DNA of 64,000 bases. It comes from Archangium primigenium. GTDB taxonomy: Bacteria; Myxococcota; Myxococcia; Myxococcales; Myxococcaceae. Numbering within the stretch: position 1 is the stretch's first letter; each line of letters begins with the position of its first letter. The translations under genes were made by a program, and so were the position numbers. Below are positions 1 through 64,000 of this stretch, in pieces. The notes beneath the pieces were generated by a model, which did not search any database, was not told the origin of the DNA, and saw nothing but the letters and a program-made list of their open reading frames with translations. The DNA is taken from contig NZ_JADWYI010000001.1 of assembly GCF_016904885.1 (NCBI RefSeq), forward strand, positions 3,906,001-3,970,000, in the 5' to 3' direction.

Positions 1-7
1 CGGGCGC

Positions 8-1873
8 TCAGTTGGAGCAGAGCACCGCGGACGGGTAGTCCGCGGCCCCACTGCGGCGATGCCCCAGGCCGATGACGTACTGGTTGTCAGCGCATTGTCC
101 CTTGTACTGGCTCACGCTCCAGTCGCCGCCCGAGGACGAGGCGCGCTGGTCTCCGCTCCAGAAGTTCTTCGCCGACTTGCCGTTGAGGGGGATGCCGCCG
201 GTGTTCTGCTCGCAGAGCAGGCCCGCCAGCTCGAGGAAGAATGGGTTCGCCGTGGACAGGCCCACCGCGTAGGCCCCCGGGGGGCACTCGAACTTGATGC
301 TCTGGCTGGCCCAGTCTCCCGGGTAGCGCAGCGGGGAGACCTCCTGGGTGACGGTCTGGTGGTTGCCCGTGCCCTGCTGCGCGGGAATGGCGCCCGCGTT
401 GGTGCAGAGCAGGGAGAAGTTCGCGCTCACTCCCACCAGCCGGTAGCCCCGTGGGCAGCTGATCTTCGCCTTGCCCGAGTGCCAGTCGGTGTCCAGCGCG
501 TTGTTGTCCACGTAGTAGGTGGAGCTCCCGCTCTTGAGCAGGACGGTCATCGGCAGGAAGCGCGTCGCCTCCACGGCGCCTGTCCGCCCGTTGGCCCCGA
601 GCAGCCGCCCCAGGGGGCCCGTCCCGAGCCGCCAGTCCCCGGCGCGCACGCCGTTCCAGTCCGGGTAGCTCCACAGGCCGTAGGTCTCGTCCTCGCCTTG
701 CACCGTGTTCTGGATCTTCGAGGCGTTCATGGCCCAGTAGGCCCAGTCGACGTCCTTGTCGATCAGGTAGTCCGCGAGGTGGTTGAACCATGCCCGCGAG
801 TTGGCCGCCTGCTCGTTGTAGCCAATGCCGAACTCGCTCATCCAGACCGGCGCGGTGTACGCCTGGTTCGCCGCGAGCACGAAGCCCCACTCCTGGTCCA
901 GCGTGGCGTGGAGCGTGGCCTTGTCCATGTCCGCGTACTTCGGGCCGCTGCCCAGCGAGCCGCCCGACTGCCGGGGCCCGGTGTAGCCATAGTTGTGCAC
1001 GGCGTAGACGAGCTTGTCGCCGCGCAGCAGGGCGACGGGCCGCTGCCGCACGGGCTTGAGCTGTGGGCGATCTCCGTCCAGGAGGCCCCACCAGTTGACC
1101 GCCTCGACGACGATGAGCAGGTCCGGGTTCGTGCGCAGCAGCAGGTTGCCCATCGTCTGGGCCGCCATGTGCCAGTCATGCCGGTTGCGCATCCCCCAGT
1201 TGGGGCTGTCCAGGCCGTCCGGACGCACCTCGTTGCGCAGGTCCGCCCCGGCCACCCATTTGTTGCCCTGGTAGCGCACCGCCATCATCACCCAGTCGTC
1301 CTGCCACCGCTGCAGGGCCTGGCTGCTGTCCCAGAAGCCATTGCCGTCCCAGCCGCAGCACCACATGGACTTCGTCGTGTGGTTGTTCAGGACGACCACC
1401 AGGCCCTGCCGCGTCAGCTCCGCCACGACGGCGTCGAAGACCTCGAGCGCCGTCTTGTTCATCAGCTCCGGGTTCTTCGTGGGATCGATGCACGCGACGC
1501 CGTACTTCTCCAGACACCGCTGGGCCGCGGGCTGGGTGTTGTCCGGGTGCAGCATGTTGTTGGAGAACGGCAGGCGGATGGAGTTGAAGCCCTGCGCCTT
1601 GATTCCCGAGACGAGGTCCGACAGCTTCTGCTTCTCCAGGCCGCCCACCACCTCGAGCTGATCACTCGCGCCGAACCAGTTGACGGATTTGAGCTTGAAG
1701 CGCTCGCCGCAGCGGTCCACGACGTACCGGCCCCGGGTGCTCAGCGGAACACGCGGCTCGCACTGCGCCGCGGCCATCCCCGCGCGCCCGGGGCTCGTGT
1801 CTGTCTGGGCCAGGGCGGTGGGTCCGCCCAGGTGGAGGACCGCCAACATCCACAACAGAGGACTGTTCTTCAT
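8..1873 (-). CDS. Secreted glycoside hydrolase family 5 (cellulase-like) with C-terminal Cys-paired repeats
   Basis: 621 aa. Predicted secreted endo-acting beta-glycanase. The start chosen is the ATG at 1873 because it opens a clean signal peptide (MKNSPLLWML, cleavage after ALAQ) and has an AGGAG ribosome site nine bases upstream; an in-frame start 38 codons earlier would bury the signal. The GH5 barrel spans about residues 35-410. The acid/base Glu lies in RNEVRPDG (about Glu215) and the nucleophile in VWMSEFGIG (about Glu347), both intact. The last 170 residues hold three similar segments of pattern C-x-x-G-x-x-x-x-G-L/V-S ... L-L-C, which may bind carbohydrate, but I do not recognise the family. 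A P450 gene lies upstream on the same strand, 172 bases away. The fold call is firm; the substrate is unknown. Confidence 0.88.
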   Translation of the reverse strand: MKNSPLLWMLAVLHLGGPTALAQTDTSPGRAGMAAAQCEPRVPLSTRGRYVVDRCGERFKLKSVNWFGASDQLEVVGGLEKQKLSDLVSGIKAQGFNSIRLPFSNNMLHPDNTQPAAQRCLEKYGVACIDPTKNPELMNKTALEVFDAVVAELTRQGLVVVLNNHTTKSMWCCGWDGNGFWDSSQALQRWQDDWVMMAVRYQGNKWVAGADLRNEVRPDGLDSPNWGMRNRHDWHMAAQTMGNLLLRTNPDLLIVVEAVNWWGLLDGDRPQLKPVRQRPVALLRGDKLVYAVHNYGYTGPRQSGGSLGSGPKYADMDKATLHATLDQEWGFVLAANQAYTAPVWMSEFGIGYNEQAANSRAWFNHLADYLIDKDVDWAYWAMNASKIQNTVQGEDETYGLWSYPDWNGVRAGDWRLGTGPLGRLLGANGRTGAVEATRFLPMTVLLKSGSSTYYVDNNALDTDWHSGKAKISCPRGYRLVGVSANFSLLCTNAGAIPAQQGTGNHQTVTQEVSPLRYPGDWASQSIKFECPPGAYAVGLSTANPFFLELAGLLCEQNTGGIPLNGKSAKNFWSGDQRASSSGGDWSVSQYKGQCADNQYVIGLGHRRSGAADYPSAVLCSN

Positions 1874-1880
1874 CGGCAAC

Positions 1881-1916
1881 GGCTCCTGAAGGAGGGAGCC
1901 GGGACTCAACTCCCGG
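1881..1916 (-). promoter_or_regulatory. Two adjoining hairpins in the GH5 leader, one covering the ribosome site
   Basis: Read on the minus strand, a CCGGGA/TCCCGG hairpin (1911-1916 with 1899-1904) abuts a GGCTCC/GGAGCC hairpin (1895-1900 with 1881-1886). The second contains the AGGAG that would serve the start at 1873. GGGAG of the first could instead pair with CTCCC at the second, so the two folds may exclude each other. A translational switch is inferred. Confidence 0.4.
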
Positions 1917-2045
1917 AAAACAGGAGCGTCCAGGAAGAACGTCCAAAAGCCCCGGCGCGTTGGCGGCGGCCGGGACAGCACCTCCACCTGCCCCTTTGCC
2001 TCATCTGCGTGGCGCTTCCCGCGAGGTGCCTTCGCTCTCAGGCCA

Positions 2046-3275
2046 TCACGCGGGATGGATCTCCAGGGGCAGGCTTCTCACGCCCCGGACGGTCATGGAG
2101 ACATTCCAGGCGAGCGGCTCCGGGCCGGGGGTGAGCGCCGCGCACCGGGGAAGGAGCGACTCCAGGGCCACGCGCGCCTCCAGCCGGGCCAGGGGCGCTC
2201 CCAGGCAGAAGTGCATGCCGTGGCCAAACCCCAGGTTGTGCGGCCCCTTGCGCTCCAGGCGGAAGTGCTCCGCATCCGGGGTGTAGCGCTCGTCCCGCAG
2301 GGCCGAGGCCATCAGCGCCATCACCACCGAGCCCTGGGGCACGGTGACGCCCGCCAGCGTCACCTCCTGGGTGCACAGCCGCATGGTGGCCTGCACCGGC
2401 GGCTCGAAGCGGAGCACCTCCTCGAGGAACGCGGGGATGAGGGAGAGGTCCGCGCGCAGCCGGGCCAGGAGCCCCGGTTGCTCGGCGAGGATGCGCACCG
2501 AGTGCCCCACGAGGTGGAGGGTGGTCTCCAGCCCCGCCACCAGCAGCACGAAGAGAAAGCCCATGATCTCCGGGTCCGTCAACGACTCCTCCCCCCGGGC
2601 CTGGAGCAGCTCACTCACCAGATCCTCGGTGGGCGCGGCGCGGCGCCGCGCGATCAGCTCCCCCAGGTACTGCTCCATCTCCGCCACGATGCGCTTGCAC
2701 TGCGCGATCTGCTCGGTGTCCCCGGGCTGGGACGCGCTGATGGCGACGATGCCGTCGGACCATTCCTTGAGGCGCGGGTTGAGCGAGGGATCCAATCCCA
2801 GCAGGGTTCCGAGCGCGCTCGCGGGAAGCGGCAAGGCGAAGTCCTCGATGAAGTCCGCCCTCCGGCGCTCGAGGACGCGTTGGGTGCACGCCTCGGCCGT
2901 GGCACGAAGGGCGGGCTCGAGTCGGCTCAGGGACGCGGGCAGGAAGGGACGGCTGACCGCTCCGCGCAGCCGCCCATGGTATTTCGGGTCATCGACGAAA
3001 AGCATCGAATCGGCGAAGGGGTTGCGGCCGATCCAGGGCGGATCGGCCGCCAGCCGCAGCCCCGCGACGGTGTAGACCTTCGGGGTCTTGAGGATGTGCA
3101 TGACATCCTCGTAACGGCTGACGGCCCACAGCCCTCCTGGATCCACCTGGACGACGGGGGCGTCCCGGCGCAGCGCCGCATAGAGCGGATAGGGATTGGC
3201 CCGGAACTCGGGAGACATCAGATTCACGCGCTTCTGTCCAGCCGCTGGGTTCATGGGCTCGCGAAGATAAGCCAC
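2046..3275 (-). CDS. Cytochrome P450 (class I bacterial type)
   Basis: 409 aa, normal for a soluble bacterial P450. It should hydroxylate or otherwise oxidise a small molecule using electrons from a separate ferredoxin and reductase, neither of which is adjacent. Visible signatures are the I-helix AGLETT (about residue 243), the K-helix EEVLR (ExxR), and the haem loop FGHGMHFCLG, with the axial Cys about residue 350. I chose the GTG at 3275 because GGAGG sits five bases upstream; the ATG at 3254 is the alternative and loses only seven residues. The gene stands between the Ser/Thr kinase and the GH5 gene on the same strand. Nothing in the context fixes the substrate. Confidence 0.93.
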   Translation of the reverse strand: MAYLREPMNPAAGQKRVNLMSPEFRANPYPLYAALRRDAPVVQVDPGGLWAVSRYEDVMHILKTPKVYTVAGLRLAADPPWIGRNPFADSMLFVDDPKYHGRLRGAVSRPFLPASLSRLEPALRATAEACTQRVLERRRADFIEDFALPLPASALGTLLGLDPSLNPRLKEWSDGIVAISASQPGDTEQIAQCKRIVAEMEQYLGELIARRRAAPTEDLVSELLQARGEESLTDPEIMGFLFVLLVAGLETTLHLVGHSVRILAEQPGLLARLRADLSLIPAFLEEVLRFEPPVQATMRLCTQEVTLAGVTVPQGSVVMALMASALRDERYTPDAEHFRLERKGPHNLGFGHGMHFCLGAPLARLEARVALESLLPRCAALTPGPEPLAWNVSMTVRGVRSLPLEIHPA

Positions 3276-3314
3276 AATCCCCTCCGCGTTCCTTGTCTCC
3301 CTTTCCGACCGGGT

Positions 3315-5114
3315 TCAGGTCTTCCCGGCAAAGGGCTTCGTCGCCGACTCCGCGTGGGCGGGCGAGGGCCTCGTCGCGATCTCCCGGGTGGCCGCCTCAT
3401 GCAGGACGACCGGGCGCGGGACGGGCTCGCGCACGAGCAGGGGCGCGACCTCGGCGGGGGAGGGGTCCTCGAGGTCCACCAGCCGCCGCTGGCGGGCCCA
3501 CCGGGCCTTGAAGGTGTCGCGCATCCACAGGGACAGGTCGACGGGGGGCAGGGCCTGCCGGACGGGCTCCAGGGCGTGGAGGAAGGCCCGCGCGTCGGTG
3601 AAGCGCCGGGACACGTCGGGCTGGAGCGCCTTGTCGAGCACCGCGCGCAGCTGGGCGTAGGCGACGGGCGCCTCGGGCCGGGGCTGGTCCGGCAGGCGCA
3701 GGCCCGTCGACGGAAAGTCCGGCAGGTCGCCGAACAACAGCTCGTAGAGGATGCGGCCCAGGGCGAACAGGTCCCCGGAGGCGGTGGCCTCGGCGCCCTC
3801 GATGCGCTCGGGCGGCATGTACGCCTCCTTGCCGATGACGTTGCCCACCTGGGTGAGCCGCTTGTCCACCGAGCCCGTCGTGGGACGTCGCGCCGCGACC
3901 GGATCCCTCGGGCCCTCGGCGCCGTGCGCGATGCCGAAGTCGACGACCTTCACCACGCCGTCGAAGGACACGATGAGGTTGTCCGAGCTGATGTCCCGGT
4001 GGATGACGCCCCGCTCGTGCGCGTAGGCGATGCCCCGCAGGGCCTGCTGGCAGACCTCGACCACCACCTCGAGCGGCAACGCACTGCCCCCCGCCACCCG
4101 CTGCGCGAGCTCCAGGGTGCTCGCGCCGCTCAGGTACTCCATGACGATGAACCAGCCGCCCTCCAGCTGCCCGAGGTCATGCACGGACACGATGTTCGGG
4201 TGGTGCAGCCGCGCGGCCGTGCGGGCCTCGCCCATGAAGCGCTGCATGCGCACCAGGGCGTCCTCGTTGTCGGCGTTGTCGTCGTCGTCGTCGAGCATGC
4301 GCTTGAGCACGACGAGCCGGTGGAAGCCCTCGCGGCCCATGCGCAGGGTGAGCCACACCTCGCCCATGCCGCCGCGGCCGAGCCGCGCGAGCCGGCGGTA
4401 GCGATGGATGCCGGTGCCCAGGTCCGCGCCGCGCAGGGAGCGCGCGGTGAGGATGGCGAGCGCCGAGGAGGCGAGCAGCAGGAAGGGCACGCCCACGAGC
4501 GCGAAATACTGGCGTCCAGACACCCAGCCCGCGTCCACGGCCAGCTCCCGGCCGAGCAGCCCGAGCGCGAGCACCGAGGCGACGACCACGGCGACGGCCA
4601 TGGCGCCGCGGCGCTTGAGCAGGCGCAGGCCCTCACCCGCCCAGGCGCTGGCCACCACCGTGGCGAGCAGCCAGAACATGGGCAGGCTCACGTCCGCCGT
4701 CGCCCGGGACAGGCCCTCGGCCGTCACCTGGTTGGAGCGGAAGGTGAGGATGGACCAGGAGGCGGCGACCACCCGCACCGCGCCGCACAACAGGGCCACG
4801 CCCAACAGCACCCGACGCCAGCGCGTGAGGGGCACGTCCAGCAGGGACCACACCACCCGCAGCAGCGCGTAGGGCAGGAAGAGCGAGGGGATCGCGCCCA
4901 CCAGGAGCCAGAAGCGCGTGTCGGCGAGCGTCACGCTGGCCTCCCGGCTGGTGAGCCCCGTGGAGAAGGCGAGCAGCGCGAAGCCCAGGAAGCTCGTGGC
5001 GAGCCAGAACTGCACGCGCTGGGTGCGCACCGCGAGCCAGGTGGCGAAGTGCAGCAGCGCGAGGACGAAGAACGCGCCCCCGAGCATGAGGTGCGACAGG
5101 GCGTAGGGCATCAC
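3315..5114 (-). CDS. Membrane Ser/Thr protein kinase with N-terminal multi-TM sensor
   Basis: 599 aa. Six or seven hydrophobic helices fill residues 5-225, followed by a complete Hanks-type kinase. The glycine loop GRGGMGEV is at about 247, the ATP Lys in VVLKRM about 271, the catalytic loop HRDISSDN about 372-379, DFG about 392 and a PPE motif after the activation segment. A stretch of Asp residues (DDDDDN) follows the invariant Lys. The C-terminal 70 residues are low-complexity and polar. Most bacterial kinases of this type place the kinase first and the membrane part last. Here the membrane block is N-terminal, so signal is presumably sensed in the bilayer or periplasm and passed to a cytoplasmic kinase. 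GTG at 5114 and ATG at 5111 are adjacent start choices. Confidence 0.9.
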   Translation of the reverse strand: MMPYALSHLMLGGAFFVLALLHFATWLAVRTQRVQFWLATSFLGFALLAFSTGLTSREASVTLADTRFWLLVGAIPSLFLPYALLRVVWSLLDVPLTRWRRVLLGVALLCGAVRVVAASWSILTFRSNQVTAEGLSRATADVSLPMFWLLATVVASAWAGEGLRLLKRRGAMAVAVVVASVLALGLLGRELAVDAGWVSGRQYFALVGVPFLLLASSALAILTARSLRGADLGTGIHRYRRLARLGRGGMGEVWLTLRMGREGFHRLVVLKRMLDDDDDNADNEDALVRMQRFMGEARTAARLHHPNIVSVHDLGQLEGGWFIVMEYLSGASTLELAQRVAGGSALPLEVVVEVCQQALRGIAYAHERGVIHRDISSDNLIVSFDGVVKVVDFGIAHGAEGPRDPVAARRPTTGSVDKRLTQVGNVIGKEAYMPPERIEGAEATASGDLFALGRILYELLFGDLPDFPSTGLRLPDQPRPEAPVAYAQLRAVLDKALQPDVSRRFTDARAFLHALEPVRQALPPVDLSLWMRDTFKARWARQRRLVDLEDPSPAEVAPLLVREPVPRPVVLHEAATREIATRPSPAHAESATKPFAGKT

Positions 5115-5162
5115 GGGTGACTGACTCCGCTCGTTCGTCGCCGCGCGCCAGGGCCCGCGTCG

Positions 5163-6176
5163 TCAATAGAGGTTCGTCTTGTAGTCCTTCTCCAGGCCCT
5201 TGCGCAAAAGCCCGGTCACGCCGGGCACCGACAGGGCCGCGCTCGCCAGCCGCGCCCCGAGCCCCTTGTCGCTGTTGAGCTTGACGTGCTCGACGAAGAT
5301 CTGGGACGGCTCGAGCCCCTCGGGCCGCGCCGGGGCGGGCCAGAGCCGGGCGCGCACGAGGGCCGGGCTCTCGCGCGGCTCCAGCCGGGGCTCGTCCACG
5401 CCGATGGCCAGCGTGGGCGTCTTGTCCTGGACGACGAAGCGCGCGCGCACCGCGTCATCGGTCGTGAGCCAGGCGCGCCCGGAGAGGTGCGCGACGTGGG
5501 GAGAGCCGGGCACCAGCAGCAGGGCGGCCACCTGGGGCTGGGCGAGGATGTTGCGGAAGCTGTCCACGCGGCGGTTGCCGGGCCGGTCCGCGAACCACAG
5601 GCGGCCCTCGTCGAGCCGCGTCAGGGCGCCCGCCGGGTCACCCCGGGGACTGAGGTCCATGCGCCCGTGCGCGTCCACCGTCGCCAGCGCCATGAAGCGG
5701 CTCGTGGCCACGAGGGCCTCCGGGTCCCGGAGCGGCGCCTCGACGGGCGCGGCCTTCCAGAAGTCCGAGCGCAGGAGCGCCTTGGCGCAGTGGCCGAAGC
5801 ACTCCTCCACCGCCACGCGCAGCTCGCCCTGGTCCGCCTGGGTCACCCGGCCGTTGACGCGCAGGGTCTCGCAGACGCCGGGCAGCAGGAACAGCGCGCC
5901 GAAGCTACGCCCGGGTCGGGCCAGCGTCGGGTCGTCCAGGAGCGCGAGGGGCAGCCGCAGCTCGTGCGCCTCGCCTCCCGCGAAGCCGGGCGCGCCCCCG
6001 CCCAGGGTGAGCGCGAGCCGGGGCCCCTCCCCGAAGCCCGCGAACACCAGCGGGGACGCGGCGAGCCAGCGCAGGGCGCCCGCGTCCAGGTGATCGATCA
6101 CCTTGAGGTTCACCACCGCGGGCGCCGCGCCCACGCAGTCTTCCAATGCCGTCACCGAGGTGATGGAGCCACGCAT
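5163..6176 (-). CDS. Duplicated PPOX-type (FMN split-barrel) flavoprotein
   Basis: 337 aa. The second half (about 185-300) carries the pyridoxamine-5-phosphate-oxidase-like signature FMALATVDAHGRMDLSPRGD and ADRPGNRRVDSFRNI, which normally binds FMN. The first half holds the other conserved block of the same family (LFLLPGVCETLRVNGRV and HCAKALLRSDFW). The protein therefore looks like two split-barrel units in tandem, or a barrel with its blocks rearranged. The ATG at 6176 is preferred over one 87 bases upstream because AGGAGG sits at 6182-6187. It is divergent from an AraC regulator across 107 bases, so it is the likely regulatory target. No substrate can be read. Confidence 0.72.
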   Translation of the reverse strand: MRGSITSVTALEDCVGAAPAVVNLKVIDHLDAGALRWLAASPLVFAGFGEGPRLALTLGGGAPGFAGGEAHELRLPLALLDDPTLARPGRSFGALFLLPGVCETLRVNGRVTQADQGELRVAVEECFGHCAKALLRSDFWKAAPVEAPLRDPEALVATSRFMALATVDAHGRMDLSPRGDPAGALTRLDEGRLWFADRPGNRRVDSFRNILAQPQVAALLLVPGSPHVAHLSGRAWLTTDDAVRARFVVQDKTPTLAIGVDEPRLEPRESPALVRARLWPAPARPEGLEPSQIFVEHVKLNSDKGLGARLASAALSVPGVTGLLRKGLEKDYKTNLY

Positions 6177-6201
6177 GCGCTGTCCTCCTGTGCCCTCAAC
6201 C

Positions 6202-6242
6202 TGACCGGATTCGGGCTTGACCGCATGCCGCAATCTGGTCAA
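6202..6242. promoter_or_regulatory. Repeated TGACC sites in the flavoprotein/AraC divergent promoter
   Basis: TGACCG occurs at 6202-6207 and 6218-6223 in direct orientation. TTGACC (6217-6222) is mirrored by GGTCAA (6237-6242). The mirrored pair could supply the -35 boxes of both divergent genes, although the -10 boxes are weak, or could form half-sites for the AraC protein. The function is inferred. Confidence 0.35.
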
Positions 6243-6283
6243 TTTGTTTCGAAATCCGGCCACGCGCCCGGGAGCGGCCTTGC

Positions 6284-7105
6284 ATGTTCCTCTCCGAGGA
6301 TTCCCTCGACCCCCTCGACGTCGACCCGGACGAGGTGCCCCGGCCCGTGCTGGTGGCCGGGATGCGGCGCATGAGCGGCGATCACGAGCTGAGCTTCCAC
6401 GCCCACCGCAAGGCGCAGCTGTTCTTCATGCACCGGGGCGAGATGACGTGCGAGGCGTCCAACGCCCTGTGGCTCGTGCCGCCCCAGTCGGCCCTGTGGA
6501 TTCCCGGGGGCACGTCCCACCGCATCAAGGTCCGGGCCCCGTTCGAGGGGTTCTCGTTGTTCGTGGAGCCGGACGCGGTGAAGACCCTGCCCGGAGCGTG
6601 CTGCTCGGTCGTGGTCAGCCCGCTGCTGCGCGAGCTGCTCTTTCGCGCCGCGGGCCTGCCGGTGCTGTATCCGCTCGACGGCAAGGAGGCCCGGCTGGTC
6701 ACGGTGCTGCTCGACGAGCTGGCGGCGGCCCAGGTGGAGGACTTGAGGCTGCCCATGCCCACGGAGGCGCGGCTGCGCAAGCTCGTGGAGGCCCTCACCG
6801 TCCAACCCGCGGACGGCGCGACGCTGGACGCGTGGGCCCGGCGGATGGGCATGGGGGCGCGGACCTTGAACCGCCTGCTCGTCCGTGAGACGGGCATGAG
6901 CTTCGGCCGCTGGCGCCAACGGCTGCACATCATCTTGGCGCTGCAATGGCTCACACGGGGCGCCTCGGTCCAGAGCGTGGCGCTCGACCTGGGTTACGAG
7001 AGCGCGAGCAGCTTCGTGACCATGTTCCGCAAGGCCCTGGGCACCTCGCCCGCGCGCTACATCACACGGAGGCTCGACCGCGCGCGTGCGGGTGAGGGTG
7101 ACTGA
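6284..7105 (+). CDS. AraC-family transcriptional regulator
   Basis: 273 aa. The N-terminal part is a cupin-type sensor with HKAQLFFMHRGEM and a conserved WIPGGTSHRI strand. The C-terminal 95 residues are the double helix-turn-helix of AraC, with ARRMGMGARTLNRLLVRETG as the first and SVQSVALDLGYESASSFVTM as the second recognition unit, ending in the usual LGTSPARYI. It probably senses a small ligand and controls the divergent PPOX flavoprotein gene at 5163-6176, and perhaps itself. The upstream ribosome site is poor. Confidence 0.9.
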   Translation: MFLSEDSLDPLDVDPDEVPRPVLVAGMRRMSGDHELSFHAHRKAQLFFMHRGEMTCEASNALWLVPPQSALWIPGGTSHRIKVRAPFEGFSLFVEPDAVKTLPGACCSVVVSPLLRELLFRAAGLPVLYPLDGKEARLVTVLLDELAAAQVEDLRLPMPTEARLRKLVEALTVQPADGATLDAWARRMGMGARTLNRLLVRETGMSFGRWRQRLHIILALQWLTRGASVQSVALDLGYESASSFVTMFRKALGTSPARYITRRLDRARAGEGD

Positions 7106-7126
7106 GACCCCGCGCGTGGCTACATT
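7098..7126 (+). promoter_or_regulatory. Possible promoter of the CheB-like gene
   Basis: GTGACT (7098-7103), a 17-base spacer and TACATT (7121-7126). Transcription would begin at or next to the ATG at 7132, which has no ribosome site, so the mRNA would be leaderless. The -35 matches the consensus in four of six bases. Confidence 0.3.
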
Positions 7127-7131
7127 GTCTC

Positions 7132-8409
7132 ATGCGCCGCGAACTCGCTCCTACATGGCTCGTGGTGATCGCCAGCTCATCCGGAGGCTTGCCGGCGCTC
7201 TGTGCGCTGGTCTCGGCGCTGCCGGCCGACCTGCCCGCGGCCGTGCTCGTCGTGAGTCACACCTCGCCCATCAGCCAGCGCCGGTTGCCCACGCTGCTCT
7301 CGGCGGCGGGCCCTCTTCCCGCCGCCTATGCGGACGAGGGCCAGCCGCTCGCGCGGGGGATGATCCTCGTCGCGCCTCCGGACCGGCACCTCGTCGTCCA
7401 GGGCCGGGAACTGCGGTTGACGGTGGAGGCGAAGGAGCACCTCATGCGGCCCGCGGCGGACGTGCTCTTCCGCTCCGCCGCGCGGGCGTTTGGTGCGCGG
7501 TGCATCGGAATCGTCTTGTCGGGGGGCGGTCAGGACGCCGCGGCGGGGCTCGCCGAGATCCAGACCGCCGGAGGCCGCGCGCTGATCCAAGCGCCCGAGG
7601 ACGCGAGGCTCGCGATGATGCCGTTGAGCGCGCTCGCCCGGGTGACGCCCGATGCCTGTGTCCCCGCGGCCCAGTTGGGCCCCATCGTGGCCCGGCTCGT
7701 GCGGGAGCGGGAGACGACGCGCGGTCCGGCGCGGACGCGGGCGCCGCGAGCGGGCGCGCCCCCCGCATCCCCGGCATTGAGGGGCCTGCGGGTCTTCCTG
7801 GCCGAGGACGACTACCTCATCGCCTCCGAGGTCGTCGGCATGCTCCACGGGCTGGGCTGCGACGTGGTGGGCCCGGTGGGGGACCTGGATGTCGGCCTGC
7901 ATCTGCTGGAGCGGGAGCGCGGACGGCTGGACTGCGCGGTGCTGGACGTGGATCTGCGAGGGGAGCGGGTGCTGCCGCTCGCCATGGAGCTCGCGTGGGA
8001 CTCGGTGCCGTTCGTCTTCGCGACGGGGTATGGCGGGGACATCCTCCCCGAGGCCTGGGCGGGCGCGCTCCGGATCCAGAAACCCTATGACACGCGCACG
8101 CTCGGCGCGGCGCTGCGGCGTGCCTTGCGCCTGCGCTGGTTTCCGCCCCGCGATGCGACCGTGGCCGCGCCCCGCGGCGGCTTCAGCGCGGATTCGCTCA
8201 AGGACTCGCGCAACCTGCTCATGCGGTCGCAGGCGCTGCGGGCGGCCTCCGCGGGCCAGAGCCTCACGAAGTCCTACGAGGCCATCCGGAGCACCCATGA
8301 ATGCATCGCCCGCTCGGCGCTCCGCACGGGTGCCGCGCGACGGATGCTGCACGATCAGGCGCCGCCAGGACCTGGCGCGGAGGAAAAGGCCCGTGAGGAC
8401 GACACGTAG
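7132..8409 (+). CDS. CheB-type methylesterase domain fused to a C-terminal receiver domain
   Basis: 425 aa. Residues 8-190 form a CheB catalytic domain with the triad in place: Ser in IASSSGG (about 17), His43 in VVSHTSP and Asp135 in LSGGGQDAA. This domain removes methyl groups from glutamates of chemoreceptors or related signal proteins. Residues 218-335 form a receiver with the acidic pair AEDD, phospho-Asp272 in LDVDL and Lys317. The domain order is reversed compared with ordinary CheB, where the receiver is N-terminal and inhibits the esterase. An 85-residue basic tail follows. It is 48 bases upstream of an HWE kinase, and a lone receiver follows that. No cheR, cheA or cheW is nearby. 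Confidence 0.85.
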   Translation: MRRELAPTWLVVIASSSGGLPALCALVSALPADLPAAVLVVSHTSPISQRRLPTLLSAAGPLPAAYADEGQPLARGMILVAPPDRHLVVQGRELRLTVEAKEHLMRPAADVLFRSAARAFGARCIGIVLSGGGQDAAAGLAEIQTAGGRALIQAPEDARLAMMPLSALARVTPDACVPAAQLGPIVARLVRERETTRGPARTRAPRAGAPPASPALRGLRVFLAEDDYLIASEVVGMLHGLGCDVVGPVGDLDVGLHLLERERGRLDCAVLDVDLRGERVLPLAMELAWDSVPFVFATGYGGDILPEAWAGALRIQKPYDTRTLGAALRRALRLRWFPPRDATVAAPRGGFSADSLKDSRNLLMRSQALRAASAGQSLTKSYEAIRSTHECIARSALRTGAARRMLHDQAPPGPGAEEKAREDDT

Positions 8410-8457
8410 CGGAGCGCCTCCCGCCCGGACGCGGGCTCGCGCCGGGACGCGCCCCGG

Positions 8458-9948
8458 GTGACCACCGCCATGTCATGGCCCCTGGGCCCGAGCGAGATGG
8501 CCCGGCGCATCCGTGAACACGACTGGACGGCCACGCCCCTGGGGCCCTCGACGCACTGGCCCGGCGCCCTGCGGACCCTCGTGGACATGCTGCTGGCCAA
8601 TGGCTTTCCCATGATCGCGCTGTGGGGCCCCGACCTCATCCAGCTCTACAACGATGGCTACCGGGACATCATGGGCCTCAAGCATCCGGCGGGCCTGGGC
8701 CAGGCCACCCAGGTGTGCTGGCCAGAGGTGTGGCACATCAACGCGCCCATCTACGCGCGGGTGCTCCAGGGAGAATCCCTCTCGTTCGAGGACGCGCTCT
8801 ATCCGCTCATGCGCAACGGCCTCCTGGAGAATGTCTGGTTGTCGCTGTCCTACAGTCCCCTGCGGGACGAGACCGGCACCATCGCCGGGGTACTGGTCAC
8901 CCTGGTGGAGACGACCGAGAGTCTGCGCGCGGCGGCGGAGCTGCGCGAGAGCGAGGCGCGCTTCCGCGCGCTGGTGATGAGCACCTCGGACTCCCTCTAC
9001 CGGATGAGTCCCGACTGGCGCGAGATGCGCGAGATGCGGGGCAAGGGCATCCTCTCCGACACCCATGCGCCCAGTCCCTTGTGGGAGGACACGTACCTTC
9101 TGCCCGAGGACCGGCCGTGGGTGATGGCCCGGATCGACGAGGCCATCCGGAACCGCACCCCGTTCGAGCTGGAGCACCGCGTGCGCCATGCCGACGGGAG
9201 CGTGGGCTGGACGCTGTCGCGCGCGTTCCCCCTGCTCGACGAGAAGGGCGAGGTGGTGGAATGGTTCGGCCTGGCGGCGGACATCACGGCGCGCAAGGAG
9301 GCCGAGCGGGAGCGCGAGCGCGCCGAGGCCCTCGTCCAGGTGGATCGGGTGCGGCGGGTGCTCGTCGCGGAGATTCAACACCGCTCGCGCAACCTGCTCG
9401 CCGTCGTGCGCTCCCTCGTCGTCCAGTCGTTGCGCGCCGCGCGCTCCCTCGGGGAGGCCGAGACGCGCATCACCGACCGGCTCGCCGCGCTCTCGCGCGT
9501 GCATGGCCTGCTGTCCCGCGCGGAGCTGCCCGCCGTGACCGTCCGGGAGTTGGTGGAGCTGGAGCTGGGCGCCACGGCGCACGGCGTCTCGGACCGGCTC
9601 GTCCTCGACGGTCCGGACGTGACGCTCCCGGGACGCGCCGTGCGGACGTTCTCCCTCGCGCTGCACGAGCTCGCGACGAACGCGGTGAAGCACGGCGCGC
9701 TGGGCGCGGACAGGCGAGGTCGGGTCCTCGTCACCTGGGGCCTGCGCGACAGCGCGACGCTCTTCCTCGAGTGGGTGGAGACCGGGGCCGTGGCGCCCTC
9801 CCCGCGGCGCGACGCGGCGCGGGGCTTTGGCCGGGAGCTCATCGAGCAGGCGCTTCCCTACGAGCTGGATGCACGGACGCGGCTGGACATCCGCGAGGAC
9901 GGCGTGCGCTGCACCATCGAGCTGCCCCTGGGCGAGGCCGGCCCGTGA
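8458..9948 (+). CDS. PAS-PAS HWE-family sensor histidine kinase
   Basis: 496 aa, no membrane helix, so cytoplasmic. An N-terminal PAS-like sensor (about 20-155, with DWTATPLGP typical of this group) is followed by a second PAS/PAC (about 160-280, ending WFGLAADITARKEAE). The HWE phospho-acceptor region comes next, with His308 in EIQHRSRNLLAVVRSL. The catalytic domain carries the N box LHELATNAVKHGAL and the WVETGG-like block shared by HWE/HisKA_2 kinases. The GTG at 8458 or the ATG at 8470 could start it. Its stop codon overlaps the GTG of the receiver gene, so the two are translationally coupled and likely partners. Confidence 0.9.
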   Translation: MTTAMSWPLGPSEMARRIREHDWTATPLGPSTHWPGALRTLVDMLLANGFPMIALWGPDLIQLYNDGYRDIMGLKHPAGLGQATQVCWPEVWHINAPIYARVLQGESLSFEDALYPLMRNGLLENVWLSLSYSPLRDETGTIAGVLVTLVETTESLRAAAELRESEARFRALVMSTSDSLYRMSPDWREMREMRGKGILSDTHAPSPLWEDTYLLPEDRPWVMARIDEAIRNRTPFELEHRVRHADGSVGWTLSRAFPLLDEKGEVVEWFGLAADITARKEAERERERAEALVQVDRVRRVLVAEIQHRSRNLLAVVRSLVVQSLRAARSLGEAETRITDRLAALSRVHGLLSRAELPAVTVRELVELELGATAHGVSDRLVLDGPDVTLPGRAVRTFSLALHELATNAVKHGALGADRRGRVLVTWGLRDSATLFLEWVETGAVAPSPRRDAARGFGRELIEQALPYELDARTRLDIREDGVRCTIELPLGEAGP

Positions 9949-10319
9949 GCGCGCCCGGAGACCCGCTCTCCGGCCGGGTCCTGCTCGTCGTGGAGGACGA
10001 GTACCTGGTCGTGCTGGAGCTGGCGGAGGAGTTGGAGCGCCGCGGCGCCACGATGCTCGGGCCGGTCCCCGACGTGCGGCGGGCGCTCCGGCTGCTCGAG
10101 GGCACGGCCCGATTGGACGGGGCGCTGCTGGACATCCGGCTCTGGGACGGGCTCGTCTATCCCGTCGCCGAGGCGCTCCGGGCCCGCGCCATTCCGTTCG
10201 TCTTCGTCTCCGGCTTCGAGCCGGAGTTCATCCCGGAGCGCTTCCGGGACGTACCCCTGTGCACCAAGCCCCTCGACCTGGACACCGTCGCCGCGGCGCT
10301 CTTCGGCGCATCCGCCTGA
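9945..10319 (+). CDS. Stand-alone response-regulator receiver protein
   Basis: 124 aa, a receiver domain and nothing else. The acidic pair is in VVEDEY (17-19), phospho-Asp63 in LLDIRLWDG, and Lys108 in CTKPLD. The GTG start overlaps the TGA of the kinase gene (GTGA), which fixes the start. Single-domain receivers paired with HWE kinases usually relay phosphate or bind a partner protein rather than DNA. Here the receiver-bearing CheB two genes upstream competes for, or shares, the same kinase in principle. Confidence 0.9.
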   Translation: MSAPGDPLSGRVLLVVEDEYLVVLELAEELERRGATMLGPVPDVRRALRLLEGTARLDGALLDIRLWDGLVYPVAEALRARAIPFVFVSGFEPEFIPERFRDVPLCTKPLDLDTVAAALFGASA

Positions 10320-10344
10320 GCGCGCCCGTCGACTCGCGCGCTCA
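10317..10344. terminator. Bidirectional hairpin containing both convergent stop codons
   Basis: TGAGCGCGC (10317-10325) pairs perfectly with GCGCGCTCA (10336-10344) across a 10-base loop. The arms include the stop codons of the receiver gene (plus) and the isochorismatase-like gene (minus). There is no T tract, so termination is inferred from the position and the 9-bp GC-rich stem. Confidence 0.6.
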
Positions 10345-10989
10345 CGGGGTGGACTTCGCCGGAGCGTGGGCGGCCTTGAACGTGTTGTAGCTGGTGATGA
10401 GGTTGCGGTAGTCGGGGATGTGGTTGGACAGGAGCGTGCCCAGGCCCTCCACGTCCCGGCGCCAGTCGCGGTGCAGCTCGCAAGCCACGGCGAACCACGT
10501 CATCAGCTGGGCGCCCGCCTCGGCCATGCGGTTCCAGGACGCGTGGCGGGAGACGTCGTTGAAGGTGCCCGAGGCATCCGTCACGACGAACACCTCGAAG
10601 TCCTCCGCCATGGCGGACAGGGCCGGGAAGGCCACGCACACCTCGGTCACCACGCCCGCGAGGATGAGCTGCTTGCGCCCGGTGGCCTTCACCGCCTGGA
10701 CGAAGTCCGCGTTGTCCCAGGCGTTGATCTGCCCGGGGCGCGGGATGAACGGCGCCTGGGGGAACTTCTCCTTGAGCTCCGGCATGAGCGGGCCGTTGGG
10801 GCCGTCCTCGAAGCTGGTCGTCAGGATGGTGGGCAGCTGGAAGTAGGCGGCCAGGTCGGCCAGGGCGAGCACGTTGTTCTTGAACTGATCCGGGTTGAAG
10901 TCGCGCACCAGGGACATGAGTCCGGCCTGGTGATCCACCAGCAGGACGACGGCGTTGTTGAGGTCGAGGCGGCTGTAGGGCTTGCCCAT
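10342..10989 (-). CDS. Isochorismatase-like cysteine hydrolase (YcaC type)
   Basis: 215 aa. Cysteine-hydrolase fold with nucleophile Cys118 in GVVTEVCVAFPAL and Asp19 in VLLVDHQAG. By my count the third position of the YcaC triad, usually Lys84, is Arg here (FIPRPGQ). YcaC-type proteins hydrolyse unidentified amides or related compounds, so the name does not imply isochorismate as substrate. The ATG at 10989 gives a protein of the usual length. A near-perfect palindrome (arms 11011-11018 and 11021-11028) lies between this start and a TATACC box at 11043-11048, suggesting repressor control. Confidence 0.85.
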   Translation of the reverse strand: MGKPYSRLDLNNAVVLLVDHQAGLMSLVRDFNPDQFKNNVLALADLAAYFQLPTILTTSFEDGPNGPLMPELKEKFPQAPFIPRPGQINAWDNADFVQAVKATGRKQLILAGVVTEVCVAFPALSAMAEDFEVFVVTDASGTFNDVSRHASWNRMAEAGAQLMTWFAVACELHRDWRRDVEGLGTLLSNHIPDYRNLITSYNTFKAAHAPAKSTP

Positions 10990-11010
10990 GAAATGCTCCG
11001 GGGGTTGGGG

Positions 11011-11048
11011 CGCCGTCCGTGGACGGCGTCGGGTGTGAAAGCGGTATA
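11011..11048 (-). promoter_or_regulatory. TATACC -10 box and palindromic operator of the hydrolase gene
   Basis: The arms CGCCGTCC (11011-11018) and GGACGGCG (11021-11028) form an 18-base palindrome with two central bases. Just upstream on the minus strand is TATACC (11043-11048). No good -35 is visible. It could be an operator or a leader hairpin. Confidence 0.4.
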
Positions 11049-11136
11049 GCTTCCGGGAGCTTCTTCCATAAGGGCGTGGCCGCCGCACTCTTTGTTCCAT
11101 GAATGGGACAATGCGGCGCGGTGCTATGTCTCGCGC

Positions 11137-12846
11137 ATGAGCCCCTCTCCACTGCGCATCGGCAATGCCTCGGGTTTCTATGGCGACCGCTTCTCCGCCT
11201 TCCGCGAGATGCTCGAGGGCGGGGCGCTGGATGTGCTCACGGGGGACTATCTCGCCGAGCTCACGATGCTCATCCTCGGCCGGGATCGGATGAAGGACCC
11301 CACCGCGGGCTACGCGAGGACCTTCCTGCGGCAGATGGAGCAGTGTCTGGCCCTGGCGGTGGAGAAGCGGGTGCGGATCGTCACCAACGCGGGGGGATTG
11401 AATCCCGCGGGCCTCGCGGCGGCGCTGCGGGCCCTGGCCACCCGGTTGGGGCTGCCCGTGCGGGTGGCGCATGTGGAGGGCGACGAGTTGCTGGCGCGCG
11501 CTGGAGCGCTCGGGCTGGGCTCACCGCTCACGGCCAATGCCTACCTGGGGGCGTGGGGCATCGCCGAGTGCCTGCGCGCGGGCGCCGACATCGTCGTCAC
11601 CGGGCGCGTCACGGATGCCTCGCTCGTCGTGGGACCGGCGGCGGCGCACTTCGGCTGGGGGCGCGAGGACTGGGATGGCCTCGCGGGCGCCATGGTCGCG
11701 GGCCACGTGCTCGAGTGCGGGGCCCAGGCCACGGGCGGCAACTACGCCTTCTTCACGGAGCTCGACGCGCGCCGCCCCGGCTTCCCGCTCGCGGAGCTGT
11801 ACGCGGACGGCTCGTCGGTCATCACCAAGCACGCGGGCACGGGCGGCGCGGTGTCCGTGGACACGGTGCTCGCGCAGCTGTTGTACGAGGTGGGGGGCGC
11901 CCGGTACGCGGGGCCCGACGTGACGGCGCGCTTCGACTCGGTGGAGCTCGCCGAGGCCGGGAAGGATCGCGTGCGCATCTGTGGCGTGCGCGGCGAGCCG
12001 CCTCCGCCCACGCTGAAGGTCTGCCTCAACCGGCTCGGGGGCTTCCGCAACGAGACGACCTTCGTGCTCGTGGGGTTGGACATCGAGGCCAAGGCCCGGC
12101 TGGTGCGCGAGCAGCTGGAGGCCGCCCTGCCCACGCCGCCGCGCGAGCTGCGCTGGACGCTCGTGCGCACGGACCGGGAGGACGCGCCCACCGAGGAGCA
12201 GGCCGCCGCGTTCCTGCGTGTCGTGGCGAAGGATCCGGACGAGAAGCGGGTGGGGCGCGCCTTCAGCGGGGCGGCCATCGAGCTGGCCCTGGCGAGCTAC
12301 CCCGGCTTCACCCTGACCACGCCGCCCACGGACGGCATGCCCTATGGCGTCTACACCCCGGCCTATGTCGACGCGGCGCTCGTCGAGCACGTGGCCGTGC
12401 TGCCCGACGGCACGCGCGTGGCCATCGCCCCCGCCGCGCGGACGCTCGCCCTGGCGGAGGTGGCGCCCGCGCCGCTGCCCGCGCCCCCGTCCCCGGGGCC
12501 CGTGCGCCGCGTGCCCCTGGGCCGGATCGCCGCCGCGCGCAGTGGGGACAAGGGCGGCACCGCGAACATCGGCCTCTGGGTCCGCACGGACGCGGCCTGG
12601 CGCTGGCTGGCGCACACGCTCACCCCGGAGCGGCTGCGCGCGCTGCTCCCCGAGGTCCAGTCCCTCCCCGTCGAGCGCCACCTCTTTCCCCAGCTGCGCG
12701 GGCTCAACTTCGTGATCGACGGCCTGCTCGGAGAAGGGGTGTCGTCCTCGACGCGCTTCGATCCCCAGGGCAAGGCGCTGGGGGAATGGCTCCGCGCCCG
12801 CCACGTCGACGTGCCCGAGGCCATTCTTTCCGATGTAACCGCTTAA
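11137..12846 (+). CDS. AtuA-family (DUF1446) acyclic terpene utilisation-like protein
   Basis: 569 aa, in the size range of AtuA proteins. The N-terminal block IGNASGFYGDR, LTGDYLAELTMLILGR and VTNAGGLNPAG is the family signature. The C-terminal segment from about 460 (VPLGRIAAARSGDKGGTANIGLW) matches the second conserved domain. AtuA is needed for citronellol/geraniol degradation in Pseudomonas, but its reaction is undefined. The carboxylase and acyl-CoA partner genes of that pathway are absent here, so the role is uncertain. I chose the ATG at 11137 because conserved sequence starts immediately after it; an ATG 45 bases upstream adds a non-conserved stretch. Confidence 0.82.
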   Translation: MSPSPLRIGNASGFYGDRFSAFREMLEGGALDVLTGDYLAELTMLILGRDRMKDPTAGYARTFLRQMEQCLALAVEKRVRIVTNAGGLNPAGLAAALRALATRLGLPVRVAHVEGDELLARAGALGLGSPLTANAYLGAWGIAECLRAGADIVVTGRVTDASLVVGPAAAHFGWGREDWDGLAGAMVAGHVLECGAQATGGNYAFFTELDARRPGFPLAELYADGSSVITKHAGTGGAVSVDTVLAQLLYEVGGARYAGPDVTARFDSVELAEAGKDRVRICGVRGEPPPPTLKVCLNRLGGFRNETTFVLVGLDIEAKARLVREQLEAALPTPPRELRWTLVRTDREDAPTEEQAAAFLRVVAKDPDEKRVGRAFSGAAIELALASYPGFTLTTPPTDGMPYGVYTPAYVDAALVEHVAVLPDGTRVAIAPAARTLALAEVAPAPLPAPPSPGPVRRVPLGRIAAARSGDKGGTANIGLWVRTDAAWRWLAHTLTPERLRALLPEVQSLPVERHLFPQLRGLNFVIDGLLGEGVSSSTRFDPQGKALGEWLRARHVDVPEAILSDVTA

Positions 12847-12858
12847 ACCGGGAATCCG

Positions 12859-12888
12859 TTGACAAGGGCACGAGCGCCTTCCGATGAT
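12859..12888 (+). promoter_or_regulatory. Promoter of the small secreted protein
   Basis: A perfect TTGACA (12859-12864), an 18-base spacer and GATGAT (12883-12888), four of six matches to the -10 consensus. The start codon is at 12922, giving a leader of about 27 bases. Confidence 0.5.
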
Positions 12889-12921
12889 GCTCGCCGTTTC
12901 TTCCCGCACTGGAGTCCGCCC

Positions 12922-13353
12922 ATGTCGAGCCGCCGTCTCCTGCCTGTCCTCGCCGCCCTGCTCATGCCCTCCCTGGCCCCCGCCGCGAGCGTCTACAACA
13001 CCTGGGCGGGCACGCCCGCGTCGCTGAGCGCGCTGGGCAAGGCCCAGTCCGTGTCGGAGGCGAAGGCCTCGTCGAGCTGGACCGTGAACACGGCCTACGG
13101 CTTCGGGTACGCGCGGGCGCGGACCGCCTCGGGGCTGTACGAGTTCCAGCTCGTCTCGGTGTCGCCCGCGTCCTCGGCCGGCCGGCTCAACGGCTTCTGG
13201 AACGTCAGCCGCGATGGCGTGCTGCTCTGCGGGCAGTGCCAGGGCTGGTCCTCGGGTTACACCAGCGCGCCCGGCAAGCCCTTCACCATCAACGTGGACA
13301 ACGGCAACTACCAGCTGACGACCACCATCACCGCGTTCAACGACGTCTTCTAG
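12922..13353 (+). CDS. Small secreted protein of unknown function
   Basis: 143 aa. It begins with a typical Sec signal (MSSRRLLPVLAALLMPSL, cleavage near APAA), leaving about 120 residues rich in Ser, Ala, Thr and aromatic residues. One CGQC pair in the middle could form a disulfide or bind metal. The repeated strand-like pattern (SSWTVNTAYGFGYARA, YQLTTTITAF) suggests a small beta protein. I do not recognise a family. It has its own strong promoter and converges with the barrel-type lipoprotein gene. Confidence 0.75.
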   Translation: MSSRRLLPVLAALLMPSLAPAASVYNTWAGTPASLSALGKAQSVSEAKASSSWTVNTAYGFGYARARTASGLYEFQLVSVSPASSAGRLNGFWNVSRDGVLLCGQCQGWSSGYTSAPGKPFTINVDNGNYQLTTTITAFNDVF

Positions 13354-13378
13354 GACGGCCGGACTTGGGTCCTCGGGC

Positions 13379-14578
13379 TCAGTAGATGGAGAGCCCGAGC
13401 GACCACGAGTGCACGAAGCCGTTGAGCTCGGGGCGGGAGTGGGGCAGCCAGTCCTGGGTCCAGCGGAACGTGAGGCCCAGGCGCGTGGTGAGATCGAACT
13501 CCGCCAGGGCGCCAAAGGACACGTAGGGCCGGGACGCGGAGGTGGAGGGCCGGCCCCCGCCCTCGGTGGCGGACCAGGCCCGGCCGCCGCCCACGAAGGG
13601 GCCCAGGTGCAGCCGCCAGAGCGAGAGCGGGTACCACTGGGCCTCCAGCCCCAGACGCGCGTTGTAGTAGGCGCTGGACCCATCCGCGCCGAACTGGAGC
13701 CGGGTGTCGGCGAGCAGGCCGAACTTCCGGTGGGGGAAGTAGCCGAGCGCGAAGCGGAAGCCCACGTCGCGCAGGGTCTGTCCGCCGGGCAGCGCGAGGC
13801 TGTCGTTGCCCGCGCCGAACTGGTACGTGAAGCCCTGGCGGTTGAGGGGCGCCGAGCCGTTGAGCCACATGCCCGCGCCCTCCGCGCCCGAGATCATCGC
13901 CTCCGACAGGTGCTCCAGGTCCGCGGGCACCAGCTCGTCCAGCGGCACGGTGCGCTGCGGGCCCCGCGTGGAGATGAGGTGCACCGGGTGCTTGGGGTGC
14001 ACCGCGACCGAGCCCTCGTAGCGCGCGCCCTCGGTGATGGCCAGGCTCACGCCCACCACCACGCCGACGACCACGGCGAGCGCCAGGAGCCGGTCGAGGC
14101 CCTGGAGACTGCCGAGCGAGCCGCCCGAGGAACCTCCTCCCGAGGAGCTCCGGGCGCTGCTCGGCGCGCCATCGGGCACGGGGGAGGCGCCGTGGATGCT
14201 CCCGCCCGAGGGCAAGTCCGGCGAGGTGGGCGGCGGCCGGGAGTAGGGCGGGGGCTGGTAGTAGGGCGCGCCGTAGGACTCCAGGTAGAACGACGGCACC
14301 CAGTGCCCGTGGTCGGTGACGAGGTAGCCCACGGGGGGGGACTCGAGCGGCGGGGCCCAGGCGGGCGCGGGCTCGGGGTCCGTGGCGGTGATGAACTGCT
14401 GGATGGCGTACACCTGCCGGCCGCGCTCCTGCGGCGAGGTGCGCACGATCCGCTCCATCTCCGAGCGCGGGACCTCGTAGAGGTGACCCAGGCAGCCGCT
14501 CGTCAGCATCGCGAGCAGCGCCACCCAGGTGACCCCGCGGGAGGGGGTTCGGGAGGCGGGCCGGATGTCGGGTTCCAT
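13379..14578 (-). CDS. Lipoprotein with C-terminal outer-membrane-like beta domain
   Basis: 399 aa. The N-terminus carries a lipobox (LLAMLTSGC), so the product is probably lipid-anchored in the envelope. Residues 30-140 are Pro/Ser-rich and low in complexity. A hydrophobic segment near 160-180 (LDRLLALAVVVGVVVGVSL) may be a membrane helix. The last 200 residues alternate polar and hydrophobic positions with Tyr/Trp-rich strands (FALGYFPHRKFGLLAD, LGLEAQWYPLSLWRLHLG) and end in SWSLGLSIY, typical of outer-membrane beta barrels. Divergent from the CotH lipoprotein across a palindrome-rich spacer. No named family is recognised. Confidence 0.75.
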   Translation of the reverse strand: MEPDIRPASRTPSRGVTWVALLAMLTSGCLGHLYEVPRSEMERIVRTSPQERGRQVYAIQQFITATDPEPAPAWAPPLESPPVGYLVTDHGHWVPSFYLESYGAPYYQPPPYSRPPPTSPDLPSGGSIHGASPVPDGAPSSARSSSGGGSSGGSLGSLQGLDRLLALAVVVGVVVGVSLAITEGARYEGSVAVHPKHPVHLISTRGPQRTVPLDELVPADLEHLSEAMISGAEGAGMWLNGSAPLNRQGFTYQFGAGNDSLALPGGQTLRDVGFRFALGYFPHRKFGLLADTRLQFGADGSSAYYNARLGLEAQWYPLSLWRLHLGPFVGGGRAWSATEGGGRPSTSASRPYVSFGALAEFDLTTRLGLTFRWTQDWLPHSRPELNGFVHSWSLGLSIY

Positions 14579-14683
14579 GCATGTCTCCTGGGCGGACCCG
14601 GTGGGACGGGAGCGCGAGCATAGGACGTCCGCTTCTCCGTGTGTGGCCGATGCTTCGCCTTCGTGGGGATTGGCGTCGCCATC

Positions 14684-14716
14684 GTGGGAAGCGCGTTTCC
14701 CACCCTGGGCGGGAAA
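14684..14716. promoter_or_regulatory. Two overlapping palindromes in the divergent lipoprotein/CotH spacer
   Basis: GTGGGAA (14684-14690) mirrors TTCCCAC (14697-14703) around a 6-base GC core. TTTCCC (14696-14701) mirrors GGGAAA (14711-14716) with C/G pairs inside. The middle arm is shared, so three GTGGGAA-like half-sites alternate in orientation about 12 bases apart. The arrangement resembles a multi-site operator. Confidence 0.45.
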
Positions 14717-14820
14717 TGGGCACGAACGCGCGCCGGAAGGGGTCTGGGCGTTCCTCCAGCGGACACACCGTGGGGCATGGCTTCTGCACAGTGGGACGCG
14801 ACTTTCGGACGGAGGGTTCC

Positions 14821-16608
14821 ATGGCGCGATGGCAAGGTCTGTGTGGGCTGCTGACGGTGGGGTTGCTGGCGTGTGGTCCCGAGACGGACTCGACCCTGTC
14901 GATGCCGACCGACGTCACCTCCGGAGGGGCGGTGTCCACTCCGCCGACGCCCGCCCCCGCGCAGCCCGCGCCCGTGGAGGAGCCGCCGCCCGCCGTGGAG
15001 GAGGGCGGGAGCGTGCCCGGGGAAGGACAGCCCGCGCGCGGCGCCTATCCCCGCGTGCAGTCGCGGGTGCCCGTGCTGGAGCTGCGCATCAAGCCGGAGG
15101 ACCTGGCGCGCCTGGACGCCAACCCCGAGTCCGAGGAGAAGGTGCCCGCGGTGGTGGTGCTCGATGGCCAGTCGGCGCCGGCCCGGGTGCGCTACCGCGG
15201 GGCCAGCACGCGCGACCTGCCGCAGAAGAGCTTCAAGGTGGAGCTGGACGCGGGCCACGACCTGGATGACCGGGATCACTTCGAGCTGCTCGCGAGCTGG
15301 TACGACAGCGGCAAGCTCACGGAGAAGTTCGCGGTGGACCTGTACACCGCCCTGGGGCTGCCCGTGCCGAGCGCCCGCTACGTGCGCGTGAGCATCAACG
15401 GCCAGCACAACGGGCTCTACCTGGACATGGAGCACGTGGGGAAGGAGTACCTGGAGGCGCGGGGCCTGGAGAAGAAGGCGGCCATCTACCGCTGCGGCCA
15501 CCGCAACTGCGAGCTGACGCTCCAGTCGGGCGCGCACCAGACGGACTTCGAGAAGAAGAGCCAGGAGTCCACCGGCCGGGGGGACCTGGATGCGCTGCTC
15601 GCGTGGGTCAACCGCAGCGACGACGCGGACTTCGAGGCGAAGCTGGCGCGCTCGGTGGACGTGGACGCCTACCTGGGCAACCTCGCCGCGGACATGCTCA
15701 TCTCGAACAACTACATCGAGGACGCGCGCGGCTATTGGATCCACGAGACGGCCCGGGACCGGTGGCAGTACGCGCCGTGGGATTTGAACAACGCGCTCAT
15801 GCTGCACTGGCGCACGTGGGCCCCCACGGATCCGCCCATCACCGACCGCTGGCCCCAGGCCTTCAGCCTGTACGATCCGATGGTGCAGAAGCTGTACGAG
15901 CAGCGCGTGAAGGAGCGGCCGGTGCACCGCCCCACGTGGAACGTGCTCAACACGCGCCTCTGGGACCGGCCGGCCCTGCGCGCGCGGATGATCGACAAGC
16001 TGGAGACCGCGCTCGCCGGTCCCTTCTCCGAGTCCAAGGCCCTGGCCCACATCGACGCGCTGTGGGCCGTGGTGGAGCCCGAGTTGCGCAAGGATCCCTA
16101 CGTCTCGGTCGAGCACATGGTGCGCTCGCGGGACTTCCTGAAGACCTACGTGCGCCAGCGCCGCGCGTTCCTGCTCGGCACCCTGCGCGCGCTCCGGGCG
16201 CACGGGGGCGGGGACCTGGTCATCCAGGAGGTCGCCGCGGGCAGCACGGGCTACGTGGAGCTGTACAACCGGGGCAGCGCGCCGGTGTCGCTCGCGGGCC
16301 ACGAGCTGACGAATGACCTGCGCGCCCTGTCGCGCTTCCGCCTGCCCACCCTCACCCTGGCGCCGGGCGAGCGCCTGCGCCTGCTGGCGGATGGTTCACC
16401 CACCAAGGGCGCGCTCCACCTGCCCTTCACCTTGTCCGCGACCGAGGGCGGCGAGGTGGGCCTGTTCAACGGCAACATCCGCTCGGCCACGGGCGTGGCG
16501 CTCGTGTACGGCCCCGTGGACATCGTCTACTTCGGGCCGGCGTCCGCGGACATGGCCTACGGGCGCAAGACCCCGGGCGGCGAGGACTTCGCGCGCTGGC
16601 GGCGCTGA
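14821..16608 (+). CDS. CotH-kinase-domain lipoprotein with C-terminal lamin-tail domain
   Basis: 595 aa. The ATG at 14821 is supported by GGAGGG just upstream and a lipobox (TVGLLAC) right after; sequence before it is not protein-like. A Pro-rich linker leads into the CotH kinase-like domain (about 75-440), with RYRGASTRDLPQKSFKVEL, LYLDMEHVGKEYL and the conserved YAPWDLNNAL. CotH proteins phosphorylate spore-coat proteins in Bacillus. Residues 475-595 (IQEVAAGSTGYVELYN and YGRKTPGGEDFARW) form a lamin-tail domain, which often anchors extracellular proteins. A surface kinase acting on envelope or spore-coat proteins is inferred. The gene is divergent from the barrel lipoprotein. Confidence 0.87.
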   Translation: MARWQGLCGLLTVGLLACGPETDSTLSMPTDVTSGGAVSTPPTPAPAQPAPVEEPPPAVEEGGSVPGEGQPARGAYPRVQSRVPVLELRIKPEDLARLDANPESEEKVPAVVVLDGQSAPARVRYRGASTRDLPQKSFKVELDAGHDLDDRDHFELLASWYDSGKLTEKFAVDLYTALGLPVPSARYVRVSINGQHNGLYLDMEHVGKEYLEARGLEKKAAIYRCGHRNCELTLQSGAHQTDFEKKSQESTGRGDLDALLAWVNRSDDADFEAKLARSVDVDAYLGNLAADMLISNNYIEDARGYWIHETARDRWQYAPWDLNNALMLHWRTWAPTDPPITDRWPQAFSLYDPMVQKLYEQRVKERPVHRPTWNVLNTRLWDRPALRARMIDKLETALAGPFSESKALAHIDALWAVVEPELRKDPYVSVEHMVRSRDFLKTYVRQRRAFLLGTLRALRAHGGGDLVIQEVAAGSTGYVELYNRGSAPVSLAGHELTNDLRALSRFRLPTLTLAPGERLRLLADGSPTKGALHLPFTLSATEGGEVGLFNGNIRSATGVALVYGPVDIVYFGPASADMAYGRKTPGGEDFARWRR

Positions 16609-16731
16609 TGACGCATCGCGTGGTCTCTTTCCTTGTGAGAACACGCAACTCGAATTCTTCCCCGGCGAGAATGGAGGAGAGAGTCCTACTCGACCTCTTC
16701 TCTTCCTACCCTTCGCCCGGGAATCCTGCTC

Positions 16732-17556
16732 ATGGCCCTGCACACCATCCGTCGTGGTGACACGCTGTCGGCGCTCGCCAAGAAGTTCAACACGTCGGTG
16801 GGCGCGCTGGCCAAGGTCAACGGTATCAAGAACCCGGACCGCATCATCGCCGGGCGCAAGCTGGAGATCCCCGGTTCGCGCGACAGCTTCGAGGCGCGTC
16901 CCACGGGCGGCGCGGGTCGGGCTCCGGCGGCGGGCCGGACGCCGGCGGCGGGCGGCGCGGGTCGGGCTCCGGCGGCGGGTGGCGCCACGGGCGCGGCGCC
17001 GGTGGCGGCCCCGGGCAACGCGGCGCCAGGCAAGGGCGTGACGTCCGCGCAGCTGCGGCAGATCATGCCCACCCTGTCGCAGGCCAAGGCCGACCAGTAC
17101 CTGCCGCACATCAACCGCGCCATGTCCGAGGCTGGCATCAACACGCCGCAGCGTCAGGCCGCGTTCCTCGCGCAGCTGGGCCACGAGAGCGGCGGGCTGC
17201 GCTACATGGAGGAGATCGCCTCGGGCGCGGCGTACGAGGGCCGTCGGGATCTGGGCAATACCCAGCCGGGTGACGGCACGCGCTTCAAGGGCCGTGGCCC
17301 CATCCAGCTCACCGGCCGCGCCAACTACCGCGCCGCGGGCAAGGCCCTGGGCCTGGACCTGGAGAACAATCCCCGTCAGGCCGCCAGCCCCGAGGTGGGC
17401 TTCCGCACCGCCGCCTGGTTCTGGAACAGCCGCAACCTCAACTCCCTGGCCGACAAGGGCGACTTCCGCGGCATCACCAAGCGCGTGAACGGTGGCTACA
17501 ACGGCCTGGCCGACCGCGAGGCCTACTACCGCCGCGCGCTGAACACGCTGCGCTAG
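16732..17556 (+). CDS. LysM-GH19 chitinase/endolysin-like enzyme
   Basis: 274 aa. Residues 3-47 are a LysM peptidoglycan/chitin-binding motif (HTIRRGDTLSALAKKFN ... IIAGRKLEIPG). An Ala/Gly/Pro linker (about 55-100) with an internal repeat follows. The rest is a GH19 catalytic domain, with AFLAQLGHESGGLRYMEE holding the general acid Glu and FKGRGPIQLTGRANYRAAG the conserved substrate strand. No signal peptide or membrane helix is visible, so export would need a non-Sec route or lysis. The enzyme cleaves chitin or, as in phage endolysins, peptidoglycan. No phage genes adjoin it. Confidence 0.87.
   Translation: MALHTIRRGDTLSALAKKFNTSVGALAKVNGIKNPDRIIAGRKLEIPGSRDSFEARPTGGAGRAPAAGRTPAAGGAGRAPAAGGATGAAPVAAPGNAAPGKGVTSAQLRQIMPTLSQAKADQYLPHINRAMSEAGINTPQRQAAFLAQLGHESGGLRYMEEIASGAAYEGRRDLGNTQPGDGTRFKGRGPIQLTGRANYRAAGKALGLDLENNPRQAASPEVGFRTAAWFWNSRNLNSLADKGDFRGITKRVNGGYNGLADREAYYRRALNTLR
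16905..16979 (+). repeat. 45-bp-period tandem repeat in the LysM-GH19 linker
   Basis: A 30-base block at 16905-16934 is repeated exactly at 16950-16979. It encodes the doubled GGAGRAPAAG segment of the linker. Exact identity at DNA level suggests recent duplication, so linker length may vary between strains. Confidence 0.85.
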
Positions 17557-17621
17557 TCGTACGGTAACCCCGGCCCGGACTTCCGCTTGAACTCGCGGGG
17601 CGTCTGGGCTGTATGCGGGGC

Positions 17622-18149
17622 ATGGACGACCTCGTGATCCGCGTGGCACGGCCGGACGATGCGGAGACGCTCTCCGTGCTCGCCCGGACGACGTTCGTGG
17701 AGACATTCGTGGCGGACTTCGGTCTGCCGTATCCCGAGGAGGACCTGGCGCACTTCCTCGAGGCGTCCTACGCCCCCGAGGTCTTCGCGCGCGCGCTCGT
17801 CGACCCTTCCCGGCGCCTCTGGCTGGTCGAGCGCGGCACCCGGGCGCTCGGGTACGCCTCGGCGGGGAACAATGGCCTGCCGCACCCCGAGGCCCGGCCC
17901 GGAGAGCGCGAGCTGAAGAGCTTCTACCTCCAGCGGGAGCTGCAAGGCCTGGGGCTGGCGCCCCGGCTGATGGACACGGTGCTCGCCTGGTTGGATCCCC
18001 AGGGAGGGCGGCGGCTGTGGATTGGCGTGTGGTCCGGCAACGTGCGGGCGCGGCGCTTCTACGCCCGGTACGGCTTCCAGCACGTGGGCGAGTACGAGTT
18101 CCCGGTGGGTCGGGTCCGGGACCGGGAGTTCATCCTGCGGCGCGGCTGA
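17622..18149 (+). CDS. GNAT-family N-acetyltransferase
   Basis: 175 aa. Transfers an acetyl group from acetyl-CoA to an unknown amine. The fold starts with IRVARPDDAETLSVLA. The CoA-binding motif A is ELQGLGLAPRLMDTVL (about 110-125), and motif B is WIGVWSGNVRARRFYARYGF, ending with the usual VGEYEF strand. It resembles the RimI/YhbS-like group more than antibiotic acetyltransferases. I prefer the ATG at 17622 over 17613 because the latter overlaps a possible -10 box (GTATGC, with TTGAAC at 17587). Confidence 0.9.
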   Translation: MDDLVIRVARPDDAETLSVLARTTFVETFVADFGLPYPEEDLAHFLEASYAPEVFARALVDPSRRLWLVERGTRALGYASAGNNGLPHPEARPGERELKSFYLQRELQGLGLAPRLMDTVLAWLDPQGGRRLWIGVWSGNVRARRFYARYGFQHVGEYEFPVGRVRDREFILRRG

Positions 18150-18178
18150 GAAGGGGGACGAGGTATCATCGGGTTCCC

Positions 18179-18982
18179 ATGTTTCCTTCGATCTGGCGCG
18201 GGCCCCTCGGGGTCGTGGCGCTCTGCATGTGCCTCGTGGCGCCGCCTGGCCGGGCCGCCGACGACTTCGACGGCTGCCTCGCGCAGGCGGTCCGACTCTA
18301 CGAGAGCCTCGAATACGAGCACGCGCTCGCCCAGCTGGAGCAGTGCCAGAGCCTGGCGCGGCAGTCCGGTGAGCAGGTGCGGGTCTCCCTGCATGAGGGC
18401 ATCGTGCTGGCGAACCTGGGCCGCTGGGAGCGGGCCCGGAACGCCTTCCGGGACGGGTTGCTGAAGGACCCGGAGGCCACGCTGCCCCTGATGGTGTCGC
18501 CCAAGGTGAAGCGGGAGGTGGAGGCCGTGCGTGCCCGCGTGCGCCGGGAGCTGGGGAGCGCGCGGAGCCGGGAGCCGCGGGCCGAGGTCCCGCCCGACGT
18601 GGCCCCGGCCGGCGATCGACCGGAGCAGACCGTCGCGCCCTCCCTGACGCCCGCGCTGGAGTCGCCCCCGCCGTCGCTCACGCCCCAGGTGGAGGCACGG
18701 GTCTCGCGCCGGCCCGTGTTGCCCTGGGTGCTGCTGGGCACGGGCGTGGTGGCGGGGGGCGTGGGCGGATACTTCGGGGGGATGTCCCGCTCCCAGGTGG
18801 CCGCCGCGCGCGGGGCCTCCCAGCAGTCCGAGGCCGCGCAGCGGCTGGACGAGGCACGGGGCAGTGCGCGCGTGGCCAATGTCTTGTGGGTGGGCGCGGG
18901 AGTCGCCGCCGTGGGCGCGCTCGTGTCGTGGTGGCTGCATGAGGGGTCCGCCGAGACGCCCTCGACTGGAGAGGTGCCATGA
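18179..18982 (+). CDS. Secreted/membrane TPR-like protein
   Basis: 267 aa. A signal peptide (MFPSIWRGPLGVVALCM, cleavage near GRAAD) precedes two TPR-like helical hairpins (LYESLEYEHALAQLEQC; GIVLANLGRWERARNAFRDGL). The charged, Pro-rich middle is followed by two hydrophobic segments (about 183-203 and 235-255). The likely topology is a periplasmic TPR domain tethered to the inner membrane by a C-terminal hairpin. Its TGA overlaps the ATG of the next lipoprotein gene (ATGA), so the two are translationally coupled and probably form one envelope complex. The family name is unknown to me. Confidence 0.8.
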   Translation: MFPSIWRGPLGVVALCMCLVAPPGRAADDFDGCLAQAVRLYESLEYEHALAQLEQCQSLARQSGEQVRVSLHEGIVLANLGRWERARNAFRDGLLKDPEATLPLMVSPKVKREVEAVRARVRRELGSARSREPRAEVPPDVAPAGDRPEQTVAPSLTPALESPPPSLTPQVEARVSRRPVLPWVLLGTGVVAGGVGGYFGGMSRSQVAAARGASQQSEAAQRLDEARGSARVANVLWVGAGVAAVGALVSWWLHEGSAETPSTGEVP

Positions 18983-20880
18983 GGCGTGTTCTTGGCGTGC
19001 TGGCGTGGGTGATGTGGGGCGGACTGGCGTGCACCGTGCCGGAGTTGGCGTCGCTGGGGTCCTTCCCGTGTGACAGCACGAGCGCATGTGCCCCGGGCTA
19101 CGTCTGTGTCTCGGGCCAGTGCGTGCCCCCGGGCGCTGAGCCCGAGCCGGGGACGCCTCCCGGGCCGGGGCCGCAGCCGGAGCCCGATGCGGGAACCGGG
19201 CCGCAGCCGGAGCCCGACGCGGGAACCGAGCCACAGCCGGATGCGGGACCCGGGCCTCAACCCGAGCCCGGGGAAGAGTCACCCCCCACGCTCGCGGTCA
19301 GCGTGCCCAGCCCGCCGAGCAACCCGCCCGCGTCGGGCCGGACGACGTACACGGAGCTGGGGTCGGACGGCCGGGCGCTGTCCCCGGCGTGGAAGCGGGA
19401 TCAGCAGGTGGTCGTGGAGGCGCGCACGAGCGCGTCCGCGCCGGTCGTGTTCGAGCTGAAGGGCACGGACGGGCGGTCGGTGACGGTGGACGGCGTGCCC
19501 TACACGTCGGGCTGCGCGGCGCGCCAGTGCGTCCGGGCGACGCTGCCGCTGTGGAAGCCGCGGATGGATGCCGCGCGAGGCTCGCTCACGCTCGTGGTGA
19601 CGGCGCGCACCGCGACGGGCGTGCCCACCGTGTTCGAGCAGGCCCTGCCGGTGACGCGCTGGAAGTGGGCCTATTCCGTCTTCGACGGCTCGTCGGGCAG
19701 TGGCTCCAACCGCCTGGACGACTCACCCGGCATCGGCGCGAACGGCACGGTGTACGTCACCACCTATTACACCCAGGTCGTGGCGGTGAGCCCCTCGGGC
19801 CGCGCGCTGTGGAACTCGCCGCTGCAGGGGGAGGGGGCGCCCATCCCGAGCGTCCAGGCGGATGGCCGCGAGCTGCTGTACGTGCGCAGCTACGCGGAGC
19901 TCAACGGGAACAGCGGCCACCAGCTCTACGTCTACGATCTGGCGAGCCGGAGCCTCGTGGGCCAATGCCCGTCGCGGCTCAACAACGGACTCTGGTTCGA
20001 CAGCACGGTGCTCGGCACCTCGAATGGCGTGGAGAACGCCTTCGCGGTGACGTACGGCAGCACCGGCGCGATTCTCGCGTTGGGCTCGGGCTCGTCGAGC
20101 CGTCCGAGCGCGTGCGCCTTCGTGCAGCGGGACGTCAAGTCCTCGGAGCGGGGCAACCTGGCGTACCGCGACAACGCCCTCTTCTTCTCCGGTCCGAGCG
20201 CCCGGGTGATGAGCTTCGAGACCCACTCCTTCTATCCCCGCGCGGGCTGGCCCGTCATGTCCGCGAGCGCCTCGGGGGCCAACGGCCTGGCCTTTCACGG
20301 GGACGTGCTCGTCATGGGCGAGGGGGACGCCTCGAGCACCTCCAGCACGGGCGGCATCAGCACCACGTCCACGACGAGCCCGCAGACCGCGGTGATGCGC
20401 TACGCGGGCGGCGCCGTCTCCATGCCGAGCGTGGGCGCGGGCGGCGTGCTGTTCGGCGTGGACGCGCGCGAGGGCCGGCTGGTGCGCATGCCCACGGGTG
20501 GTGGCTCGGCCACGGTCTCCAAGGAGCGGGGACTGGGCAACGACCTGGCGCCCACGCTGGGGCAGGGCGGGCTCGTCTACGCCATGCAGTCGGGCGTCGT
20601 GGGCGTCTGGTCGGCCGCGGACCTGTCGCTCCAGTGGCTCTGGTCCTGGCGGGGCTCCCGGCTCACGGACACCGCGCCGCCGGTGCTCGACTGCACGCGG
20701 GATGAGCAGGGCGTGCCCATCGCCGGCCGCCCCGGCGTGCTCTACGCCTCCCTGTTCAACGAGCTGCACGCGCTCGTGGTGGACAGCGCCGGCCTGGACG
20801 CGGATGCACCGTGGCCCAAGCAGCAGCATGACCAGCGCAACACCGGCAACGCCTCCACGCCCGTGCTGCGCTGTCCGTGA
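18979..20880 (+). CDS. Cys-rich lipoprotein with beta-propeller (PQQ-like) repeats
   Basis: 633 aa. The lipobox is GGLAC. A short Cys-rich module (CDSTSACAPGYVCVSGQC) of a type common in myxobacterial surface proteins follows, then a Pro/Glu/Asp linker with imperfect 10-residue repeats (PQPEPDAGTG; DNA about 19170-19260). From about residue 220 on, repeats of the form GIGANGTVYVTTYYTQVVAVSPSG and LGQGGLVYAMQSGVVGVWSA suggest a PQQ-like or quinoprotein-type propeller. It is probably a surface-exposed scaffold, since no catalytic residues stand out. Coupled to the upstream TPR gene. Confidence 0.78.
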   Translation: MRRVLGVLAWVMWGGLACTVPELASLGSFPCDSTSACAPGYVCVSGQCVPPGAEPEPGTPPGPGPQPEPDAGTGPQPEPDAGTEPQPDAGPGPQPEPGEESPPTLAVSVPSPPSNPPASGRTTYTELGSDGRALSPAWKRDQQVVVEARTSASAPVVFELKGTDGRSVTVDGVPYTSGCAARQCVRATLPLWKPRMDAARGSLTLVVTARTATGVPTVFEQALPVTRWKWAYSVFDGSSGSGSNRLDDSPGIGANGTVYVTTYYTQVVAVSPSGRALWNSPLQGEGAPIPSVQADGRELLYVRSYAELNGNSGHQLYVYDLASRSLVGQCPSRLNNGLWFDSTVLGTSNGVENAFAVTYGSTGAILALGSGSSSRPSACAFVQRDVKSSERGNLAYRDNALFFSGPSARVMSFETHSFYPRAGWPVMSASASGANGLAFHGDVLVMGEGDASSTSSTGGISTTSTTSPQTAVMRYAGGAVSMPSVGAGGVLFGVDAREGRLVRMPTGGGSATVSKERGLGNDLAPTLGQGGLVYAMQSGVVGVWSAADLSLQWLWSWRGSRLTDTAPPVLDCTRDEQGVPIAGRPGVLYASLFNELHALVVDSAGLDADAPWPKQQHDQRNTGNASTPVLRCP

Positions 20881-20904
20881 CGCGGAGCGGGGCGCCCCCG
20901 GGGC

Positions 20905-21867
20905 TCACGGCTTCGGGGGGCGCGGCTTGGACGGGAGCGGTTGGGAGCGCGGCGTGCGGGGGCCGAGCGCGCGCAGGGAGGCCTGCTTGAGCCGTTTCCG
21001 GGCCGCGGGCGCGGACAGCCCCGTGTAGTGCATGGCCAGTGCGAGCTTCACTTCATGGCCGGCCGCCTCGAGCAGCCGCTGGGCGGCCTCGGGCGCCAGG
21101 TCCGTCAGCTCCACGACCATGCGCGCCGCGCGCGCGCGCAGCTTCTGGTTGCTCGTGCGCACGTCCACCATGCGCCCCCGGTAGACCTTGCCCAGGGCGA
21201 TGAAGGCCGTGGTGGTGAGGGCGTTGAGGATGAGCTTCGTCGCCGTGCCCGCCTTGAGCCGCGTGCTGCCCGCCACGAGCTCTGGTCCCGTCGAGGCCCG
21301 CAGCAGGTGATCCACGGCCACGTCCGGGCCCGGCGCGTTGCAGCACACGAGCACGGTGCGCGCGCCTCGGGCCCGCGCGGCCTCCAGGGCACCCTTCACG
21401 AAGGGCGTCCTGGCGCTCGCGGAGATGCCACACACCACGTCCTTCGGGCCCGCGCCGAGCCGGAGCACCGCGGCATGGCCCGCCGGGGCGTCGTCCTCCG
21501 CGCCTTCCACGGCCCGCGTCATCGCCCGGCGGCCCCCGGCGATCACCGCCTGGACCTGTCGGGGCGAGGCGCCGAAGGTGGGCGGACACTCGCTCGCGTC
21601 GAGCACGCCGAGGCGTCCACTGGTTCCCGCGCCGATATAGAGGAGGCGGCCACCCGCCTGGAGCGCTTCCGCCACGGTCCGCGCCGCTCGCGCCAGTTCC
21701 TTCAGCGCGGGGCGGACCGCTCGGACTGCCACTGCGTCTTCTCGATGCAACCGGCGGATGACCTCTTCGAGAGAGACGAGGTCGAGATCCTCCGCTCGGG
21801 GATGCAACTGCTCGCTGGGGGGGAGCGCGTTTGAAACCGGACGCGATCTTCCCTCCCGCGAGCCCAC
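20905..21867 (-). CDS. murQ: N-acetylmuramic acid 6-phosphate etherase
   Basis: 320 aa with a GTG start at 21867, eight bases after the rpmB stop; E. coli MurQ has 298 aa. Homology to MurQ begins at SEQLHPRAEDLD, so the TTG inside that block would be too late. It cleaves the lactyl ether of MurNAc-6-phosphate to GlcNAc-6-phosphate and D-lactate in cell-wall recycling. Visible features are the sugar-isomerase phosphate site YIGAGTSGRLGVLDASECPP with the catalytic Glu, and VEGAEDDAPAG with the second conserved Glu. The C-terminal RTSNQKLRARA and helical GHEVKLALAM blocks are typical. No MurNAc kinase or transporter is adjacent. Confidence 0.92.
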   Translation of the reverse strand: MGSREGRSRPVSNALPPSEQLHPRAEDLDLVSLEEVIRRLHREDAVAVRAVRPALKELARAARTVAEALQAGGRLLYIGAGTSGRLGVLDASECPPTFGASPRQVQAVIAGGRRAMTRAVEGAEDDAPAGHAAVLRLGAGPKDVVCGISASARTPFVKGALEAARARGARTVLVCCNAPGPDVAVDHLLRASTGPELVAGSTRLKAGTATKLILNALTTTAFIALGKVYRGRMVDVRTSNQKLRARAARMVVELTDLAPEAAQRLLEAAGHEVKLALAMHYTGLSAPAARKRLKQASLRALGPRTPRSQPLPSKPRPPKP

Positions 21868-21875
21868 GGCCTGAC

Positions 21876-22067
21876 TCAGGCCGCCTTCGTGATCTTGCCG
21901 GCCTTGATGCAGCGGGTGCAGGCGAGCACGCGCGTGGGGGTGCCGTTCACCGAGGCGCGGATCTTCTGCAGGTTGGGCAGGGTCCGCTTCTTGGTCTTGT
22001 TGTTCGCGTGGCTGACGTTGTTGCCAACCAGCGGCCGCTTGCCGCAGAGGTCGCATTTCCAGGCCAT
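21876..22067 (-). CDS. rpmB: Ribosomal protein L28 (zinc-ribbon form)
   Basis: 63 aa. Large-subunit ribosomal protein. It starts [12 protein letters not shown] and ends with TRCIKAGKI, so both CxxC pairs (CDLC and CTRC) are present. This is the zinc-binding form of L28, whereas E. coli has the Cys-free form. The [13 protein letters not shown] core is diagnostic. AAGGAG lies nine bases upstream of the ATG. No rpmG (L33) gene follows; murQ does. Confidence 0.96.
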
Positions 22068-22168
22068 GACTGCTAACTCCTTGAAAACAGGGGCAATTTA
22101 ACGAAAGCCCATCTGAGAGGGGCGGGAACCTACCCACAAACCACTGGAAAATCCAGCCAGATCCGGCC

Positions 22169-23701
22169 TCAACGCTTGAGGACGGGGCGCTTCTTGAGCA
22201 TTTCCTGGATCAGCCGCGTGGCGCGGACGCCGGCCAGCAACTCGCCCTCCAGGCCCAGGCCCGGGAGGACCTCGCGTCCGGCGAGCAGGAGGTTCTTGGT
22301 GGGCGTCTGCTGCTTCAAACCGCTGACCCCCAGGTGCGCTTCCGCGTCGATGAGGTAGTGCGGGTGGGGCATGAGGCGGCTGCCCCGCACGGCGCTCGCG
22401 TCCAGGTAGGGGGCCGAGCGCAGCAGGCGTTTGCCCTGGGTGAAGGGCATGAGGGTGTCCAGGTGGCCGTCGATGCGCTGGGCGAGCGCCTCGAGGTAGC
22501 CCTCGCCCAGGTCGCGCACGCTCGCGGGCACGAAGCCGCCGGCGCACACCACCCGGAGCGAGCTGTCCTCCTTGCCCTCGGCGGAGCGGGCCGGCAGCAC
22601 CTGCACGAGCAGGGCGCCCAACTCGCTGTCCTCGGTGTCCAGCACGACGAGCTCGCCCATGCCCCGGGGCAGGGCCGTCTCGGGCACCACCCAGTTCACC
22701 GCGAAGAGGAAGGACTTGATGGTGGACTGGTCGAGCTGGTCGCTCAGGCCCCGGTGCTTCTTGCGCCCCGTCATCAGGCGGCGCAGGGCGCCCGCGTCCG
22801 TGGCGGAGACGAGGCACGAGGCCCGGTAGAGCGTGTCCGAGCGCAGGAGCTTCACCGCGGAGAAGCGGCTGCCGTCGAAGACGAGCTCCTCCACCACGTA
22901 GGTGTCGGTGTTGCTGGGGCTCAGCAGGTCTCCCCCCAGCTCCTGGAGCCGCTCGAAGAGCAGCTTGCGCAGCCCGTCACGGCCGCCCGGGTAGCGCCAG
23001 GGTGTCTGCAGCACCTGGGACAGGGGCCGGGTGCGCGCCAGGGCGGAGGAGGGGTTGTCCAGGTGGACGGAGAAGGGCCGCAGGCCGCGCAAGAGCCGCG
23101 AGGGGGCGTCCGCGCCGGCCAGCCGCAGGTCGGTCTCCAGGCCCGGGTGGCGGCCCTTGGCGCGCTTGAGGTTCCAGGCCTCCAGGAGCCCGTCCGGGGG
23201 CAGGGGCGGCGCCTCCTTGAAGAAGGCATCGGACGGCTCGTGCTGGTGCGTGGAGGCCGCGAGGTCCGTGAGGATGCGCTCGCCCTCGCCGCCGAACTCG
23301 CGGGCGAACTCGGCGCCGCGGCGGGTCGCGTCGGCGTGCAGATCCACCCGGTGCCGGGGCATCACCAGCTGCAGCTCGGGCACGTGGGGCTGCTGCTGAC
23401 GTTGCAGCTCGGCGGCGAGGCCTACCTCGGCGAAGGCCTCCTCCACGGCGGACATCGTCTTGAGGGACGGGGCGATGAAGGGGGCGTAGGGCAGGCAGTA
23501 GCCGCCGTGCTCGTAGCCGGGCCCGGTGCCGTCGTGCTCCACGAGCAGCACGCCATAGCCGCGCTTGGCCAGCATCACCGCGGCGAGCGCGCCTCCGAGC
23601 TGACTGCCCAGGACGATCACGTCGTAGACGTGCCGGGAGGGGGCCGTGGTCGCGGGAAGTTGTTTGGGTCGGGCGGCGGGCATCGGCATCGCGCCGCGCA
23701 C
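22169..23701 (-). CDS. FAD-dependent oxidoreductase of the phytoene desaturase/carotenoid isomerase type
   Basis: 510 aa. The N-terminal dinucleotide site is DVIVLGSQLGGALAAVMLAKRGYGVLLVEHDG (about 30-60), with the glycine pattern slightly off consensus (GSQLGG). The C-terminal FAD block is LLLAGREVLPGLGLEGELLAG. The length fits CrtI/CrtISO-like enzymes. Those desaturate or isomerise carotenoids, but myxobacteria also have many relatives of unknown substrate, and no phytoene synthase lies nearby. Divergent from a second flavin enzyme across 83 bases. ATG at 23701 or 23689 could start it. Confidence 0.8.
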   Translation of the reverse strand: MRGAMPMPAARPKQLPATTAPSRHVYDVIVLGSQLGGALAAVMLAKRGYGVLLVEHDGTGPGYEHGGYCLPYAPFIAPSLKTMSAVEEAFAEVGLAAELQRQQQPHVPELQLVMPRHRVDLHADATRRGAEFAREFGGEGERILTDLAASTHQHEPSDAFFKEAPPLPPDGLLEAWNLKRAKGRHPGLETDLRLAGADAPSRLLRGLRPFSVHLDNPSSALARTRPLSQVLQTPWRYPGGRDGLRKLLFERLQELGGDLLSPSNTDTYVVEELVFDGSRFSAVKLLRSDTLYRASCLVSATDAGALRRLMTGRKKHRGLSDQLDQSTIKSFLFAVNWVVPETALPRGMGELVVLDTEDSELGALLVQVLPARSAEGKEDSSLRVVCAGGFVPASVRDLGEGYLEALAQRIDGHLDTLMPFTQGKRLLRSAPYLDASAVRGSRLMPHPHYLIDAEAHLGVSGLKQQTPTKNLLLAGREVLPGLGLEGELLAGVRATRLIQEMLKKRPVLKR

Positions 23702-23784
23702 CCTACACGCGTTGCCGGGGGCCTCGCAGCGCTTTCCCGCGCCGGGGTGCCCTTCGGGCGTATCCTCGGGGGCAGGAGGGGGCC

Positions 23785-24951
23785 ATGACCGAGCGGACGA
23801 GGAACGCGGTGATCATCGGAGGCGGCGTGGGGGGGCTGACGGCGGCGCTCGCCTTGGAGCGGCGGGGCTGGGCGGTGGACGTCTTCGAGCAGGCCCCCGC
23901 GCTCAAGGAGGTCGGCTCGGGGGTCATGATCTCGCCCAACGCCATGAGCGTGCTGTTCGCCCTGGGCCTCGAGCAGGTGGTGGCGCGGGGCGTGCCCCTG
24001 ACGCACGTGGAGCTGTGCACCTGGCGCGGGGAGGCCCTGCGGCGCGAGCGCGCGGAGGACGTCCCTGGCACGGACGTGCCCGCGGTGCTCTTCCACCGGG
24101 CGGCGCTGCATGGCGCGCTGCACGCGGCCCTGGGGTCGGGGACGCGGGTCCACCTGGGGGCCCGCCTGACGCGCTTCGAGGAGGACGGGGAGGGAGTCGT
24201 GGCGCGCTTCGAGGACGGACGGGAGGCGCGGGGGGACGTGCTGGTGGGCGCGGATGGCTTGCACTCGGTGGTGCGGGCCCAACTCCATCCGGGAGAGCGC
24301 ATGCGCTACGCGGGCCATCCGTGCTGGCGCGGACTGGCGCGGGGCTTCTCGCATCCGGCGCTGCCCCGGGGGCTGTTGCGCGAGACGCAGGGGCGGGGGG
24401 CGCGCTTCGGCGTGGGGCACGTGCGCGAGGACCTGGTGTACTGGTGGGCCACCGCCGACTGGCCCCAGGGCGAGCCCGTTCCAGGCGGGGACTCGGCCTT
24501 CCTGGCGCGCGTCTTCCAGACGGCGCACGCGCCCATTCCAGAGCTCATCGCGGCCACGCGGCCCGCGGACCTGCTGCGCAACGATCTCCTGGACCGCCCG
24601 CCCCTCGCGCGATGGGGACGGGGGCGGGTGACGCTGTTGGGGGACGCGGCCCATCCGATGATGCCCAACATGGGGCAGGGCGCCTGCTCGGCCATCGAGG
24701 ACGGCGCGGTGCTGGCGCGGACGCTGGAGGAGACGCGGGACGTGGCGGAGGGCCTGCGGCGCTACGCGGCCCGGCGTCAGGACCGGACCCGCTGGCTGCA
24801 AGAGCTCTCCTGGCGCTTCGGCGTCGTCGGGCAGTGGCGCCAACCCGCGGCGGTCTGGCTGCGGGAGAAGGCCATGCGGCTCGCCCCGGCGAGCGCCCTG
24901 CGGCGGCAGTACACGCGGCTGTGGGGCTGGCGCCTGGGGAGCGACGGGTAG
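23785..24951 (+). CDS. FAD-dependent aromatic/prenyl monooxygenase (UbiH/PHBH-like)
   Basis: 388 aa. A group A flavoprotein monooxygenase. GGGVGGLTAALALERRGWAV binds ADP, VGADGLHSVVR is the DG motif, and LLGDAAHPMMPNMGQGACSAIED is the GD motif that contacts the flavin. Such enzymes use NAD(P)H and O2 to hydroxylate or epoxidise a substrate (salicylate hydroxylase, zeaxanthin epoxidase and similar). AGGAGGG precedes the ATG. It is divergent from the phytoene-desaturase-like gene, so both might modify one hydrophobic metabolite; that is inference only. Confidence 0.9.
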   Translation: MTERTRNAVIIGGGVGGLTAALALERRGWAVDVFEQAPALKEVGSGVMISPNAMSVLFALGLEQVVARGVPLTHVELCTWRGEALRRERAEDVPGTDVPAVLFHRAALHGALHAALGSGTRVHLGARLTRFEEDGEGVVARFEDGREARGDVLVGADGLHSVVRAQLHPGERMRYAGHPCWRGLARGFSHPALPRGLLRETQGRGARFGVGHVREDLVYWWATADWPQGEPVPGGDSAFLARVFQTAHAPIPELIAATRPADLLRNDLLDRPPLARWGRGRVTLLGDAAHPMMPNMGQGACSAIEDGAVLARTLEETRDVAEGLRRYAARRQDRTRWLQELSWRFGVVGQWRQPAAVWLREKAMRLAPASALRRQYTRLWGWRLGSDG

Positions 24952-24958
24952 GGCGCGC

Positions 24959-25720
24959 TCAGGGCGGCGTCGGCGCGTCGTCCTCCGCCCGCGTCCACCG
25001 GGGGGCCTCGTTCGGGGCGGGCCGACCCTCGAGCAGCTCGTGGGGGCCGAAGGAGGCCTTGTAGCGCAGGGACGCGCAGCCGAGGACGCGGTAGCCGAGG
25101 TACACGTGGGGGATGCCCCGCGCCCGCGCCAGCTCCACCTGGAACACCACGTTGGCCGAGCCCGGGGACAGCCGCGCGTAGGCCGGATCGTAGAAGAAGT
25201 ACACCGCGCTCCAGGCCCGGGGCGTCTCGTCGCAGATGCCCAGGCCCACCAGCCGCGGGCCGCCCTCGGCGGCGTCGTCGTAGTAGGCCACCTCGCGCGC
25301 CGAGGGGTGGGGGAAGGCGAACTGCAGGAAGTAGTCCCGCGCGCTCAGGGGCGAGGCGTTCCACTCGCGCGTGCGCTCCCGCTCGTCGTGCCAGCGGTGG
25401 TAGAGCGCCAGCCGCTCCGCGTCCACCCGGGGCGGGCCCACCTCCACGCGCAGCCGGGCGCACGCGGCGCGGGCCCGGCGCTGGCTGCGGTTGGGCTGGA
25501 AGGTCGCGGTGGGGATGCGCAAGGACACGCACTCGGCGCAGTCGCGGCACGCGGGCCGGAAGTACATGGGCCCGAAGCGGCGCCAGCCCCGCGTGAGCAG
25601 CACCTCGTACTCCTCGGGGCTCACGTCCTTCATCACCAACTGCTCGAGCGAGGCGCGCTCCTCGGGCAGGTAGCTGCAGGTGTCGGGCGGCTCGATGGAG
25701 TGTCCCACGAGGGTGGCCAT
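24959..25720 (-). CDS. bpt: Aspartate/glutamate leucyltransferase (or arginyl-tRNA-protein transferase)
   Basis: 253 aa. Adds a destabilising residue from aminoacyl-tRNA to the N-terminus of proteins, feeding them to ClpS/ClpAP (N-degron pathway). The N-terminal Cys-rich block CSYLPEERASLEQLV and FGPMYFRPACRDCAECVSLRI, and the C-terminal GNAT-like half with YFFYDPAYARLSPGSANV and YLGYRVLGCASLRYKA, are family hallmarks. Bacterial members mostly use Leu (Bpt), but sequence alone does not exclude Arg. It lies 15 bases after purN on the same strand, so it probably ends the purM-purN operon. Confidence 0.88.
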   Translation of the reverse strand: MATLVGHSIEPPDTCSYLPEERASLEQLVMKDVSPEEYEVLLTRGWRRFGPMYFRPACRDCAECVSLRIPTATFQPNRSQRRARAACARLRVEVGPPRVDAERLALYHRWHDERERTREWNASPLSARDYFLQFAFPHPSAREVAYYDDAAEGGPRLVGLGICDETPRAWSAVYFFYDPAYARLSPGSANVVFQVELARARGIPHVYLGYRVLGCASLRYKASFGPHELLEGRPAPNEAPRWTRAEDDAPTPP

Positions 25721-25735
25721 GCGGCGCGCGGCTCC

Positions 25736-26398
25736 CTAACCCGGCTCGCCGGGGTTGCGCAGGCTCAGGCCGCCCACCGCGGGCCCCAGGGTCGTCACCA
25801 CCCGGCCCGCCTCCAGCCGCACGCCGCCCGTCACGGCCAGCCGCACCACCAGCGGGTAGAGGCGGTGCTCCTCGGCGAGGATGCGCGCGGACAGGGCCGC
25901 CTCGTCGTCCCCGGGCAGCACGGGCACCGCCGCCTGCGCGATGATGGGGCCGGTGTCCATGCCCGCGTCCACGACGTGCACCGTGCACCCGGCCACCTTC
26001 ACGCCCTGGTCGAGCGCCTGGCGCTGGGCATGCAGTCCGGGAAACGCCGGCAGGAGCGAGGGGTGGATGTTGAGCACCCGGCCCGGGAAGCGATCGAGGA
26101 AGTCCGCGCCGAGCAGGCGCATGAAGCCCGCCAGGCACACCCACTCCACGCCCGCGGCCACCAGCGCGTCGCCGAGCGCCCGCTCGAAGTCCGCGCGCGA
26201 CGCCTGGCCCTTGTGATCCAACACCCGCGTCTCCACGCCCGCCTCGCGCGCCCGCTGCAGCGCGAAGGCGGTGGGCACGTTGCACACCACGAGCGCCACC
26301 TCGGCGGGGAAGTCCGGCCGGGCACACGCATCGAGCAGGGCCTGCAGGTTGCTGCCCCCGCCCGACACCAGCACGCCCAGCTTCACCCGGCCGCTCAT
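25736..26398 (-). CDS. purN: Phosphoribosylglycinamide formyltransferase
   Basis: 220 aa, close to the 212 of E. coli PurN. Transfers a formyl group from 10-formyl-THF to GAR in step three of purine synthesis. [18 protein letters not shown] is the phosphate-binding start, [12 protein letters not shown] contains the catalytic Asn and His, and [11 protein letters not shown] the catalytic Asp. The ATG overlaps the purM stop (ATGA), which fixes the start and couples translation. Confidence 0.97.
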
Positions 26399-27432
26399 GG
26401 CGCGATGACCGCCGTGGCCTCGCCCGTGCCGGCCTCGATGCGGCCCACCTCGCTGGCCTCCACGCCCCGCGCCTCCAAGAGCGCGAGCGCCACGGCCACG
26501 TCCTCGCGCGCCACCACCGCGATGAGGCCCAGGCCCATGTTGAAGGTGTCGTACATCTCCGCGCGCGCCACTCCGCCCAGCCGCTCGATGAGCTCGAAGA
26601 GGGGGGGGCGCGTCCAGGCCGTGCTGTCGAGCACCGCGCGCGTGCCCTCGGGCAGGCAGCGCGGCAGGTTGCCCGGGATGCCGCTGCCGGTGATGTGCGA
26701 CAGGCCCTTGAGCTTCACCGTCTTCATCAGCGCGAGCACGTCCTTCACGTAGATGCGCGTGGGCTCGAGCAGCGCGTCGACGAGCGGCCGGTCCAGGCCC
26801 TCGGGCACCGCGTCCAGGGGCAGCTTCGCGTCCTCCAGGAGCACCTTGCGCGCCAGCGAGTAGCCGTTGGAGTGCAGCCCCGAGGAGGTGAGCCCGATGA
26901 GCGCGTCGCCCGGCCGGATGTCCCGCCCGTCGATGATCTCCGAGCGCTCCACCACGCCCACGCAGAAGCCGGCCAGGTCGTACTCGCCCCGCGCGTAGAA
27001 GCCCGGCATCTCCGCCGTCTCGCCGCCGAGCAGCGCGCACCCGGCTTGCTCACACCCCTGGGCGATGCCCTTGACCACCTCGGCCGCCGCGTCCACCTCC
27101 AGCCGGCCCGTGGCGAAGTAGTCCAGGAAGAAGAGCGGCTCGGCCCCGGAGGTGAGGATGTCGTTCACCGACATGGCCACCAGGTCGATCCCCACCGTGC
27201 CGTGCCGGCCCGCCTGGAAGGCCACCTTGAGCTTGGTGCCCACACCATCCGTGCCCGACACCAGCACCGGCTCGCGGTACTTGCCCGGGGGCAGGGCGAA
27301 CAGCCCGCCGAACCCACCCACCCCGGCCAGGACCTCTGGCCGCATCGTGCGCGCCGCATGGGGCTTGATGCGCTCGACGAAGGCATCCCCCGCCTCGATA
27401 TCCACTCCCGCCTGCTTGTAGGTCGTTCCCAC
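26395..27432 (-). CDS. purM: Phosphoribosylformylglycinamidine cyclo-ligase (AIR synthetase)
   Basis: 345 aa from the GTG at 27432, exactly the length of E. coli PurM. An upstream ATG would add 30 unrelated residues. Converts FGAM to AIR with [19 protein letters not shown] starts the protein as usual; the conserved [26 protein letters not shown] and [13 protein letters not shown] blocks form the nucleotide and FGAM sites. First gene of the purM-purN-bpt operon, divergent from the CRP-like gene across 164 bases. Confidence 0.97.
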
Positions 27433-27556
27433 GCCGGGCCTTGTACCGGCTTTGCCCACCTCCTGTCTCGCCTCACGCCATGCCCCCGGGGCCCCGGACC
27501 GAGGTGGGTGCCTGGACGACACCTGAGGGGAGAAGGACGGAAGCGCCAGACGGAAT

Positions 27557-27585
27557 TTGACCCTATGAATCGGGACGGCTTAACT
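27557..27585 (+). promoter_or_regulatory. Promoter of the CRP-like/phosphodiesterase operon
   Basis: TTGACC (27557-27562), 17 bases, TTAACT (27580-27585). The ATG at 27597 would be only a few bases from the start of transcription. The -10 match is modest. Confidence 0.45.
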
Positions 27586-27596
27586 CCCGGATCGCG

Positions 27597-28247
27597 ATGG
27601 GCGCCGAGGAAACCCTCTTTCAACGTTTCGGCAAGGAGTTCCCGAAGGGCACGACCCTCTTCCGCGAGGGAGAGACGGGCAAGGAGATGTTCGTCCTGCA
27701 GTCGGGACGAATCGCCATCTCCAAGCGCGTGCGCGACGAGGAAAAGGTGTTGGCGGTGCTCGGTCCGGGGGAGTTCTTCGGCGAGATGGCCATCATCTCC
27801 AACCGGCCGCGCAATGCCACGGCCACGGTGAGCGAGGACGCCAAGCTGCTCGTCATCGACCCGAAGACCTTCGAGGGCATGATCCGCGGCAACGCGGAGA
27901 TCGCCGTGCGGATGATCAAGAAGCTCGCCGAGCGCCTGTCCGAGGCGGACGCGCAGATCGAGAACCTCCTGCACGGCGACCCGTCCAGCCGCGTGGTGCA
28001 CCACGTGCTGCAGGCGTGCCGCCTGCGGGGCCGGCCCACCGACGAGGGCATGGAGATCGATCTCAACCTGCGCGAGCTTCCTCGGCAGCTGGGCGTGGGA
28101 GAGCCGGCCATCCGGCTCGTGTTGGACCGGCTCCACCGCGCGGGGATGCTCAGCCTGGGCGATGACAGCCTCACCGTGCAGGATACGGCGCGGCTGCACG
28201 ACTTCCTCCAATACCTGGAGATGAAGTGGAAGTTCGGAGATCTCTAG
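27597..28247 (+). CDS. CRP/FNR-type cyclic-nucleotide-binding transcription regulator
   Basis: 216 aa. Residues 10-120 form a cyclic-nucleotide-binding barrel, with GPGEFFGEMAIISNRPRNATATV as the phosphate-binding cassette including the Glu and Arg that contact the cyclic phosphate in CAP. After the dimer helix (MIKKLAERLSEADAQIENLL), residues 135-200 make a winged helix, with LNLRELPRQLGVGEPAIRLVLDRL as its recognition part. Cys clusters of FNR are absent, so a cyclic nucleotide rather than O2 is the likely ligand. It is one base upstream of a putative cyclic-nucleotide phosphodiesterase gene, which supports that ligand class. Confidence 0.9.
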   Translation: MGAEETLFQRFGKEFPKGTTLFREGETGKEMFVLQSGRIAISKRVRDEEKVLAVLGPGEFFGEMAIISNRPRNATATVSEDAKLLVIDPKTFEGMIRGNAEIAVRMIKKLAERLSEADAQIENLLHGDPSSRVVHHVLQACRLRGRPTDEGMEIDLNLRELPRQLGVGEPAIRLVLDRLHRAGMLSLGDDSLTVQDTARLHDFLQYLEMKWKFGDL

Positions 28248-28248
28248 C

Positions 28249-29007
28249 GTGAAGCTCCAGGTCCTAGGGTGCCACGGAGGAGAGCTTCCCGCCTGCCGCA
28301 CCACGTGCTTCCTCGTGGACGACGTGCTCGCGCTGGACGCGGGCGCGCTCACGAGCACGTTGTCGCTCGAGCAGCTGTGCCGCATCGACGACATCATCGT
28401 CGGCCACAGCCACTTCGATCACGTGAAGGATCTGCCGCTCATGGCGGACCTCATCATCGGGCGGCGGGACAAGCCGGTCACCATCCACGCCTCGCGCGAG
28501 TGTGCCCGGGCCCTGCGCGAGAACATGTTCAACAACGCGCTCTGGCCGGACTTCACGCGCATCCCCACGCGCAAGGAGCCCGTGCTGCGCATCAAGGCCT
28601 TCCGCGCGGGGAGCACCTTCCAGGTGGGCCCCTACACGGTGCAGTCCGTGCCCGTGCACCACCCGGTGGAGTCGTGCGGCTTCGTCATCACCCGGGGCCG
28701 CGTGTCCATGGCCATGAGCGGGGACACCGGCCCCACGGACAAGCTGTGGAAGGTGCTCAACCAGACGCCCACGCTCAAGGCGCTGCTCATCGAGACGAGC
28801 TTCCCCAACGCGCTGCAGCAACTGGCCGACGTGTCCGGGCACCTCACGCCCGCCACGCTCAAGAGCGAACTGGCCAAGTTCGAGCGGGACGACGGCACGA
28901 GCGTGCTGCTCTACCACCTCAAGCCCGCCTTCGTGCAGGCGGTCAAGCGCGAGGTGGCGGACATGCCCGTGGAAGTGCTGGAGCTCGGGGACACGTTCGA
29001 GTTCTAG
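28249..29007 (+). CDS. Metallo-beta-lactamase-fold, putative class II cyclic-nucleotide phosphodiesterase
   Basis: 252 aa with GTG start one base after the previous stop. The metal motif is GHSHFDHVKDLPLM (HxHxDH). Further ligands are in VPVHHPVES, MSGDTGPTDKLW and YHLKPAFV. The layout (short N-terminal strand, motif at 60, late His) resembles the PDE1-type class II 3',5'-cyclic-nucleotide phosphodiesterases more than RNase Z or glyoxalase II. The Leu of the classic HxHLDH is Phe. Coupling to a CRP-like regulator supports a role in removing the ligand of that regulator. If wrong, it is an uncharacterised MBL hydrolase. Confidence 0.72.
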   Translation: MKLQVLGCHGGELPACRTTCFLVDDVLALDAGALTSTLSLEQLCRIDDIIVGHSHFDHVKDLPLMADLIIGRRDKPVTIHASRECARALRENMFNNALWPDFTRIPTRKEPVLRIKAFRAGSTFQVGPYTVQSVPVHHPVESCGFVITRGRVSMAMSGDTGPTDKLWKVLNQTPTLKALLIETSFPNALQQLADVSGHLTPATLKSELAKFERDDGTSVLLYHLKPAFVQAVKREVADMPVEVLELGDTFEF

Positions 29008-29029
29008 GGGGCGGGCTCCCGGTTGGGAG

Positions 29030-29057
29030 TTGACGGCTCCCGGGCAGTGGGATTAAC
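29030..29057 (+). promoter_or_regulatory. Possible accD promoter
   Basis: TTGACG (29030-29035), then GATTAA or ATTAAC about 15-16 bases on (29051-29057). The ATG at 29068 would be within about ten bases of the transcript start. The spacer is short, so this is uncertain. Confidence 0.35.
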
Positions 29058-29067
29058 CGGGGCCCCC

Positions 29068-29913
29068 ATGGCCTGGTTCTCCAAGAAGCCCCGTATCGCC
29101 ACCACTCCCGAGCCCGTCGACGCCCCCAGCCGCATGCAGGGGCTCTGGGCCAAGTGCGAGAGTTGCGACGAGATCCTCTACCGGCAGGAGCTGGAGAAGA
29201 ACCTCAACGTCTGCCCCCACTGTGAGCACCACCTGCCGTGGCCGGCGCGCGCCCGCCTGGCGTCGCTGCTCGACCCGGACAGCTTCGAGGAGTTCGACAA
29301 GGAGCTCGAGCCGCAGGATCCGCTCGGGTTCTCCGACTCGAAGAAGTACAAGGACCGGCTGCGCTCCACGCGCAAGGCGCTGGGCGAGAACGACGCCTTC
29401 ATCTCCGGCGTGGGCCGCATCGAGGGCCAGCAGGTGTCGGTGGGCTGCTTCGTGTTCGAGTTCATGGGCGGCTCCATGGGCTCGGTGGTGGGCGAGAAGT
29501 GCACGCGGGTGTTCGAGCGCGCGCACGAGCTCAAGTGCCCGGCCATCGTCTTCTCCGCCTCGGGCGGCGCGCGCATGCAGGAGGGCATCTTCTCCCTCAT
29601 GCAGATGGCCAAGACGAGCGCGGCCATCGCCCGCTTCCGCAACGTGGGCAAGCCCTACATCTCCGTGCTCCTGCACCCCACCACGGGCGGCGTGGCGGCC
29701 TCGTTCTCGTGGCTGGGCGACGTGATGCTCGCCGAGCCCAAGGCGCTCATCGGCTTCGCCGGTCCGCGCGTCATCGAGCAGACCATCCGCCAGAAGCTGC
29801 CCGAGGGCTTCCAGCGCTCGGAGTTCCTCGTGGAGCACGGCATGCTCGACGCCATCGTCCAGCGCAAGGATCTGCGCGCCAAGCTCCACCAGGTCATCTC
29901 CCTGCTCGGCTAG
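29068..29913 (+). CDS. accD: Acetyl-CoA carboxylase carboxyltransferase subunit beta
   Basis: 281 aa. Zinc-ribbon plus crotonase-fold subunit that, with AccA, moves CO2 from biotin to acetyl-CoA in the first step of fatty-acid synthesis. WAKCESCDEILYRQEL and VCPHCEHH give the four Cys ligands. FSASGGARMQEGIFSLMQM and LLHPTTGGVAASFSWLGD form the acyl-CoA oxyanion region. The ATG at 29068 starts the family-typical MAWFSKKP. It is followed by folC, the same order as in many proteobacteria. Confidence 0.97.
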   Translation: MAWFSKKPRIATTPEPVDAPSRMQGLWAKCESCDEILYRQELEKNLNVCPHCEHHLPWPARARLASLLDPDSFEEFDKELEPQDPLGFSDSKKYKDRLRSTRKALGENDAFISGVGRIEGQQVSVGCFVFEFMGGSMGSVVGEKCTRVFERAHELKCPAIVFSASGGARMQEGIFSLMQMAKTSAAIARFRNVGKPYISVLLHPTTGGVAASFSWLGDVMLAEPKALIGFAGPRVIEQTIRQKLPEGFQRSEFLVEHGMLDAIVQRKDLRAKLHQVISLLG

Positions 29914-29937
29914 GCCGTCCCCTCGCGCCCTCGACGG

Positions 29938-31239
29938 ATGACGACGCCCCGCACCCCCGTGGAGGCGCTGGAGTTCTTCTCCCGCCTCAGTCCCTCCAGC
30001 ATCAAGCTCGGCCTGGAGCGGGTGGACGCCGCCCTGGAGGCGCTCGGCCATCCCGAGCGGCGCTTTCCCGCGCTGCACGTGGCGGGCACCAACGGCAAGG
30101 GCAGCACGTGCGCCTTCGCCTCGGCCATGCTCCACGCCGAGGGCCACCGGGTGGGGCTGTACACCTCGCCGCACCTGGTGCGCGTCAACGAGCGCATCCG
30201 CGTGGACGGGGTGGAGATTACCGACGAGGTGTTCGGCCAGCGGATTTTGGAGGTGCTGGAGCGCCACCCGGACGCCGGGGAACTCACGTACTTCGAGTTC
30301 GGCACCGTGGTGGCCTTCTGGCACTTCGCCCGCGAGGCGGTGGACGTGGCCGTGGTGGAGGTGGGGCTGGGCGGCCGGCTGGACGCCACCCGCGCGTGTG
30401 AGGCGCGCGTGACCGCCATCACCCCCGTGTCCTTCGATCACACCGAGTACCTCGGCCACACCCTGGAGGCCATCGCCGGGGAGAAGGCCGGCATCCTCAA
30501 GCCCGGCGTTCCCGGGGTGATCAGCCAGCAGGCCCCCGAGGCGCTCGCGGCCATCACCGCCCGGGCCGAGGCGCTGGGGGCTCCCCTGGTGCTCGAGGGC
30601 CGCGACTTCGGCTTGGATGCCCGCCCGGACGGCACCCTGGCCTACTGGGGCCCGCACCTGGCGGTGGAGGGCCTCACCCTGGGGCTCCGGGGCGCGCACC
30701 AGCGGGGCAACGCCGCGGTGGCCGTGGCCCTGGTGGAGCAGGGGAGGGCCCAGGGGCTCCCGGTCTCGCCCGAGGCCATCCGCACGGGCCTGGCCCGGGC
30801 CCGGTGGCCGGGTCGGCTGGAGGAGCTGGGCGGCCCGCCGCCGCTGGTGCTGGATGGGGCGCACAACCCCGCCGGGATCCAGGTGCTGCTCGCGGGCCTG
30901 CGCTCGCTCTACCCGGGCCGCCGGGTGCACTGCGTCTTCGGCGTGGTGGGCGACAAGGACCGGCGCCCCATGCTCGAGGCCCTGCTGCCCACGTGCGCCT
31001 CGGTGCACCTGACGCCCCTGGACACCCCCCGCTCCCTGGCCCCCGAGCGCTACCTCGACGAGGCCCGGGCCTTGTGCGCGGATGTAGGGGCTTATTCCTC
31101 GTTGGAGGCGGCGCTCGCTGGAGCGCACTCCCGGGCGTCGGAGAACGACGTTATCTTGTGTACGGGTTCGCTCTTCCTGGTGGGTGCGGTACGCGCCAGG
31201 TGGGGTGGAAACCTTGGCGCGTTGCATCACAGTCCCTAG
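29938..31239 (+). CDS. folC: Folylpolyglutamate synthase/dihydrofolate synthase
   Basis: 433 aa. Adds glutamate to dihydropteroate and folates. The P-loop is VAGTNGKGSTCAFASAML (about 47). TSPHLVRVNERIRVDG, VVEVGLGGRLDATRAC and LDGAHNPAGIQVLL are the Mur-ligase-family signatures of FolC. It begins 24 bases after accD, so one transcript is likely. Nothing unusual. Confidence 0.97.
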   Translation: MTTPRTPVEALEFFSRLSPSSIKLGLERVDAALEALGHPERRFPALHVAGTNGKGSTCAFASAMLHAEGHRVGLYTSPHLVRVNERIRVDGVEITDEVFGQRILEVLERHPDAGELTYFEFGTVVAFWHFAREAVDVAVVEVGLGGRLDATRACEARVTAITPVSFDHTEYLGHTLEAIAGEKAGILKPGVPGVISQQAPEALAAITARAEALGAPLVLEGRDFGLDARPDGTLAYWGPHLAVEGLTLGLRGAHQRGNAAVAVALVEQGRAQGLPVSPEAIRTGLARARWPGRLEELGGPPPLVLDGAHNPAGIQVLLAGLRSLYPGRRVHCVFGVVGDKDRRPMLEALLPTCASVHLTPLDTPRSLAPERYLDEARALCADVGAYSSLEAALAGAHSRASENDVILCTGSLFLVGAVRARWGGNLGALHHSP

Positions 31240-31248
31240 GTTCACATC

Positions 31249-32529
31249 ATGCGCTTGCCGGATTGGAGAGCGGCGACTCCAACGGGTCCCCATACACCGA
31301 CGGTCGACGAGGTCGACTTCCGGTCGCTCTACCAGAAGACGAAGTACGTCGTGGAAACCGCGGATGGCTGGTCGCTCGTCATCACGCGCTATCGCCCCGT
31401 CAAGCAGCCCTTCGCCCAGCCCCTGTTCGGCGAGCCGCTCTTGCTGGTGCATGGCTTCTCGCAGAACCGCCACGCCTGGACGAGCGGGCAGTTCGTCAAG
31501 AACCTGCTGTTCTTCGGGGTGGACATCCACATCCTGGAGCTGCGCGGCCACGGCAAGAGCTCCATCGAGTTCCAGAAGGAGCGCGCCGAGCGCTTCCGCC
31601 GCCCGCTGCCGCCGGACCTGGACTACGGCTGGGACATCGACAGCTACTTCCTCTACGACCTGCCGGCGGCGGTGTCCGGGGTCAAGCGCATCACCCGGCG
31701 CGAGCGCATCTTCTACTGCGGCCACTCCATGGGCGGCATGCTCGGCTACGGCTACGCGGGCATCCACGACGACTTCGAGGGGCTCATCACCATCGGCTCG
31801 GCGGCGGATCTGGGCCGGGGCGCCTTCGTGCTGCGCATGCTGTCCATGTGGGCGCCCGCGGTGGGCGCGAGCATCGATCTGCTGCTGGCGGGCCTCAACC
31901 TGGAGCGGCGCCTGGGGCACACGGGCCGCCAGGTGCTCTCCCGCGCCGCGTCGTCGCTCAACGCGGGGCTCGCCCGGTGGCTCGCGCCCAAGGACGCGCC
32001 CGAGCCGCGCCGCTTCCACGTCATTCCCATGAATGACTGGCTCAAGTTCGCCGAGCGCCAGCTGGCGCGCGCCGAGCAGCAGCCGCTCTTCAACTACATC
32101 ACCACGCGCGTCAACCGGCTGAGCAACCCCGCGCGCGCCAGTGCCCAGGACGTGCGCTGGCTCCTGCGCGAGGGCGGTGAGCCCGAGCCGCGCAAGGTGG
32201 TGGAGCAGTTCGTGCGGTGGATCCGCGGCGGGGAGATGGTCTGCTACCGCACGGGGTTCGATTTCCAGCGCGGCTTCTCGAAGATCCGCATCCCCATCGC
32301 CATCATCTTCGGGGACATGGATCCGCTGGCGTCGCTGGAGTCCACCCGGAGCGTGTACCACGCGGCCAAGAGCGAGTACCTGCTGTGGCGCCCGGTGAAG
32401 GGCAACAGCCACCTCGAGCTGACCATGGGGCACGACATCCGGCAGATCTGCTACGACATCAAGAACCTCATCGAGTACGCGCGCACGCACCGGGGCAACC
32501 GGCTGCCCGCGCTGCCCCGGCTGCGCTAA
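31249..32529 (+). CDS. Alpha/beta-hydrolase, esterase/lipase-like
   Basis: 426 aa. The core fold begins PLLLVHGFSQNRHAWTSGQF (oxyanion His-Gly). The nucleophile elbow is CGHSMGGMLGYG with the serine about residue 164. The acid lies in IIFGDMDPLASLES and the catalytic His in KGNSHLELTMGHD. A long insert after the first strands and the cap region (about 190-300) make it larger than simple esterases. No signal peptide is seen. It starts nine bases after folC. Resembles lipid or polyester hydrolases, but the substrate cannot be assigned. Confidence 0.88.
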   Translation: MRLPDWRAATPTGPHTPTVDEVDFRSLYQKTKYVVETADGWSLVITRYRPVKQPFAQPLFGEPLLLVHGFSQNRHAWTSGQFVKNLLFFGVDIHILELRGHGKSSIEFQKERAERFRRPLPPDLDYGWDIDSYFLYDLPAAVSGVKRITRRERIFYCGHSMGGMLGYGYAGIHDDFEGLITIGSAADLGRGAFVLRMLSMWAPAVGASIDLLLAGLNLERRLGHTGRQVLSRAASSLNAGLARWLAPKDAPEPRRFHVIPMNDWLKFAERQLARAEQQPLFNYITTRVNRLSNPARASAQDVRWLLREGGEPEPRKVVEQFVRWIRGGEMVCYRTGFDFQRGFSKIRIPIAIIFGDMDPLASLESTRSVYHAAKSEYLLWRPVKGNSHLELTMGHDIRQICYDIKNLIEYARTHRGNRLPALPRLR

Positions 32530-32600
32530 CGCGCGGCCGGTAACAGAGAGGTCCACGGGAAAGTTGGAGCCAGGGTGGCGCGTGTTACCTTCGAGGTGGC

Positions 32601-34094
32601 ATGCGTTCCCTCATCCAGAAGTCGTTCCCGAAGCTCCTCGTCCTCGCGCTGCTCGTGGGGGTGTGGAGCCCGGCGCGGGCGCAGGAGGCCGGCGCCCTCA
32701 ACGCCATCACGAGCGTGAACGTGAGGGGCGGGACGGTGGAGATCGTCGGGACGAAGAAGCCCAACTTCACCACCTTCAGCCTGACGGATCCGCCCCGCCT
32801 GGTCATCGACATCGCCGAGGCCACCTTCTCCGGCGTGAAGGAGGACATCGCGGTCGGCAATGGCACCATCACCGCCATCCGCACGGCGGGCTACGGCTCG
32901 GATGACTCGTCCATCGCCCGGGTGCTCATCGGCTACGCGCGCGAGGTGGAGACGGACATCCAGGCGCGGGGCAACACCCTGGTGGTGAGCGTGGCCGGCG
33001 CCGGTGGCACGGCCGTGGCGGCGCTCACGCCTCCCCCGACCCCCACGCCCGCTCCGGCGGCGCCGACGCCCCCTCCGGCCGCCCAGACCCCGAGCCCCGG
33101 CGGCGCCTCGGCGCCCACCGCGACCGCTCCGGCCACGAACCCTGGTGGCACGGCGGATCAGGCGGCCCAGGCGGCCCAGGAAGAGCGCAAGCGGCAGGAC
33201 GCCGCCGCGGCCCAGGCGACGCTCGCGGCGCAGGAGGAGCGCAAGCGGCAGGAGGCGGCGGCCACCCAGGCGGCGCAGGAGGAGCGCAAGCGGCAGGAGG
33301 CGGCGGCCGCGCAGGCCACCCAGGCGCGGGAGGCCGAGGCCCGGCGTCAGGCCGAGGCGCGCGCCGAGGCCGATCGCAAGGCCCGCGTGGAGTCCGAGCG
33401 CGTGGCGGCCCAGCAGGCCGAGCAGCAGCGCGCCCAGGCCGAGACCGAGAAGCAGCGCCGGGACGCGGAGGCGCGCGCGGCGGCCGAGCTGAAGCAGCGC
33501 CAGGCGGCCGAGGACAAGGCGCGCCGGGACGCGGAGGCGCGCGCGGCGGCCGAGGAGCGGCAGCAGCGGCAGCAGGAGGCACGCGCGGCGGCCGAGCAGA
33601 AGCAGCGCGACGCGGCCGAGGAGCGGCGGCAGCGGCAGGAGGAGGCACGCGCGGCGGCCGAGGAGCGGCGGCGCGAGCGGGACGAAGCGCGTCAGGAGCG
33701 GCTCGCCCAGGCGGAGCCGCCGGCCCGCGTGGCGCCGGAGCAGGGCACGCGCGCCGCCGTGTCGTCGCGCCGCAAGACGCTGGCGCTGGTGGGCTTCCGG
33801 CAGGTGTCGGGCGGCTCGCGCATCTTCCTGCGCACCGACGAGCCCGTGCGCTACTCGGTCTCCAAGGCGGAGCGCACGGTGGTGCTGGAGCTGGAGAACA
33901 CCCGCGTGGACGTGAACAACACGCGCCCGCTGGACACCTCCTTCTTCGACACGGCGGTGAACCGGGTGGAGGCGGACCCCGGCCCCGCGCAGACGGTGCG
34001 CGTGACCATCCGCCTCAAGCAGCAGGTTCCCTTCCAGACGCACCAGGAGGGCAACGAGCTGTCGATCGAGTTCCTCCGCCCCGACCGCCGGTGA
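32601..34094 (+). CDS. AMIN-domain envelope protein with Ala/Glu/Arg coiled coil
   Basis: 497 aa. Signal peptide (LLVLALLVGVWSPARAQ), then an AMIN domain (about 30-125; FSLTDPPRLVIDIAEATF), a fold that targets proteins to the periplasm and binds peptidoglycan or pilus parts. A Pro/Ala linker leads into about 190 residues of charged heptad-like repeats (EERKRQEAAA, EARAAAEE). The C-terminal 100 residues (FRQVSGGSRIFLRTDEPVRYSVS ... RVTIRLKQQVPFQ) look like a second AMIN domain. The long helix could span the periplasm between two wall- or pilus-binding ends. It is directly upstream of lptD. Confidence 0.85.
   Translation: MRSLIQKSFPKLLVLALLVGVWSPARAQEAGALNAITSVNVRGGTVEIVGTKKPNFTTFSLTDPPRLVIDIAEATFSGVKEDIAVGNGTITAIRTAGYGSDDSSIARVLIGYAREVETDIQARGNTLVVSVAGAGGTAVAALTPPPTPTPAPAAPTPPPAAQTPSPGGASAPTATAPATNPGGTADQAAQAAQEERKRQDAAAAQATLAAQEERKRQEAAATQAAQEERKRQEAAAAQATQAREAEARRQAEARAEADRKARVESERVAAQQAEQQRAQAETEKQRRDAEARAAAELKQRQAAEDKARRDAEARAAAEERQQRQQEARAAAEQKQRDAAEERRQRQEEARAAAEERRRERDEARQERLAQAEPPARVAPEQGTRAAVSSRRKTLALVGFRQVSGGSRIFLRTDEPVRYSVSKAERTVVLELENTRVDVNNTRPLDTSFFDTAVNRVEADPGPAQTVRVTIRLKQQVPFQTHQEGNELSIEFLRPDRR
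33180..33720 (+). repeat. Low-complexity coiled-coil repeats in the AMIN protein
   Basis: Degenerate repeats of GAGGAGCGCAAGCGGCAGGA-like units (33180-33300) and GCGCGCGGCGGCCGAGGAG-like units (33470-33670) encode Glu/Arg/Ala heptads. Repeat number may vary between strains. Confidence 0.8.
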
Positions 34095-34116
34095 TGTTGA
34101 TATAGGGCTCCAGGCC

Positions 34117-36672
34117 ATGAGCCTGCTGATGCCGGTGGTGGTCGTGCTGCTCGTCTCGGCACAGCTGCCGCAGTACACCCCACCGCGGTTGCCCTCGGGC
34201 GAGTCCGTGGAGCTGTCCGCCGACTCCGTGCAATACGAGCCGGAGCGGCGGGTGCTCACCGCCCGCGGGCACACCACGCTGCGCTCGGGCCCGGTGCTGC
34301 TGCGCGCCGACGAGCTCGTCTACGACGAGGGGCGCCAGACGGCCGTCGCCCGGGGCAACGTCATGCTCGTCAACGGCATGATGGCCGCCGTGGCCGAGGC
34401 GCTGACGGTGGACCTCACGTCCGCCGAGGCCTGGCTCGACAACGGCCTGTTCATGCAGAAGCGGGGCGTGACGGCCGAGCAGCTGCGCGCGGCGCGCACC
34501 CCCCAGGAGCTGCGGGACCTGGGCGAGACGTCCGTGCTGCTGAGCGGCCAGCGCATCGTGCGCACCGGCGACAACGCCTTCCAGGTGGAGGGGATCGCCC
34601 TGGCGCCGTGTCTGTGCGAGGGCGGGGCGCCCTCCTGGCACGTGGAGGCCCGGAGCGCGCACGTGGCCCTGGGCGAGCGCGCCACGCTCACCTGGCCCGT
34701 GGTGTACGTCGGCGCGGTGCCGGTGCTGGCGCTGCCCTGGCTCTACCTTCCGCTGGCGGACCGGCGCACGGGGCTGCTCATCCCCCGGCCCACCTCGAGC
34801 GCGCTCAATGGCTTCTCGCTCGAGCAGCCCGTCTTCTTCACGCTCGGGCGCAGCTACGACGTGACCCTCACGCCGGGCTACTACTGGGGGGCCTCGGAGC
34901 AGGACGTCACCCGGACGCTCGGCGGCGTGGCCGTCACCCGCGAGGAGCCCCGCACCACGGGCATCCGGGGGCCCCGGCTGTTGTCCGAGTTCCGCTACAT
35001 GCCCTCGGCGACCACCGAGGGCCGCGCCACGCTCGGTCTGCTCTACGATCTGCAGCCGGTGCGCAACCCCATCACGGGGGGCTTCTTCCTCGACGAGGCC
35101 GGAGACCTCCTGCGCACGCGGCGCGGGCTCCGGGGCGAGGCGTCCCTGCAGCACCGCCAGGAGTTGGGGGGCGGGTGGTTCAATCGCATCGACGCCTTCG
35201 CCGTGTCCGACGGCTTCTACACGCGCGACCTCACCGCCGACATCGTGGCGCGCGAGAACCAGTACCTGCGCAGCTCGGGTGTCCTCTATCGACGGGACGC
35301 GGACGGGTGGCTGGGCCTGGAAGTGGCGTTGCGGCAGGACATCCGCTGGGGCTACGGGCTGTTCGGCGGGCCCCGGCCGCCCGCGGGCGCCACCGACACC
35401 GCGCTGCCCGCGGGCCCGCGCACCTTCCAGAAGCTGCCCGCGCTGAGCTGGAGCCTGGCCGAGCGGCCCCTGCTCGGTGGCTGGCTCGTGGGCGGCGCGC
35501 GGATGGAGTTCACGCGCCTGTCTCCCTTGCTGTCCGTCTTCGGGGACGAGGGCCTGGACGGCCGCTTCGAGCCCGACGGCGCGCTGCCCCTCACCCAGCC
35601 GGATGGCGGCGTCGTGCGGGTGCCGGACCCGGCCCAGGGCAACGGCCGCTTCGATGGCGCGGACCGGGAGGCCCGTCATCGCCTCGACCTGAACCCGCGC
35701 CTGTCCACGTCCTTCGCCCTCGGGCCCTGGGCGCGGCTGTCTCCCGCGCTCGCGCTGCGCCAGGACTTCTACCTCGGCGAGGTCTCGGGGCGGACCGCCC
35801 AGCGGGGCTACCCCTTGCTGGACCTCGTCCTCGACTCGCGGCTGACCCGCGTCTTCACGCTCGGCGACACCACCTACCAGCACGCCGTGGAGCCCTCCGT
35901 GGCCCTGCGCTACGTGCCCTGGGTCTGGGGCGGCCTGCCCGCGCCGGGCGCCTCGCCGGACCTGCCCGGCCAGCCCTATGACGAGATCGACTCGGCCCTG
36001 CCGCCCACCGCGCCGGGCGTCGCCCGCCGCTTCCTGCACGCCGTGGTGGAGGTGAGCCAGACGCTGCGCTCGCGCCGGGGCACCACCCGGCGGGAACTCG
36101 CCCGGCTCTCCGTGGGTCAGGGCTTCGACCTGTCACGCCATGTGCCAACCCTGGGCCAGGGTTCCTCGGATACCGCGCAATCCGTGGCACGTGACACGTT
36201 TGGCAGGCTTTCCACGCATCTGGGCGCCCTGACGGCGGGGGGCACGCTCCGGTATGACCAGAATTCCAGACAAATCGCCCAATTGAGCGCGGATTTCCGG
36301 TTGGATATGCCCAAAGGCAACATCTATGCCCGGTATGACGACCTGCAAGGGGTGGGGTCGGATCGACTGCGCCGGGGTCTGGATGCACTCGTGGGGAGCG
36401 CCCGGCAGAGCCCCGAGCGGGCGCAGTTCCTCACGGCGGGCACGCAGGTGACGCTCGGTCGCGGGCTCGGATTGAGATACGAAGCCCTCGTGCAACCGCA
36501 GACTCGTGACGAGTCCCCTCTCGGTCAGCAATGGATTGGAGTATCCTACGCGCCGGCGTGTAATTGTTGGCGGGTCGAGGGGATTGCTCGTCTGCAGAGG
36601 GGACGGGCGATCCCGGATTTCGGTCTCAATTTCAGCGTGACCGGAGTTGGATCGTTTGGAACCGGGGGTTAG
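34117..36672 (+). CDS. lptD: LPS-assembly outer-membrane protein LptD
   Basis: 851 aa. Inserts lipopolysaccharide into the outer leaflet with LptE. A signal peptide (MSLLMPVVVVLLVSAQ) precedes an OstA-type jellyroll (about 30-130; VELSADSVQYEPERRVLTARG and DELVYDEGRQTAVARGNV). The large C-terminal barrel follows (PWLYLPLADRRTGLLIP, repeated aromatic strands). Two CxC pairs, PCLCEG in the N-terminal half and ACNCWR near the end, sit where LptD forms its inter-domain disulfides. It starts 22 bases after the AMIN gene, and an LptE gene is not adjacent. Confidence 0.92.
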   Translation: MSLLMPVVVVLLVSAQLPQYTPPRLPSGESVELSADSVQYEPERRVLTARGHTTLRSGPVLLRADELVYDEGRQTAVARGNVMLVNGMMAAVAEALTVDLTSAEAWLDNGLFMQKRGVTAEQLRAARTPQELRDLGETSVLLSGQRIVRTGDNAFQVEGIALAPCLCEGGAPSWHVEARSAHVALGERATLTWPVVYVGAVPVLALPWLYLPLADRRTGLLIPRPTSSALNGFSLEQPVFFTLGRSYDVTLTPGYYWGASEQDVTRTLGGVAVTREEPRTTGIRGPRLLSEFRYMPSATTEGRATLGLLYDLQPVRNPITGGFFLDEAGDLLRTRRGLRGEASLQHRQELGGGWFNRIDAFAVSDGFYTRDLTADIVARENQYLRSSGVLYRRDADGWLGLEVALRQDIRWGYGLFGGPRPPAGATDTALPAGPRTFQKLPALSWSLAERPLLGGWLVGGARMEFTRLSPLLSVFGDEGLDGRFEPDGALPLTQPDGGVVRVPDPAQGNGRFDGADREARHRLDLNPRLSTSFALGPWARLSPALALRQDFYLGEVSGRTAQRGYPLLDLVLDSRLTRVFTLGDTTYQHAVEPSVALRYVPWVWGGLPAPGASPDLPGQPYDEIDSALPPTAPGVARRFLHAVVEVSQTLRSRRGTTRRELARLSVGQGFDLSRHVPTLGQGSSDTAQSVARDTFGRLSTHLGALTAGGTLRYDQNSRQIAQLSADFRLDMPKGNIYARYDDLQGVGSDRLRRGLDALVGSARQSPERAQFLTAGTQVTLGRGLGLRYEALVQPQTRDESPLGQQWIGVSYAPACNCWRVEGIARLQRGRAIPDFGLNFSVTGVGSFGTGG

Positions 36673-36682
36673 GAATCCCGGC

Positions 36683-36709
36683 AGTGGGTGAACGGTTCTT
36701 TCACTCCCT
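36683..36709. promoter_or_regulatory. Imperfect inverted repeat upstream of the XRE regulator
   Basis: AGTGGGTGAA (36683-36692) mirrors TTCACTCCCT (36700-36709) in eight of ten positions across seven bases. Its position 36 bases before the XRE start suggests an autoregulatory operator. Confidence 0.4.
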
Positions 36710-36744
36710 GAGACATTCCCCCATTGAGGAGGACGAGGTCTTTC

Positions 36745-37095
36745 GTGTCGGAACTCGGAAAACGTATCGGACAGCGCATTCGTGAACTTCGCACCCAGCG
36801 CCCGGAGCGCTGGACGCAAGAAGAACTCGCGGAGCGGGCTCAAATCAGCGTCTCTTTCCTCTCGATGATCGAGCGGGGCGAGCGCGTGGCCCATGTGGAA
36901 ACCCTTGCCGCCTTGTCGAACGCCTTGAGCGTGAGCCTGGGTGAGCTTTTCGCCGGGACCGAGGAAACTCCGGCACAGACGGAGGATCTGCTCAGACCCT
37001 TGTCGGACTTCGCCCGCGCGCGAGGCCTGACGGCTCGGGACGTGGAACGTCTGTTGGGCGTGGCGCGTGCCATGTTCAACGGGTCCGCGGCCTGA
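36745..37095 (+). CDS. XRE-family helix-turn-helix regulator
   Basis: 116 aa from the GTG at 36745, which has GGAGGA upstream; an earlier TTG adds only seven residues. The Cro/CI-type helix-turn-helix fills residues 4-65 (IGQRIRELRTQRPERWTQEELAERAQISVSFLSMIERGER), followed by the usual LAALSNALSVSLGELF. The last 40 residues form a small helical region that could dimerise. It probably represses its own promoter through the inverted repeat upstream. No partner toxin gene is present, so an antitoxin role is unlikely. Confidence 0.9.
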   Translation: MSELGKRIGQRIRELRTQRPERWTQEELAERAQISVSFLSMIERGERVAHVETLAALSNALSVSLGELFAGTEETPAQTEDLLRPLSDFARARGLTARDVERLLGVARAMFNGSAA

Positions 37096-37105
37096 GACCT
37101 CTCTC

Positions 37106-37134
37106 CGGAGGCGGTGGCCTGTCCACCGCCTCCG
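37106..37134 (+). terminator. Strong hairpin after the XRE gene
   Basis: CGGAGGCGGTGG (37106-37117) pairs perfectly with CCACCGCCTCCG (37123-37134) around a 5-base loop, 11 bases after the stop codon. It lacks a T tract. Its position right before a TTGACG box suggests it isolates the next transcription unit. Confidence 0.7.
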
Positions 37135-37135
37135 C

Positions 37136-37165
37136 TTGACGGGATGCCTGGGCGCCCGGGAAGAT
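37136..37165 (+). promoter_or_regulatory. Possible promoter of the Ig-like lipoprotein gene
   Basis: TTGACG (37136-37141), 18 bases, GAAGAT (37160-37165). The leader to the ATG at 37229 would be about 57 bases. The -10 is weak. Confidence 0.35.
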
Positions 37166-37228
37166 GGGAAGTGTTGGGTGCACGTCACTGACGTGCCCCC
37201 GCTTCCTCTTCGACCGGAGTCTTCTCTG

Positions 37229-38779
37229 ATGCGTCTGGGTCTCGCCGTGTGCGTGGCCATCACGAGTGGGGTGCTCGCCGCGTGCGGCTCTCCGCTCCCG
37301 GCCACCCTGGAATTCGTGGATGTTGCTCCGGCCCAACCAAGGCTGGGGGAGATCACGACGCTGCGCTTTCGCGCCATCGACGCCCGGGGTCAGCCCCAAC
37401 CGGGTGTGACGATGACCTTCGAGGTGCAGGGTCCCGTCACCGACGTGGAGCTCAACCCGCCGGAGGCCACGACCGACGCGACCACCGGCATCGCCTCCAC
37501 GCAGGTGGTGGCCAAGGGCGGCCGTGTGTCGTCCGTGGTGGTGGTGGCCCGGGTGGGCGAGAAGGCGGCCACCAGCCCCGCGGTCACCTTCGCCGGCTCC
37601 AACTCCACCTCGCGCCAGTTCACCTTCCAGTGCGGCCCCATCTCCGGCCCGAGCTCGGGTGGTGTGCACGCCATTGGCGCCTATGACGACACGCGCAACC
37701 TCATCGCCGGCGTGAAGCTCAACTGCACCGCCCACGTGGCGGATCGCAACGGCGATGGCATCGCGGGCGCCCAGGTCTCCTTCCTCACCGAGGCGGGCAC
37801 CATCGGCCCCAGCTCCGTGAGCCTCACGGACGTGGTGGGCAACGCCACGGTGCTCTACAAGACGTCGCTGCCGCTGCCCCAGGACGTGGAGCCGGCCACG
37901 TTCTCCTGGAATCCCCTCAACGATGAGATCCACACCGGCGAGTACCTCGCCCCCCTGTGGATGCACCCGTTCGAGTGGTCCGAGGATCCCATCACCAACT
38001 TCGGCAAGGCGCCCACGCTCGCCGAGCCGCGCCGCGTGGATCCCGTGCGCCAGGTGTTCAAGGACGGCAAGCTCGTCACCCCGACGAACAACCCGCGCGA
38101 CAACCTGGTCAGCATGATCGCCATCACCTCGGGCGAGGAGGCGTATGACGACCTCAACAACAACGGCGTCTACGATCAGGGCGAGCCCTTCGTGGACCTG
38201 ACCGAGCCCTTCGTCGACAACAACGACAACGGCACCTGGGACGCGGGCGAGCGCTACGTCGACGCCAACGGCAACGGCAAGTGGGATGGCAAGAACGGCA
38301 AGTTCGACGCCGTCGGCCTCATCTGGGTGCAGGAGCGCATCCTGTGGACGAGCTGGCCGCATGAGCGCGACCGCAACCCGACCCTGTCCAAGAGCGTGGT
38401 CCTGCAGGTCGATCCGAAGGCGACCACCGGGCTGATCATCGGCAAGTTCGGCGCGCTGGCCGTGTCCTTCATCGTGTCCGACCCGTGGTTCAACAGCATC
38501 GCCCGCAACGCCGATGATGACGGCTGCGAGGGCGGCGTCGTGGGCCCCATCGCCCTGGACAAGCTGACCGTGGGCAAGGCCTTCACCTACCCGGCCTTCA
38601 CCTACATGCGCTACGTCGTCAAGGACACGCGCGACCCGGCCACCGTGCCCCAGCCTCCGGACTACACCGTCCCCATCGCCTGGGAGGCCCGGGCCGGCTG
38701 CTCGTTCACGGCGTCCCCCGAGGCCGGCCACCGCGTGCTCCTGCCCGCGCCGACGGTCGAGGGCACCCTGCCCAAGTAA
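37229..38779 (+). CDS. Lipoprotein with bacterial Ig-like domains
   Basis: 516 aa. The ATG at 37229 opens a lipoprotein signal (MRLGLAVCVAITSGVLAACG). Residues 25-120 form an Ig-like domain of the Big_1/invasin type (LRFRAIDARGQPQPGVTMTFEVQG, ATTDATTGIASTQVVAKGG). A second follows at about 160-230 (HVADRNGDGIAGAQVSFLTEAGTIG). Then come repeats that look like EF-hand-type Ca2+ loops, rich in Asn, Asp and Gly (about residues 305-355: DLNNNGVYDQGEP, DNNDNGTWDAGERY, DANGNGKWDGKNG). Probably a calcium-stabilised surface adhesin or structural protein. A single lipid anchor and no enzymatic motif are seen. Confidence 0.85.
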   Translation: MRLGLAVCVAITSGVLAACGSPLPATLEFVDVAPAQPRLGEITTLRFRAIDARGQPQPGVTMTFEVQGPVTDVELNPPEATTDATTGIASTQVVAKGGRVSSVVVVARVGEKAATSPAVTFAGSNSTSRQFTFQCGPISGPSSGGVHAIGAYDDTRNLIAGVKLNCTAHVADRNGDGIAGAQVSFLTEAGTIGPSSVSLTDVVGNATVLYKTSLPLPQDVEPATFSWNPLNDEIHTGEYLAPLWMHPFEWSEDPITNFGKAPTLAEPRRVDPVRQVFKDGKLVTPTNNPRDNLVSMIAITSGEEAYDDLNNNGVYDQGEPFVDLTEPFVDNNDNGTWDAGERYVDANGNGKWDGKNGKFDAVGLIWVQERILWTSWPHERDRNPTLSKSVVLQVDPKATTGLIIGKFGALAVSFIVSDPWFNSIARNADDDGCEGGVVGPIALDKLTVGKAFTYPAFTYMRYVVKDTRDPATVPQPPDYTVPIAWEARAGCSFTASPEAGHRVLLPAPTVEGTLPK

Positions 38780-38797
38780 CGCGCCCCGCCAAGGGCA

Positions 38798-38826
38798 TTG
38801 ACCCCGAGCCCCCGCCTCCGTAGCGT
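38798..38826 (+). promoter_or_regulatory. Promoter of the TetR gene
   Basis: TTGACC (38798-38803), 17 bases, TAGCGT (38821-38826). This supports the GTG start at 38873 rather than an upstream ATG that overlaps the -35 box. Confidence 0.55.
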
Positions 38827-38872
38827 CTCCTCCTGGCCGATTTTGGAATCAACCGGCCAGGAGAGACAGCGC

Positions 38873-39553
38873 GTGAGTCAGCGGCAGAGCAAGTCGGAGG
38901 AGGCGGGGAGTCGGGAGAGCGAGCGCCGCCACACCATCCTGCGCGCGGCGATCGACGTCTTCGCGCGCAAGGGCTACCACGGCTGCCGCATCGCGGACGT
39001 GGCGCGCGAGGCGGGCGTGGCCTACGGCCTCGTCTACCACTACTTCAAGAACAAGGACGAGCTCCTGGAGACCGTCGCCGCGACGGGCTGGAGCGGCTTC
39101 GTCACGCGCCTGCGCGCGGTGGCCGAGGACGAGGGCTCCTCGCTCGAGCAGAAGGTGCACGGCATCGCGGCGGTGGCCTTCGAGGCCTACCGCGTGGATC
39201 CCCGGGCGGTGAAGGTGCTGATCCTCGAGATCGCCCGCAGCCCCGCGGGCGGCCACGTGGTCACCCGGCAGCAGGCCTTCCTGGACACCATCCGCATGGC
39301 CGCGCAGATGTTCGCCCGGGCCCAGGCGGAGGGGCAGCTGCGCGCGGAGCTGGATCCCATGCTGTGCGCCTCGCTGCTCTTCGGCTCCATCGAAATGGGG
39401 CTCACCGCCTTCGTGTCCGGGCTGATGGAGGACCGCGGCCCCGAGGCCCTGGCGCGCGCCCAGACGCAGATCGCCGAGTCCTTCCTGCGCGGGGTGCTGC
39501 CCACCGTCGAAGTGGCCCCCGCCGCCAAGCCCAAGGTGGCCCGGCGCCCCTGA
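38873..39553 (+). CDS. TetR-family transcriptional regulator
   Basis: 226 aa from the GTG at 38873, preceded by GGAGAG. The DNA-binding domain is residues 18-65 (RRHTILRAAIDVFARKGYHGCRIADVAREAGVAYGLVYHYFKNKDEL), a clear TetR helix-turn-helix. The C-terminal ligand domain resembles the FadR/YsiA-like group that senses acyl-CoA (FLDTIRMAAQMFARAQAEGQLRAELDP). No obvious target is divergent, since it converges with the M23 peptidase gene. Confidence 0.92.
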   Translation: MSQRQSKSEEAGSRESERRHTILRAAIDVFARKGYHGCRIADVAREAGVAYGLVYHYFKNKDELLETVAATGWSGFVTRLRAVAEDEGSSLEQKVHGIAAVAFEAYRVDPRAVKVLILEIARSPAGGHVVTRQQAFLDTIRMAAQMFARAQAEGQLRAELDPMLCASLLFGSIEMGLTAFVSGLMEDRGPEALARAQTQIAESFLRGVLPTVEVAPAAKPKVARRP

Positions 39554-39578
39554 GCCGCGCCCGGGCCTAGCGCGCGGC
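39554..39578. terminator. Hairpin between the convergent TetR and M23 genes
   Basis: GCCGCGC (39554-39560) pairs with GCGCGGC (39572-39578). The loop carries the stop codon of the M23 gene, and the first arm abuts the TetR stop. No T tract. Confidence 0.5.
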
Positions 39579-40475
39579 GCCCGGGGCCGGGGCCTCGGCG
39601 CCCGTGAAGTCCAGCCCGAGCAGCGTCTCGGCATCCACCCACAGGCCCTCCACCTTGGCGCCCCAGTGCAGGTGGGGCCCGGTAACGCGGCCCGTGTTGC
39701 CCACCTTGCCCAGCAGCTGGCCGCGCTTGACGCGCTGGCCGTTCTTCACGGCGGTGGCGGACAGGTGGAAGTAGGACGTGGTGAGGCCCGCGCCGTGGTG
39801 CACGAGCACCGTGTTGCCCGCGGCGTAGTTGTCGCGCGTCATCACCACCACGCCCGCGTGGGCGGCGTACACGGGCGCGCCCGTGCGCCCGTCCAGATCC
39901 GTGCCGAAGTGCTGGCCCTGCTTCTGGCCATTGTAGGTGCGCAGGTCGCCGTAGGGCGCGGTGACGCGGGCCTTGCGCGGCCAGGCGAAGGGGCCCGTGA
40001 AGAGCGGCGGGGTGAAGGGCTGCGCGAAGGCGGCGGTGAAGGCGGCCTGATCCGCCTCCATGCGCGCCTGCACCTCGGGCGGAGGCTGGACGAACTTGTG
40101 GGCCACCTGGAGCGTGCGCACGCGCCAGCCGGGCTCCACCACGTTCACCTCGGCCTTGAGCTCCACGGGCGCCCCGCTCGGGGCCGGGGGGCCCACCACC
40201 TTCACCGCGAGCGGCCCCAGGGCCTGCTCCACCGGAAGGCCGGTGAGGGCCTGGAAGCCGTCGCCCGCGGGGTAGAAGCGCAGGGGGCGCTCGCCGAGCG
40301 TCCCGATGGGCGCCTCCTGGAGTCCGCGCACCGTGACGAGCACCGGGTCCCCGGGCCGGATCCGCGCGGGTTGCAGCACCAGGCGCGGCGGCGAGGGGAG
40401 AGGCGCCTCGGCGGGGGCCTGCGGCGCCAGGGCGAACAGCAGCGGGAGCGGGAGACGGAGGAGGGCGGGGAGCAC
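39567..40475 (-). CDS. Secreted M23-family (LytM) peptidoglycan endopeptidase
   Basis: 302 aa from the GTG at 40475, where a signal peptide begins (LPALLRLPLPLLFALAPQAPAEA). Cleaves peptide crosslinks of peptidoglycan. An Ig-like N-terminal region (about 30-150) precedes the zinc peptidase, with QHFGTDLDGRTGAPVYAAHAG giving the HxxxD ligands, TSYFHLSA and the final HLHWG. All zinc and catalytic residues are present, so it should be active rather than a degenerate LytM regulator. A TTGACG box lies 30 bases upstream, consistent with this start. Confidence 0.9.
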   Translation of the reverse strand: MLPALLRLPLPLLFALAPQAPAEAPLPSPPRLVLQPARIRPGDPVLVTVRGLQEAPIGTLGERPLRFYPAGDGFQALTGLPVEQALGPLAVKVVGPPAPSGAPVELKAEVNVVEPGWRVRTLQVAHKFVQPPPEVQARMEADQAAFTAAFAQPFTPPLFTGPFAWPRKARVTAPYGDLRTYNGQKQGQHFGTDLDGRTGAPVYAAHAGVVVMTRDNYAAGNTVLVHHGAGLTTSYFHLSATAVKNGQRVKRGQLLGKVGNTGRVTGPHLHWGAKVEGLWVDAETLLGLDFTGAEAPAPGAAR

Positions 40476-40481
40476 GGGGGA

Positions 40482-40510
40482 GATATGCGGGGGGGCGGGG
40501 GGGACGTCAA
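40482..40510 (-). promoter_or_regulatory. Promoter of the M23 peptidase gene
   Basis: On the minus strand: TTGACG (40505-40510), 17 bases, CATATC (40482-40487). The GTG at 40475 follows within seven bases, so the mRNA would be leaderless. Confidence 0.4.
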
Positions 40511-40680
40511 CGCGGAGGCCGACACGCAAGTCCCCGCTGGCGACGAGCCCACGGTCGTCCGCGCGCGCCGCTGGAAACAAGACAATGCCCCTCCTGGCGA
40601 CTCGAGGGGTAGTCAGGCAGGCGAGGCCCCGCGCGCCCCGCGATTCCCTCCGGGGAATGGGCTCCCTAACTTCCGTTATC

Positions 40681-40718
40681 CGTTTTCTGAGGGGATTTTC
40701 AGGGCGTTTTCTGAGGGG
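40681..40718 (+). repeat. Perfect 14-base direct repeat before an unknown gene
   Basis: CGTTTTCTGAGGGG occurs at 40681-40694 and 40705-40718, 24 bases apart. The second copy overlaps the GGGGGAG ribosome site of the gene at 40729. It could be an operator on the same DNA face or an RNA-level control site. Confidence 0.7.
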
Positions 40719-40728
40719 GAGATACCGG

Positions 40729-41190
40729 ATGCCGCGCACTTTTCGCTTCGAACATTTCACCGTTGCCAAGTCCACCCCGAGCCGCGGCCTTCGCCGCCGG
40801 GACAAGCAGCACCTGTCCGAGAAGCGGGTGTCGGAGCGACGGATCGACAAGTCCTTGCACTACGGGCGCACGCACGCGGAGACCGAGGAGCTCTTCCACG
40901 TGCGGGCCATGAACGCCCAGCTCGAGGCGCTCGCGGGCCTGTCGCCCAACGCGCCCATCAAGCCCACGGCGACCAACCGGGGCCAGCCCATCGGGGCCAT
41001 CCCCCTGAGCGAGGTGCCCGTGCTGGAGCGCGGCGCGTCTCCGGGCGACATGCTGGACGAGGCGCAGCGCCAGGTGAACGCGGTGCGCACGGGGCTGCGC
41101 GAGGCCACCCAGGCCGCGAGCCGGCTGCTGTCGCTGCCCATGGACGTGGCGCGGCTCGTGGCGAACCGTCTGCGGCTCGTGCAGGGCTGA
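40729..41190 (+). CDS. Protein of unknown function
   Basis: 153 aa, soluble and basic at the N-terminus (PRTFRFEHFTVAKSTPSRGLRRRDK), with no signal peptide or membrane helix. The second half has an amphipathic helix (ASPGDMLDEAQRQVNAVRTGLREATQAASRLLSL). I recognise no family. The ATG at 40729 is fixed by GGGGGAG eight bases upstream. It is divergent from the M23 peptidase across 253 bases and precedes the EEP phosphatase by 13 bases. Codon use matches its neighbours. Confidence 0.75.
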   Translation: MPRTFRFEHFTVAKSTPSRGLRRRDKQHLSEKRVSERRIDKSLHYGRTHAETEELFHVRAMNAQLEALAGLSPNAPIKPTATNRGQPIGAIPLSEVPVLERGASPGDMLDEAQRQVNAVRTGLREATQAASRLLSLPMDVARLVANRLRLVQG

Positions 41191-41203
41191 CCCGGGGGAG
41201 GAC

Positions 41204-41968
41204 GTGGAGCTCACGCTCGTCTCCTACAACATCCACAGCGGCATCGGCACGGACGGGGCCTTCGACCTGGAGCGGGTGGGCGAGGTGCTGCGCGACATCG
41301 GCGCGGACATCATCGCCCTCCAGGAAGTGGGGGACTACCGGGGCGTGACACCCCGGGAGGATCAGCCCGAGCATCTGGCGAGGATGCTCGGGTTGCACAT
41401 GGCCTTCGGTCCCAACGTGGTGCGCGAGGGCCGCCGCTACGGCAATGCCATCCTGACGCGGCTGCCCATCCGCCAGTCCCACAACTACGACCTGAGCGTG
41501 GGCCGGCGCGAGCCCCGCGGCGCCCTGCGCTGCGACCTGGACATCGGGGAGGGGCGGCTCTTGCACGTCTTCTGCCTGCACCTGGGCCTGGGCATCCGCG
41601 AGCGCCGCCGACAGGAGTCGCTGCTCCTGTCGTCGGACATCCTGCGCGACTCGGTCCAGCGCGAGCCGGTCGTGGTCTGCGGGGACTTCAACTACCTGGG
41701 GCCCGGCGCCGTGCGGGGCCTGGCGCGTCAGGCCATCCACGACGTGGCCCTGGAGCTGGACGTGCGGGTGCGCACCTATCCCTCGCGCTACCCCTTGCTG
41801 CGCCTGGACCGGGTCTACGTGGACACGGGCATCAAGCCGCTGTCCCTCCGGGTGCACCAGACGGACCTGTCCGAGCGGGCGTCGGATCACCTGCCGCTGG
41901 TGATGCGCTTTCGCACGCAGCTGGAGAACCAGGAGGGCGCGGCCGCGCCGGTGCAGCTCATCGGGTAG
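41204..41968 (+). CDS. Endonuclease/exonuclease/phosphatase-family hydrolase
   Basis: 254 aa from a GTG. It has the EEP fold: SYNIHSGIGTDG holds the first Asn, IIALQEVGD the metal Glu, VCGDFNYLGP the Asp-x-Asn pair, and SDHLPLVMRF the final Asp-His. This family includes DNA-repair nucleases, sphingomyelinases and inositol phosphatases. The small size and lack of export signal suggest an intracellular phosphodiesterase or phosphatase, with lipid or nucleic-acid substrate unknown. It probably shares a transcript with the preceding unknown gene. Confidence 0.88.
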   Translation: MELTLVSYNIHSGIGTDGAFDLERVGEVLRDIGADIIALQEVGDYRGVTPREDQPEHLARMLGLHMAFGPNVVREGRRYGNAILTRLPIRQSHNYDLSVGRREPRGALRCDLDIGEGRLLHVFCLHLGLGIRERRRQESLLLSSDILRDSVQREPVVVCGDFNYLGPGAVRGLARQAIHDVALELDVRVRTYPSRYPLLRLDRVYVDTGIKPLSLRVHQTDLSERASDHLPLVMRFRTQLENQEGAAAPVQLIG

Positions 41969-42034
41969 GGGCGGGGGAGTGGCATCCCCGTCGCGGGCGG
42001 CTGACCTGCTGTGGACAGATCCCCGCCTCCGGGG

Positions 42035-42064
42035 TTGTCGTGGATGACAGGAGCACCCTACGTT
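42035..42064 (+). promoter_or_regulatory. Possible promoter of the small-membrane-protein operon
   Basis: TTGTCG (42035-42040), 18 bases, TACGTT (42059-42064). The ATG at 42077 follows 12 bases later. Confidence 0.4.
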
Positions 42065-42076
42065 GGCCCGCCTGAC

Positions 42077-42505
42077 ATGAGAGCGACGACCGGGGAGCAG
42101 ATGGGCGCGGGCAGTGAACAGACGGATCGGGGACTGGCCACCCTGGTCGGGCGATTGACCGAGGGCCTCACCCGCCTGGTGACGCAGCACCTGACCCTGG
42201 CGCGCGCGGAGATCATGGAGGATGCGCGCGTGGTGGGGGCCGATCTGGCGCTCATCGCCGTCTTCGTGCCGTTCGTGCTGGTGGGCTACGGCTTCGTCTG
42301 CGCGGGTCTGGCCGTGGCGCTGGCGCGGTGGCTGGGGCTCGCGGGCGCGCTCGCGCTGGTGGGCGCTCTCAATCTCGTGGGCGGCGCCGTGGGCGTGCAG
42401 CGCGCCGTCGCCCGCCTCAAGGCACATCAAGTCATGGCTGATACGACCAACGAACTCACCCGCAGCGTGACGGCGCTCTCCCAGGAGGTGCCGCGTGGCC
42501 GCTGA
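42077..42505 (+). CDS. Phage-holin-superfamily-III-like membrane protein
   Basis: 142 aa. A polar N-terminal helix (LATLVGRLTEGLTRLVTQHLTLARAEIMEDARV) is followed by two hydrophobic helices (about 57-78 and 84-103) and a short basic tail. This is the layout of Phage_holin_3_6 (PF07332) proteins, which occur widely in bacterial chromosomes without lysis genes and seem to act in envelope stress. It begins a five-gene run of small membrane proteins. Confidence 0.75.
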   Translation: MRATTGEQMGAGSEQTDRGLATLVGRLTEGLTRLVTQHLTLARAEIMEDARVVGADLALIAVFVPFVLVGYGFVCAGLAVALARWLGLAGALALVGALNLVGGAVGVQRAVARLKAHQVMADTTNELTRSVTALSQEVPRGR

Positions 42506-42719
42506 TTGCCTCAAGACCCGCCCGCACGCGCGCTCGCCCGAGCAGATCCGCCAGGAGATCGAGCGCACCCGCGCCGAGCTGAGTCAGTCCGTGAGCGAGC
42601 TGCGCGCCGAGGTGGCCTGGCGCACGGACTGGCGCGAGTGGGTCATGCGCCGGCCGCTCACGTGCGTGGGCGCGGCTTTCTTCATCGGTTTCGTCATCGG
42701 CAATAGCCAACGGCGCTGA
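42495..42719 (+). CDS. DUF3618-type small membrane protein
   Basis: 74 aa, GTG start overlapping the previous gene by 11 bases, with AGGAGG six bases upstream. RSPEQIRQEIERTRAELSQSVSELRAEV is the DUF3618 signature helix. A single C-terminal membrane helix (LTCVGAAFFIGFVIGN) follows. Chromosomal pairs of holin-III-like and DUF3618 genes are common, and their joint function is unknown. Confidence 0.85.
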   Translation: MAADCLKTRPHARSPEQIRQEIERTRAELSQSVSELRAEVAWRTDWREWVMRRPLTCVGAAFFIGFVIGNSQRR

Positions 42720-42775
42720 CCGGCCCCACCTTTCATTTCATCCACCCAGACGCATTCCACGAGGTCTCGTTTTCC

Positions 42776-42976
42776 ATGGACGTCAATTCGCAGAACCTGC
42801 AGGACAAGGCCCGTCAGTTCCAGGATTCCGTGCTGCCGCAGATCGACGAGGCGCGGCGCAACCTGGAGGACCTGAACACCCGCGCGGCCAGCTTCATCCG
42901 CGCCAACCCGGGCACCTGTCTCTTGGGCGCCATCGCCGTGGGCTTCATCGTCGGCCGCATCGCCTCGCGCCGCTAG
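42776..42976 (+). CDS. YqjD/ElaB-like (DUF883) tail-anchored protein
   Basis: 66 aa. An amphipathic helix (QNLQDKARQFQDSVLPQIDEARRNLEDLN) and a C-terminal glycine-zipper membrane helix (LLGAIAVGFIVGRIASRR). In E. coli the related YqjD and ElaB anchor stationary-phase ribosomes to the membrane. Here that is only a possibility. Third in the small-membrane-protein run. Confidence 0.75.
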   Translation: MDVNSQNLQDKARQFQDSVLPQIDEARRNLEDLNTRAASFIRANPGTCLLGAIAVGFIVGRIASRR

Positions 42977-43013
42977 CCCTTCCGCCTTCTCTCGAACGAC
43001 TCGGAGTTTCGAC

Positions 43014-43442
43014 ATGACGACCTACCAGAATGCCGGCAATGGCGGCGCCTCGGGGCCGGGCGGCCCGTCGGGCAACTCGCAGCCGGGCATCGGCCAGCGG
43101 GTGGACCAGATTGGCTCGGATGCCCAGCACCTGTGGGAGAACGCCCGTGGCGCGGTCACGGACCTGCGCGACACGCTGGACCTCAAGGGCCGTGTGGATC
43201 GCAACCCCTACCTGATGGTGGCCGCGGCCGTGGGCGTGGGCTACGTGCTGGGCGGAGGTCTGTTCACGCGCACCACGGGCCGCCTGCTGCGGCTGGGCGT
43301 GCGCCTGGCGGCGCTGCCCATGGTGAAGGACGAGCTCATCGGCATGGCCGAGGCCGCCCTGCATGGCATCGAGGTGGGGGCCGGTCAGGTCTCCGGCAGG
43401 ACCGGGGGCGCGTCCCCCATGGGCAACCCCGAGCGCTCCTGA
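43014..43442 (+). CDS. Small membrane protein of unknown function
   Basis: 142 aa. A Gly/Ser/Pro-rich start, a helix like that of its neighbour (GQRVDQIGSDAQHLWENARGAVTDLRDTLD), one glycine-zipper membrane helix (LMVAAAVGVGYVLGGGLFT) and an Ala/Leu-rich C-terminal helix. Similarity in layout to the genes on both sides suggests a common origin. No named family is recognised. Confidence 0.75.
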   Translation: MTTYQNAGNGGASGPGGPSGNSQPGIGQRVDQIGSDAQHLWENARGAVTDLRDTLDLKGRVDRNPYLMVAAAVGVGYVLGGGLFTRTTGRLLRLGVRLAALPMVKDELIGMAEAALHGIEVGAGQVSGRTGGASPMGNPERS

Positions 43443-43501
43443 GCGTCACGGCGCCCGCATCGACTCGCTACCTTCCTCGCCTCACCCGTGGAGACGTCAC
43501 C

Positions 43502-43798
43502 ATGATGAACCTCAAGGACTTGAAGAGCACCGCCCAGGATCTGCGCGACCTGGACAAGGATGACCTGCTCGAGCTGCTCGGGCTGGAGACCCGCCGCACG
43601 ACGAGCGACGCGCTGCTGCCCGTGCTGGGCGCCTTCTCCGTGGGCCTGCTCCTGGGCGCGGGCGTGGGCCTGCTCCTGGCGCCCAAGCCGGGCGCGGAGC
43701 TGCGCGGCGACCTGCGCGGCCGCATCAAGGACGGCCAGGACGCCGTGGCCAAGGCCGCGGATCAGGCGCGCGCGGAGATCTCCAACCGCACGAGCTGA
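43502..43798 (+). CDS. YtxH-like small membrane protein
   Basis: 98 aa. An acidic helix (LKDLKSTAQDLRDLDKDDLLELLGL) precedes one membrane helix ending in the YtxH signature GLLLAPKPGAELRGDLRGRI, and a charged C-terminal helix. YtxH proteins are linked to general stress in Gram-positive bacteria. Last gene of the run, closed by a terminator at 43831. Confidence 0.85.
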   Translation: MMNLKDLKSTAQDLRDLDKDDLLELLGLETRRTTSDALLPVLGAFSVGLLLGAGVGLLLAPKPGAELRGDLRGRIKDGQDAVAKAADQARAEISNRTS

Positions 43799-43830
43799 GC
43801 CGCTCCCCGCGTCTCGCGGGGGTATTTCCC

Positions 43831-43872
43831 AGGGGCGGTCCGCATGGCGCGGGTCGCCCCTTGGGCGTTTTT
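43831..43872 (+). terminator. Intrinsic terminator of the small-membrane-protein operon
   Basis: AGGGGCG (43831-43837) pairs with CGCCCCT (43855-43861). CCGC (43840-43843) and GCGG (43849-43852) extend the stem inward through two G-T pairs. TTTTT follows at 43868-43872. Confidence 0.65.
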
Positions 43873-43889
43873 GTGCGAAAGACAAGGGC

Positions 43890-44858
43890 GTGAGCCCGCG
43901 CAAGCCGCCCCCTGGACCGAGTGACAAGGACACGCTGTCGCGCCGGGACACGCCCCGCGACATGCCCCGGGCCCCCGCGGCCGAGGAGCGCGTGTTGTCC
44001 CGGCCCCAGGGGCTGGAGACGCTGGAGGCCGCGTACGAGGCGTGGCTCGAGGCGCGCAAGGCCCACGCCGCCGAGCGGCAGCGCTTCGCGCGCGAATACG
44101 CTCGGCTGGAGCAGCAGGGCGCGTTCCTGGTGGGCTCGGTGCGCTCGGCGACCGAGGGCGTCGAGCCCGGACCCGCGCTCCCCGCCGACGCGGCGCTCGC
44201 CACGGGCGAGGCCCCCCTGCACGACTTCCTGCGACAGGCCGAGCAGCAACTGGCGCGCACCCGGGAGGCCCTGGCGCGCGAGGAGGCCGAGAGCGAGGCG
44301 CGCGACCAGGCGCGACTCACCGCGCTGCGCGACACCGTGCGCGAGCGCGTACGGCGGCACCTGGCCGCGTCGCCGCCCCGGCTGCGGCTGCTCTTGCGCA
44401 AGGTGAGCGCGACGCGCGCCGTGCTGCACGTGGAGCGGGTGGGCGGGGACGTGCCCGTGCTGCTGCTCTACCTGTTCACCGGGTGCGTGCCCTCGCGGCA
44501 CGACTTCCTGCTCGACGACTCCACCGAGGACGTGGCGCTGCCGCCCGCGCCGCTCTACGCCGAGGAGGGCGTGGCGCCCGAGGAGCGGCGCCCCTCGGCG
44601 CGGGCGCTGCTCGCCCGGGTGCGCGCGCCCGGCGAGGTGCTGCCGGTCAAGGGCTTCCTCCCGGTGTTCGTGCCCCGGCCCGGCGGGGGCGAGGACTTCT
44701 TCCGCCTGCTGCAGCGCGGGCCGGTGATGGAGGTGGAGGTGGCCGAGGACGACGCGTTCCGGGGCGTGCTCACGCGCGAGGAGTCCGAGCGCTTCGCGGG
44801 CCACCTGCTGCGCCTGAAGCTGCGCGGCCAGCTCGCGCTCGAGGTGGAGGCGGACTGA
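43890..44858 (+). CDS. Cytoplasmic protein of unknown function with coiled-coil N-terminus
   Basis: 322 aa from a GTG just after the terminator. The first 40 residues are disordered and basic. A long helix follows (about 50-165; AEERVLSRPQGLETLEAAYEAWLEARKAHAAE and REALAREEAESEARDQARL). The C-terminal 150 residues form an alpha/beta domain (LLLRKVSATRAVLHVERVGGDVPVLLLYLFTG, LLQRGPVMEVEVAEDDAF). I do not recognise a family. No export signal. It converges with the lipoprotein gene, leaving three bases between. Confidence 0.7.
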   Translation: MSPRKPPPGPSDKDTLSRRDTPRDMPRAPAAEERVLSRPQGLETLEAAYEAWLEARKAHAAERQRFAREYARLEQQGAFLVGSVRSATEGVEPGPALPADAALATGEAPLHDFLRQAEQQLARTREALAREEAESEARDQARLTALRDTVRERVRRHLAASPPRLRLLLRKVSATRAVLHVERVGGDVPVLLLYLFTGCVPSRHDFLLDDSTEDVALPPAPLYAEEGVAPEERRPSARALLARVRAPGEVLPVKGFLPVFVPRPGGGEDFFRLLQRGPVMEVEVAEDDAFRGVLTREESERFAGHLLRLKLRGQLALEVEAD

Positions 44859-44861
44859 GGC

Positions 44862-45740
44862 TCAGGGCGTGGTGTGCACCAGGCCCACGTCTGCGGTGCC
44901 CACCAGGAGCGTGCTGCCGTAGAACAGGTTCTCCGAGTCCGCGCCGCCCAGCCGCGTGGTCTGGAAGATGACGAGGTAGTTGCTGTCCGACGCGGGGAAG
45001 GCGGTGCCGGGCACCTCCAGGGTCGGCTGCTGCCAGTCGCCCGGGGTGGCCGCGAGCTTGAGCAGGCTCAGGGGATCCGTGGGCAGGTTGCTGTAGGTGG
45101 ACTCGCCGCGCTCGCCGTCGGTGCGCAGGGCGAAGACGGTGACGAAGCCGAGCGTGCGCTCCTTGCCCGCCGGGACGGTGGGCCGCCGCAAGGTGAGGCC
45201 CTGGCCGGCGGTGTGCCGCACGTAGCCGTTCTGGGGGTGCAGGGCGTCGAGCCGCTCCAGCGCGGGGGCGTCCTCCACGAGCCCCACGTAGGACGTCCCC
45301 TGCTGCGTGGCGACGAAGCGGTAGCTGGCCCCGGACTGGTAGCGCACGCCGGCGTCGTCGTCCGGGGCGCTCGTGAGGCCGTAGGTGCCCGCGCCCTGGG
45401 CGTTGAGCGGCACGGTGAGGCCGTTGGCCTCCAGGCGGAGCGTGGCGTCGGTGAGGGGCTGGGGCGAGCCGCTCTCGCCGTTGCGGGTGCCGAAGAAGAC
45501 GAGGGTGGCCGTCTGGCCGGGCAGGGTGATGCGCTCGCCCTCGGGGATGCCGCCGTCGGGCAGGGTGCCCGCGTCGAGCCCCGCGAGCGCCGCGGCCGAG
45601 ATGTCCACGTCCGGCGTGGAGAAGAGGGTGCCCACCATCACCTTCTCCGCGAGCAGCTGACTGCCCGTCTTCTGGATGTCGCAGGCGAGGGGGGACAGCA
45701 CGAGCGTGGCGGCGGCGGCGGACAGCAGGAGACGTTTCAT
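44862..45740 (-). CDS. Lipoprotein of unknown function
   Basis: 292 aa. Lipobox SPLAC after a standard signal (MKRLLLSAAAATLVL). The mature part is beta-rich with strands like TATLVFFGTRNGES and SYRFVATQQGTSYVGL and an Asp/Gly-rich loop near residue 60. There are no catalytic motifs. Divergent from the CHASE2 cyclase gene across only 47 bases, with TAGGGT nine bases before its ATG. Confidence 0.75.
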   Translation of the reverse strand: MKRLLLSAAAATLVLSPLACDIQKTGSQLLAEKVMVGTLFSTPDVDISAAALAGLDAGTLPDGGIPEGERITLPGQTATLVFFGTRNGESGSPQPLTDATLRLEANGLTVPLNAQGAGTYGLTSAPDDDAGVRYQSGASYRFVATQQGTSYVGLVEDAPALERLDALHPQNGYVRHTAGQGLTLRRPTVPAGKERTLGFVTVFALRTDGERGESTYSNLPTDPLSLLKLAATPGDWQQPTLEVPGTAFPASDSNYLVIFQTTRLGGADSENLFYGSTLLVGTADVGLVHTTP

Positions 45741-45787
45741 GGGGAGCCCACCCTAGCAGGGCCCGACGCGCTATCCTCCGCGCTCCC

Positions 45788-48361
45788 GTGCGACGCCTTC
45801 CCATCTCCTCCACCGGCCTGCGCTTCCTGCAGCGGCTCGCCTACTCCCTGCTCCAGGCCACGCTCTTCGGCACCATCCTCGGCGTGCTCGTCTACTTCCG
45901 CCCGCCCCGCGCTCAGCCGTCCGAGGGCGCCGCGCCCGTCACGCTGCTGTCCCGCCCCGCCGCGGGCCTGGAGTCCTGGGAGCGCCTCACCTACGACGGC
46001 CGGGTGCGCGCGGTGGGGGCGCGGGCCTCGCGCTCGGATCGGGTGGTGGTGGTGGCGCTCGACGACGAGACGCTCACCGAGGCCCGGCAGGACGACCACG
46101 CGGGGGTCTCCTCCTACCCCTGGCCCCGGGAGATGCTCGGCGGCATGACACAGCGGCTGCTCGACGAGGGCGCCGAGCAGGTGCTCATCGATCTGCCCTT
46201 CGCCGAGCTGAGCCCCCGGGCCTGCTTCGCGCCGGGCGCGAGTGGGGCCTCGGGCCTGGACGATGACCGGGCGCTGCGGGCGCTGCTCGACCGGGTGCCC
46301 CAGAAGTCCGTGCTGGCCTTCGACTGGTCTCCGGACCGGGGCATTCCGCCGGGCAGCCGGCTGTGGCCCTACCGCGTGCGGCTCGGGGTGTTCGCGACCG
46401 AGGCCGCCGCGCGGGCCCGCATGCGCACGGTGCTGTCGGACCAGCGCCCCGTGTTCCTCATCCCCGAGGGCAAGGGGGTGGAGGTGTGGGGCGGCGTGGC
46501 GAGCGAGCAGGAGGGGCAGCGGGTGGCGCTGGAGCTGGGCGTGCGCGAGCCGCCGCGTGTCCTGGAGCGCCGCACGAGCGACGACGCGTTCCGGGTGGGG
46601 CCGCAGGAGCTGTTCGTCTCGCTCGCCGCGGTGCGGGTGGAGGGCCTGGACGTGTCGCGGCTGGAGGAGGTGCGGCAGCTCGAGCACCCCGTGGCGCCGC
46701 TGCTCGGCGAGGCGAGCCTCTATGGGGCCGTCACCCTGCCGGCGGACTCGGACGGCATCGTGCGCGCGGTGCCGCACCTGGTGAGCTACCGCGGCCAGGG
46801 GGACACCCGCCACGTGCTGCCGTCCATGCCGCTGGTGGCGGCGATGCGCCAGGCGAACACCCGGACGCTGCGCTACGCCGAGGGCCGGCTGTACGTGGGG
46901 GACCGCTTCTCCATCCCCATGGACGCGTCCGGCTACAGCCTGGTGCGCTGGGACGCGGCGGAGGTCGGGCGGGGCGCGCGGGGCTCGGTGGCGCGCGCCA
47001 TCCCCGCGTGGAAGGTGCTGCTCAACGTCTTCGCGGTGCGCGAGGGCGTGCCGCCCCGGGGCGTGCACGACATCGACGGCCGGCTCGTGGTCCTCACCAA
47101 CACCTCGCGCCGGGCCCTGGACTTCCAGCACACGCCCATCGGCGAGCGCACGCCCTCGGGCGCCATCCTCGCGCAGTCGCTGGTGAACCTGCTCCAGTCC
47201 GAGGGCATCTCCCGCGCCACGCCCCGGGAGGACCTGGCGCTCACGCTCGGCATGGCGCTGCTCGGGGCCTTCGTGGCGCTCACCGTCAACCGGGGGCTGC
47301 GCTCCTCGGGGGACATCTTCTTCTACCTCTTCACCATGGCGGTGGTGGGCGCGCTCTACATGGCGGGCGCCTGGTACGTCTTCGTCACCCGGCTCTTGTG
47401 GGTGGCACTGGTGGGGCCCGTGCTGGCCATGGGGCTCACGTTCCTCTTCACCATCGTGCAGGCCTCGCGCTCCGAGCAGCAGCTGCGCCGCTTCGTCACG
47501 GACGTGCTCGGCCGCTACGTGAACCCCGAGGTGGCCCGGCTCGTCACGCGCGATCTGCGGCAGCTCACGCGGCCGGAGTTGCGCGAGGTGACGGTGTTCT
47601 TCTGCGACCTGGACGGCTTCTCGCGCCTGTCCTCGGAGCTGCCGCCCGAGCGGCTCGTGCAGTTCCTCAACGACTACCTGACGGAGGTGACGGACGTGGT
47701 GCGCGCCACGCGCGGCCAGGTGGACAAGTACATGGGGGACGCGGTGATGGCCTTCTGGGGCGCCCCCGTGCGCACCGAGCGCCATGCGCACCTGGCCTGC
47801 GACGCCGCGCTCAAGGTGCGCGCCGTGCTGCTCGCGCGCCAGGAGCACTGGAGCAAGACGTACGGCCACACGCCCCAGTGCCGCGTGGGCATCGACAGCG
47901 GCGAGGTGCTGGTGGGCGGCATGGGCAGCGACCTCGAGGCGAAATACTCCGTGCTGGGCCAGTCGGTGAAGTTCTCCATGTACCTGGAGGGCCTCAACCG
48001 GCACTTCGGCACCTTCGTGCTGGTGGGCGACGGGGTCGCGCGGCTCGCGCAGGACGGCTTCGTCTTCCGCGAGGTGGACCGGGTGCGGCCCAGCGGGCGC
48101 ACCCAGGCCACGCGCCTGCACGAGCTGATGGGCCGCAAGGGCGAGCTGGACGCGCGCGTCCAGGAGCTGCTGTCCATCCACGAGCAGGCGCTCACCACGT
48201 ACCACCAGCGGCGCTTCGACGTGGCGCTGGCGCTGTTCCTCCGGGGCGTGGAGGAGTTCCAGGATCCCCTGGCCCAGGTGTATGCCGAGCGCTGCCGCGC
48301 CTACCTCCGGACCATGCCGCCCGAGGACTGGGACGGCGTGTTCGCGCTGGAGGGCGCCTGA
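45788..48361 (+). CDS. CHASE2-domain class III adenylate/guanylate cyclase
   Basis: 857 aa from a GTG. One N-terminal membrane helix (about 12-35), an extracytoplasmic CHASE2 sensor (about 60-460; RSDRVVVVALDDETL at its start), three membrane helices (about 488-565) and a cyclase domain (about 595-770). Metal-binding Asps are in VFFCDLDGFSRLSSEL and the second metal/substrate block is QVDKYMGDAVMAFWGAP. LGQSVKFSMYLEGLNR aligns with the transition-state Asn/Arg region. The ATP/GTP-choosing residues cannot be read with certainty. A short C-terminal helical tail has TPR-like character. It senses a periplasmic signal and makes a cyclic nucleotide. Confidence 0.92.
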   Translation: MRRLPISSTGLRFLQRLAYSLLQATLFGTILGVLVYFRPPRAQPSEGAAPVTLLSRPAAGLESWERLTYDGRVRAVGARASRSDRVVVVALDDETLTEARQDDHAGVSSYPWPREMLGGMTQRLLDEGAEQVLIDLPFAELSPRACFAPGASGASGLDDDRALRALLDRVPQKSVLAFDWSPDRGIPPGSRLWPYRVRLGVFATEAAARARMRTVLSDQRPVFLIPEGKGVEVWGGVASEQEGQRVALELGVREPPRVLERRTSDDAFRVGPQELFVSLAAVRVEGLDVSRLEEVRQLEHPVAPLLGEASLYGAVTLPADSDGIVRAVPHLVSYRGQGDTRHVLPSMPLVAAMRQANTRTLRYAEGRLYVGDRFSIPMDASGYSLVRWDAAEVGRGARGSVARAIPAWKVLLNVFAVREGVPPRGVHDIDGRLVVLTNTSRRALDFQHTPIGERTPSGAILAQSLVNLLQSEGISRATPREDLALTLGMALLGAFVALTVNRGLRSSGDIFFYLFTMAVVGALYMAGAWYVFVTRLLWVALVGPVLAMGLTFLFTIVQASRSEQQLRRFVTDVLGRYVNPEVARLVTRDLRQLTRPELREVTVFFCDLDGFSRLSSELPPERLVQFLNDYLTEVTDVVRATRGQVDKYMGDAVMAFWGAPVRTERHAHLACDAALKVRAVLLARQEHWSKTYGHTPQCRVGIDSGEVLVGGMGSDLEAKYSVLGQSVKFSMYLEGLNRHFGTFVLVGDGVARLAQDGFVFREVDRVRPSGRTQATRLHELMGRKGELDARVQELLSIHEQALTTYHQRRFDVALALFLRGVEEFQDPLAQVYAERCRAYLRTMPPEDWDGVFALEGA

Positions 48362-48371
48362 GCGGCGGCGG

Positions 48372-48731
48372 CTAGTCCTCGGCTTCCTCGGGGTGGCCGA
48401 GCAGCTCGACGACGGGCGTGTCCTGGGAGACGTGCTCGGCCACCACGCGCCGCATCTTCTCCGGCGTCATGTGCGAGTAGTACGCCTCGCCCTCCCAGCC
48501 CATGAGTTGGTAGTCCTCGGGGGAGAGCGGATCGCGCTTGCGGCCCGTCTCCTCGCGCAGCACGACGTTGGGCCCCATGTGGCAGAAGCCATAACAGCCG
48601 CCGCGGTACAGCTCGCAGCGCGGCACGAGGCCCCGCGTGGACAGCTCCTCGCGCGCGGCCTGGGCCACGGCATCCGAGCCCCCGGCCTTGCAGCTCGAGC
48701 CCTTGCAGACGGACAGGCGGTAGCGCTTCAT
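48372..48731 (-). CDS. Thioredoxin-like 2Fe-2S ferredoxin
   Basis: 119 aa. The Cys pattern VCKGSSCKAGG and CELYRGGCYGFCHMGPNV (C-x4-C ... C-x3-C) is that of thioredoxin-fold 2Fe-2S ferredoxins, related to the NuoE/24-kDa subunit of complex I. An electron carrier or a subunit of a larger dehydrogenase is possible. It lies downstream of nuoI on the same strand but has its own TAGGGT promoter. It is too short for a full NuoE, which needs an extra N-terminal helical domain. Confidence 0.85.
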   Translation of the reverse strand: MKRYRLSVCKGSSCKAGGSDAVAQAAREELSTRGLVPRCELYRGGCYGFCHMGPNVVLREETGRKRDPLSPEDYQLMGWEGEAYYSHMTPEKMRRVVAEHVSQDTPVVELLGHPEEAED

Positions 48732-48740
48732 CGCGGGCAA

Positions 48741-48769
48741 ACCCTACGGAGTTTGAGGCGGACTGCAAA
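48741..48769 (-). promoter_or_regulatory. Promoter of the ferredoxin gene
   Basis: On the minus strand: TTTGCA (48764-48769), 17 bases, TAGGGT (48741-48746). The ATG at 48731 follows within nine bases, so a nearly leaderless mRNA is expected. Confidence 0.45.
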
Positions 48770-48891
48770 GGGCCTCGCGGGCGGAGCGGGCCCGTCCTCT
48801 TCCTCGCCCACGTCTGGGGCCCCAACGACATCGGCCCGCCTTCCCCGTGGGTTACACGGAGGGGCGGGCCGAGCGCGGACACCGGGCGCGA

Positions 48892-49593
48892 CTACTTGAT
48901 GAACTTCGTCACCGGCACCGGCCCGTCGTGCGAGACGATGGCCCGGGAGTGCGAGTGCTCCTCCTCGCCGATGCGCGTGTGGGCTTCCTTGTGCGCGTGG
49001 GCGGGCGGCTCGGAGCTCGAGCGCTTGTTCCAGGGATCCGACGGGTGCGACACCGCGGGGCCCTTGAGCAGCCGGGGGATGTCGTACACGAACCCCTGCC
49101 GGTTGTACTCCGGCGGCGTGTGCGTGTAGGTGTCCATGCGGATGGCGTCCTTGGGGCACGCCTCCACGCACAGGCCGCACACGATGCAGCGCAGCTCGTC
49201 GATGACGAACTGGGTCGGGTACTTCTCGATGACGCGCGACTCCTTCTCGTCCGCGCCCGGCGCGTACTCGCCCGCCTCGATGTAGATGCACTGGGCCGGG
49301 CAGATGGTGGCGCACATGTAACAGGCCACGCAGCGCGGCTTGCCGTCGTCCCGCGGCACCAGGCGGTGCAGCCCGCGGTAGCCCGGCGGGTAGGGAATCT
49401 TCTCCTCGGGGTACTGCACCGTGGTGACGAGGCTGGTGCCGGTGCGCTCCTCGAAGGGGGTCTTCGTGTCGCGCGTGCCGAAGAGGTTGCGCCAGAAGTG
49501 GCGCGTGGTGATGGCCAACCCGCGGAGGAGCTCCGGCAGGTAGGCGCGCTCGCGTACGTCGGTACGGGGGTCTTGGGTCGCCTTGTAAGCCAT
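48892..49593 (-). CDS. nuoI: NADH-quinone oxidoreductase subunit I
   Basis: 233 aa. Carries the two 4Fe-4S clusters that link the hydrophilic arm of complex I to quinone. [15 protein letters not shown] and [15 protein letters not shown] give all eight Cys. An extra tail of about 60 residues follows the conserved part, ending in a His-rich stretch ([19 protein letters not shown]) not found in E. coli NuoI (180 aa). Last of the nuoCDGHI run, 23 bases after nuoH. Confidence 0.96.
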
Positions 49594-49616
49594 GGTGTCT
49601 TTCTCGTCGCTCCGAC

Positions 49617-51068
<1,452 letters not shown>

Positions 51069-51070
51069 TG

Positions 51071-52939
51071 TCAGAGACCTCGGACCCTGGGAGCGCCGAA
51101 CTCACGGTAGCCCGGGGGCCGGCCGTCGGCGGCGGCGGCCAGAGGGTTGATGCCGGGCTTCTCCCGGTCGGGCGGGGCGGCCTTGTCCCAGTCGAACGAC
51201 ACGAACTCGGGCACGCCCTTGCTCAGCTCGCGGAAGGCCTCGCGCGAGGTCGTCCAGGCGGCGCTGCCGCCCATCTGCCGGGTGAGCTCGGCGGCGAGCG
51301 CCCAGTGCCCCACGGCCTCGCCCTTGGAGGGGTAGGCCTTGCGGAAGCGCTGGATGTGGCCGTCCACCTGCACGAACGAGCCATCCGCCTCCACGTGCGC
51401 GGAGGCCGGCAGGAGCACGGTGGCCTGCGCGGTGAGGGCCGACTCGTTCGTCGCCTGGGCCACGAACACGTCGAGCTGGGCCGCCGCCTGGGCGAAGGCC
51501 TCCACGTCCCCGGGCACCTCGGTGCCCACGGCGTAGAGCGCCTTCACCTTGCCGCTGGCGAGGCCCTTGATGAGCTCCTCGAACGGCTTGAGCGCGAGCC
51601 CCAGGCCCTGGGCGATGAGCTCCAGGCCCTTGCGGTTGGGGTTCCTGTCCGCGGTCAGCAGGAAGTGATCCGCCTGACCCTCGGGCCGGCCGCCCACGTA
51701 CACCTCGCGCGCGCCCAGCGTGCCCTTGGCGAAGGTGAGCGCGGCGAGCAGATCCTCGTTGGAGGCCACCGGGGAGGCGAGCACCGCGAGGCCCTTGCCC
51801 TTGGCGCCCGTGAGCTCACGCGCCGCGGTCTGGAGGGCTTCCTGACGCGCCACCTCGGGACGGGCGGTGCCCCCCTGCTGGCGGCCCACCACGGCGCTGA
51901 GCACGCGGCCCAGGTTGAGCCCCTTGTAGGTGAGGCGGCCGTGGTCGCACAGCCAGCTCTTGTTGATGGCCTCGTTCTCGCGCGGCCGGTAGCGGTAGGT
52001 CTCCTGCCCCATGAAGTCCGCGTACGTGTTGCAGCCGCGCGAGCAGCCCGTGCACACGGACGGCGCGGCGGACTGGAACCACGAGCGGGCACGGAAGCGG
52101 TAGTCGCGGCTGAGCAGCGCGCCCACCGGGCAGATGTCCACCGTGTTGAGCGAGTAGTTGCTGTCCAGCTCGCTGCCGGGGAACGTGTCGATGACCTCGT
52201 GGCTGCCACGGCCGAAGATGCCCAGCTGCGGCTCCTTGGGCACCTCGTTCATGAAGCGCACGCAGCGGCTGCACAGGATGCAGCGCTCCTGGTCCAGCAC
52301 CACGCGGGGCCCGAGCACCTTGCGCTTGTTCTTGAGGATCTTCCCGCCCTCCAGACGCGAGGGGCGGTAGTCGTAGCGCATGTAGTAATCCTGCAGCTTG
52401 CACTCACCGGCCTGGTCGCAGATGGAGCAATCCACCGGGTGGTTGAGCAGCAGGAACTCCATCACCGCGCGCTGCTGCTCCTTGACCTTGGGCGTGGTGG
52501 TCTTGATGACCTGGCCCTCGGCGAGCGGCGTCTGGCACGCGGGCACCATCTTGGGGGCGTTGGACGCCTCCACGAAGCACATGCGGCAGTTGGCCGCGAT
52601 GGACAGGCGCGGGTGGTAGCAGAAGTAGGGGATGATCGAGCCGACCGAGCGCGCCGCCTCGATCATGTTGGTGCCCGGCTTGGCGATGACTTCCTTGCCG
52701 TCGATCGTGCAGGTGACGAAGCCCGGGTTCTTGGGCGGCGGCGGGGCGGGCTTGGCCGCGGGCGGCGGAGGCGCGGGCGGGGTGGGGCTGCTGTGCGCGG
52801 CCGGAGGCGCGTCCAGCTTGGGGCCCGCGGGCGGGTTGGACGGCTCGGGGCCAATCTTCGCCGCCGGCGTGTCCGTGGGCGCGCCCTTGGGGGGCGGCTG
52901 CGCGTCACCCGAGGGCTTCTTGGTGTCGTTGTCGCTCAC
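51071..52939 (-). CDS. nuoG: NADH-quinone oxidoreductase subunit G, short form
   Basis: 622 aa against 908 in E. coli. The 2Fe-2S domain (VTCTIDGKEVIAKPGTNM ... CYHPRLSIAANCRMC), the His-Cys3 cluster (HPVDCSICDQAGEC) and the two-cluster ferredoxin region (CILCSRCVRF ... CPVGALLS) are complete. A further CTGCSRGC block follows. The molybdopterin-like C-terminal half is much reduced. The first 70 residues are an unusual Pro/Ala-rich extension. The ATG overlaps the nuoD stop (ATGA). Confidence 0.95.
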   Translation of the reverse strand: MSDNDTKKPSGDAQPPPKGAPTDTPAAKIGPEPSNPPAGPKLDAPPAAHSSPTPPAPPPPAAKPAPPPPKNPGFVTCTIDGKEVIAKPGTNMIEAARSVGSIIPYFCYHPRLSIAANCRMCFVEASNAPKMVPACQTPLAEGQVIKTTTPKVKEQQRAVMEFLLLNHPVDCSICDQAGECKLQDYYMRYDYRPSRLEGGKILKNKRKVLGPRVVLDQERCILCSRCVRFMNEVPKEPQLGIFGRGSHEVIDTFPGSELDSNYSLNTVDICPVGALLSRDYRFRARSWFQSAAPSVCTGCSRGCNTYADFMGQETYRYRPRENEAINKSWLCDHGRLTYKGLNLGRVLSAVVGRQQGGTARPEVARQEALQTAARELTGAKGKGLAVLASPVASNEDLLAALTFAKGTLGAREVYVGGRPEGQADHFLLTADRNPNRKGLELIAQGLGLALKPFEELIKGLASGKVKALYAVGTEVPGDVEAFAQAAAQLDVFVAQATNESALTAQATVLLPASAHVEADGSFVQVDGHIQRFRKAYPSKGEAVGHWALAAELTRQMGGSAAWTTSREAFRELSKGVPEFVSFDWDKAAPPDREKPGINPLAAAADGRPPGYREFGAPRVRGL

Positions 52940-54201
52940 TGCTCGACCTCGCCGCCGATCATGTTGATCGTGTCAAAGGTGGGAATGAGGTCCGCCAAGA
53001 GGCCGCCCTTCACGATGGCGGGCATGGCGGACAGGATGGGGAAGCCGGGGGCGCGCACGTGGACCTTGTAGGGCCGGCCGCCGCCGTCGCTCACGATGTA
53101 CCAGCCGAGCTCGCCGTTGGCCGACTCGGTCGCGTCGTACACCTCGCCGGGGGGCACCTGGATGCCCTCCATCACCAGCTTGAAGTGCGAGATGACGCCC
53201 TCGATGGTGCCGTAGACCTCGGGCTTGGGCGGCAGGGCGATGCGCCAGTCGTTCACGATGATGGGCCCGTCGGGGATCTTCGCCAGCGCCTGGCGGAGGA
53301 TCCGGTCCGACTGCTTCATCTCCTCGATGCGCATGAGGTAGCGGTCGTAGTTGTCGCCGTGCTCGCCAATGGGCACGTCGAAGTCGAGCTGGTCGTAGAC
53401 CCAGTAGGGGCGGGCCTTGCGCAGGTCGTAGTCCACGCCGCACGCGCGCAGGCACGGCCCCGTCCAGCCCCAGTCGAGCGCGTCGTCCGCGGAGATGACG
53501 CCCGTGCCCTTCATGCGGTCCACGAAGATGCGGTTGCGCGACAGGAGCGACTCGCACTCCAGGGCCAGCTCGCGGATCTTGTCGAGCGACTTGAGCGTCT
53601 TGCCGATCCAGCCCTCGGGCAGGTCGCGGTTGAGGCCGCCCACGCGCCCGAAGCTCGTCGTCAGGCGCGCGCCGGTGAGCTCCGCCACGCGATCATTGAT
53701 GAGCTCGCGCGCCTCCATGCCGAAGAGGAACGGGGCGAAGCCACCCAGCTCCATGCTCGTCGCGGCGACGCACGTGAGGTGATCGTGGATGCGGTGCAGC
53801 TCCGAGCCGATCACGCGCACGTACTGGGCGCGCTCGGGGATCTCCAGCCCGATGAGCTTCTCCACGGCGGTGAGGAAGCCGAAGTTGTTCATCAGCGGGG
53901 ACGCGTAGTTGAGCCGGTCCGTATAGGGCAGGCACTGCGTCCAGGTGACGTTCTCGCAGCTCTTCTGGAAGCCGCGGTGCAGGAAGCCGATCTCGCAGTC
54001 GGCGTCCGAGATGGTCTCGCCCTCCAGGTGCAGCTTCAGGCGCACCGTGCCGTGGGTGGCCGGGTGAGAGGGGCCCATGTTGATGTACATGGGCTTGGCC
54101 TGCAGATGCGCCTCCAGCTCCGACTCCTGGGCGTAGGAATCGGTGTCCGGGTTGGGCACGTCGGGGCTGGGATGGACTGCGGGCTTGTGGGTGTCCGCCA
54201 T
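52936..54201 (-). CDS. nuoD: NADH-quinone oxidoreductase subunit D
   Basis: 421 aa, the 49-kDa subunit that lines the quinone site together with NuoB. MGPSHPATHGTVRLKL, EIGFLHRGFQKSCEN and GRVGGLNRDLPEGW are conserved signatures. It is separate from NuoC, not fused as in E. coli. A 35-residue N-terminal extension precedes the conserved part. It begins 31 bases after nuoC. Confidence 0.97.
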   Translation of the reverse strand: MADTHKPAVHPSPDVPNPDTDSYAQESELEAHLQAKPMYINMGPSHPATHGTVRLKLHLEGETISDADCEIGFLHRGFQKSCENVTWTQCLPYTDRLNYASPLMNNFGFLTAVEKLIGLEIPERAQYVRVIGSELHRIHDHLTCVAATSMELGGFAPFLFGMEARELINDRVAELTGARLTTSFGRVGGLNRDLPEGWIGKTLKSLDKIRELALECESLLSRNRIFVDRMKGTGVISADDALDWGWTGPCLRACGVDYDLRKARPYWVYDQLDFDVPIGEHGDNYDRYLMRIEEMKQSDRILRQALAKIPDGPIIVNDWRIALPPKPEVYGTIEGVISHFKLVMEGIQVPPGEVYDATESANGELGWYIVSDGGGRPYKVHVRAPGFPILSAMPAIVKGGLLADLIPTFDTINMIGGEVEQ

Positions 54202-54232
54202 GATGTCCTCGAGTGGGCGTGGGCCGGGCGCG

Positions 54233-54757
54233 TCAGGAGACGCCGCTCGTGCCGGGGCCGCGGAAGATGTCCTTGATGGGGCGCTCGGGAATGAGCGGCT
54301 GCCGGTCGCGCAGCGCGTAGTCCTTGCGCAGGGGGTGGCCCTGGAACTCCTCGTAGAGCAACACGCGGCGCAGGTCCGGGTGTCCCGAGAAGCGGATGCC
54401 GTAGAAGTCCCACACGAAGCGCTCCCACCAGTTGGCGCCCTTGAACAGGGACGTCAGCGAGGGAATCTCCTGGGTCTCGTTCACGCGCACCTTGAGCCGC
54501 ACGTGCTCGCCGCGCGTGAGGGAGCGCAGGAAGTAGACGACCTCGAAGCGCGGATCGTTCTCCGCCAGGTGGAGCCGGTCCACCCCGTCGATCGAGATGA
54601 AGAGCTTGAAGTCCAACTCGCTCTTGAGGAAGGCGGCGACCTTGGGCAGGTGCTCGGCGTGAATGACGGCCCAGGCGCCGCCCGTGCGGTCGAAATACCG
54701 CTCCGCCACCGCCTCCGGAAATTGGGCGGTGACCCTGTCGAGTGCGAAGGTGCTCAA
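54233..54757 (-). CDS. nuoC: NADH-quinone oxidoreductase subunit C
   Basis: 174 aa from a TTG start; no ATG or GTG is available nearby, and GAGG lies six bases upstream. The 30-kDa subunit of the peripheral arm. RFVWDFYGIRFSGHPDLRRVLLYEEFQGHPLRKDY is the family signature. A strong promoter and inverted repeat lie in the 86 bases upstream, so it begins its own transcription unit despite following the cyclase gene. Confidence 0.95.
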   Translation of the reverse strand: MSTFALDRVTAQFPEAVAERYFDRTGGAWAVIHAEHLPKVAAFLKSELDFKLFISIDGVDRLHLAENDPRFEVVYFLRSLTRGEHVRLKVRVNETQEIPSLTSLFKGANWWERFVWDFYGIRFSGHPDLRRVLLYEEFQGHPLRKDYALRDRQPLIPERPIKDIFRGPGTSGVS

Positions 54758-54772
54758 GGGGAGCCTCGATGC

Positions 54773-54837
54773 TGGCTAGGGAATCCGGGGCGTTATAAGG
54801 ACGCGCCTTGGGGGGCGTCAACGGAATCCCTTAGCCA
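54773..54837. promoter_or_regulatory. Inverted repeat framing the nuoC promoter
   Basis: TGGCTAGGGAATCCG (54773-54787) mirrors CGGAATCCCTTAGCCA (54822-54837), with one mismatch and one inserted base. One arm touches the -35 box and the other covers the transcription start. A regulator bound to both would bracket the promoter. Confidence 0.6.
54793..54821 (-). promoter_or_regulatory. Internal promoter of nuoCDGHI
   Basis: On the minus strand: TTGACG (54816-54821), exactly 17 bases, TTATAA (54793-54798). This is the best sigma-70-like promoter in the window. The leader to the TTG at 54757 would be about 29 bases. Confidence 0.75.
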
Positions 54838-54843
54838 TCCCCG

Positions 54844-56211
54844 CTACTTACGCGAGTCAGAAGACGGTGTCCGCCCCAAGGGGGGCAGGTCGGCGCCGTC
54901 CGTGCTTCCCCTCCGGCCGTGCGAGAGGGGCCGGGGAATGAATGTGCTCACCGGTTCACGCTTGCCCGCCACGGGCGTGGGGGGCAGCTCCTGCCACTGG
55001 CAGCAGTCCCCGGCCCGCTCCCGGGTCTCCTTGGAGACGAGCACCGGGGTGCGGTGGCGCTTGGTGAGCTGCTCGATGCGGTTGGCCAGGTTCACCGTGT
55101 CCCCGATGGCGGTGTACTCCAGGCGGCGGGCCGTGGAGCCGATGTTGCCGAGCACCACGTGGCCCGTGTGCAGGCCCACCCCCATGAGCAGCCCCGGCTC
55201 GCCCCGGGCGAAGCGCTCGGCGTTCATCTCCCCGAGCTCGTGGATCATGTCCAGGGCGCACTCCACCGCGCGGCGGGGATGGTCCGGCTCGGCCAGAGGG
55301 GCGCCGAAGTACACCATCAGGGCGTCCCCGATGAACTTGTCGAGCGTGCCCCCGTGGCGGAACACCACCTCCACCATGCGGCCGTAGTACTCGTTGAGGA
55401 TGGCCACCACGGCCTCGGGGCTCAGCCGCTCGCTCAGGGCGGTGAAGTCGCGCAGGTCCGTGAACAGGACCGTCACCTCGCGCAGCTCGGGGGTGGCGGC
55501 GGGGGAGGCCAGGTCCTGCAGCCGCTCGGCGACGGCCGGGGAGAAGTAGCGCCCGAGCTGGGCGCGCTTGAGCTCCTCGCGCGTCAGGGCGGAGACGAGC
55601 ACGCGGATGCGGTGGAAGAGGTAGTGCGAGGCGCCCGCCGTGAGGCTCAGCACCACCACGGCGACCACCCGCGCGCCCATGCCGATGCCCGCCTCCACCT
55701 GGAGGGCGACCTCGGCCACGGCCGCCACCGAGGCGACCGTGAAGGTCACCGGCCGGCGCATGGAGAGCGCGGAGAGGACGATGATGAACGCGTACAGCCC
55801 GAGCGTGAAGCCCGCCACCCCCCCCGGCGAGGGAGAGACCGGCAGGGCCAGGTGCTGCAGCCAGTAGATGGCGGGCACGTCCACCACCGCCAGGGACACC
55901 CCCGCCCAGCTCGCCATGAGCGGCCAGCGCAGCACGCACACGTACGTCACCACCGTGCACAACCAGTAGGCGGCGAAGGGGGCGAGGTACACCCGCCAGT
56001 CCGACAGGCCCTGCACCAGACCGAGGTACGCGGTCACGAGCAGCACGAGCGACACCCCGCCCAGCCGCATCTGCGTGAGCCGGAGGGTGTTGTACTGCCG
56101 CTCGGCTTCCAGGGCACGGCCCACCGGCTCGTGCAGGAAGGTGGCGTTCGGGATGGGGCTCTGCCCGGCCTCGTCCACATGACCTCGGTGGTGGGAAGGA
56201 GGGGGTTGCAT
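54844..56211 (-). CDS. Membrane-bound class III adenylate/guanylate cyclase inside the nuo cluster
   Basis: 455 aa. Residues about 50-205 contain five or six membrane helices, without a recognised sensor name. The cyclase domain is about 240-415, with [16 protein letters not shown] (metal Asps) and [18 protein letters not shown], then [26 protein letters not shown] for substrate and transition state. All catalytic positions look intact. I chose the ATG at 56211 because a longer start at 56310 would lie within the terminator hairpin at 56258-56302. A low-complexity tail follows. The gene separates nuoB from nuoC and has a terminator before it and a promoter after it. Its own promoter is not evident. 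Confidence 0.93.
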
Positions 56212-56257
56212 CCTCTCACGTCGGCGCGAGGCGCGCACCTTCGTGGCGGGTGGCCCC

Positions 56258-56302
56258 AAAAGCGAGGGCCCCGCCGTCTCCGTGAGGAGACGCACGGGGC
56301 CC
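56258..56302 (-). terminator. Intrinsic terminator after nuoAB
   Basis: On the minus strand GGGCCCCG and CGTCTCC pair with GGAGACG and CGGGGCCC (56266-56302) around the loop TCAC, with only a two/one-base bulge, giving 15 base pairs. CTCGCTTTT follows, so a T tract is present. It lies between the nuoB stop and the cyclase start. Confidence 0.8.
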
Positions 56303-56322
56303 GGGGCCACGCACGCGCGGAA

Positions 56323-56880
56323 CTACTTGCGCAAGCCGTAGGTCCCGGCGAGCAGGTCGTGCGGCGCGGTGCCGGCATGGCCGATGCGGTGCGTCTGGCT
56401 GCCGATCTTGTCCTGCAGCAGCCGCAGTCCGTCGAGCACCTGCTCGGGACGGGGCGGGCAGCCGGGGATGTAGACGTCCACCGGGATGATGCGGTCGATG
56501 CCCTGGAGCACCGCGTAGTTGTCGTAGAAGCCGCCCGAGGAGGCACACACCCCGAAGGCCACCACCCACTTGGGCTCGCACATCTGCTCGTACACGCGCT
56601 TGAGGATGGGCGCCTGCTTGAGGTTGATGGTGCCGATCACCATCAGCATGTCCGCCTGGCGCGGCGAGAAGCGGGGGAACTCGGCGCCGAAGCGCGCGAT
56701 GTCGTGGCGCGCGGAGGACAGCGACATGAACTCCATGCCGCAGCACGCCGTGGCGTACGGGTAGGTGAACAGCGAGTACTTGCGCGCCCAGCCCAGGCCC
56801 TTGGAGATCTTCTCCGCGAAGAAGCCCATGGCGTCCTCGCGGCGGGTCGTCAGAACCGGAACGTTATCGTAGTCAGCCAT
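56323..56880 (-). CDS. nuoB: NADH-quinone oxidoreductase subunit B
   Basis: 185 aa. Holds cluster N2, the last Fe-S centre before quinone. [23 protein letters not shown] gives the tandem Cys pair, and [13 protein letters not shown] and [16 protein letters not shown] give the other two Cys ligands. Begins six bases after nuoA. Nothing unusual. Confidence 0.98.
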
Positions 56881-56886
56881 GTGTCC

Positions 56887-57270
56887 TCAGTGCTCCCACT
56901 CCAAAGCGCCCTTCTTCCAGATGTAGATAAGGCCCACCACCAGGGTCGCCGCGAAAACGACCATTTCGGTGTAGCCAAACCAGCCGAGTGCTTGGAAGTT
57001 GACCGCCCAGGGATACAGGAAGACCGCCTCGACGTCGAACACGATGAAGAGCAGCGCCACCACGTAGAACTTCACCGCGAAGCGCTGGCGCGCCGTGCCG
57101 CTGCTCTCCGAGCCCGCCTCGAAGGGCGCGGACTTGATGGCGCTCGGCCGCTTGGGGCCCGCCAGGGCGGCCATTTGCACGATGACGAGCGCCAGCACGC
57201 CCGCCAGCAGCAGCACCACGGCCAGCGGCAGGTAGGGGCTCAGGGGGTTGGGATCGATCGCGGGATTCAT
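56887..57270 (-). CDS. nuoA: NADH-quinone oxidoreductase subunit A
   Basis: 127 aa from the ATG at 57270. A GTG seven codons upstream lies beyond the -10 box and cannot be on the mRNA if that promoter is right. Three membrane helices. ESSGTARQRFAVKFYVVALLFIVFDVEAVFLYPWAV is the family signature with the conserved Asp/Glu. First gene of nuoAB. Confidence 0.95.
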   Translation of the reverse strand: MNPAIDPNPLSPYLPLAVVLLLAGVLALVIVQMAALAGPKRPSAIKSAPFEAGSESSGTARQRFAVKFYVVALLFIVFDVEAVFLYPWAVNFQALGWFGYTEMVVFAATLVVGLIYIWKKGALEWEH

Positions 57271-57278
57271 CGCGGCGG

Positions 57279-57317
57279 ACCCTAGGGACACCCGGACGGG
57301 GTGTCAATGACGAATCC
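57279..57317 (-). promoter_or_regulatory. nuoA promoter with upstream GGATTC site
   Basis: On the minus strand: TTGACA (57302-57307), exactly 17 bases, TAGGGT (57279-57284). Transcription would start about two bases before the ATG at 57270. GGATTC (57312-57317) lies four bases upstream of the -35, as at the nuoC promoter. Confidence 0.7.
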
Positions 57318-57407
57318 GGATCGCCAACCCCTGGACATGACAGCGGAAAGTCCTCCGCGCCCCCCGGCGGTCCCCCCCGGCGTGCGAGGGGGCATCCACC
57401 AGGGGGT

Positions 57408-57437
57408 TTGACGCTCCAAGCACCCGGGGCCTAGGGT
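57408..57437 (+). promoter_or_regulatory. Promoter of the chemoreceptor gene
   Basis: TTGACG (57408-57413), 18 bases, TAGGGT (57432-57437). The leader to the ATG at 57484 is about 40 bases and contains GGAG. Confidence 0.55.
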
Positions 57438-57483
57438 CTCTTCCCGACGCGTCGTGCGATCAGACAGGAGTGGCGCCGGAGAC

Positions 57484-59085
57484 ATGTGGGGTCGGTTGAG
57501 TCTTCGCTGGCAGGTAGCGTTCGCGGTGCTGGTCCCCAGCCTCGCCGTCGCGCTGTTCTGCGGGTTCTATTTTCCCAAGCAGCAGTGGAACCAGGGCCTG
57601 CGTCGGCTCGAGGAAAGCGCGCATGATCGGGGTCTGCTCGGCACGCGGCAGATCGAGCTGCTGTTCGAGCAGGGACACGCGCCGCCCGCGCCGCCCCTGG
57701 TGAACGTGGTGCCGCTCGTGCCGCCCCGGGATCTGGGGGCGCACGTGCTCAAGCGGTTGCCGGACGTCTTCGAGTCCATGGATGGCACCGCGGACGTGGC
57801 CTTCCAGGCGGTGCTCGGCCCCGAGGGCGAGGTGATCGCCGAGCGGGGAGAGCCTCCCCGGGGGCTGCGCGGCCTGTCCAAGGAGGGCCCGGGCTGCTCG
57901 GTGCGCCGCGTGCACGATCATCCGGTCGCCTTCTGCGGGCTGCCCGGCGGACACACCTACGTGGTGGGCATGGAGACGGCCCGGGTGAAGGCGGAGGCGG
58001 AGGCCCTGCGGGGCACCACGCTGTTCGTCTTCCTGGGCGCCCTGCTCGTGGGGCTCTTCCTGTCCTTCTTCATCGGCCGGGCCATCGCCGAGCCCGTGAC
58101 GCGCATGACCCAGGCGGCGCGCGAGGTGGCCCAGGGCGACATGTCCCTGAGCGAGGTGGACGTGGCGTCCGCGGGCGAGGTGCGCATGATGGCGTACTCG
58201 TTCAACGAGATGCTCGGCACGCTGCGCGGCACCGTGTCCGAGCTCCTCACGCGCCTGGAGCAGCTGTCCAGCGCGTCGCGGGGCCTGTCGGGCGCCTCGG
58301 CGGACCAGGAGCACGTCATCAACCAGCAGGCCGCGTACGCCCAGCAGATCGCCGCCACCTTCGAGGAGCTCAGCCGCACCGCGGAGCAGATCTCCAGTTC
58401 CACGGAGGTGGTGGAGTCCAGCGCGCGGCGCACCCACGAGGCGGTGGCCGAGGCCATGGCCGTGGTGGCCCAGGTGGTCGCGGGCATCAACGACATCCGC
58501 ATGGAGTCCAAGGGCGTGGCCGACGCCATCGTGGGCCTCAACCAGGACCTGCAGCAGGTGTCGAAGATCGCCCAGGTCATCAACCAGGTCGCCGAGCGCT
58601 CGGACCTGCTCGCGCTCAACGCCGCGCTGGAGGGCACCAAGGCGGGCGAGGTGGGCCGGGGCTTCTCGCTGGTGGCCGCGGAGATGCGCAAGCTCGCCGA
58701 GAGCGTGTCCGCCTCGGCGCGGGACATCGCGCGCATCGTGGAGAAGGTGCAGGACTCCGGCAACGAGGCGGCCAGCAAGGCGCGCGTGGGCATGGCCACG
58801 AGCGACCGGGGCGTGGAGGTGGCCGAGCAGGCCTCGTCCGTGTTCCAGCGGATCGTGGAGCTGGCGCGCGGCACGAGCGAGGCCGCGCGGCAGATCACCA
58901 TCGCCACGCGCCAGCAGCGTCAGTCCAGCGAGCAGGCCGTGCAGGGCGCGCGCAACGTGGCGGAGCTGGTGAAGCAGGGCGTGGACGCCACGGGCCGCAC
59001 CACCCGCATCGCGCAGGATCTGCAGAGCGTGGCCGACAGCCTCACCGTGCTCACCAGCAAGTTCAAGGTGGCGCGCGACCGCTGA
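57484..59085 (+). CDS. Methyl-accepting chemotaxis protein
   Basis: 533 aa. Membrane helix one at about 10-29, an extracytoplasmic sensor of about 145 residues with no family I recognise (it contains a Cys pair, CSVRRVHDHPVAFCG), and membrane helix two at about 178-198. A HAMP linker follows (PVTRMTQAAREVAQGDMSL), then a long signalling coiled coil. The hairpin tip ERSDLLALNAALEGTKAGEVGRGF varies from the usual EQTNLLALNAAIEAARAGE, having Gly-Thr-Lys for Ala-Ala-Arg. No CheA, CheW or CheR gene is adjacent; the CheB-like protein lies 50 kb away. It is divergent from nuoA. Confidence 0.94.
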   Translation: MWGRLSLRWQVAFAVLVPSLAVALFCGFYFPKQQWNQGLRRLEESAHDRGLLGTRQIELLFEQGHAPPAPPLVNVVPLVPPRDLGAHVLKRLPDVFESMDGTADVAFQAVLGPEGEVIAERGEPPRGLRGLSKEGPGCSVRRVHDHPVAFCGLPGGHTYVVGMETARVKAEAEALRGTTLFVFLGALLVGLFLSFFIGRAIAEPVTRMTQAAREVAQGDMSLSEVDVASAGEVRMMAYSFNEMLGTLRGTVSELLTRLEQLSSASRGLSGASADQEHVINQQAAYAQQIAATFEELSRTAEQISSSTEVVESSARRTHEAVAEAMAVVAQVVAGINDIRMESKGVADAIVGLNQDLQQVSKIAQVINQVAERSDLLALNAALEGTKAGEVGRGFSLVAAEMRKLAESVSASARDIARIVEKVQDSGNEAASKARVGMATSDRGVEVAEQASSVFQRIVELARGTSEAARQITIATRQQRQSSEQAVQGARNVAELVKQGVDATGRTTRIAQDLQSVADSLTVLTSKFKVARDR

Positions 59086-59097
59086 GCGGCCGCGCGC
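59071..59097. terminator. Hairpin across the chemoreceptor stop codon
   Basis: GCGCGCGACC (59071-59080) pairs with GGCCGCGCGC (59088-59097) with one A-C mismatch. The TGA at 59083-59085 lies in the loop. It separates the convergent chemoreceptor and P450 genes. No T tract. Confidence 0.5.
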
Positions 59098-59110
59098 CCC
59101 GGGGCGTCCG

Positions 59111-60478
59111 TCAGGCGGGCACCAGCTCGATGAGCGTCTTCTTCGGCGGCTGGCCGAAGGGCAGGTAGCGCAGCTTCGGGGGCGCGGAGCCCATCACGAG
59201 CCGGGGCCGCAGTCCCCGGCGCCCCACCTCGCGCGCGAAGCCCGCGAGGAACTGCACGATCTCCATCCACGCCAGGTGGTAGCCCAGGCAGAAGTGGGGC
59301 CCCCCCCCGAACGGGGCGGTCTCGATGGGCGAGGGCTGCTGGCGCCGACCCATCCAGCGCGTGGGGTCCAGGCGCTCGGGGTCCGGGAAGAGCTTGGGAT
59401 CGTAGCCGTAGGTGCCCAGGGGCACGGTCACCATGGTGCCCTTGGGCACCGGGAGGCCGTGCAGCGTGACGTCCTCGGTGAGCAGCCGCCCGGTCGCCGA
59501 CAGGGGCGGGTAGAGCCGCAGCACCTCGCGGAAGAGCGCCTCGGCGAACGGGTGGCGCTTGAGCTCCTCGGGGCTCTGGGGCAGGGCGGACGGCGCCTGC
59601 GACTCCTCGAGCAGCTGCCGCCAGAGGTCCGGCCGCTGGGCGAGCACGATGCCCGCCCAGGCCATCACCGAGGCGGAGGTCTCGTGCCCCGCGAGCGCCA
59701 CGAGCCGCAGGTTCTGGATGAGGTCGGCCTCCGTGAGCTCCCGGCCCTCCTCGTCGCGCGCGGCCAGCAGCGCCGCGAGCGTGCCCTGCATGTCCGAGCG
59801 TCCGCGCGCCGCCGCGATGAGCTGGGAGAAGCGCGCATCCAGCCACTTGCGCCCCCGCAGCGAGCGCCAGTAGGGCCCGTAGGGCACGGTGATCTTCACC
59901 GGGAACGCCCCGAGCACGAAGTCCCGGTAGTGCTGGTTGAACGCGTCCAGCTCCGAGCGGTCGATGCCCATGATGCGGAAGATGATGTCGAGCGCGAGCC
60001 GCTGGCTCTCCCCGAGCAGGGAGAAGGGGCCGGAGGGCAGCCGGGCCAGGCTCGCCTCGATGACCTCGGCGGACAGCGCGGCGGCGCCGCTGGCGGTCAG
60101 TCCCCGGGGGGTGAATGGACCGCTCATGGCCGAGCGCAGGCCCCGGTGCGACGGGCCATCGCGCGACAGGAGCGCGTCGCCGATGAAGTCGGGGGCCTGC
60201 TCGCGGATGAACTCGCTGGTGGTCACCCGGTTCTTGAGCAGCTCGAAGCCCGGCTCGCCCATGCAGACGAGCTGCATCTGGGAGCCGAGGCTGCGCATCC
60301 AGAAGAGGGGGCCCACCTGGGCCGCGCCCTCGCGCATGAAGGCGAGCGAGTCGCCCAGGTTGAAGGGCACATGTCCCACCAGCGGCAGGGCGCCGGGCAG
60401 GATGGGGATTCCGTCCTTGTGGGTGGGGCGCCGGGGCAGGCGCTCGCGCAGGGCGTTCAGAGGGGTGGGGGAATGCAT
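59111..60478 (-). CDS. Cytochrome P450
   Basis: 455 aa, longer than the P450 at 2046. The N-terminal GIPILPGALPLVGHVPF proline region resembles CYP102/CYP120-like or eukaryotic-type P450s but without a membrane anchor. I-helix ALAGHETSASVM, K-helix REVLRLYPP and haem loop FGGGPHFCLGYHLAW are all present. Its start is three bases after the stop of the PHP phosphatase gene, so both are on one transcript. Substrate and redox partner are unknown; long hydrophobic substrates are typical of this group. Confidence 0.94.
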   Translation of the reverse strand: MHSPTPLNALRERLPRRPTHKDGIPILPGALPLVGHVPFNLGDSLAFMREGAAQVGPLFWMRSLGSQMQLVCMGEPGFELLKNRVTTSEFIREQAPDFIGDALLSRDGPSHRGLRSAMSGPFTPRGLTASGAAALSAEVIEASLARLPSGPFSLLGESQRLALDIIFRIMGIDRSELDAFNQHYRDFVLGAFPVKITVPYGPYWRSLRGRKWLDARFSQLIAAARGRSDMQGTLAALLAARDEEGRELTEADLIQNLRLVALAGHETSASVMAWAGIVLAQRPDLWRQLLEESQAPSALPQSPEELKRHPFAEALFREVLRLYPPLSATGRLLTEDVTLHGLPVPKGTMVTVPLGTYGYDPKLFPDPERLDPTRWMGRRQQPSPIETAPFGGGPHFCLGYHLAWMEIVQFLAGFAREVGRRGLRPRLVMGSAPPKLRYLPFGQPPKKTLIELVPA

Positions 60479-60481
60479 GGG

Positions 60482-61315
60482 TCAGCTCGTGGGAAGGGCG
60501 TGGGTGGCGCGTGCCCGCAGCCGGGCGAAGTTCTCCGGGGGGGTGGGGGAGTCTCCCGGACGTCGGCCCGGGGTCACCTGCTCCCCGTGAAAGTCGCTCC
60601 CCCCCGTGGGAACCAGATCGAATTCCTTGGCGAACTTCAGGTAGCGCTGCATCACGCTCGGGTTGTGGTCCGAGTGTAGGGCCTCCAGGCCATCCAGTCC
60701 GGCGCGCGCGAGCACGAGGATGTCGTAACGCTCCAGTTTCGAACTTCCCGGGTGCGCCAGGGTCGCCGTGCCCCCCGCCTCGTGAATGAGCCGGATGGCG
60801 TCCGCGCCCTCCAGCTTGAAGCGCTCCACCCAGGCGGACTTGCCCGCGCCCAGGTAGCGGTCGAAGGCCTGCTTCACGTCCAGGCACCAGCGCCGCTCCA
60901 CCATCACCCGCGCCAGGTGGGGCCGGCCCAGCTGGGCGTCTCCCGCCAGGGCCCGGACCTCCTCCATCCGCACGGGGAAGCCCATCTCCTGGAGCCGGCG
61001 CACCATGCGCTCCATCCGTTCCTCGCGCTCCACCCGCAGGCGCGCGGCGTAGCGCGCCAGGGGCGGATGGTCCGGGCGCACGAAGTGCCCGAGGATGTGC
61101 ACCTCACGCTTGTTCACGAACGCCGACAGCTCGATGCCCGGCACCAGCTCCACGCCGTGCCCGCGCGCCGCCCGGGTGGCCTCCTCCAGGCCCTCCACGG
61201 TGTCGTGGTCCGTCACGGCCAGCGCCGTCACCCCGGCCGCGGCCGCCAGGGCCACGAGCTCCGTGGGGGAGTGTTGGCCATCACTCGCGGTGGTGTGGGA
61301 ATGCAGGTCGATCAC
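60482..61315 (-). CDS. PHP-domain phosphoesterase (nucleoside 3',5'-bisphosphatase/RNase AM-like)
   Basis: 277 aa from the GTG at 61315 with GGGGAG upstream. The PHP metal residues are all visible: DLHSHTTASDG, VTDHDT, PGIELSA, AHPG and GGSDFHG. Family members such as YciV (RNase AM) trim 5' ends of RNA and hydrolyse pAp. The size matches them rather than histidinol phosphatase or DNA polymerase PHP domains. First gene of a two-gene unit with the P450, an unexpected partner. Confidence 0.88.
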   Translation of the reverse strand: MIDLHSHTTASDGQHSPTELVALAAAAGVTALAVTDHDTVEGLEEATRAARGHGVELVPGIELSAFVNKREVHILGHFVRPDHPPLARYAARLRVEREERMERMVRRLQEMGFPVRMEEVRALAGDAQLGRPHLARVMVERRWCLDVKQAFDRYLGAGKSAWVERFKLEGADAIRLIHEAGGTATLAHPGSSKLERYDILVLARAGLDGLEALHSDHNPSVMQRYLKFAKEFDLVPTGGSDFHGEQVTPGRRPGDSPTPPENFARLRARATHALPTS

Positions 61316-61336
61316 GCGGGCTCCCCGGGGCTTGGG

Positions 61337-61366
61337 TTGAAGGACGCGCGCCGCCGTCCCTAGGAT
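61337..61366 (+). promoter_or_regulatory. Possible promoter of the 88-residue protein gene
   Basis: TTGAAG (61337-61342), 18 bases, TAGGAT (61361-61366). GGAGGG precedes the ATG at 61391. Confidence 0.45.
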
Positions 61367-61390
61367 GGAGCATGCAACCCGGAGGGCCCC

Positions 61391-61657
61391 ATGGCCAAGG
61401 ACGATACCGTCGAGAACCGCGTGTACCTCTTCGAGTCCCTGGCGAGCAGCTATGTCGCGGCGGCCTCCGAGGCGCTCGCCTCCGAGGATGAGGCCGTGCG
61501 CACCCGGGCCCATCGGGTGCTGGCCGACCTGGCGTTCGTCTCCTGCCTCGTGGCGGACACCGGTCACCTGAGCGCCGAGCAGGTCCGCGAGCGCATGCTC
61601 GCCCCTACCGGGACGCCCCCCGGGCCCGAGGCCAGCGGAGGGAAGAAGCGCAAGTAA
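61391..61657 (+). CDS. Small protein of unknown function
   Basis: 88 aa. An all-helical soluble protein (VENRVYLFESLASSYVAAASEALASEDEAVRTRAHRVLADLAFVSCLVA) with a basic tail (GGKKRK). I do not recognise it. A good ribosome site and a promoter-like sequence support it as real. It is 45 bases upstream of the deoxyhypusine-synthase-like gene and may be co-transcribed. Confidence 0.7.
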   Translation: MAKDDTVENRVYLFESLASSYVAAASEALASEDEAVRTRAHRVLADLAFVSCLVADTGHLSAEQVRERMLAPTGTPPGPEASGGKKRK

Positions 61658-61702
61658 ACCCGGACTCCCCTCGCCGCGAGGGTGGTGGTAGATCGGCCCG
61701 CC

Positions 61703-62914
61703 ATGGCCAAGACCCCCTCCAACTCCAAGAAGAACCTGCGCGCCCACTACTCGGGCGCGCGCAAGGCGGACCCGCGCCCCATCACCGGCAAGGAGACCCC
61801 CGCCGAGCTGCTCGCGCACGCCTTCTCCGCCTACGTGGGTCGCCAGGAGCGCACCGCCTTCGAGCTCATGCGCCGCTCCATGGAAGTGGACGCCTCCATC
61901 TTCCTCACGCTCTCCGGCGCGATGACGCCCGCGGGCCTGCACCAGAGCTGCATCATCCCGCTCATCGAGAAGGGCATCATCTCGGCGCTCACCACCACGG
62001 GCGCCAACCTCTACCACGATGCCCACCGCATCATCGGCCACGCCATCCGCGAGGTGAACCCCAACGCGGGTGACCTGCAGTACCGCCTGGCGCGCATCAT
62101 CCGCATCTACGACCTGGGCTTCTGGGAAGAGGCGCTGCTCGACACCGACCGGCTCTTCTCCGCGCTGCTGCGCCGCCCCGAGTTCCAGCGCAAGATGACC
62201 ACGCCGGAGTTCCACTACCTGCTGGGCAAGAACATCGCCGCCATCGAGAAGCAGCTCGGCGTGAAGCAGCCCTCGCTCCTGTCCACCTGCTACAAGCACG
62301 CGGTGCCCATCTTCGTGGGCGCGGTGCAGGACGGCTCCATCTTCCTCAACGCCGTGAAGCTCAAGCGCATGCTCGGCGCCGAGTTCAAGTTCGAGATCGA
62401 CATCAACGACGACGTCTACTGGATGTCGGCGATCCAGCACTACTGCCGCCACAACTTCAACAAGAAGCTGGCCATCTGGATCCTCGGCGGCGGCGTGCCC
62501 AAGAACTACACGCTGCAGGGCGAGCCGCTGCTGGATCAAATCCTCGGCGTGCCCACGGACGGCTTCGACATCGACGTGCAGTTCTGCGTGGACCCGGTGG
62601 ACAACGGCGCCCTGTCCAGCTGCCCCGCGGGCGAGGGCCACACCTGGGGCAAGGTCTCCATCGAGGCGGTGGAGGCGGGCTCCATGTACGTGCACACCGA
62701 CGTCACGGCCGTCTTCCCCTGGCTCACCCACGCGCTCCTGAGCGACTCGAAGATGAAGCGCAAGCCGCGCCGGCTGATGGACGTGATGCAGGAGGCGGTG
62801 TCCTTCCTCGACGCGGACGTGAAGAAGCGCCACAAGTCGCTGCTCAAGACGATCGACTGGAGCCCCGACGAGCAGAAGCCGGATCCGGAGGAGCACGAGA
62901 CCTACGTGCGGTAG
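61703..62914 (+). CDS. Deoxyhypusine-synthase-family protein
   Basis: 403 aa. The NAD-binding fold of deoxyhypusine synthase is clear: FLTLSGAMTPAGLHQSCIIPLIEKGIISALTTTGANLYHDAHRI at about 70-115, and VPIFVGAVQDGSIF. Near the end HTWGKVS holds the Lys that forms the enzyme-spermidine imine in human DHS (Lys329). Bacteria lack eIF5A, the substrate of DHS. Some bacterial relatives instead make homospermidine or other polyamines, so a polyamine aminobutyl transferase is the best inference. The ATG at 61703 starts MAKTPSNSKKNL; a GTG seven codons earlier is less likely. Confidence 0.88.
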   Translation: MAKTPSNSKKNLRAHYSGARKADPRPITGKETPAELLAHAFSAYVGRQERTAFELMRRSMEVDASIFLTLSGAMTPAGLHQSCIIPLIEKGIISALTTTGANLYHDAHRIIGHAIREVNPNAGDLQYRLARIIRIYDLGFWEEALLDTDRLFSALLRRPEFQRKMTTPEFHYLLGKNIAAIEKQLGVKQPSLLSTCYKHAVPIFVGAVQDGSIFLNAVKLKRMLGAEFKFEIDINDDVYWMSAIQHYCRHNFNKKLAIWILGGGVPKNYTLQGEPLLDQILGVPTDGFDIDVQFCVDPVDNGALSSCPAGEGHTWGKVSIEAVEAGSMYVHTDVTAVFPWLTHALLSDSKMKRKPRRLMDVMQEAVSFLDADVKKRHKSLLKTIDWSPDEQKPDPEEHETYVR

Positions 62915-62949
62915 TCCCTCCCCGCGATTTTCCACCCAGGAGCCCTGAC

Positions 62950-63393
62950 ATGAGCCAGCCCACGTCCCCCCCCACCGGTGTCGAGATGACCGTCGCGACC
63001 GCGCCGGGATTCCACTGCCAACTGCAGCACGGCCCTTCCGGCACACGCATCACCACCGAGGCCCCCAAGGACAACGGGGGCACCGGGGGCTCGTTCTCGC
63101 CCACGGACCTCATGGGGGCCGCGCTCGCCTCGTGCGTGCTCACCACCATGGCGCTGGCCGCCTCCCGGGAAGGCATCACCCTGGGCGACGCCCGCGCGCG
63201 GGTGGAGAAGCGCATGACGCCGCCGCCCCGGCGCATCGGGGAGCTGGTGCTGGAGATCGACATGCCCGCGGGGCTGTCCGCGGCGCACCGCGCCCGTCTG
63301 GAGGAGGTCGCCCATGGCTGCCCCGTGTCCCGGAGCCTGCATCCGGACGTGAAGCTGCCCATGAGCTTCCGCTACCCGGACGCCGCCCAGTAA
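62950..63393 (+). CDS. OsmC/Ohr-family peroxidase
   Basis: 147 aa. Reduces organic or lipid hydroperoxides with two Cys, both present: peroxidatic Cys in ALASCVLTTMAL (about 59) and resolving Cys in VAHGCPVSRSL (about 121). The helix FSPTDLMGAA that carries the first is typical. Closer to OsmC-like (YhfA-type) than Ohr by length. It starts 35 bases after the DHS-like gene, in the same direction. Confidence 0.92.
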   Translation: MSQPTSPPTGVEMTVATAPGFHCQLQHGPSGTRITTEAPKDNGGTGGSFSPTDLMGAALASCVLTTMALAASREGITLGDARARVEKRMTPPPRRIGELVLEIDMPAGLSAAHRARLEEVAHGCPVSRSLHPDVKLPMSFRYPDAAQ

Positions 63394-63508
63394 GGCCCTG
63401 GAGCGCTCGCCCCGCCGCTCGCTCCTCGAGTGCGCGGGCGGGCTCCGCTGCGCCGCCTCCCGTGCATGCCGAATTTCCCACACACCCGGCGAGCACGAGG
63501 AGGGCGGC

Positions 63509-64000
63509 GTGAAACTGGACCTTTTGGGCATCTACCTGAACGACCACCTGATGGGCTCCGTGGCGGGCCTGGAAATGGCCCGGCGGGCCCACGCGGAGAA
63601 TGAGGGGCAGCCCCTGGGCGACTTCCTGGCGGGCTTCGTGGAGGACCTCCAGGCGGACCGCGCTCAACTGCAGGCCGTGCGGCGGTCGCTGGGCCTCAAG
63701 CAGGATCTGTTCAAGCAGAGCCTGGCGTGGATGGGCGAGAAGTGGGGTCGGCTCAAGCTCAATGGCCGGCTGGTGAGCTACTCTCCCTTGAGTCGGGTGG
63801 TGGAGCTGGAGGCGCTGTGCCTGGGAACCGAGGGGCGCCTGGCGCTCTGGCGGACCCTGCGGCGCCTGGCGAGCAAGGAGCCCCGTCTGGGCCGTTTCGA
63901 CTTCAACGTCCTCATCCAACGCGCCGAGCAGCAGCAGCGCGCGCTGGAGCGCTGGCGGCAGAAGGCCTCCGAGGAAGCCTTCCTGGGCGAGGACACGGGC
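63509..64000 (+). CDS. Helical protein of unknown function (truncated by the window edge)
   Basis: At least 164 aa. The open frame from GTG 63509, with GAGGAGGG upstream, continues through position 64000 without a stop. The visible part is helical and soluble (LGIYLNDHLMGSVAGLEMARRAHAENEGQPLGDFLAGFVEDLQADRAQLQAV, then SRVVELEALCLGTEGRLALWRTL). It looks like a ferritin-like or DUF892-type four-helix bundle, but the metal ligands are not evident, so no family is assigned. Confidence 0.7.
   Translation, partial: MKLDLLGIYLNDHLMGSVAGLEMARRAHAENEGQPLGDFLAGFVEDLQADRAQLQAVRRSLGLKQDLFKQSLAWMGEKWGRLKLNGRLVSYSPLSRVVELEALCLGTEGRLALWRTLRRLASKEPRLGRFDFNVLIQRAEQQQRALERWRQKASEEAFLGEDTG

Follow-up and report, generated by a model that had tools for sequence, protein, structure and literature searches.

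A predicted membrane adenylate cyclase gene, probably transcribed on its own, in an old gap between the complex I genes of a myxobacterium

The 64-kb stretch of DNA analyzed here, which we call the window, carries genes of respiratory complex I on its minus strand. The nuo order starts with nuoA (57291 to 56887) and continues with nuoB (56880 to 56323; PF01058), both of which have orthologues in relatives and form a separate upstream unit (56323 to 57291). Next on this strand are a probable intrinsic terminator of the nuoAB unit, composed of a hairpin and a short T tract (56258 to 56302), a gene for a membrane class III adenylate cyclase (54844 to 56178), and a σ70-like promoter (54792 to 54821). 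The downstream unit (48372 to 54757), whose gene order is conserved, contains nuoC (54757 to 54233; PF00329), nuoD, nuoG, nuoH, nuoI and, after nuoI, a gene for a small 2Fe-2S protein (PF01257). Convergent to it on the plus strand is a second class III cyclase gene, which encodes a CHASE2 sensor (45788 to 48361; PF05226 and PF00211). The minus-strand order from nuoA to nuoI had been read from the letters alone in an initial annotation and was borne out by the gene calls and Pfam matches in the window. An Rfam search of positions 54500 to 57500 produced no match at the gathering score.

The initial annotation also assumed that complex I genes are normally contiguous. This does not hold in the family to which the window belongs, where the nuoB/nuoC junction is broken in relatives. 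The nuoF and nuoJ genes of the window genome were found near 8.80 Mb (G000:C1:8803872-8805556; loci L108 and L109), about 4.8 Mb from the locus, and complex I of this genome is encoded at at least two places. Given the remote nuoF and nuoJ and the gap between nuoB and nuoC in relatives, the locus is not a complete operon that a single gene has split.

The cyclase had a single Pfam match, to PF00211 (E = 1e-27; 97.4 bits against a cut-off of 21.9), a family with 19 matches in the window genome. Its residues D241, K281, D285, T356, N363, and R367 were invariant in 38 of 38 homologues. We take D241 and D285 to be the metal aspartates and N363 and R367 to be the transition-state residues of class III cyclases, and K281 and T356 presumably are the positions that specify adenine (Lys and Asp/Thr), i.e., ATP rather than GTP. 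All the catalytic residues of an adenylate cyclase are present, and the predicted substrate is ATP. The dN/dS ratio over the whole gene was below 1 in all nine cyclase pairs (0.08 to 0.51). Together with the invariance of the catalytic positions, this suggests that genomes which retain the gene also use it.

In the AlphaFold2 model of the full protein (mean pLDDT of 87.8), six membrane helices, the sixth of which runs into a linker, precede a class III catalytic domain. The helices are predicted at residues 10-55, 65-84, 86-111, 118-139, 142-162, and 167-211, and the membrane domain modeled alone had a pLDDT of 87.5. By sequence, this domain alone matched nothing in the PDB at E ≤ 1, and Foldseek found nothing for it at E ≤ 0.001. 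Its model aligned structurally with Pseudomonas aeruginosa ImcA (Z = 13.2), AC9 (Z = 13.0), AC5, AC8, and Rv1625c (Z = 9.6), at Z scores that chance helical bundles also reach. The invariant membrane residues R38, D100, and P102 are common to paralogues that are not located beside nuo and, therefore, do not single out a complex I-specific sensor.

The initial annotation had placed an intact membrane cyclase gene at positions 54844 to 56211. The gene is there, but its start is most likely the GTG at 56178, which yields a protein of 444 amino acids, rather than the ATG at 56211. The choice follows from an in-frame TAA in the Archangium orthologue L087, located between the codons that match the two candidate starts, and from the GAGG that precedes the GTG in the window. 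Ahead of this GTG, all nine genomes of the subclade comprising the window and Archangium have kept a GTG(C/A)GAG(G/A)ATG motif. No clear promoter of the cyclase gene was found in the window species or Archangium.

The hairpin after nuoB extends from 56302 to 56266 and is followed by TCGCTTTT down to 56258. It had been described as a 15-bp terminator with a T tract; a terminator-like hairpin is indeed found at this place, but 16 base pairs make up the stem that precedes the T tract, and the tract itself consists of only four Ts. The 86-nt stretch with the hairpin folded at -56.5 kcal/mol (z = -5.05, with 0 of 200 shuffles as low), in a fold that also pairs bases past the T tract. Among the 6,394 60-nt segments (step of 10) of the window's minus strand, the best one at the hairpin ranked second in folding strength. 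A stock promoter and terminator scanner, whose rules demand a T as the last base of the -10 box and at least five Ts in the eight bases after a stem, reported neither this hairpin nor the promoter of nuoC. A looser signal scan, with window-wide counts and conservation in relatives, was used in its place.

To follow the locus through related bacteria, the nuo, cyclase, thioesterase, sulfatase, chemoreceptor (MCP), and CHASE2 cyclase genes were mapped on loci of 42 other genomes chosen from 116. A tree of nuoA to nuoD was built for 41 genomes, leaving out G016 and G086 because their nuoB and nuoC do not lie on one stretch. Thirty-two genomes, including that of the window, made up a core clade in this tree, and 27 of them have the cyclase at the site. 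Nine more genomes (L099 to L107), whose retrieved nuo stretches have nuoB or nuoC but not both, were left unclassed; among these, no cyclase match was found before nuoC in L102 and L103 (several kilobases) or L100 (474 bases). Loci L077 (G013) and L086 (G044) carry a second, divergent nuo set (nuoA to nuoD, in L086 also nuoH) head to head with the first. The nuo region of L067 is myxobacterial although its public record is labeled Comamonas sp. KCTC 72670, a label that looks wrong.

The hairpin was kept in 31 of the 32 core genomes, including all five that have no cyclase. It was missing in G070, where the cyclase locus is present. Outside the core clade, the hairpin was found in G016; G014 and G027 have other strong stems, and no stem like it was detected in G029, G026, G023, G013, and G035. 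The hairpin alignment (A2) comprised 34 of 36 references, with L048 (from G027, a different hairpin) and L091 (from G070, no such hairpin) left out. Covariation in it was weak: the eight outer pairs can form in 269 of 272 cells and hardly vary, and double changes occurred in 2 of 11 predicted pairs. Thus, the case for the hairpin rests on its conservation and stability.

The promoter before nuoC consists of TTGACG (54821 to 54816) and, after an 18-nt spacer, TATAAC; it can also be read with a 17-nt spacer and TTATAA, as in the initial annotation. No other 10-of-12 promoter match occurs on the window's minus strand; the plus strand has one. TTGACG and TATAA were identical in 36 of 36 aligned loci (alignment A3), and TTGAC and TATAA were present in all 32 core genomes, window included, 5 of which are without the cyclase. 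Eleven further genomes of the family have the nuoC stretch: six of them (G016, G027, G014, G013, G086, and G020) have both boxes, and five (G029, G026, G023, G061, and G018) have only TTGAC. G035, G039, and G044, which belong to other families, had neither box before nuoC. Since both the hairpin and the promoter are kept in all five cyclase-less core genomes, the two signals exist independently of the cyclase. We infer that the hairpin ends transcription and that the promoter-like site starts it.

Upstream of the promoter and overlapping the 3' end of the cyclase gene is an element (54822 to 54863; CTTCT, TAAGT, and GATGG..GGG) whose columns are nearly invariant in A3. TAAGT was found in 31 of the 32 core genomes (it is missing in G006), and the element was also present in four of the five core genomes without the cyclase. 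It is a possible activator site. Consensus folding of the region upstream of nuoC gave no convincing helix (-1.75 kcal/mol) and, therefore, no RNA element is claimed there. Transcripts of the cyclase gene may continue into nuoC; an intervening terminator was sought by the stock scan only.

In the commonest gene order, an MCP gene diverges from nuoAB, thioesterase and sulfatase genes on the opposite strand fill the nuoB/nuoC gap, and the cyclase gene, nuoCDGHI with the 2Fe-2S gene, and the convergent CHASE2 cyclase gene follow. The thioesterase is kept and the sulfatase gone in G001 to G003, which belong to the genus of the window; both are gone from the window and from five genomes of genus g8 (G010, G030, G069, G075, and G081). 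These arrangements suggest that the hairpin originally ended nuoAB against the convergent thioesterase gene and then stayed after the thioesterase was lost. The terminator and the promoter were kept in relatives with the thioesterase and sulfatase, in those with the cyclase alone beside nuoB, and in those without the cyclase, which upholds the earlier statement that the cyclase need not be cotranscribed with nuo. In G016 (L039 and L082), about 40 kb lie between the cyclase and nuoC, whose promoter is intact; by eye, this stretch includes an open reading frame resembling a nonribosomal peptide synthetase.

As the T tract is short, transcription of nuoAB may run on into the cyclase gene, above all in the window species and Archangium, for which no clear cyclase promoter was found. 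In these genomes, most cyclase expression might come from read-through at a leaky nuoAB terminator, the region upstream of the cyclase having been altered by the loss of the thioesterase and sulfatase, and its level would passively follow that of nuoAB. The T tract of four and a nuoB-to-cyclase spacing of only ~110 to 180 bp would suit such an arrangement. However, the hairpin is very stable, and the GTG(C/A)GAG(G/A)ATG motif is intact throughout the nine subclade genomes, as expected if a start signal remains. We consider read-through as the main source of expression somewhat unlikely.

The nuoB/nuoC gap itself is old. It measures at least 370 bp in all 38 family genomes of the nuoA-to-nuoD tree (window included) and contains other genes in many of them; in G029, G026, G023, and G013, it spans 3 to 11 kb without this cyclase. 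The outgroups G039 and G044, with nuoB and nuoC 8 and 62 bp apart, would fit a mobile cyclase gene that recently entered an unbroken nuo operon. This reading is extremely improbable in view of the family-wide gap and of the cyclase phylogeny: in a tree of 69 homologues, all but one of the 40 nuo-linked rows grouped in one clade (support, 100/100), with branching that follows the species groups. The proposal that the cyclase came into the complex I operon by insertion or recruitment finds only partial support; in this family, the nuoB/nuoC junction is broken in any case.

A cyclase orthologue with at least 58% identity was found in 30 of the 116 genomes. All 30 adjoin nuoC or, in G016, sit on the nuoAB side. 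For more distant relatives at 46 to 51% (G004, G005, G008, G015, G020, and G035), the stretches examined gave no nuo match, and the G027 cyclase (43%) precedes nuoC. The latter is the fortieth nuo-linked row and forms a long branch; a topology uniting all 40 in one clade was not rejected (p-AU = 0.35), and independent recruitment is, therefore, not claimed.

The five core genomes without the cyclase are G006, G062, G011, and the neighbors G025 and G079 (loci L068, L069, L071, L072, and L073). If the cyclase was gained once, it would have been lost four times in the core clade; the placement of G011 is not firmly supported (87/89), and the G006 genome is fragmented and 86% complete. In G062, a remnant of the cyclase gene's end (58 codons against L088 and 39 against L035) is left between an intact hairpin and an intact promoter, so the gene was lost there and not absent from the outset.

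The MCP gene beside nuoA was kept in 31 of the 32 core genomes (not in G011), compared with 27 for the cyclase. By this measure, the cyclase is tied to its place beside nuo no more strongly than the MCP and CHASE2 neighbors are to theirs, and its position, thus, is not special evidence of function. The CHASE2 cyclase was found downstream in 29 of the 32; the remaining three hold 0, 1,426, and 1,455 downstream bases.

We think it likely that the gene encodes a one-polypeptide class III adenylate cyclase with six transmembrane helices (6TM; the Rv1625c type) and forms a transcription unit of its own in an old gap between separately transcribed parts of complex I, its place reflecting inherited synteny. 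It is probably an old and separately transcribed neighbor of nuo that some relatives do without. The protein would dimerize into a homodimer and make cAMP from ATP; the 6TM bundle, perhaps with a lipid or an ion, could bias the linker helix and modulate catalysis, as proposed for Rv1625c. The place beside nuo would be inherited synteny at a site of gene turnover and would imply no regulatory tie to respiration. Our confidence is slightly reduced by G070, which has no hairpin, and by the near orthologues, which never occur away from nuo. A functional link would explain equally well why these are always beside nuo and why the G027 cyclase precedes nuoC.

Such a link could mean that the 6TM domain reads membrane or quinone state, that cAMP adjusts respiration or development, and that the linkage is selected. 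It would agree with the presence of the cyclase at the site in 27 of the 32 core genomes and in the distant G027, with the nuo-side location of all 30 near orthologues, with the bracketing of nuoC to nuoI by two class III cyclases, and with the ability of a 6TM cyclase anchor to serve as a receptor, as described for Rv1625c and fatty acids (PMC12505454). Against it, the five core genomes without the cyclase, one of them by deletion, have kept the nuo signals, nuoC has a separate promoter, the MCP neighbor is better kept, and the invariant membrane residues recur in paralogues away from nuo. In addition, of the CRP-like palindromes in the 200 bases ahead of nuoC, the best one agreed with the consensus at 7 of 10 bases in the window and at 5 to 7 in the other genomes, as raw match counts. 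A selected tie to complex I is, on balance, improbable. We also regard as very doubtful the narrower idea that the 6TM cyclase upstream and the CHASE2 cyclase downstream have bracketed nuoC to nuoI from the origin of the core clade onward because the 6TM enzyme reports membrane lipid or quinone state as cAMP.

The sequence signals argue against cotranscription of the cyclase with nuo, and the insulation on its flanks argues against shared expression. Recruitment that ties cyclic-nucleotide output to nuo expression, as the initial annotation had suggested, fits poorly with a break and a nuoC promoter that also occur in cyclase-less relatives, with a cyclase missing from 5 of 32 core genomes, and with a place kept no better than that of the MCP. 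Relatives without the cyclase and with unchanged nuo expression had been named as evidence against that proposal; such relatives exist as far as gene content is concerned. The initial annotation had also suggested that the multi-helix N terminus might sense quinone or membrane state; the membrane domain is similar to adenylate cyclase membrane domains in general. No result here supports control of respiration by the cyclase, or the reverse.

The role of the 6TM domains of adenylate cyclases is described as an open question (PMC12414865), and a conserved genomic neighbor could have hinted at a 6TM ligand. The present comparison suggests that the neighborhood is inherited and dispensable, and nuo therefore provides no hint of a ligand without experiments. 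The naturally cyclase-less loci, above all the scar in G062, are ready comparisons.

Literature searches on cyclases with nuo and on myxobacterial cyclases revealed no description of this locus among the matches listed, which consisted of titles and abstract openings, with subscription journals mostly outside. CyaA of Stigmatella aurantiaca is a myxobacterial cyclase with a hydrophobic multi-helix N terminus and may be an orthologue or a paralogue. The catalytic domain resembles those of P. aeruginosa CyaB (3r5g; Z = 27.5), Cya2 (2w01), and CyaC of S. platensis (1wc1), with Z scores of 26.3 to 27.5 and 33 to 39% identity, whereas the N-terminal modules of these three proteins differ from that of the cyclase. 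Mammalian AC5, AC8, and AC9 resemble the membrane-domain model (Z = 10.6 to 13.0 over 190 to 202 residues) but have 12 transmembrane helices and two catalytic domains, and their membrane domains are only 8 to 15% identical to that of the cyclase.

Rv1625c/Cya of Mycobacterium tuberculosis, like the cyclase, has one 6TM domain, a helical linker, and one catalytic domain per chain. The full-length proteins matched in Foldseek (7yzk; E = 4.2e-13, TM-score of 0.47, rmsd of 9.6), and the membrane-domain model matched 7yzk with Z = 9.6, with no sequence match of the membrane domain alone. Unlike Rv1625c, the cyclase has Thr at the second substrate position, which we take to be the class IIIb type. 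The activity of Rv1625c is described as being affected by an acidic extracellular pocket (PMC9433096) and by C18 mono-unsaturated fatty acids, such that its 6TM anchor can act as a receptor (PMC12505454).
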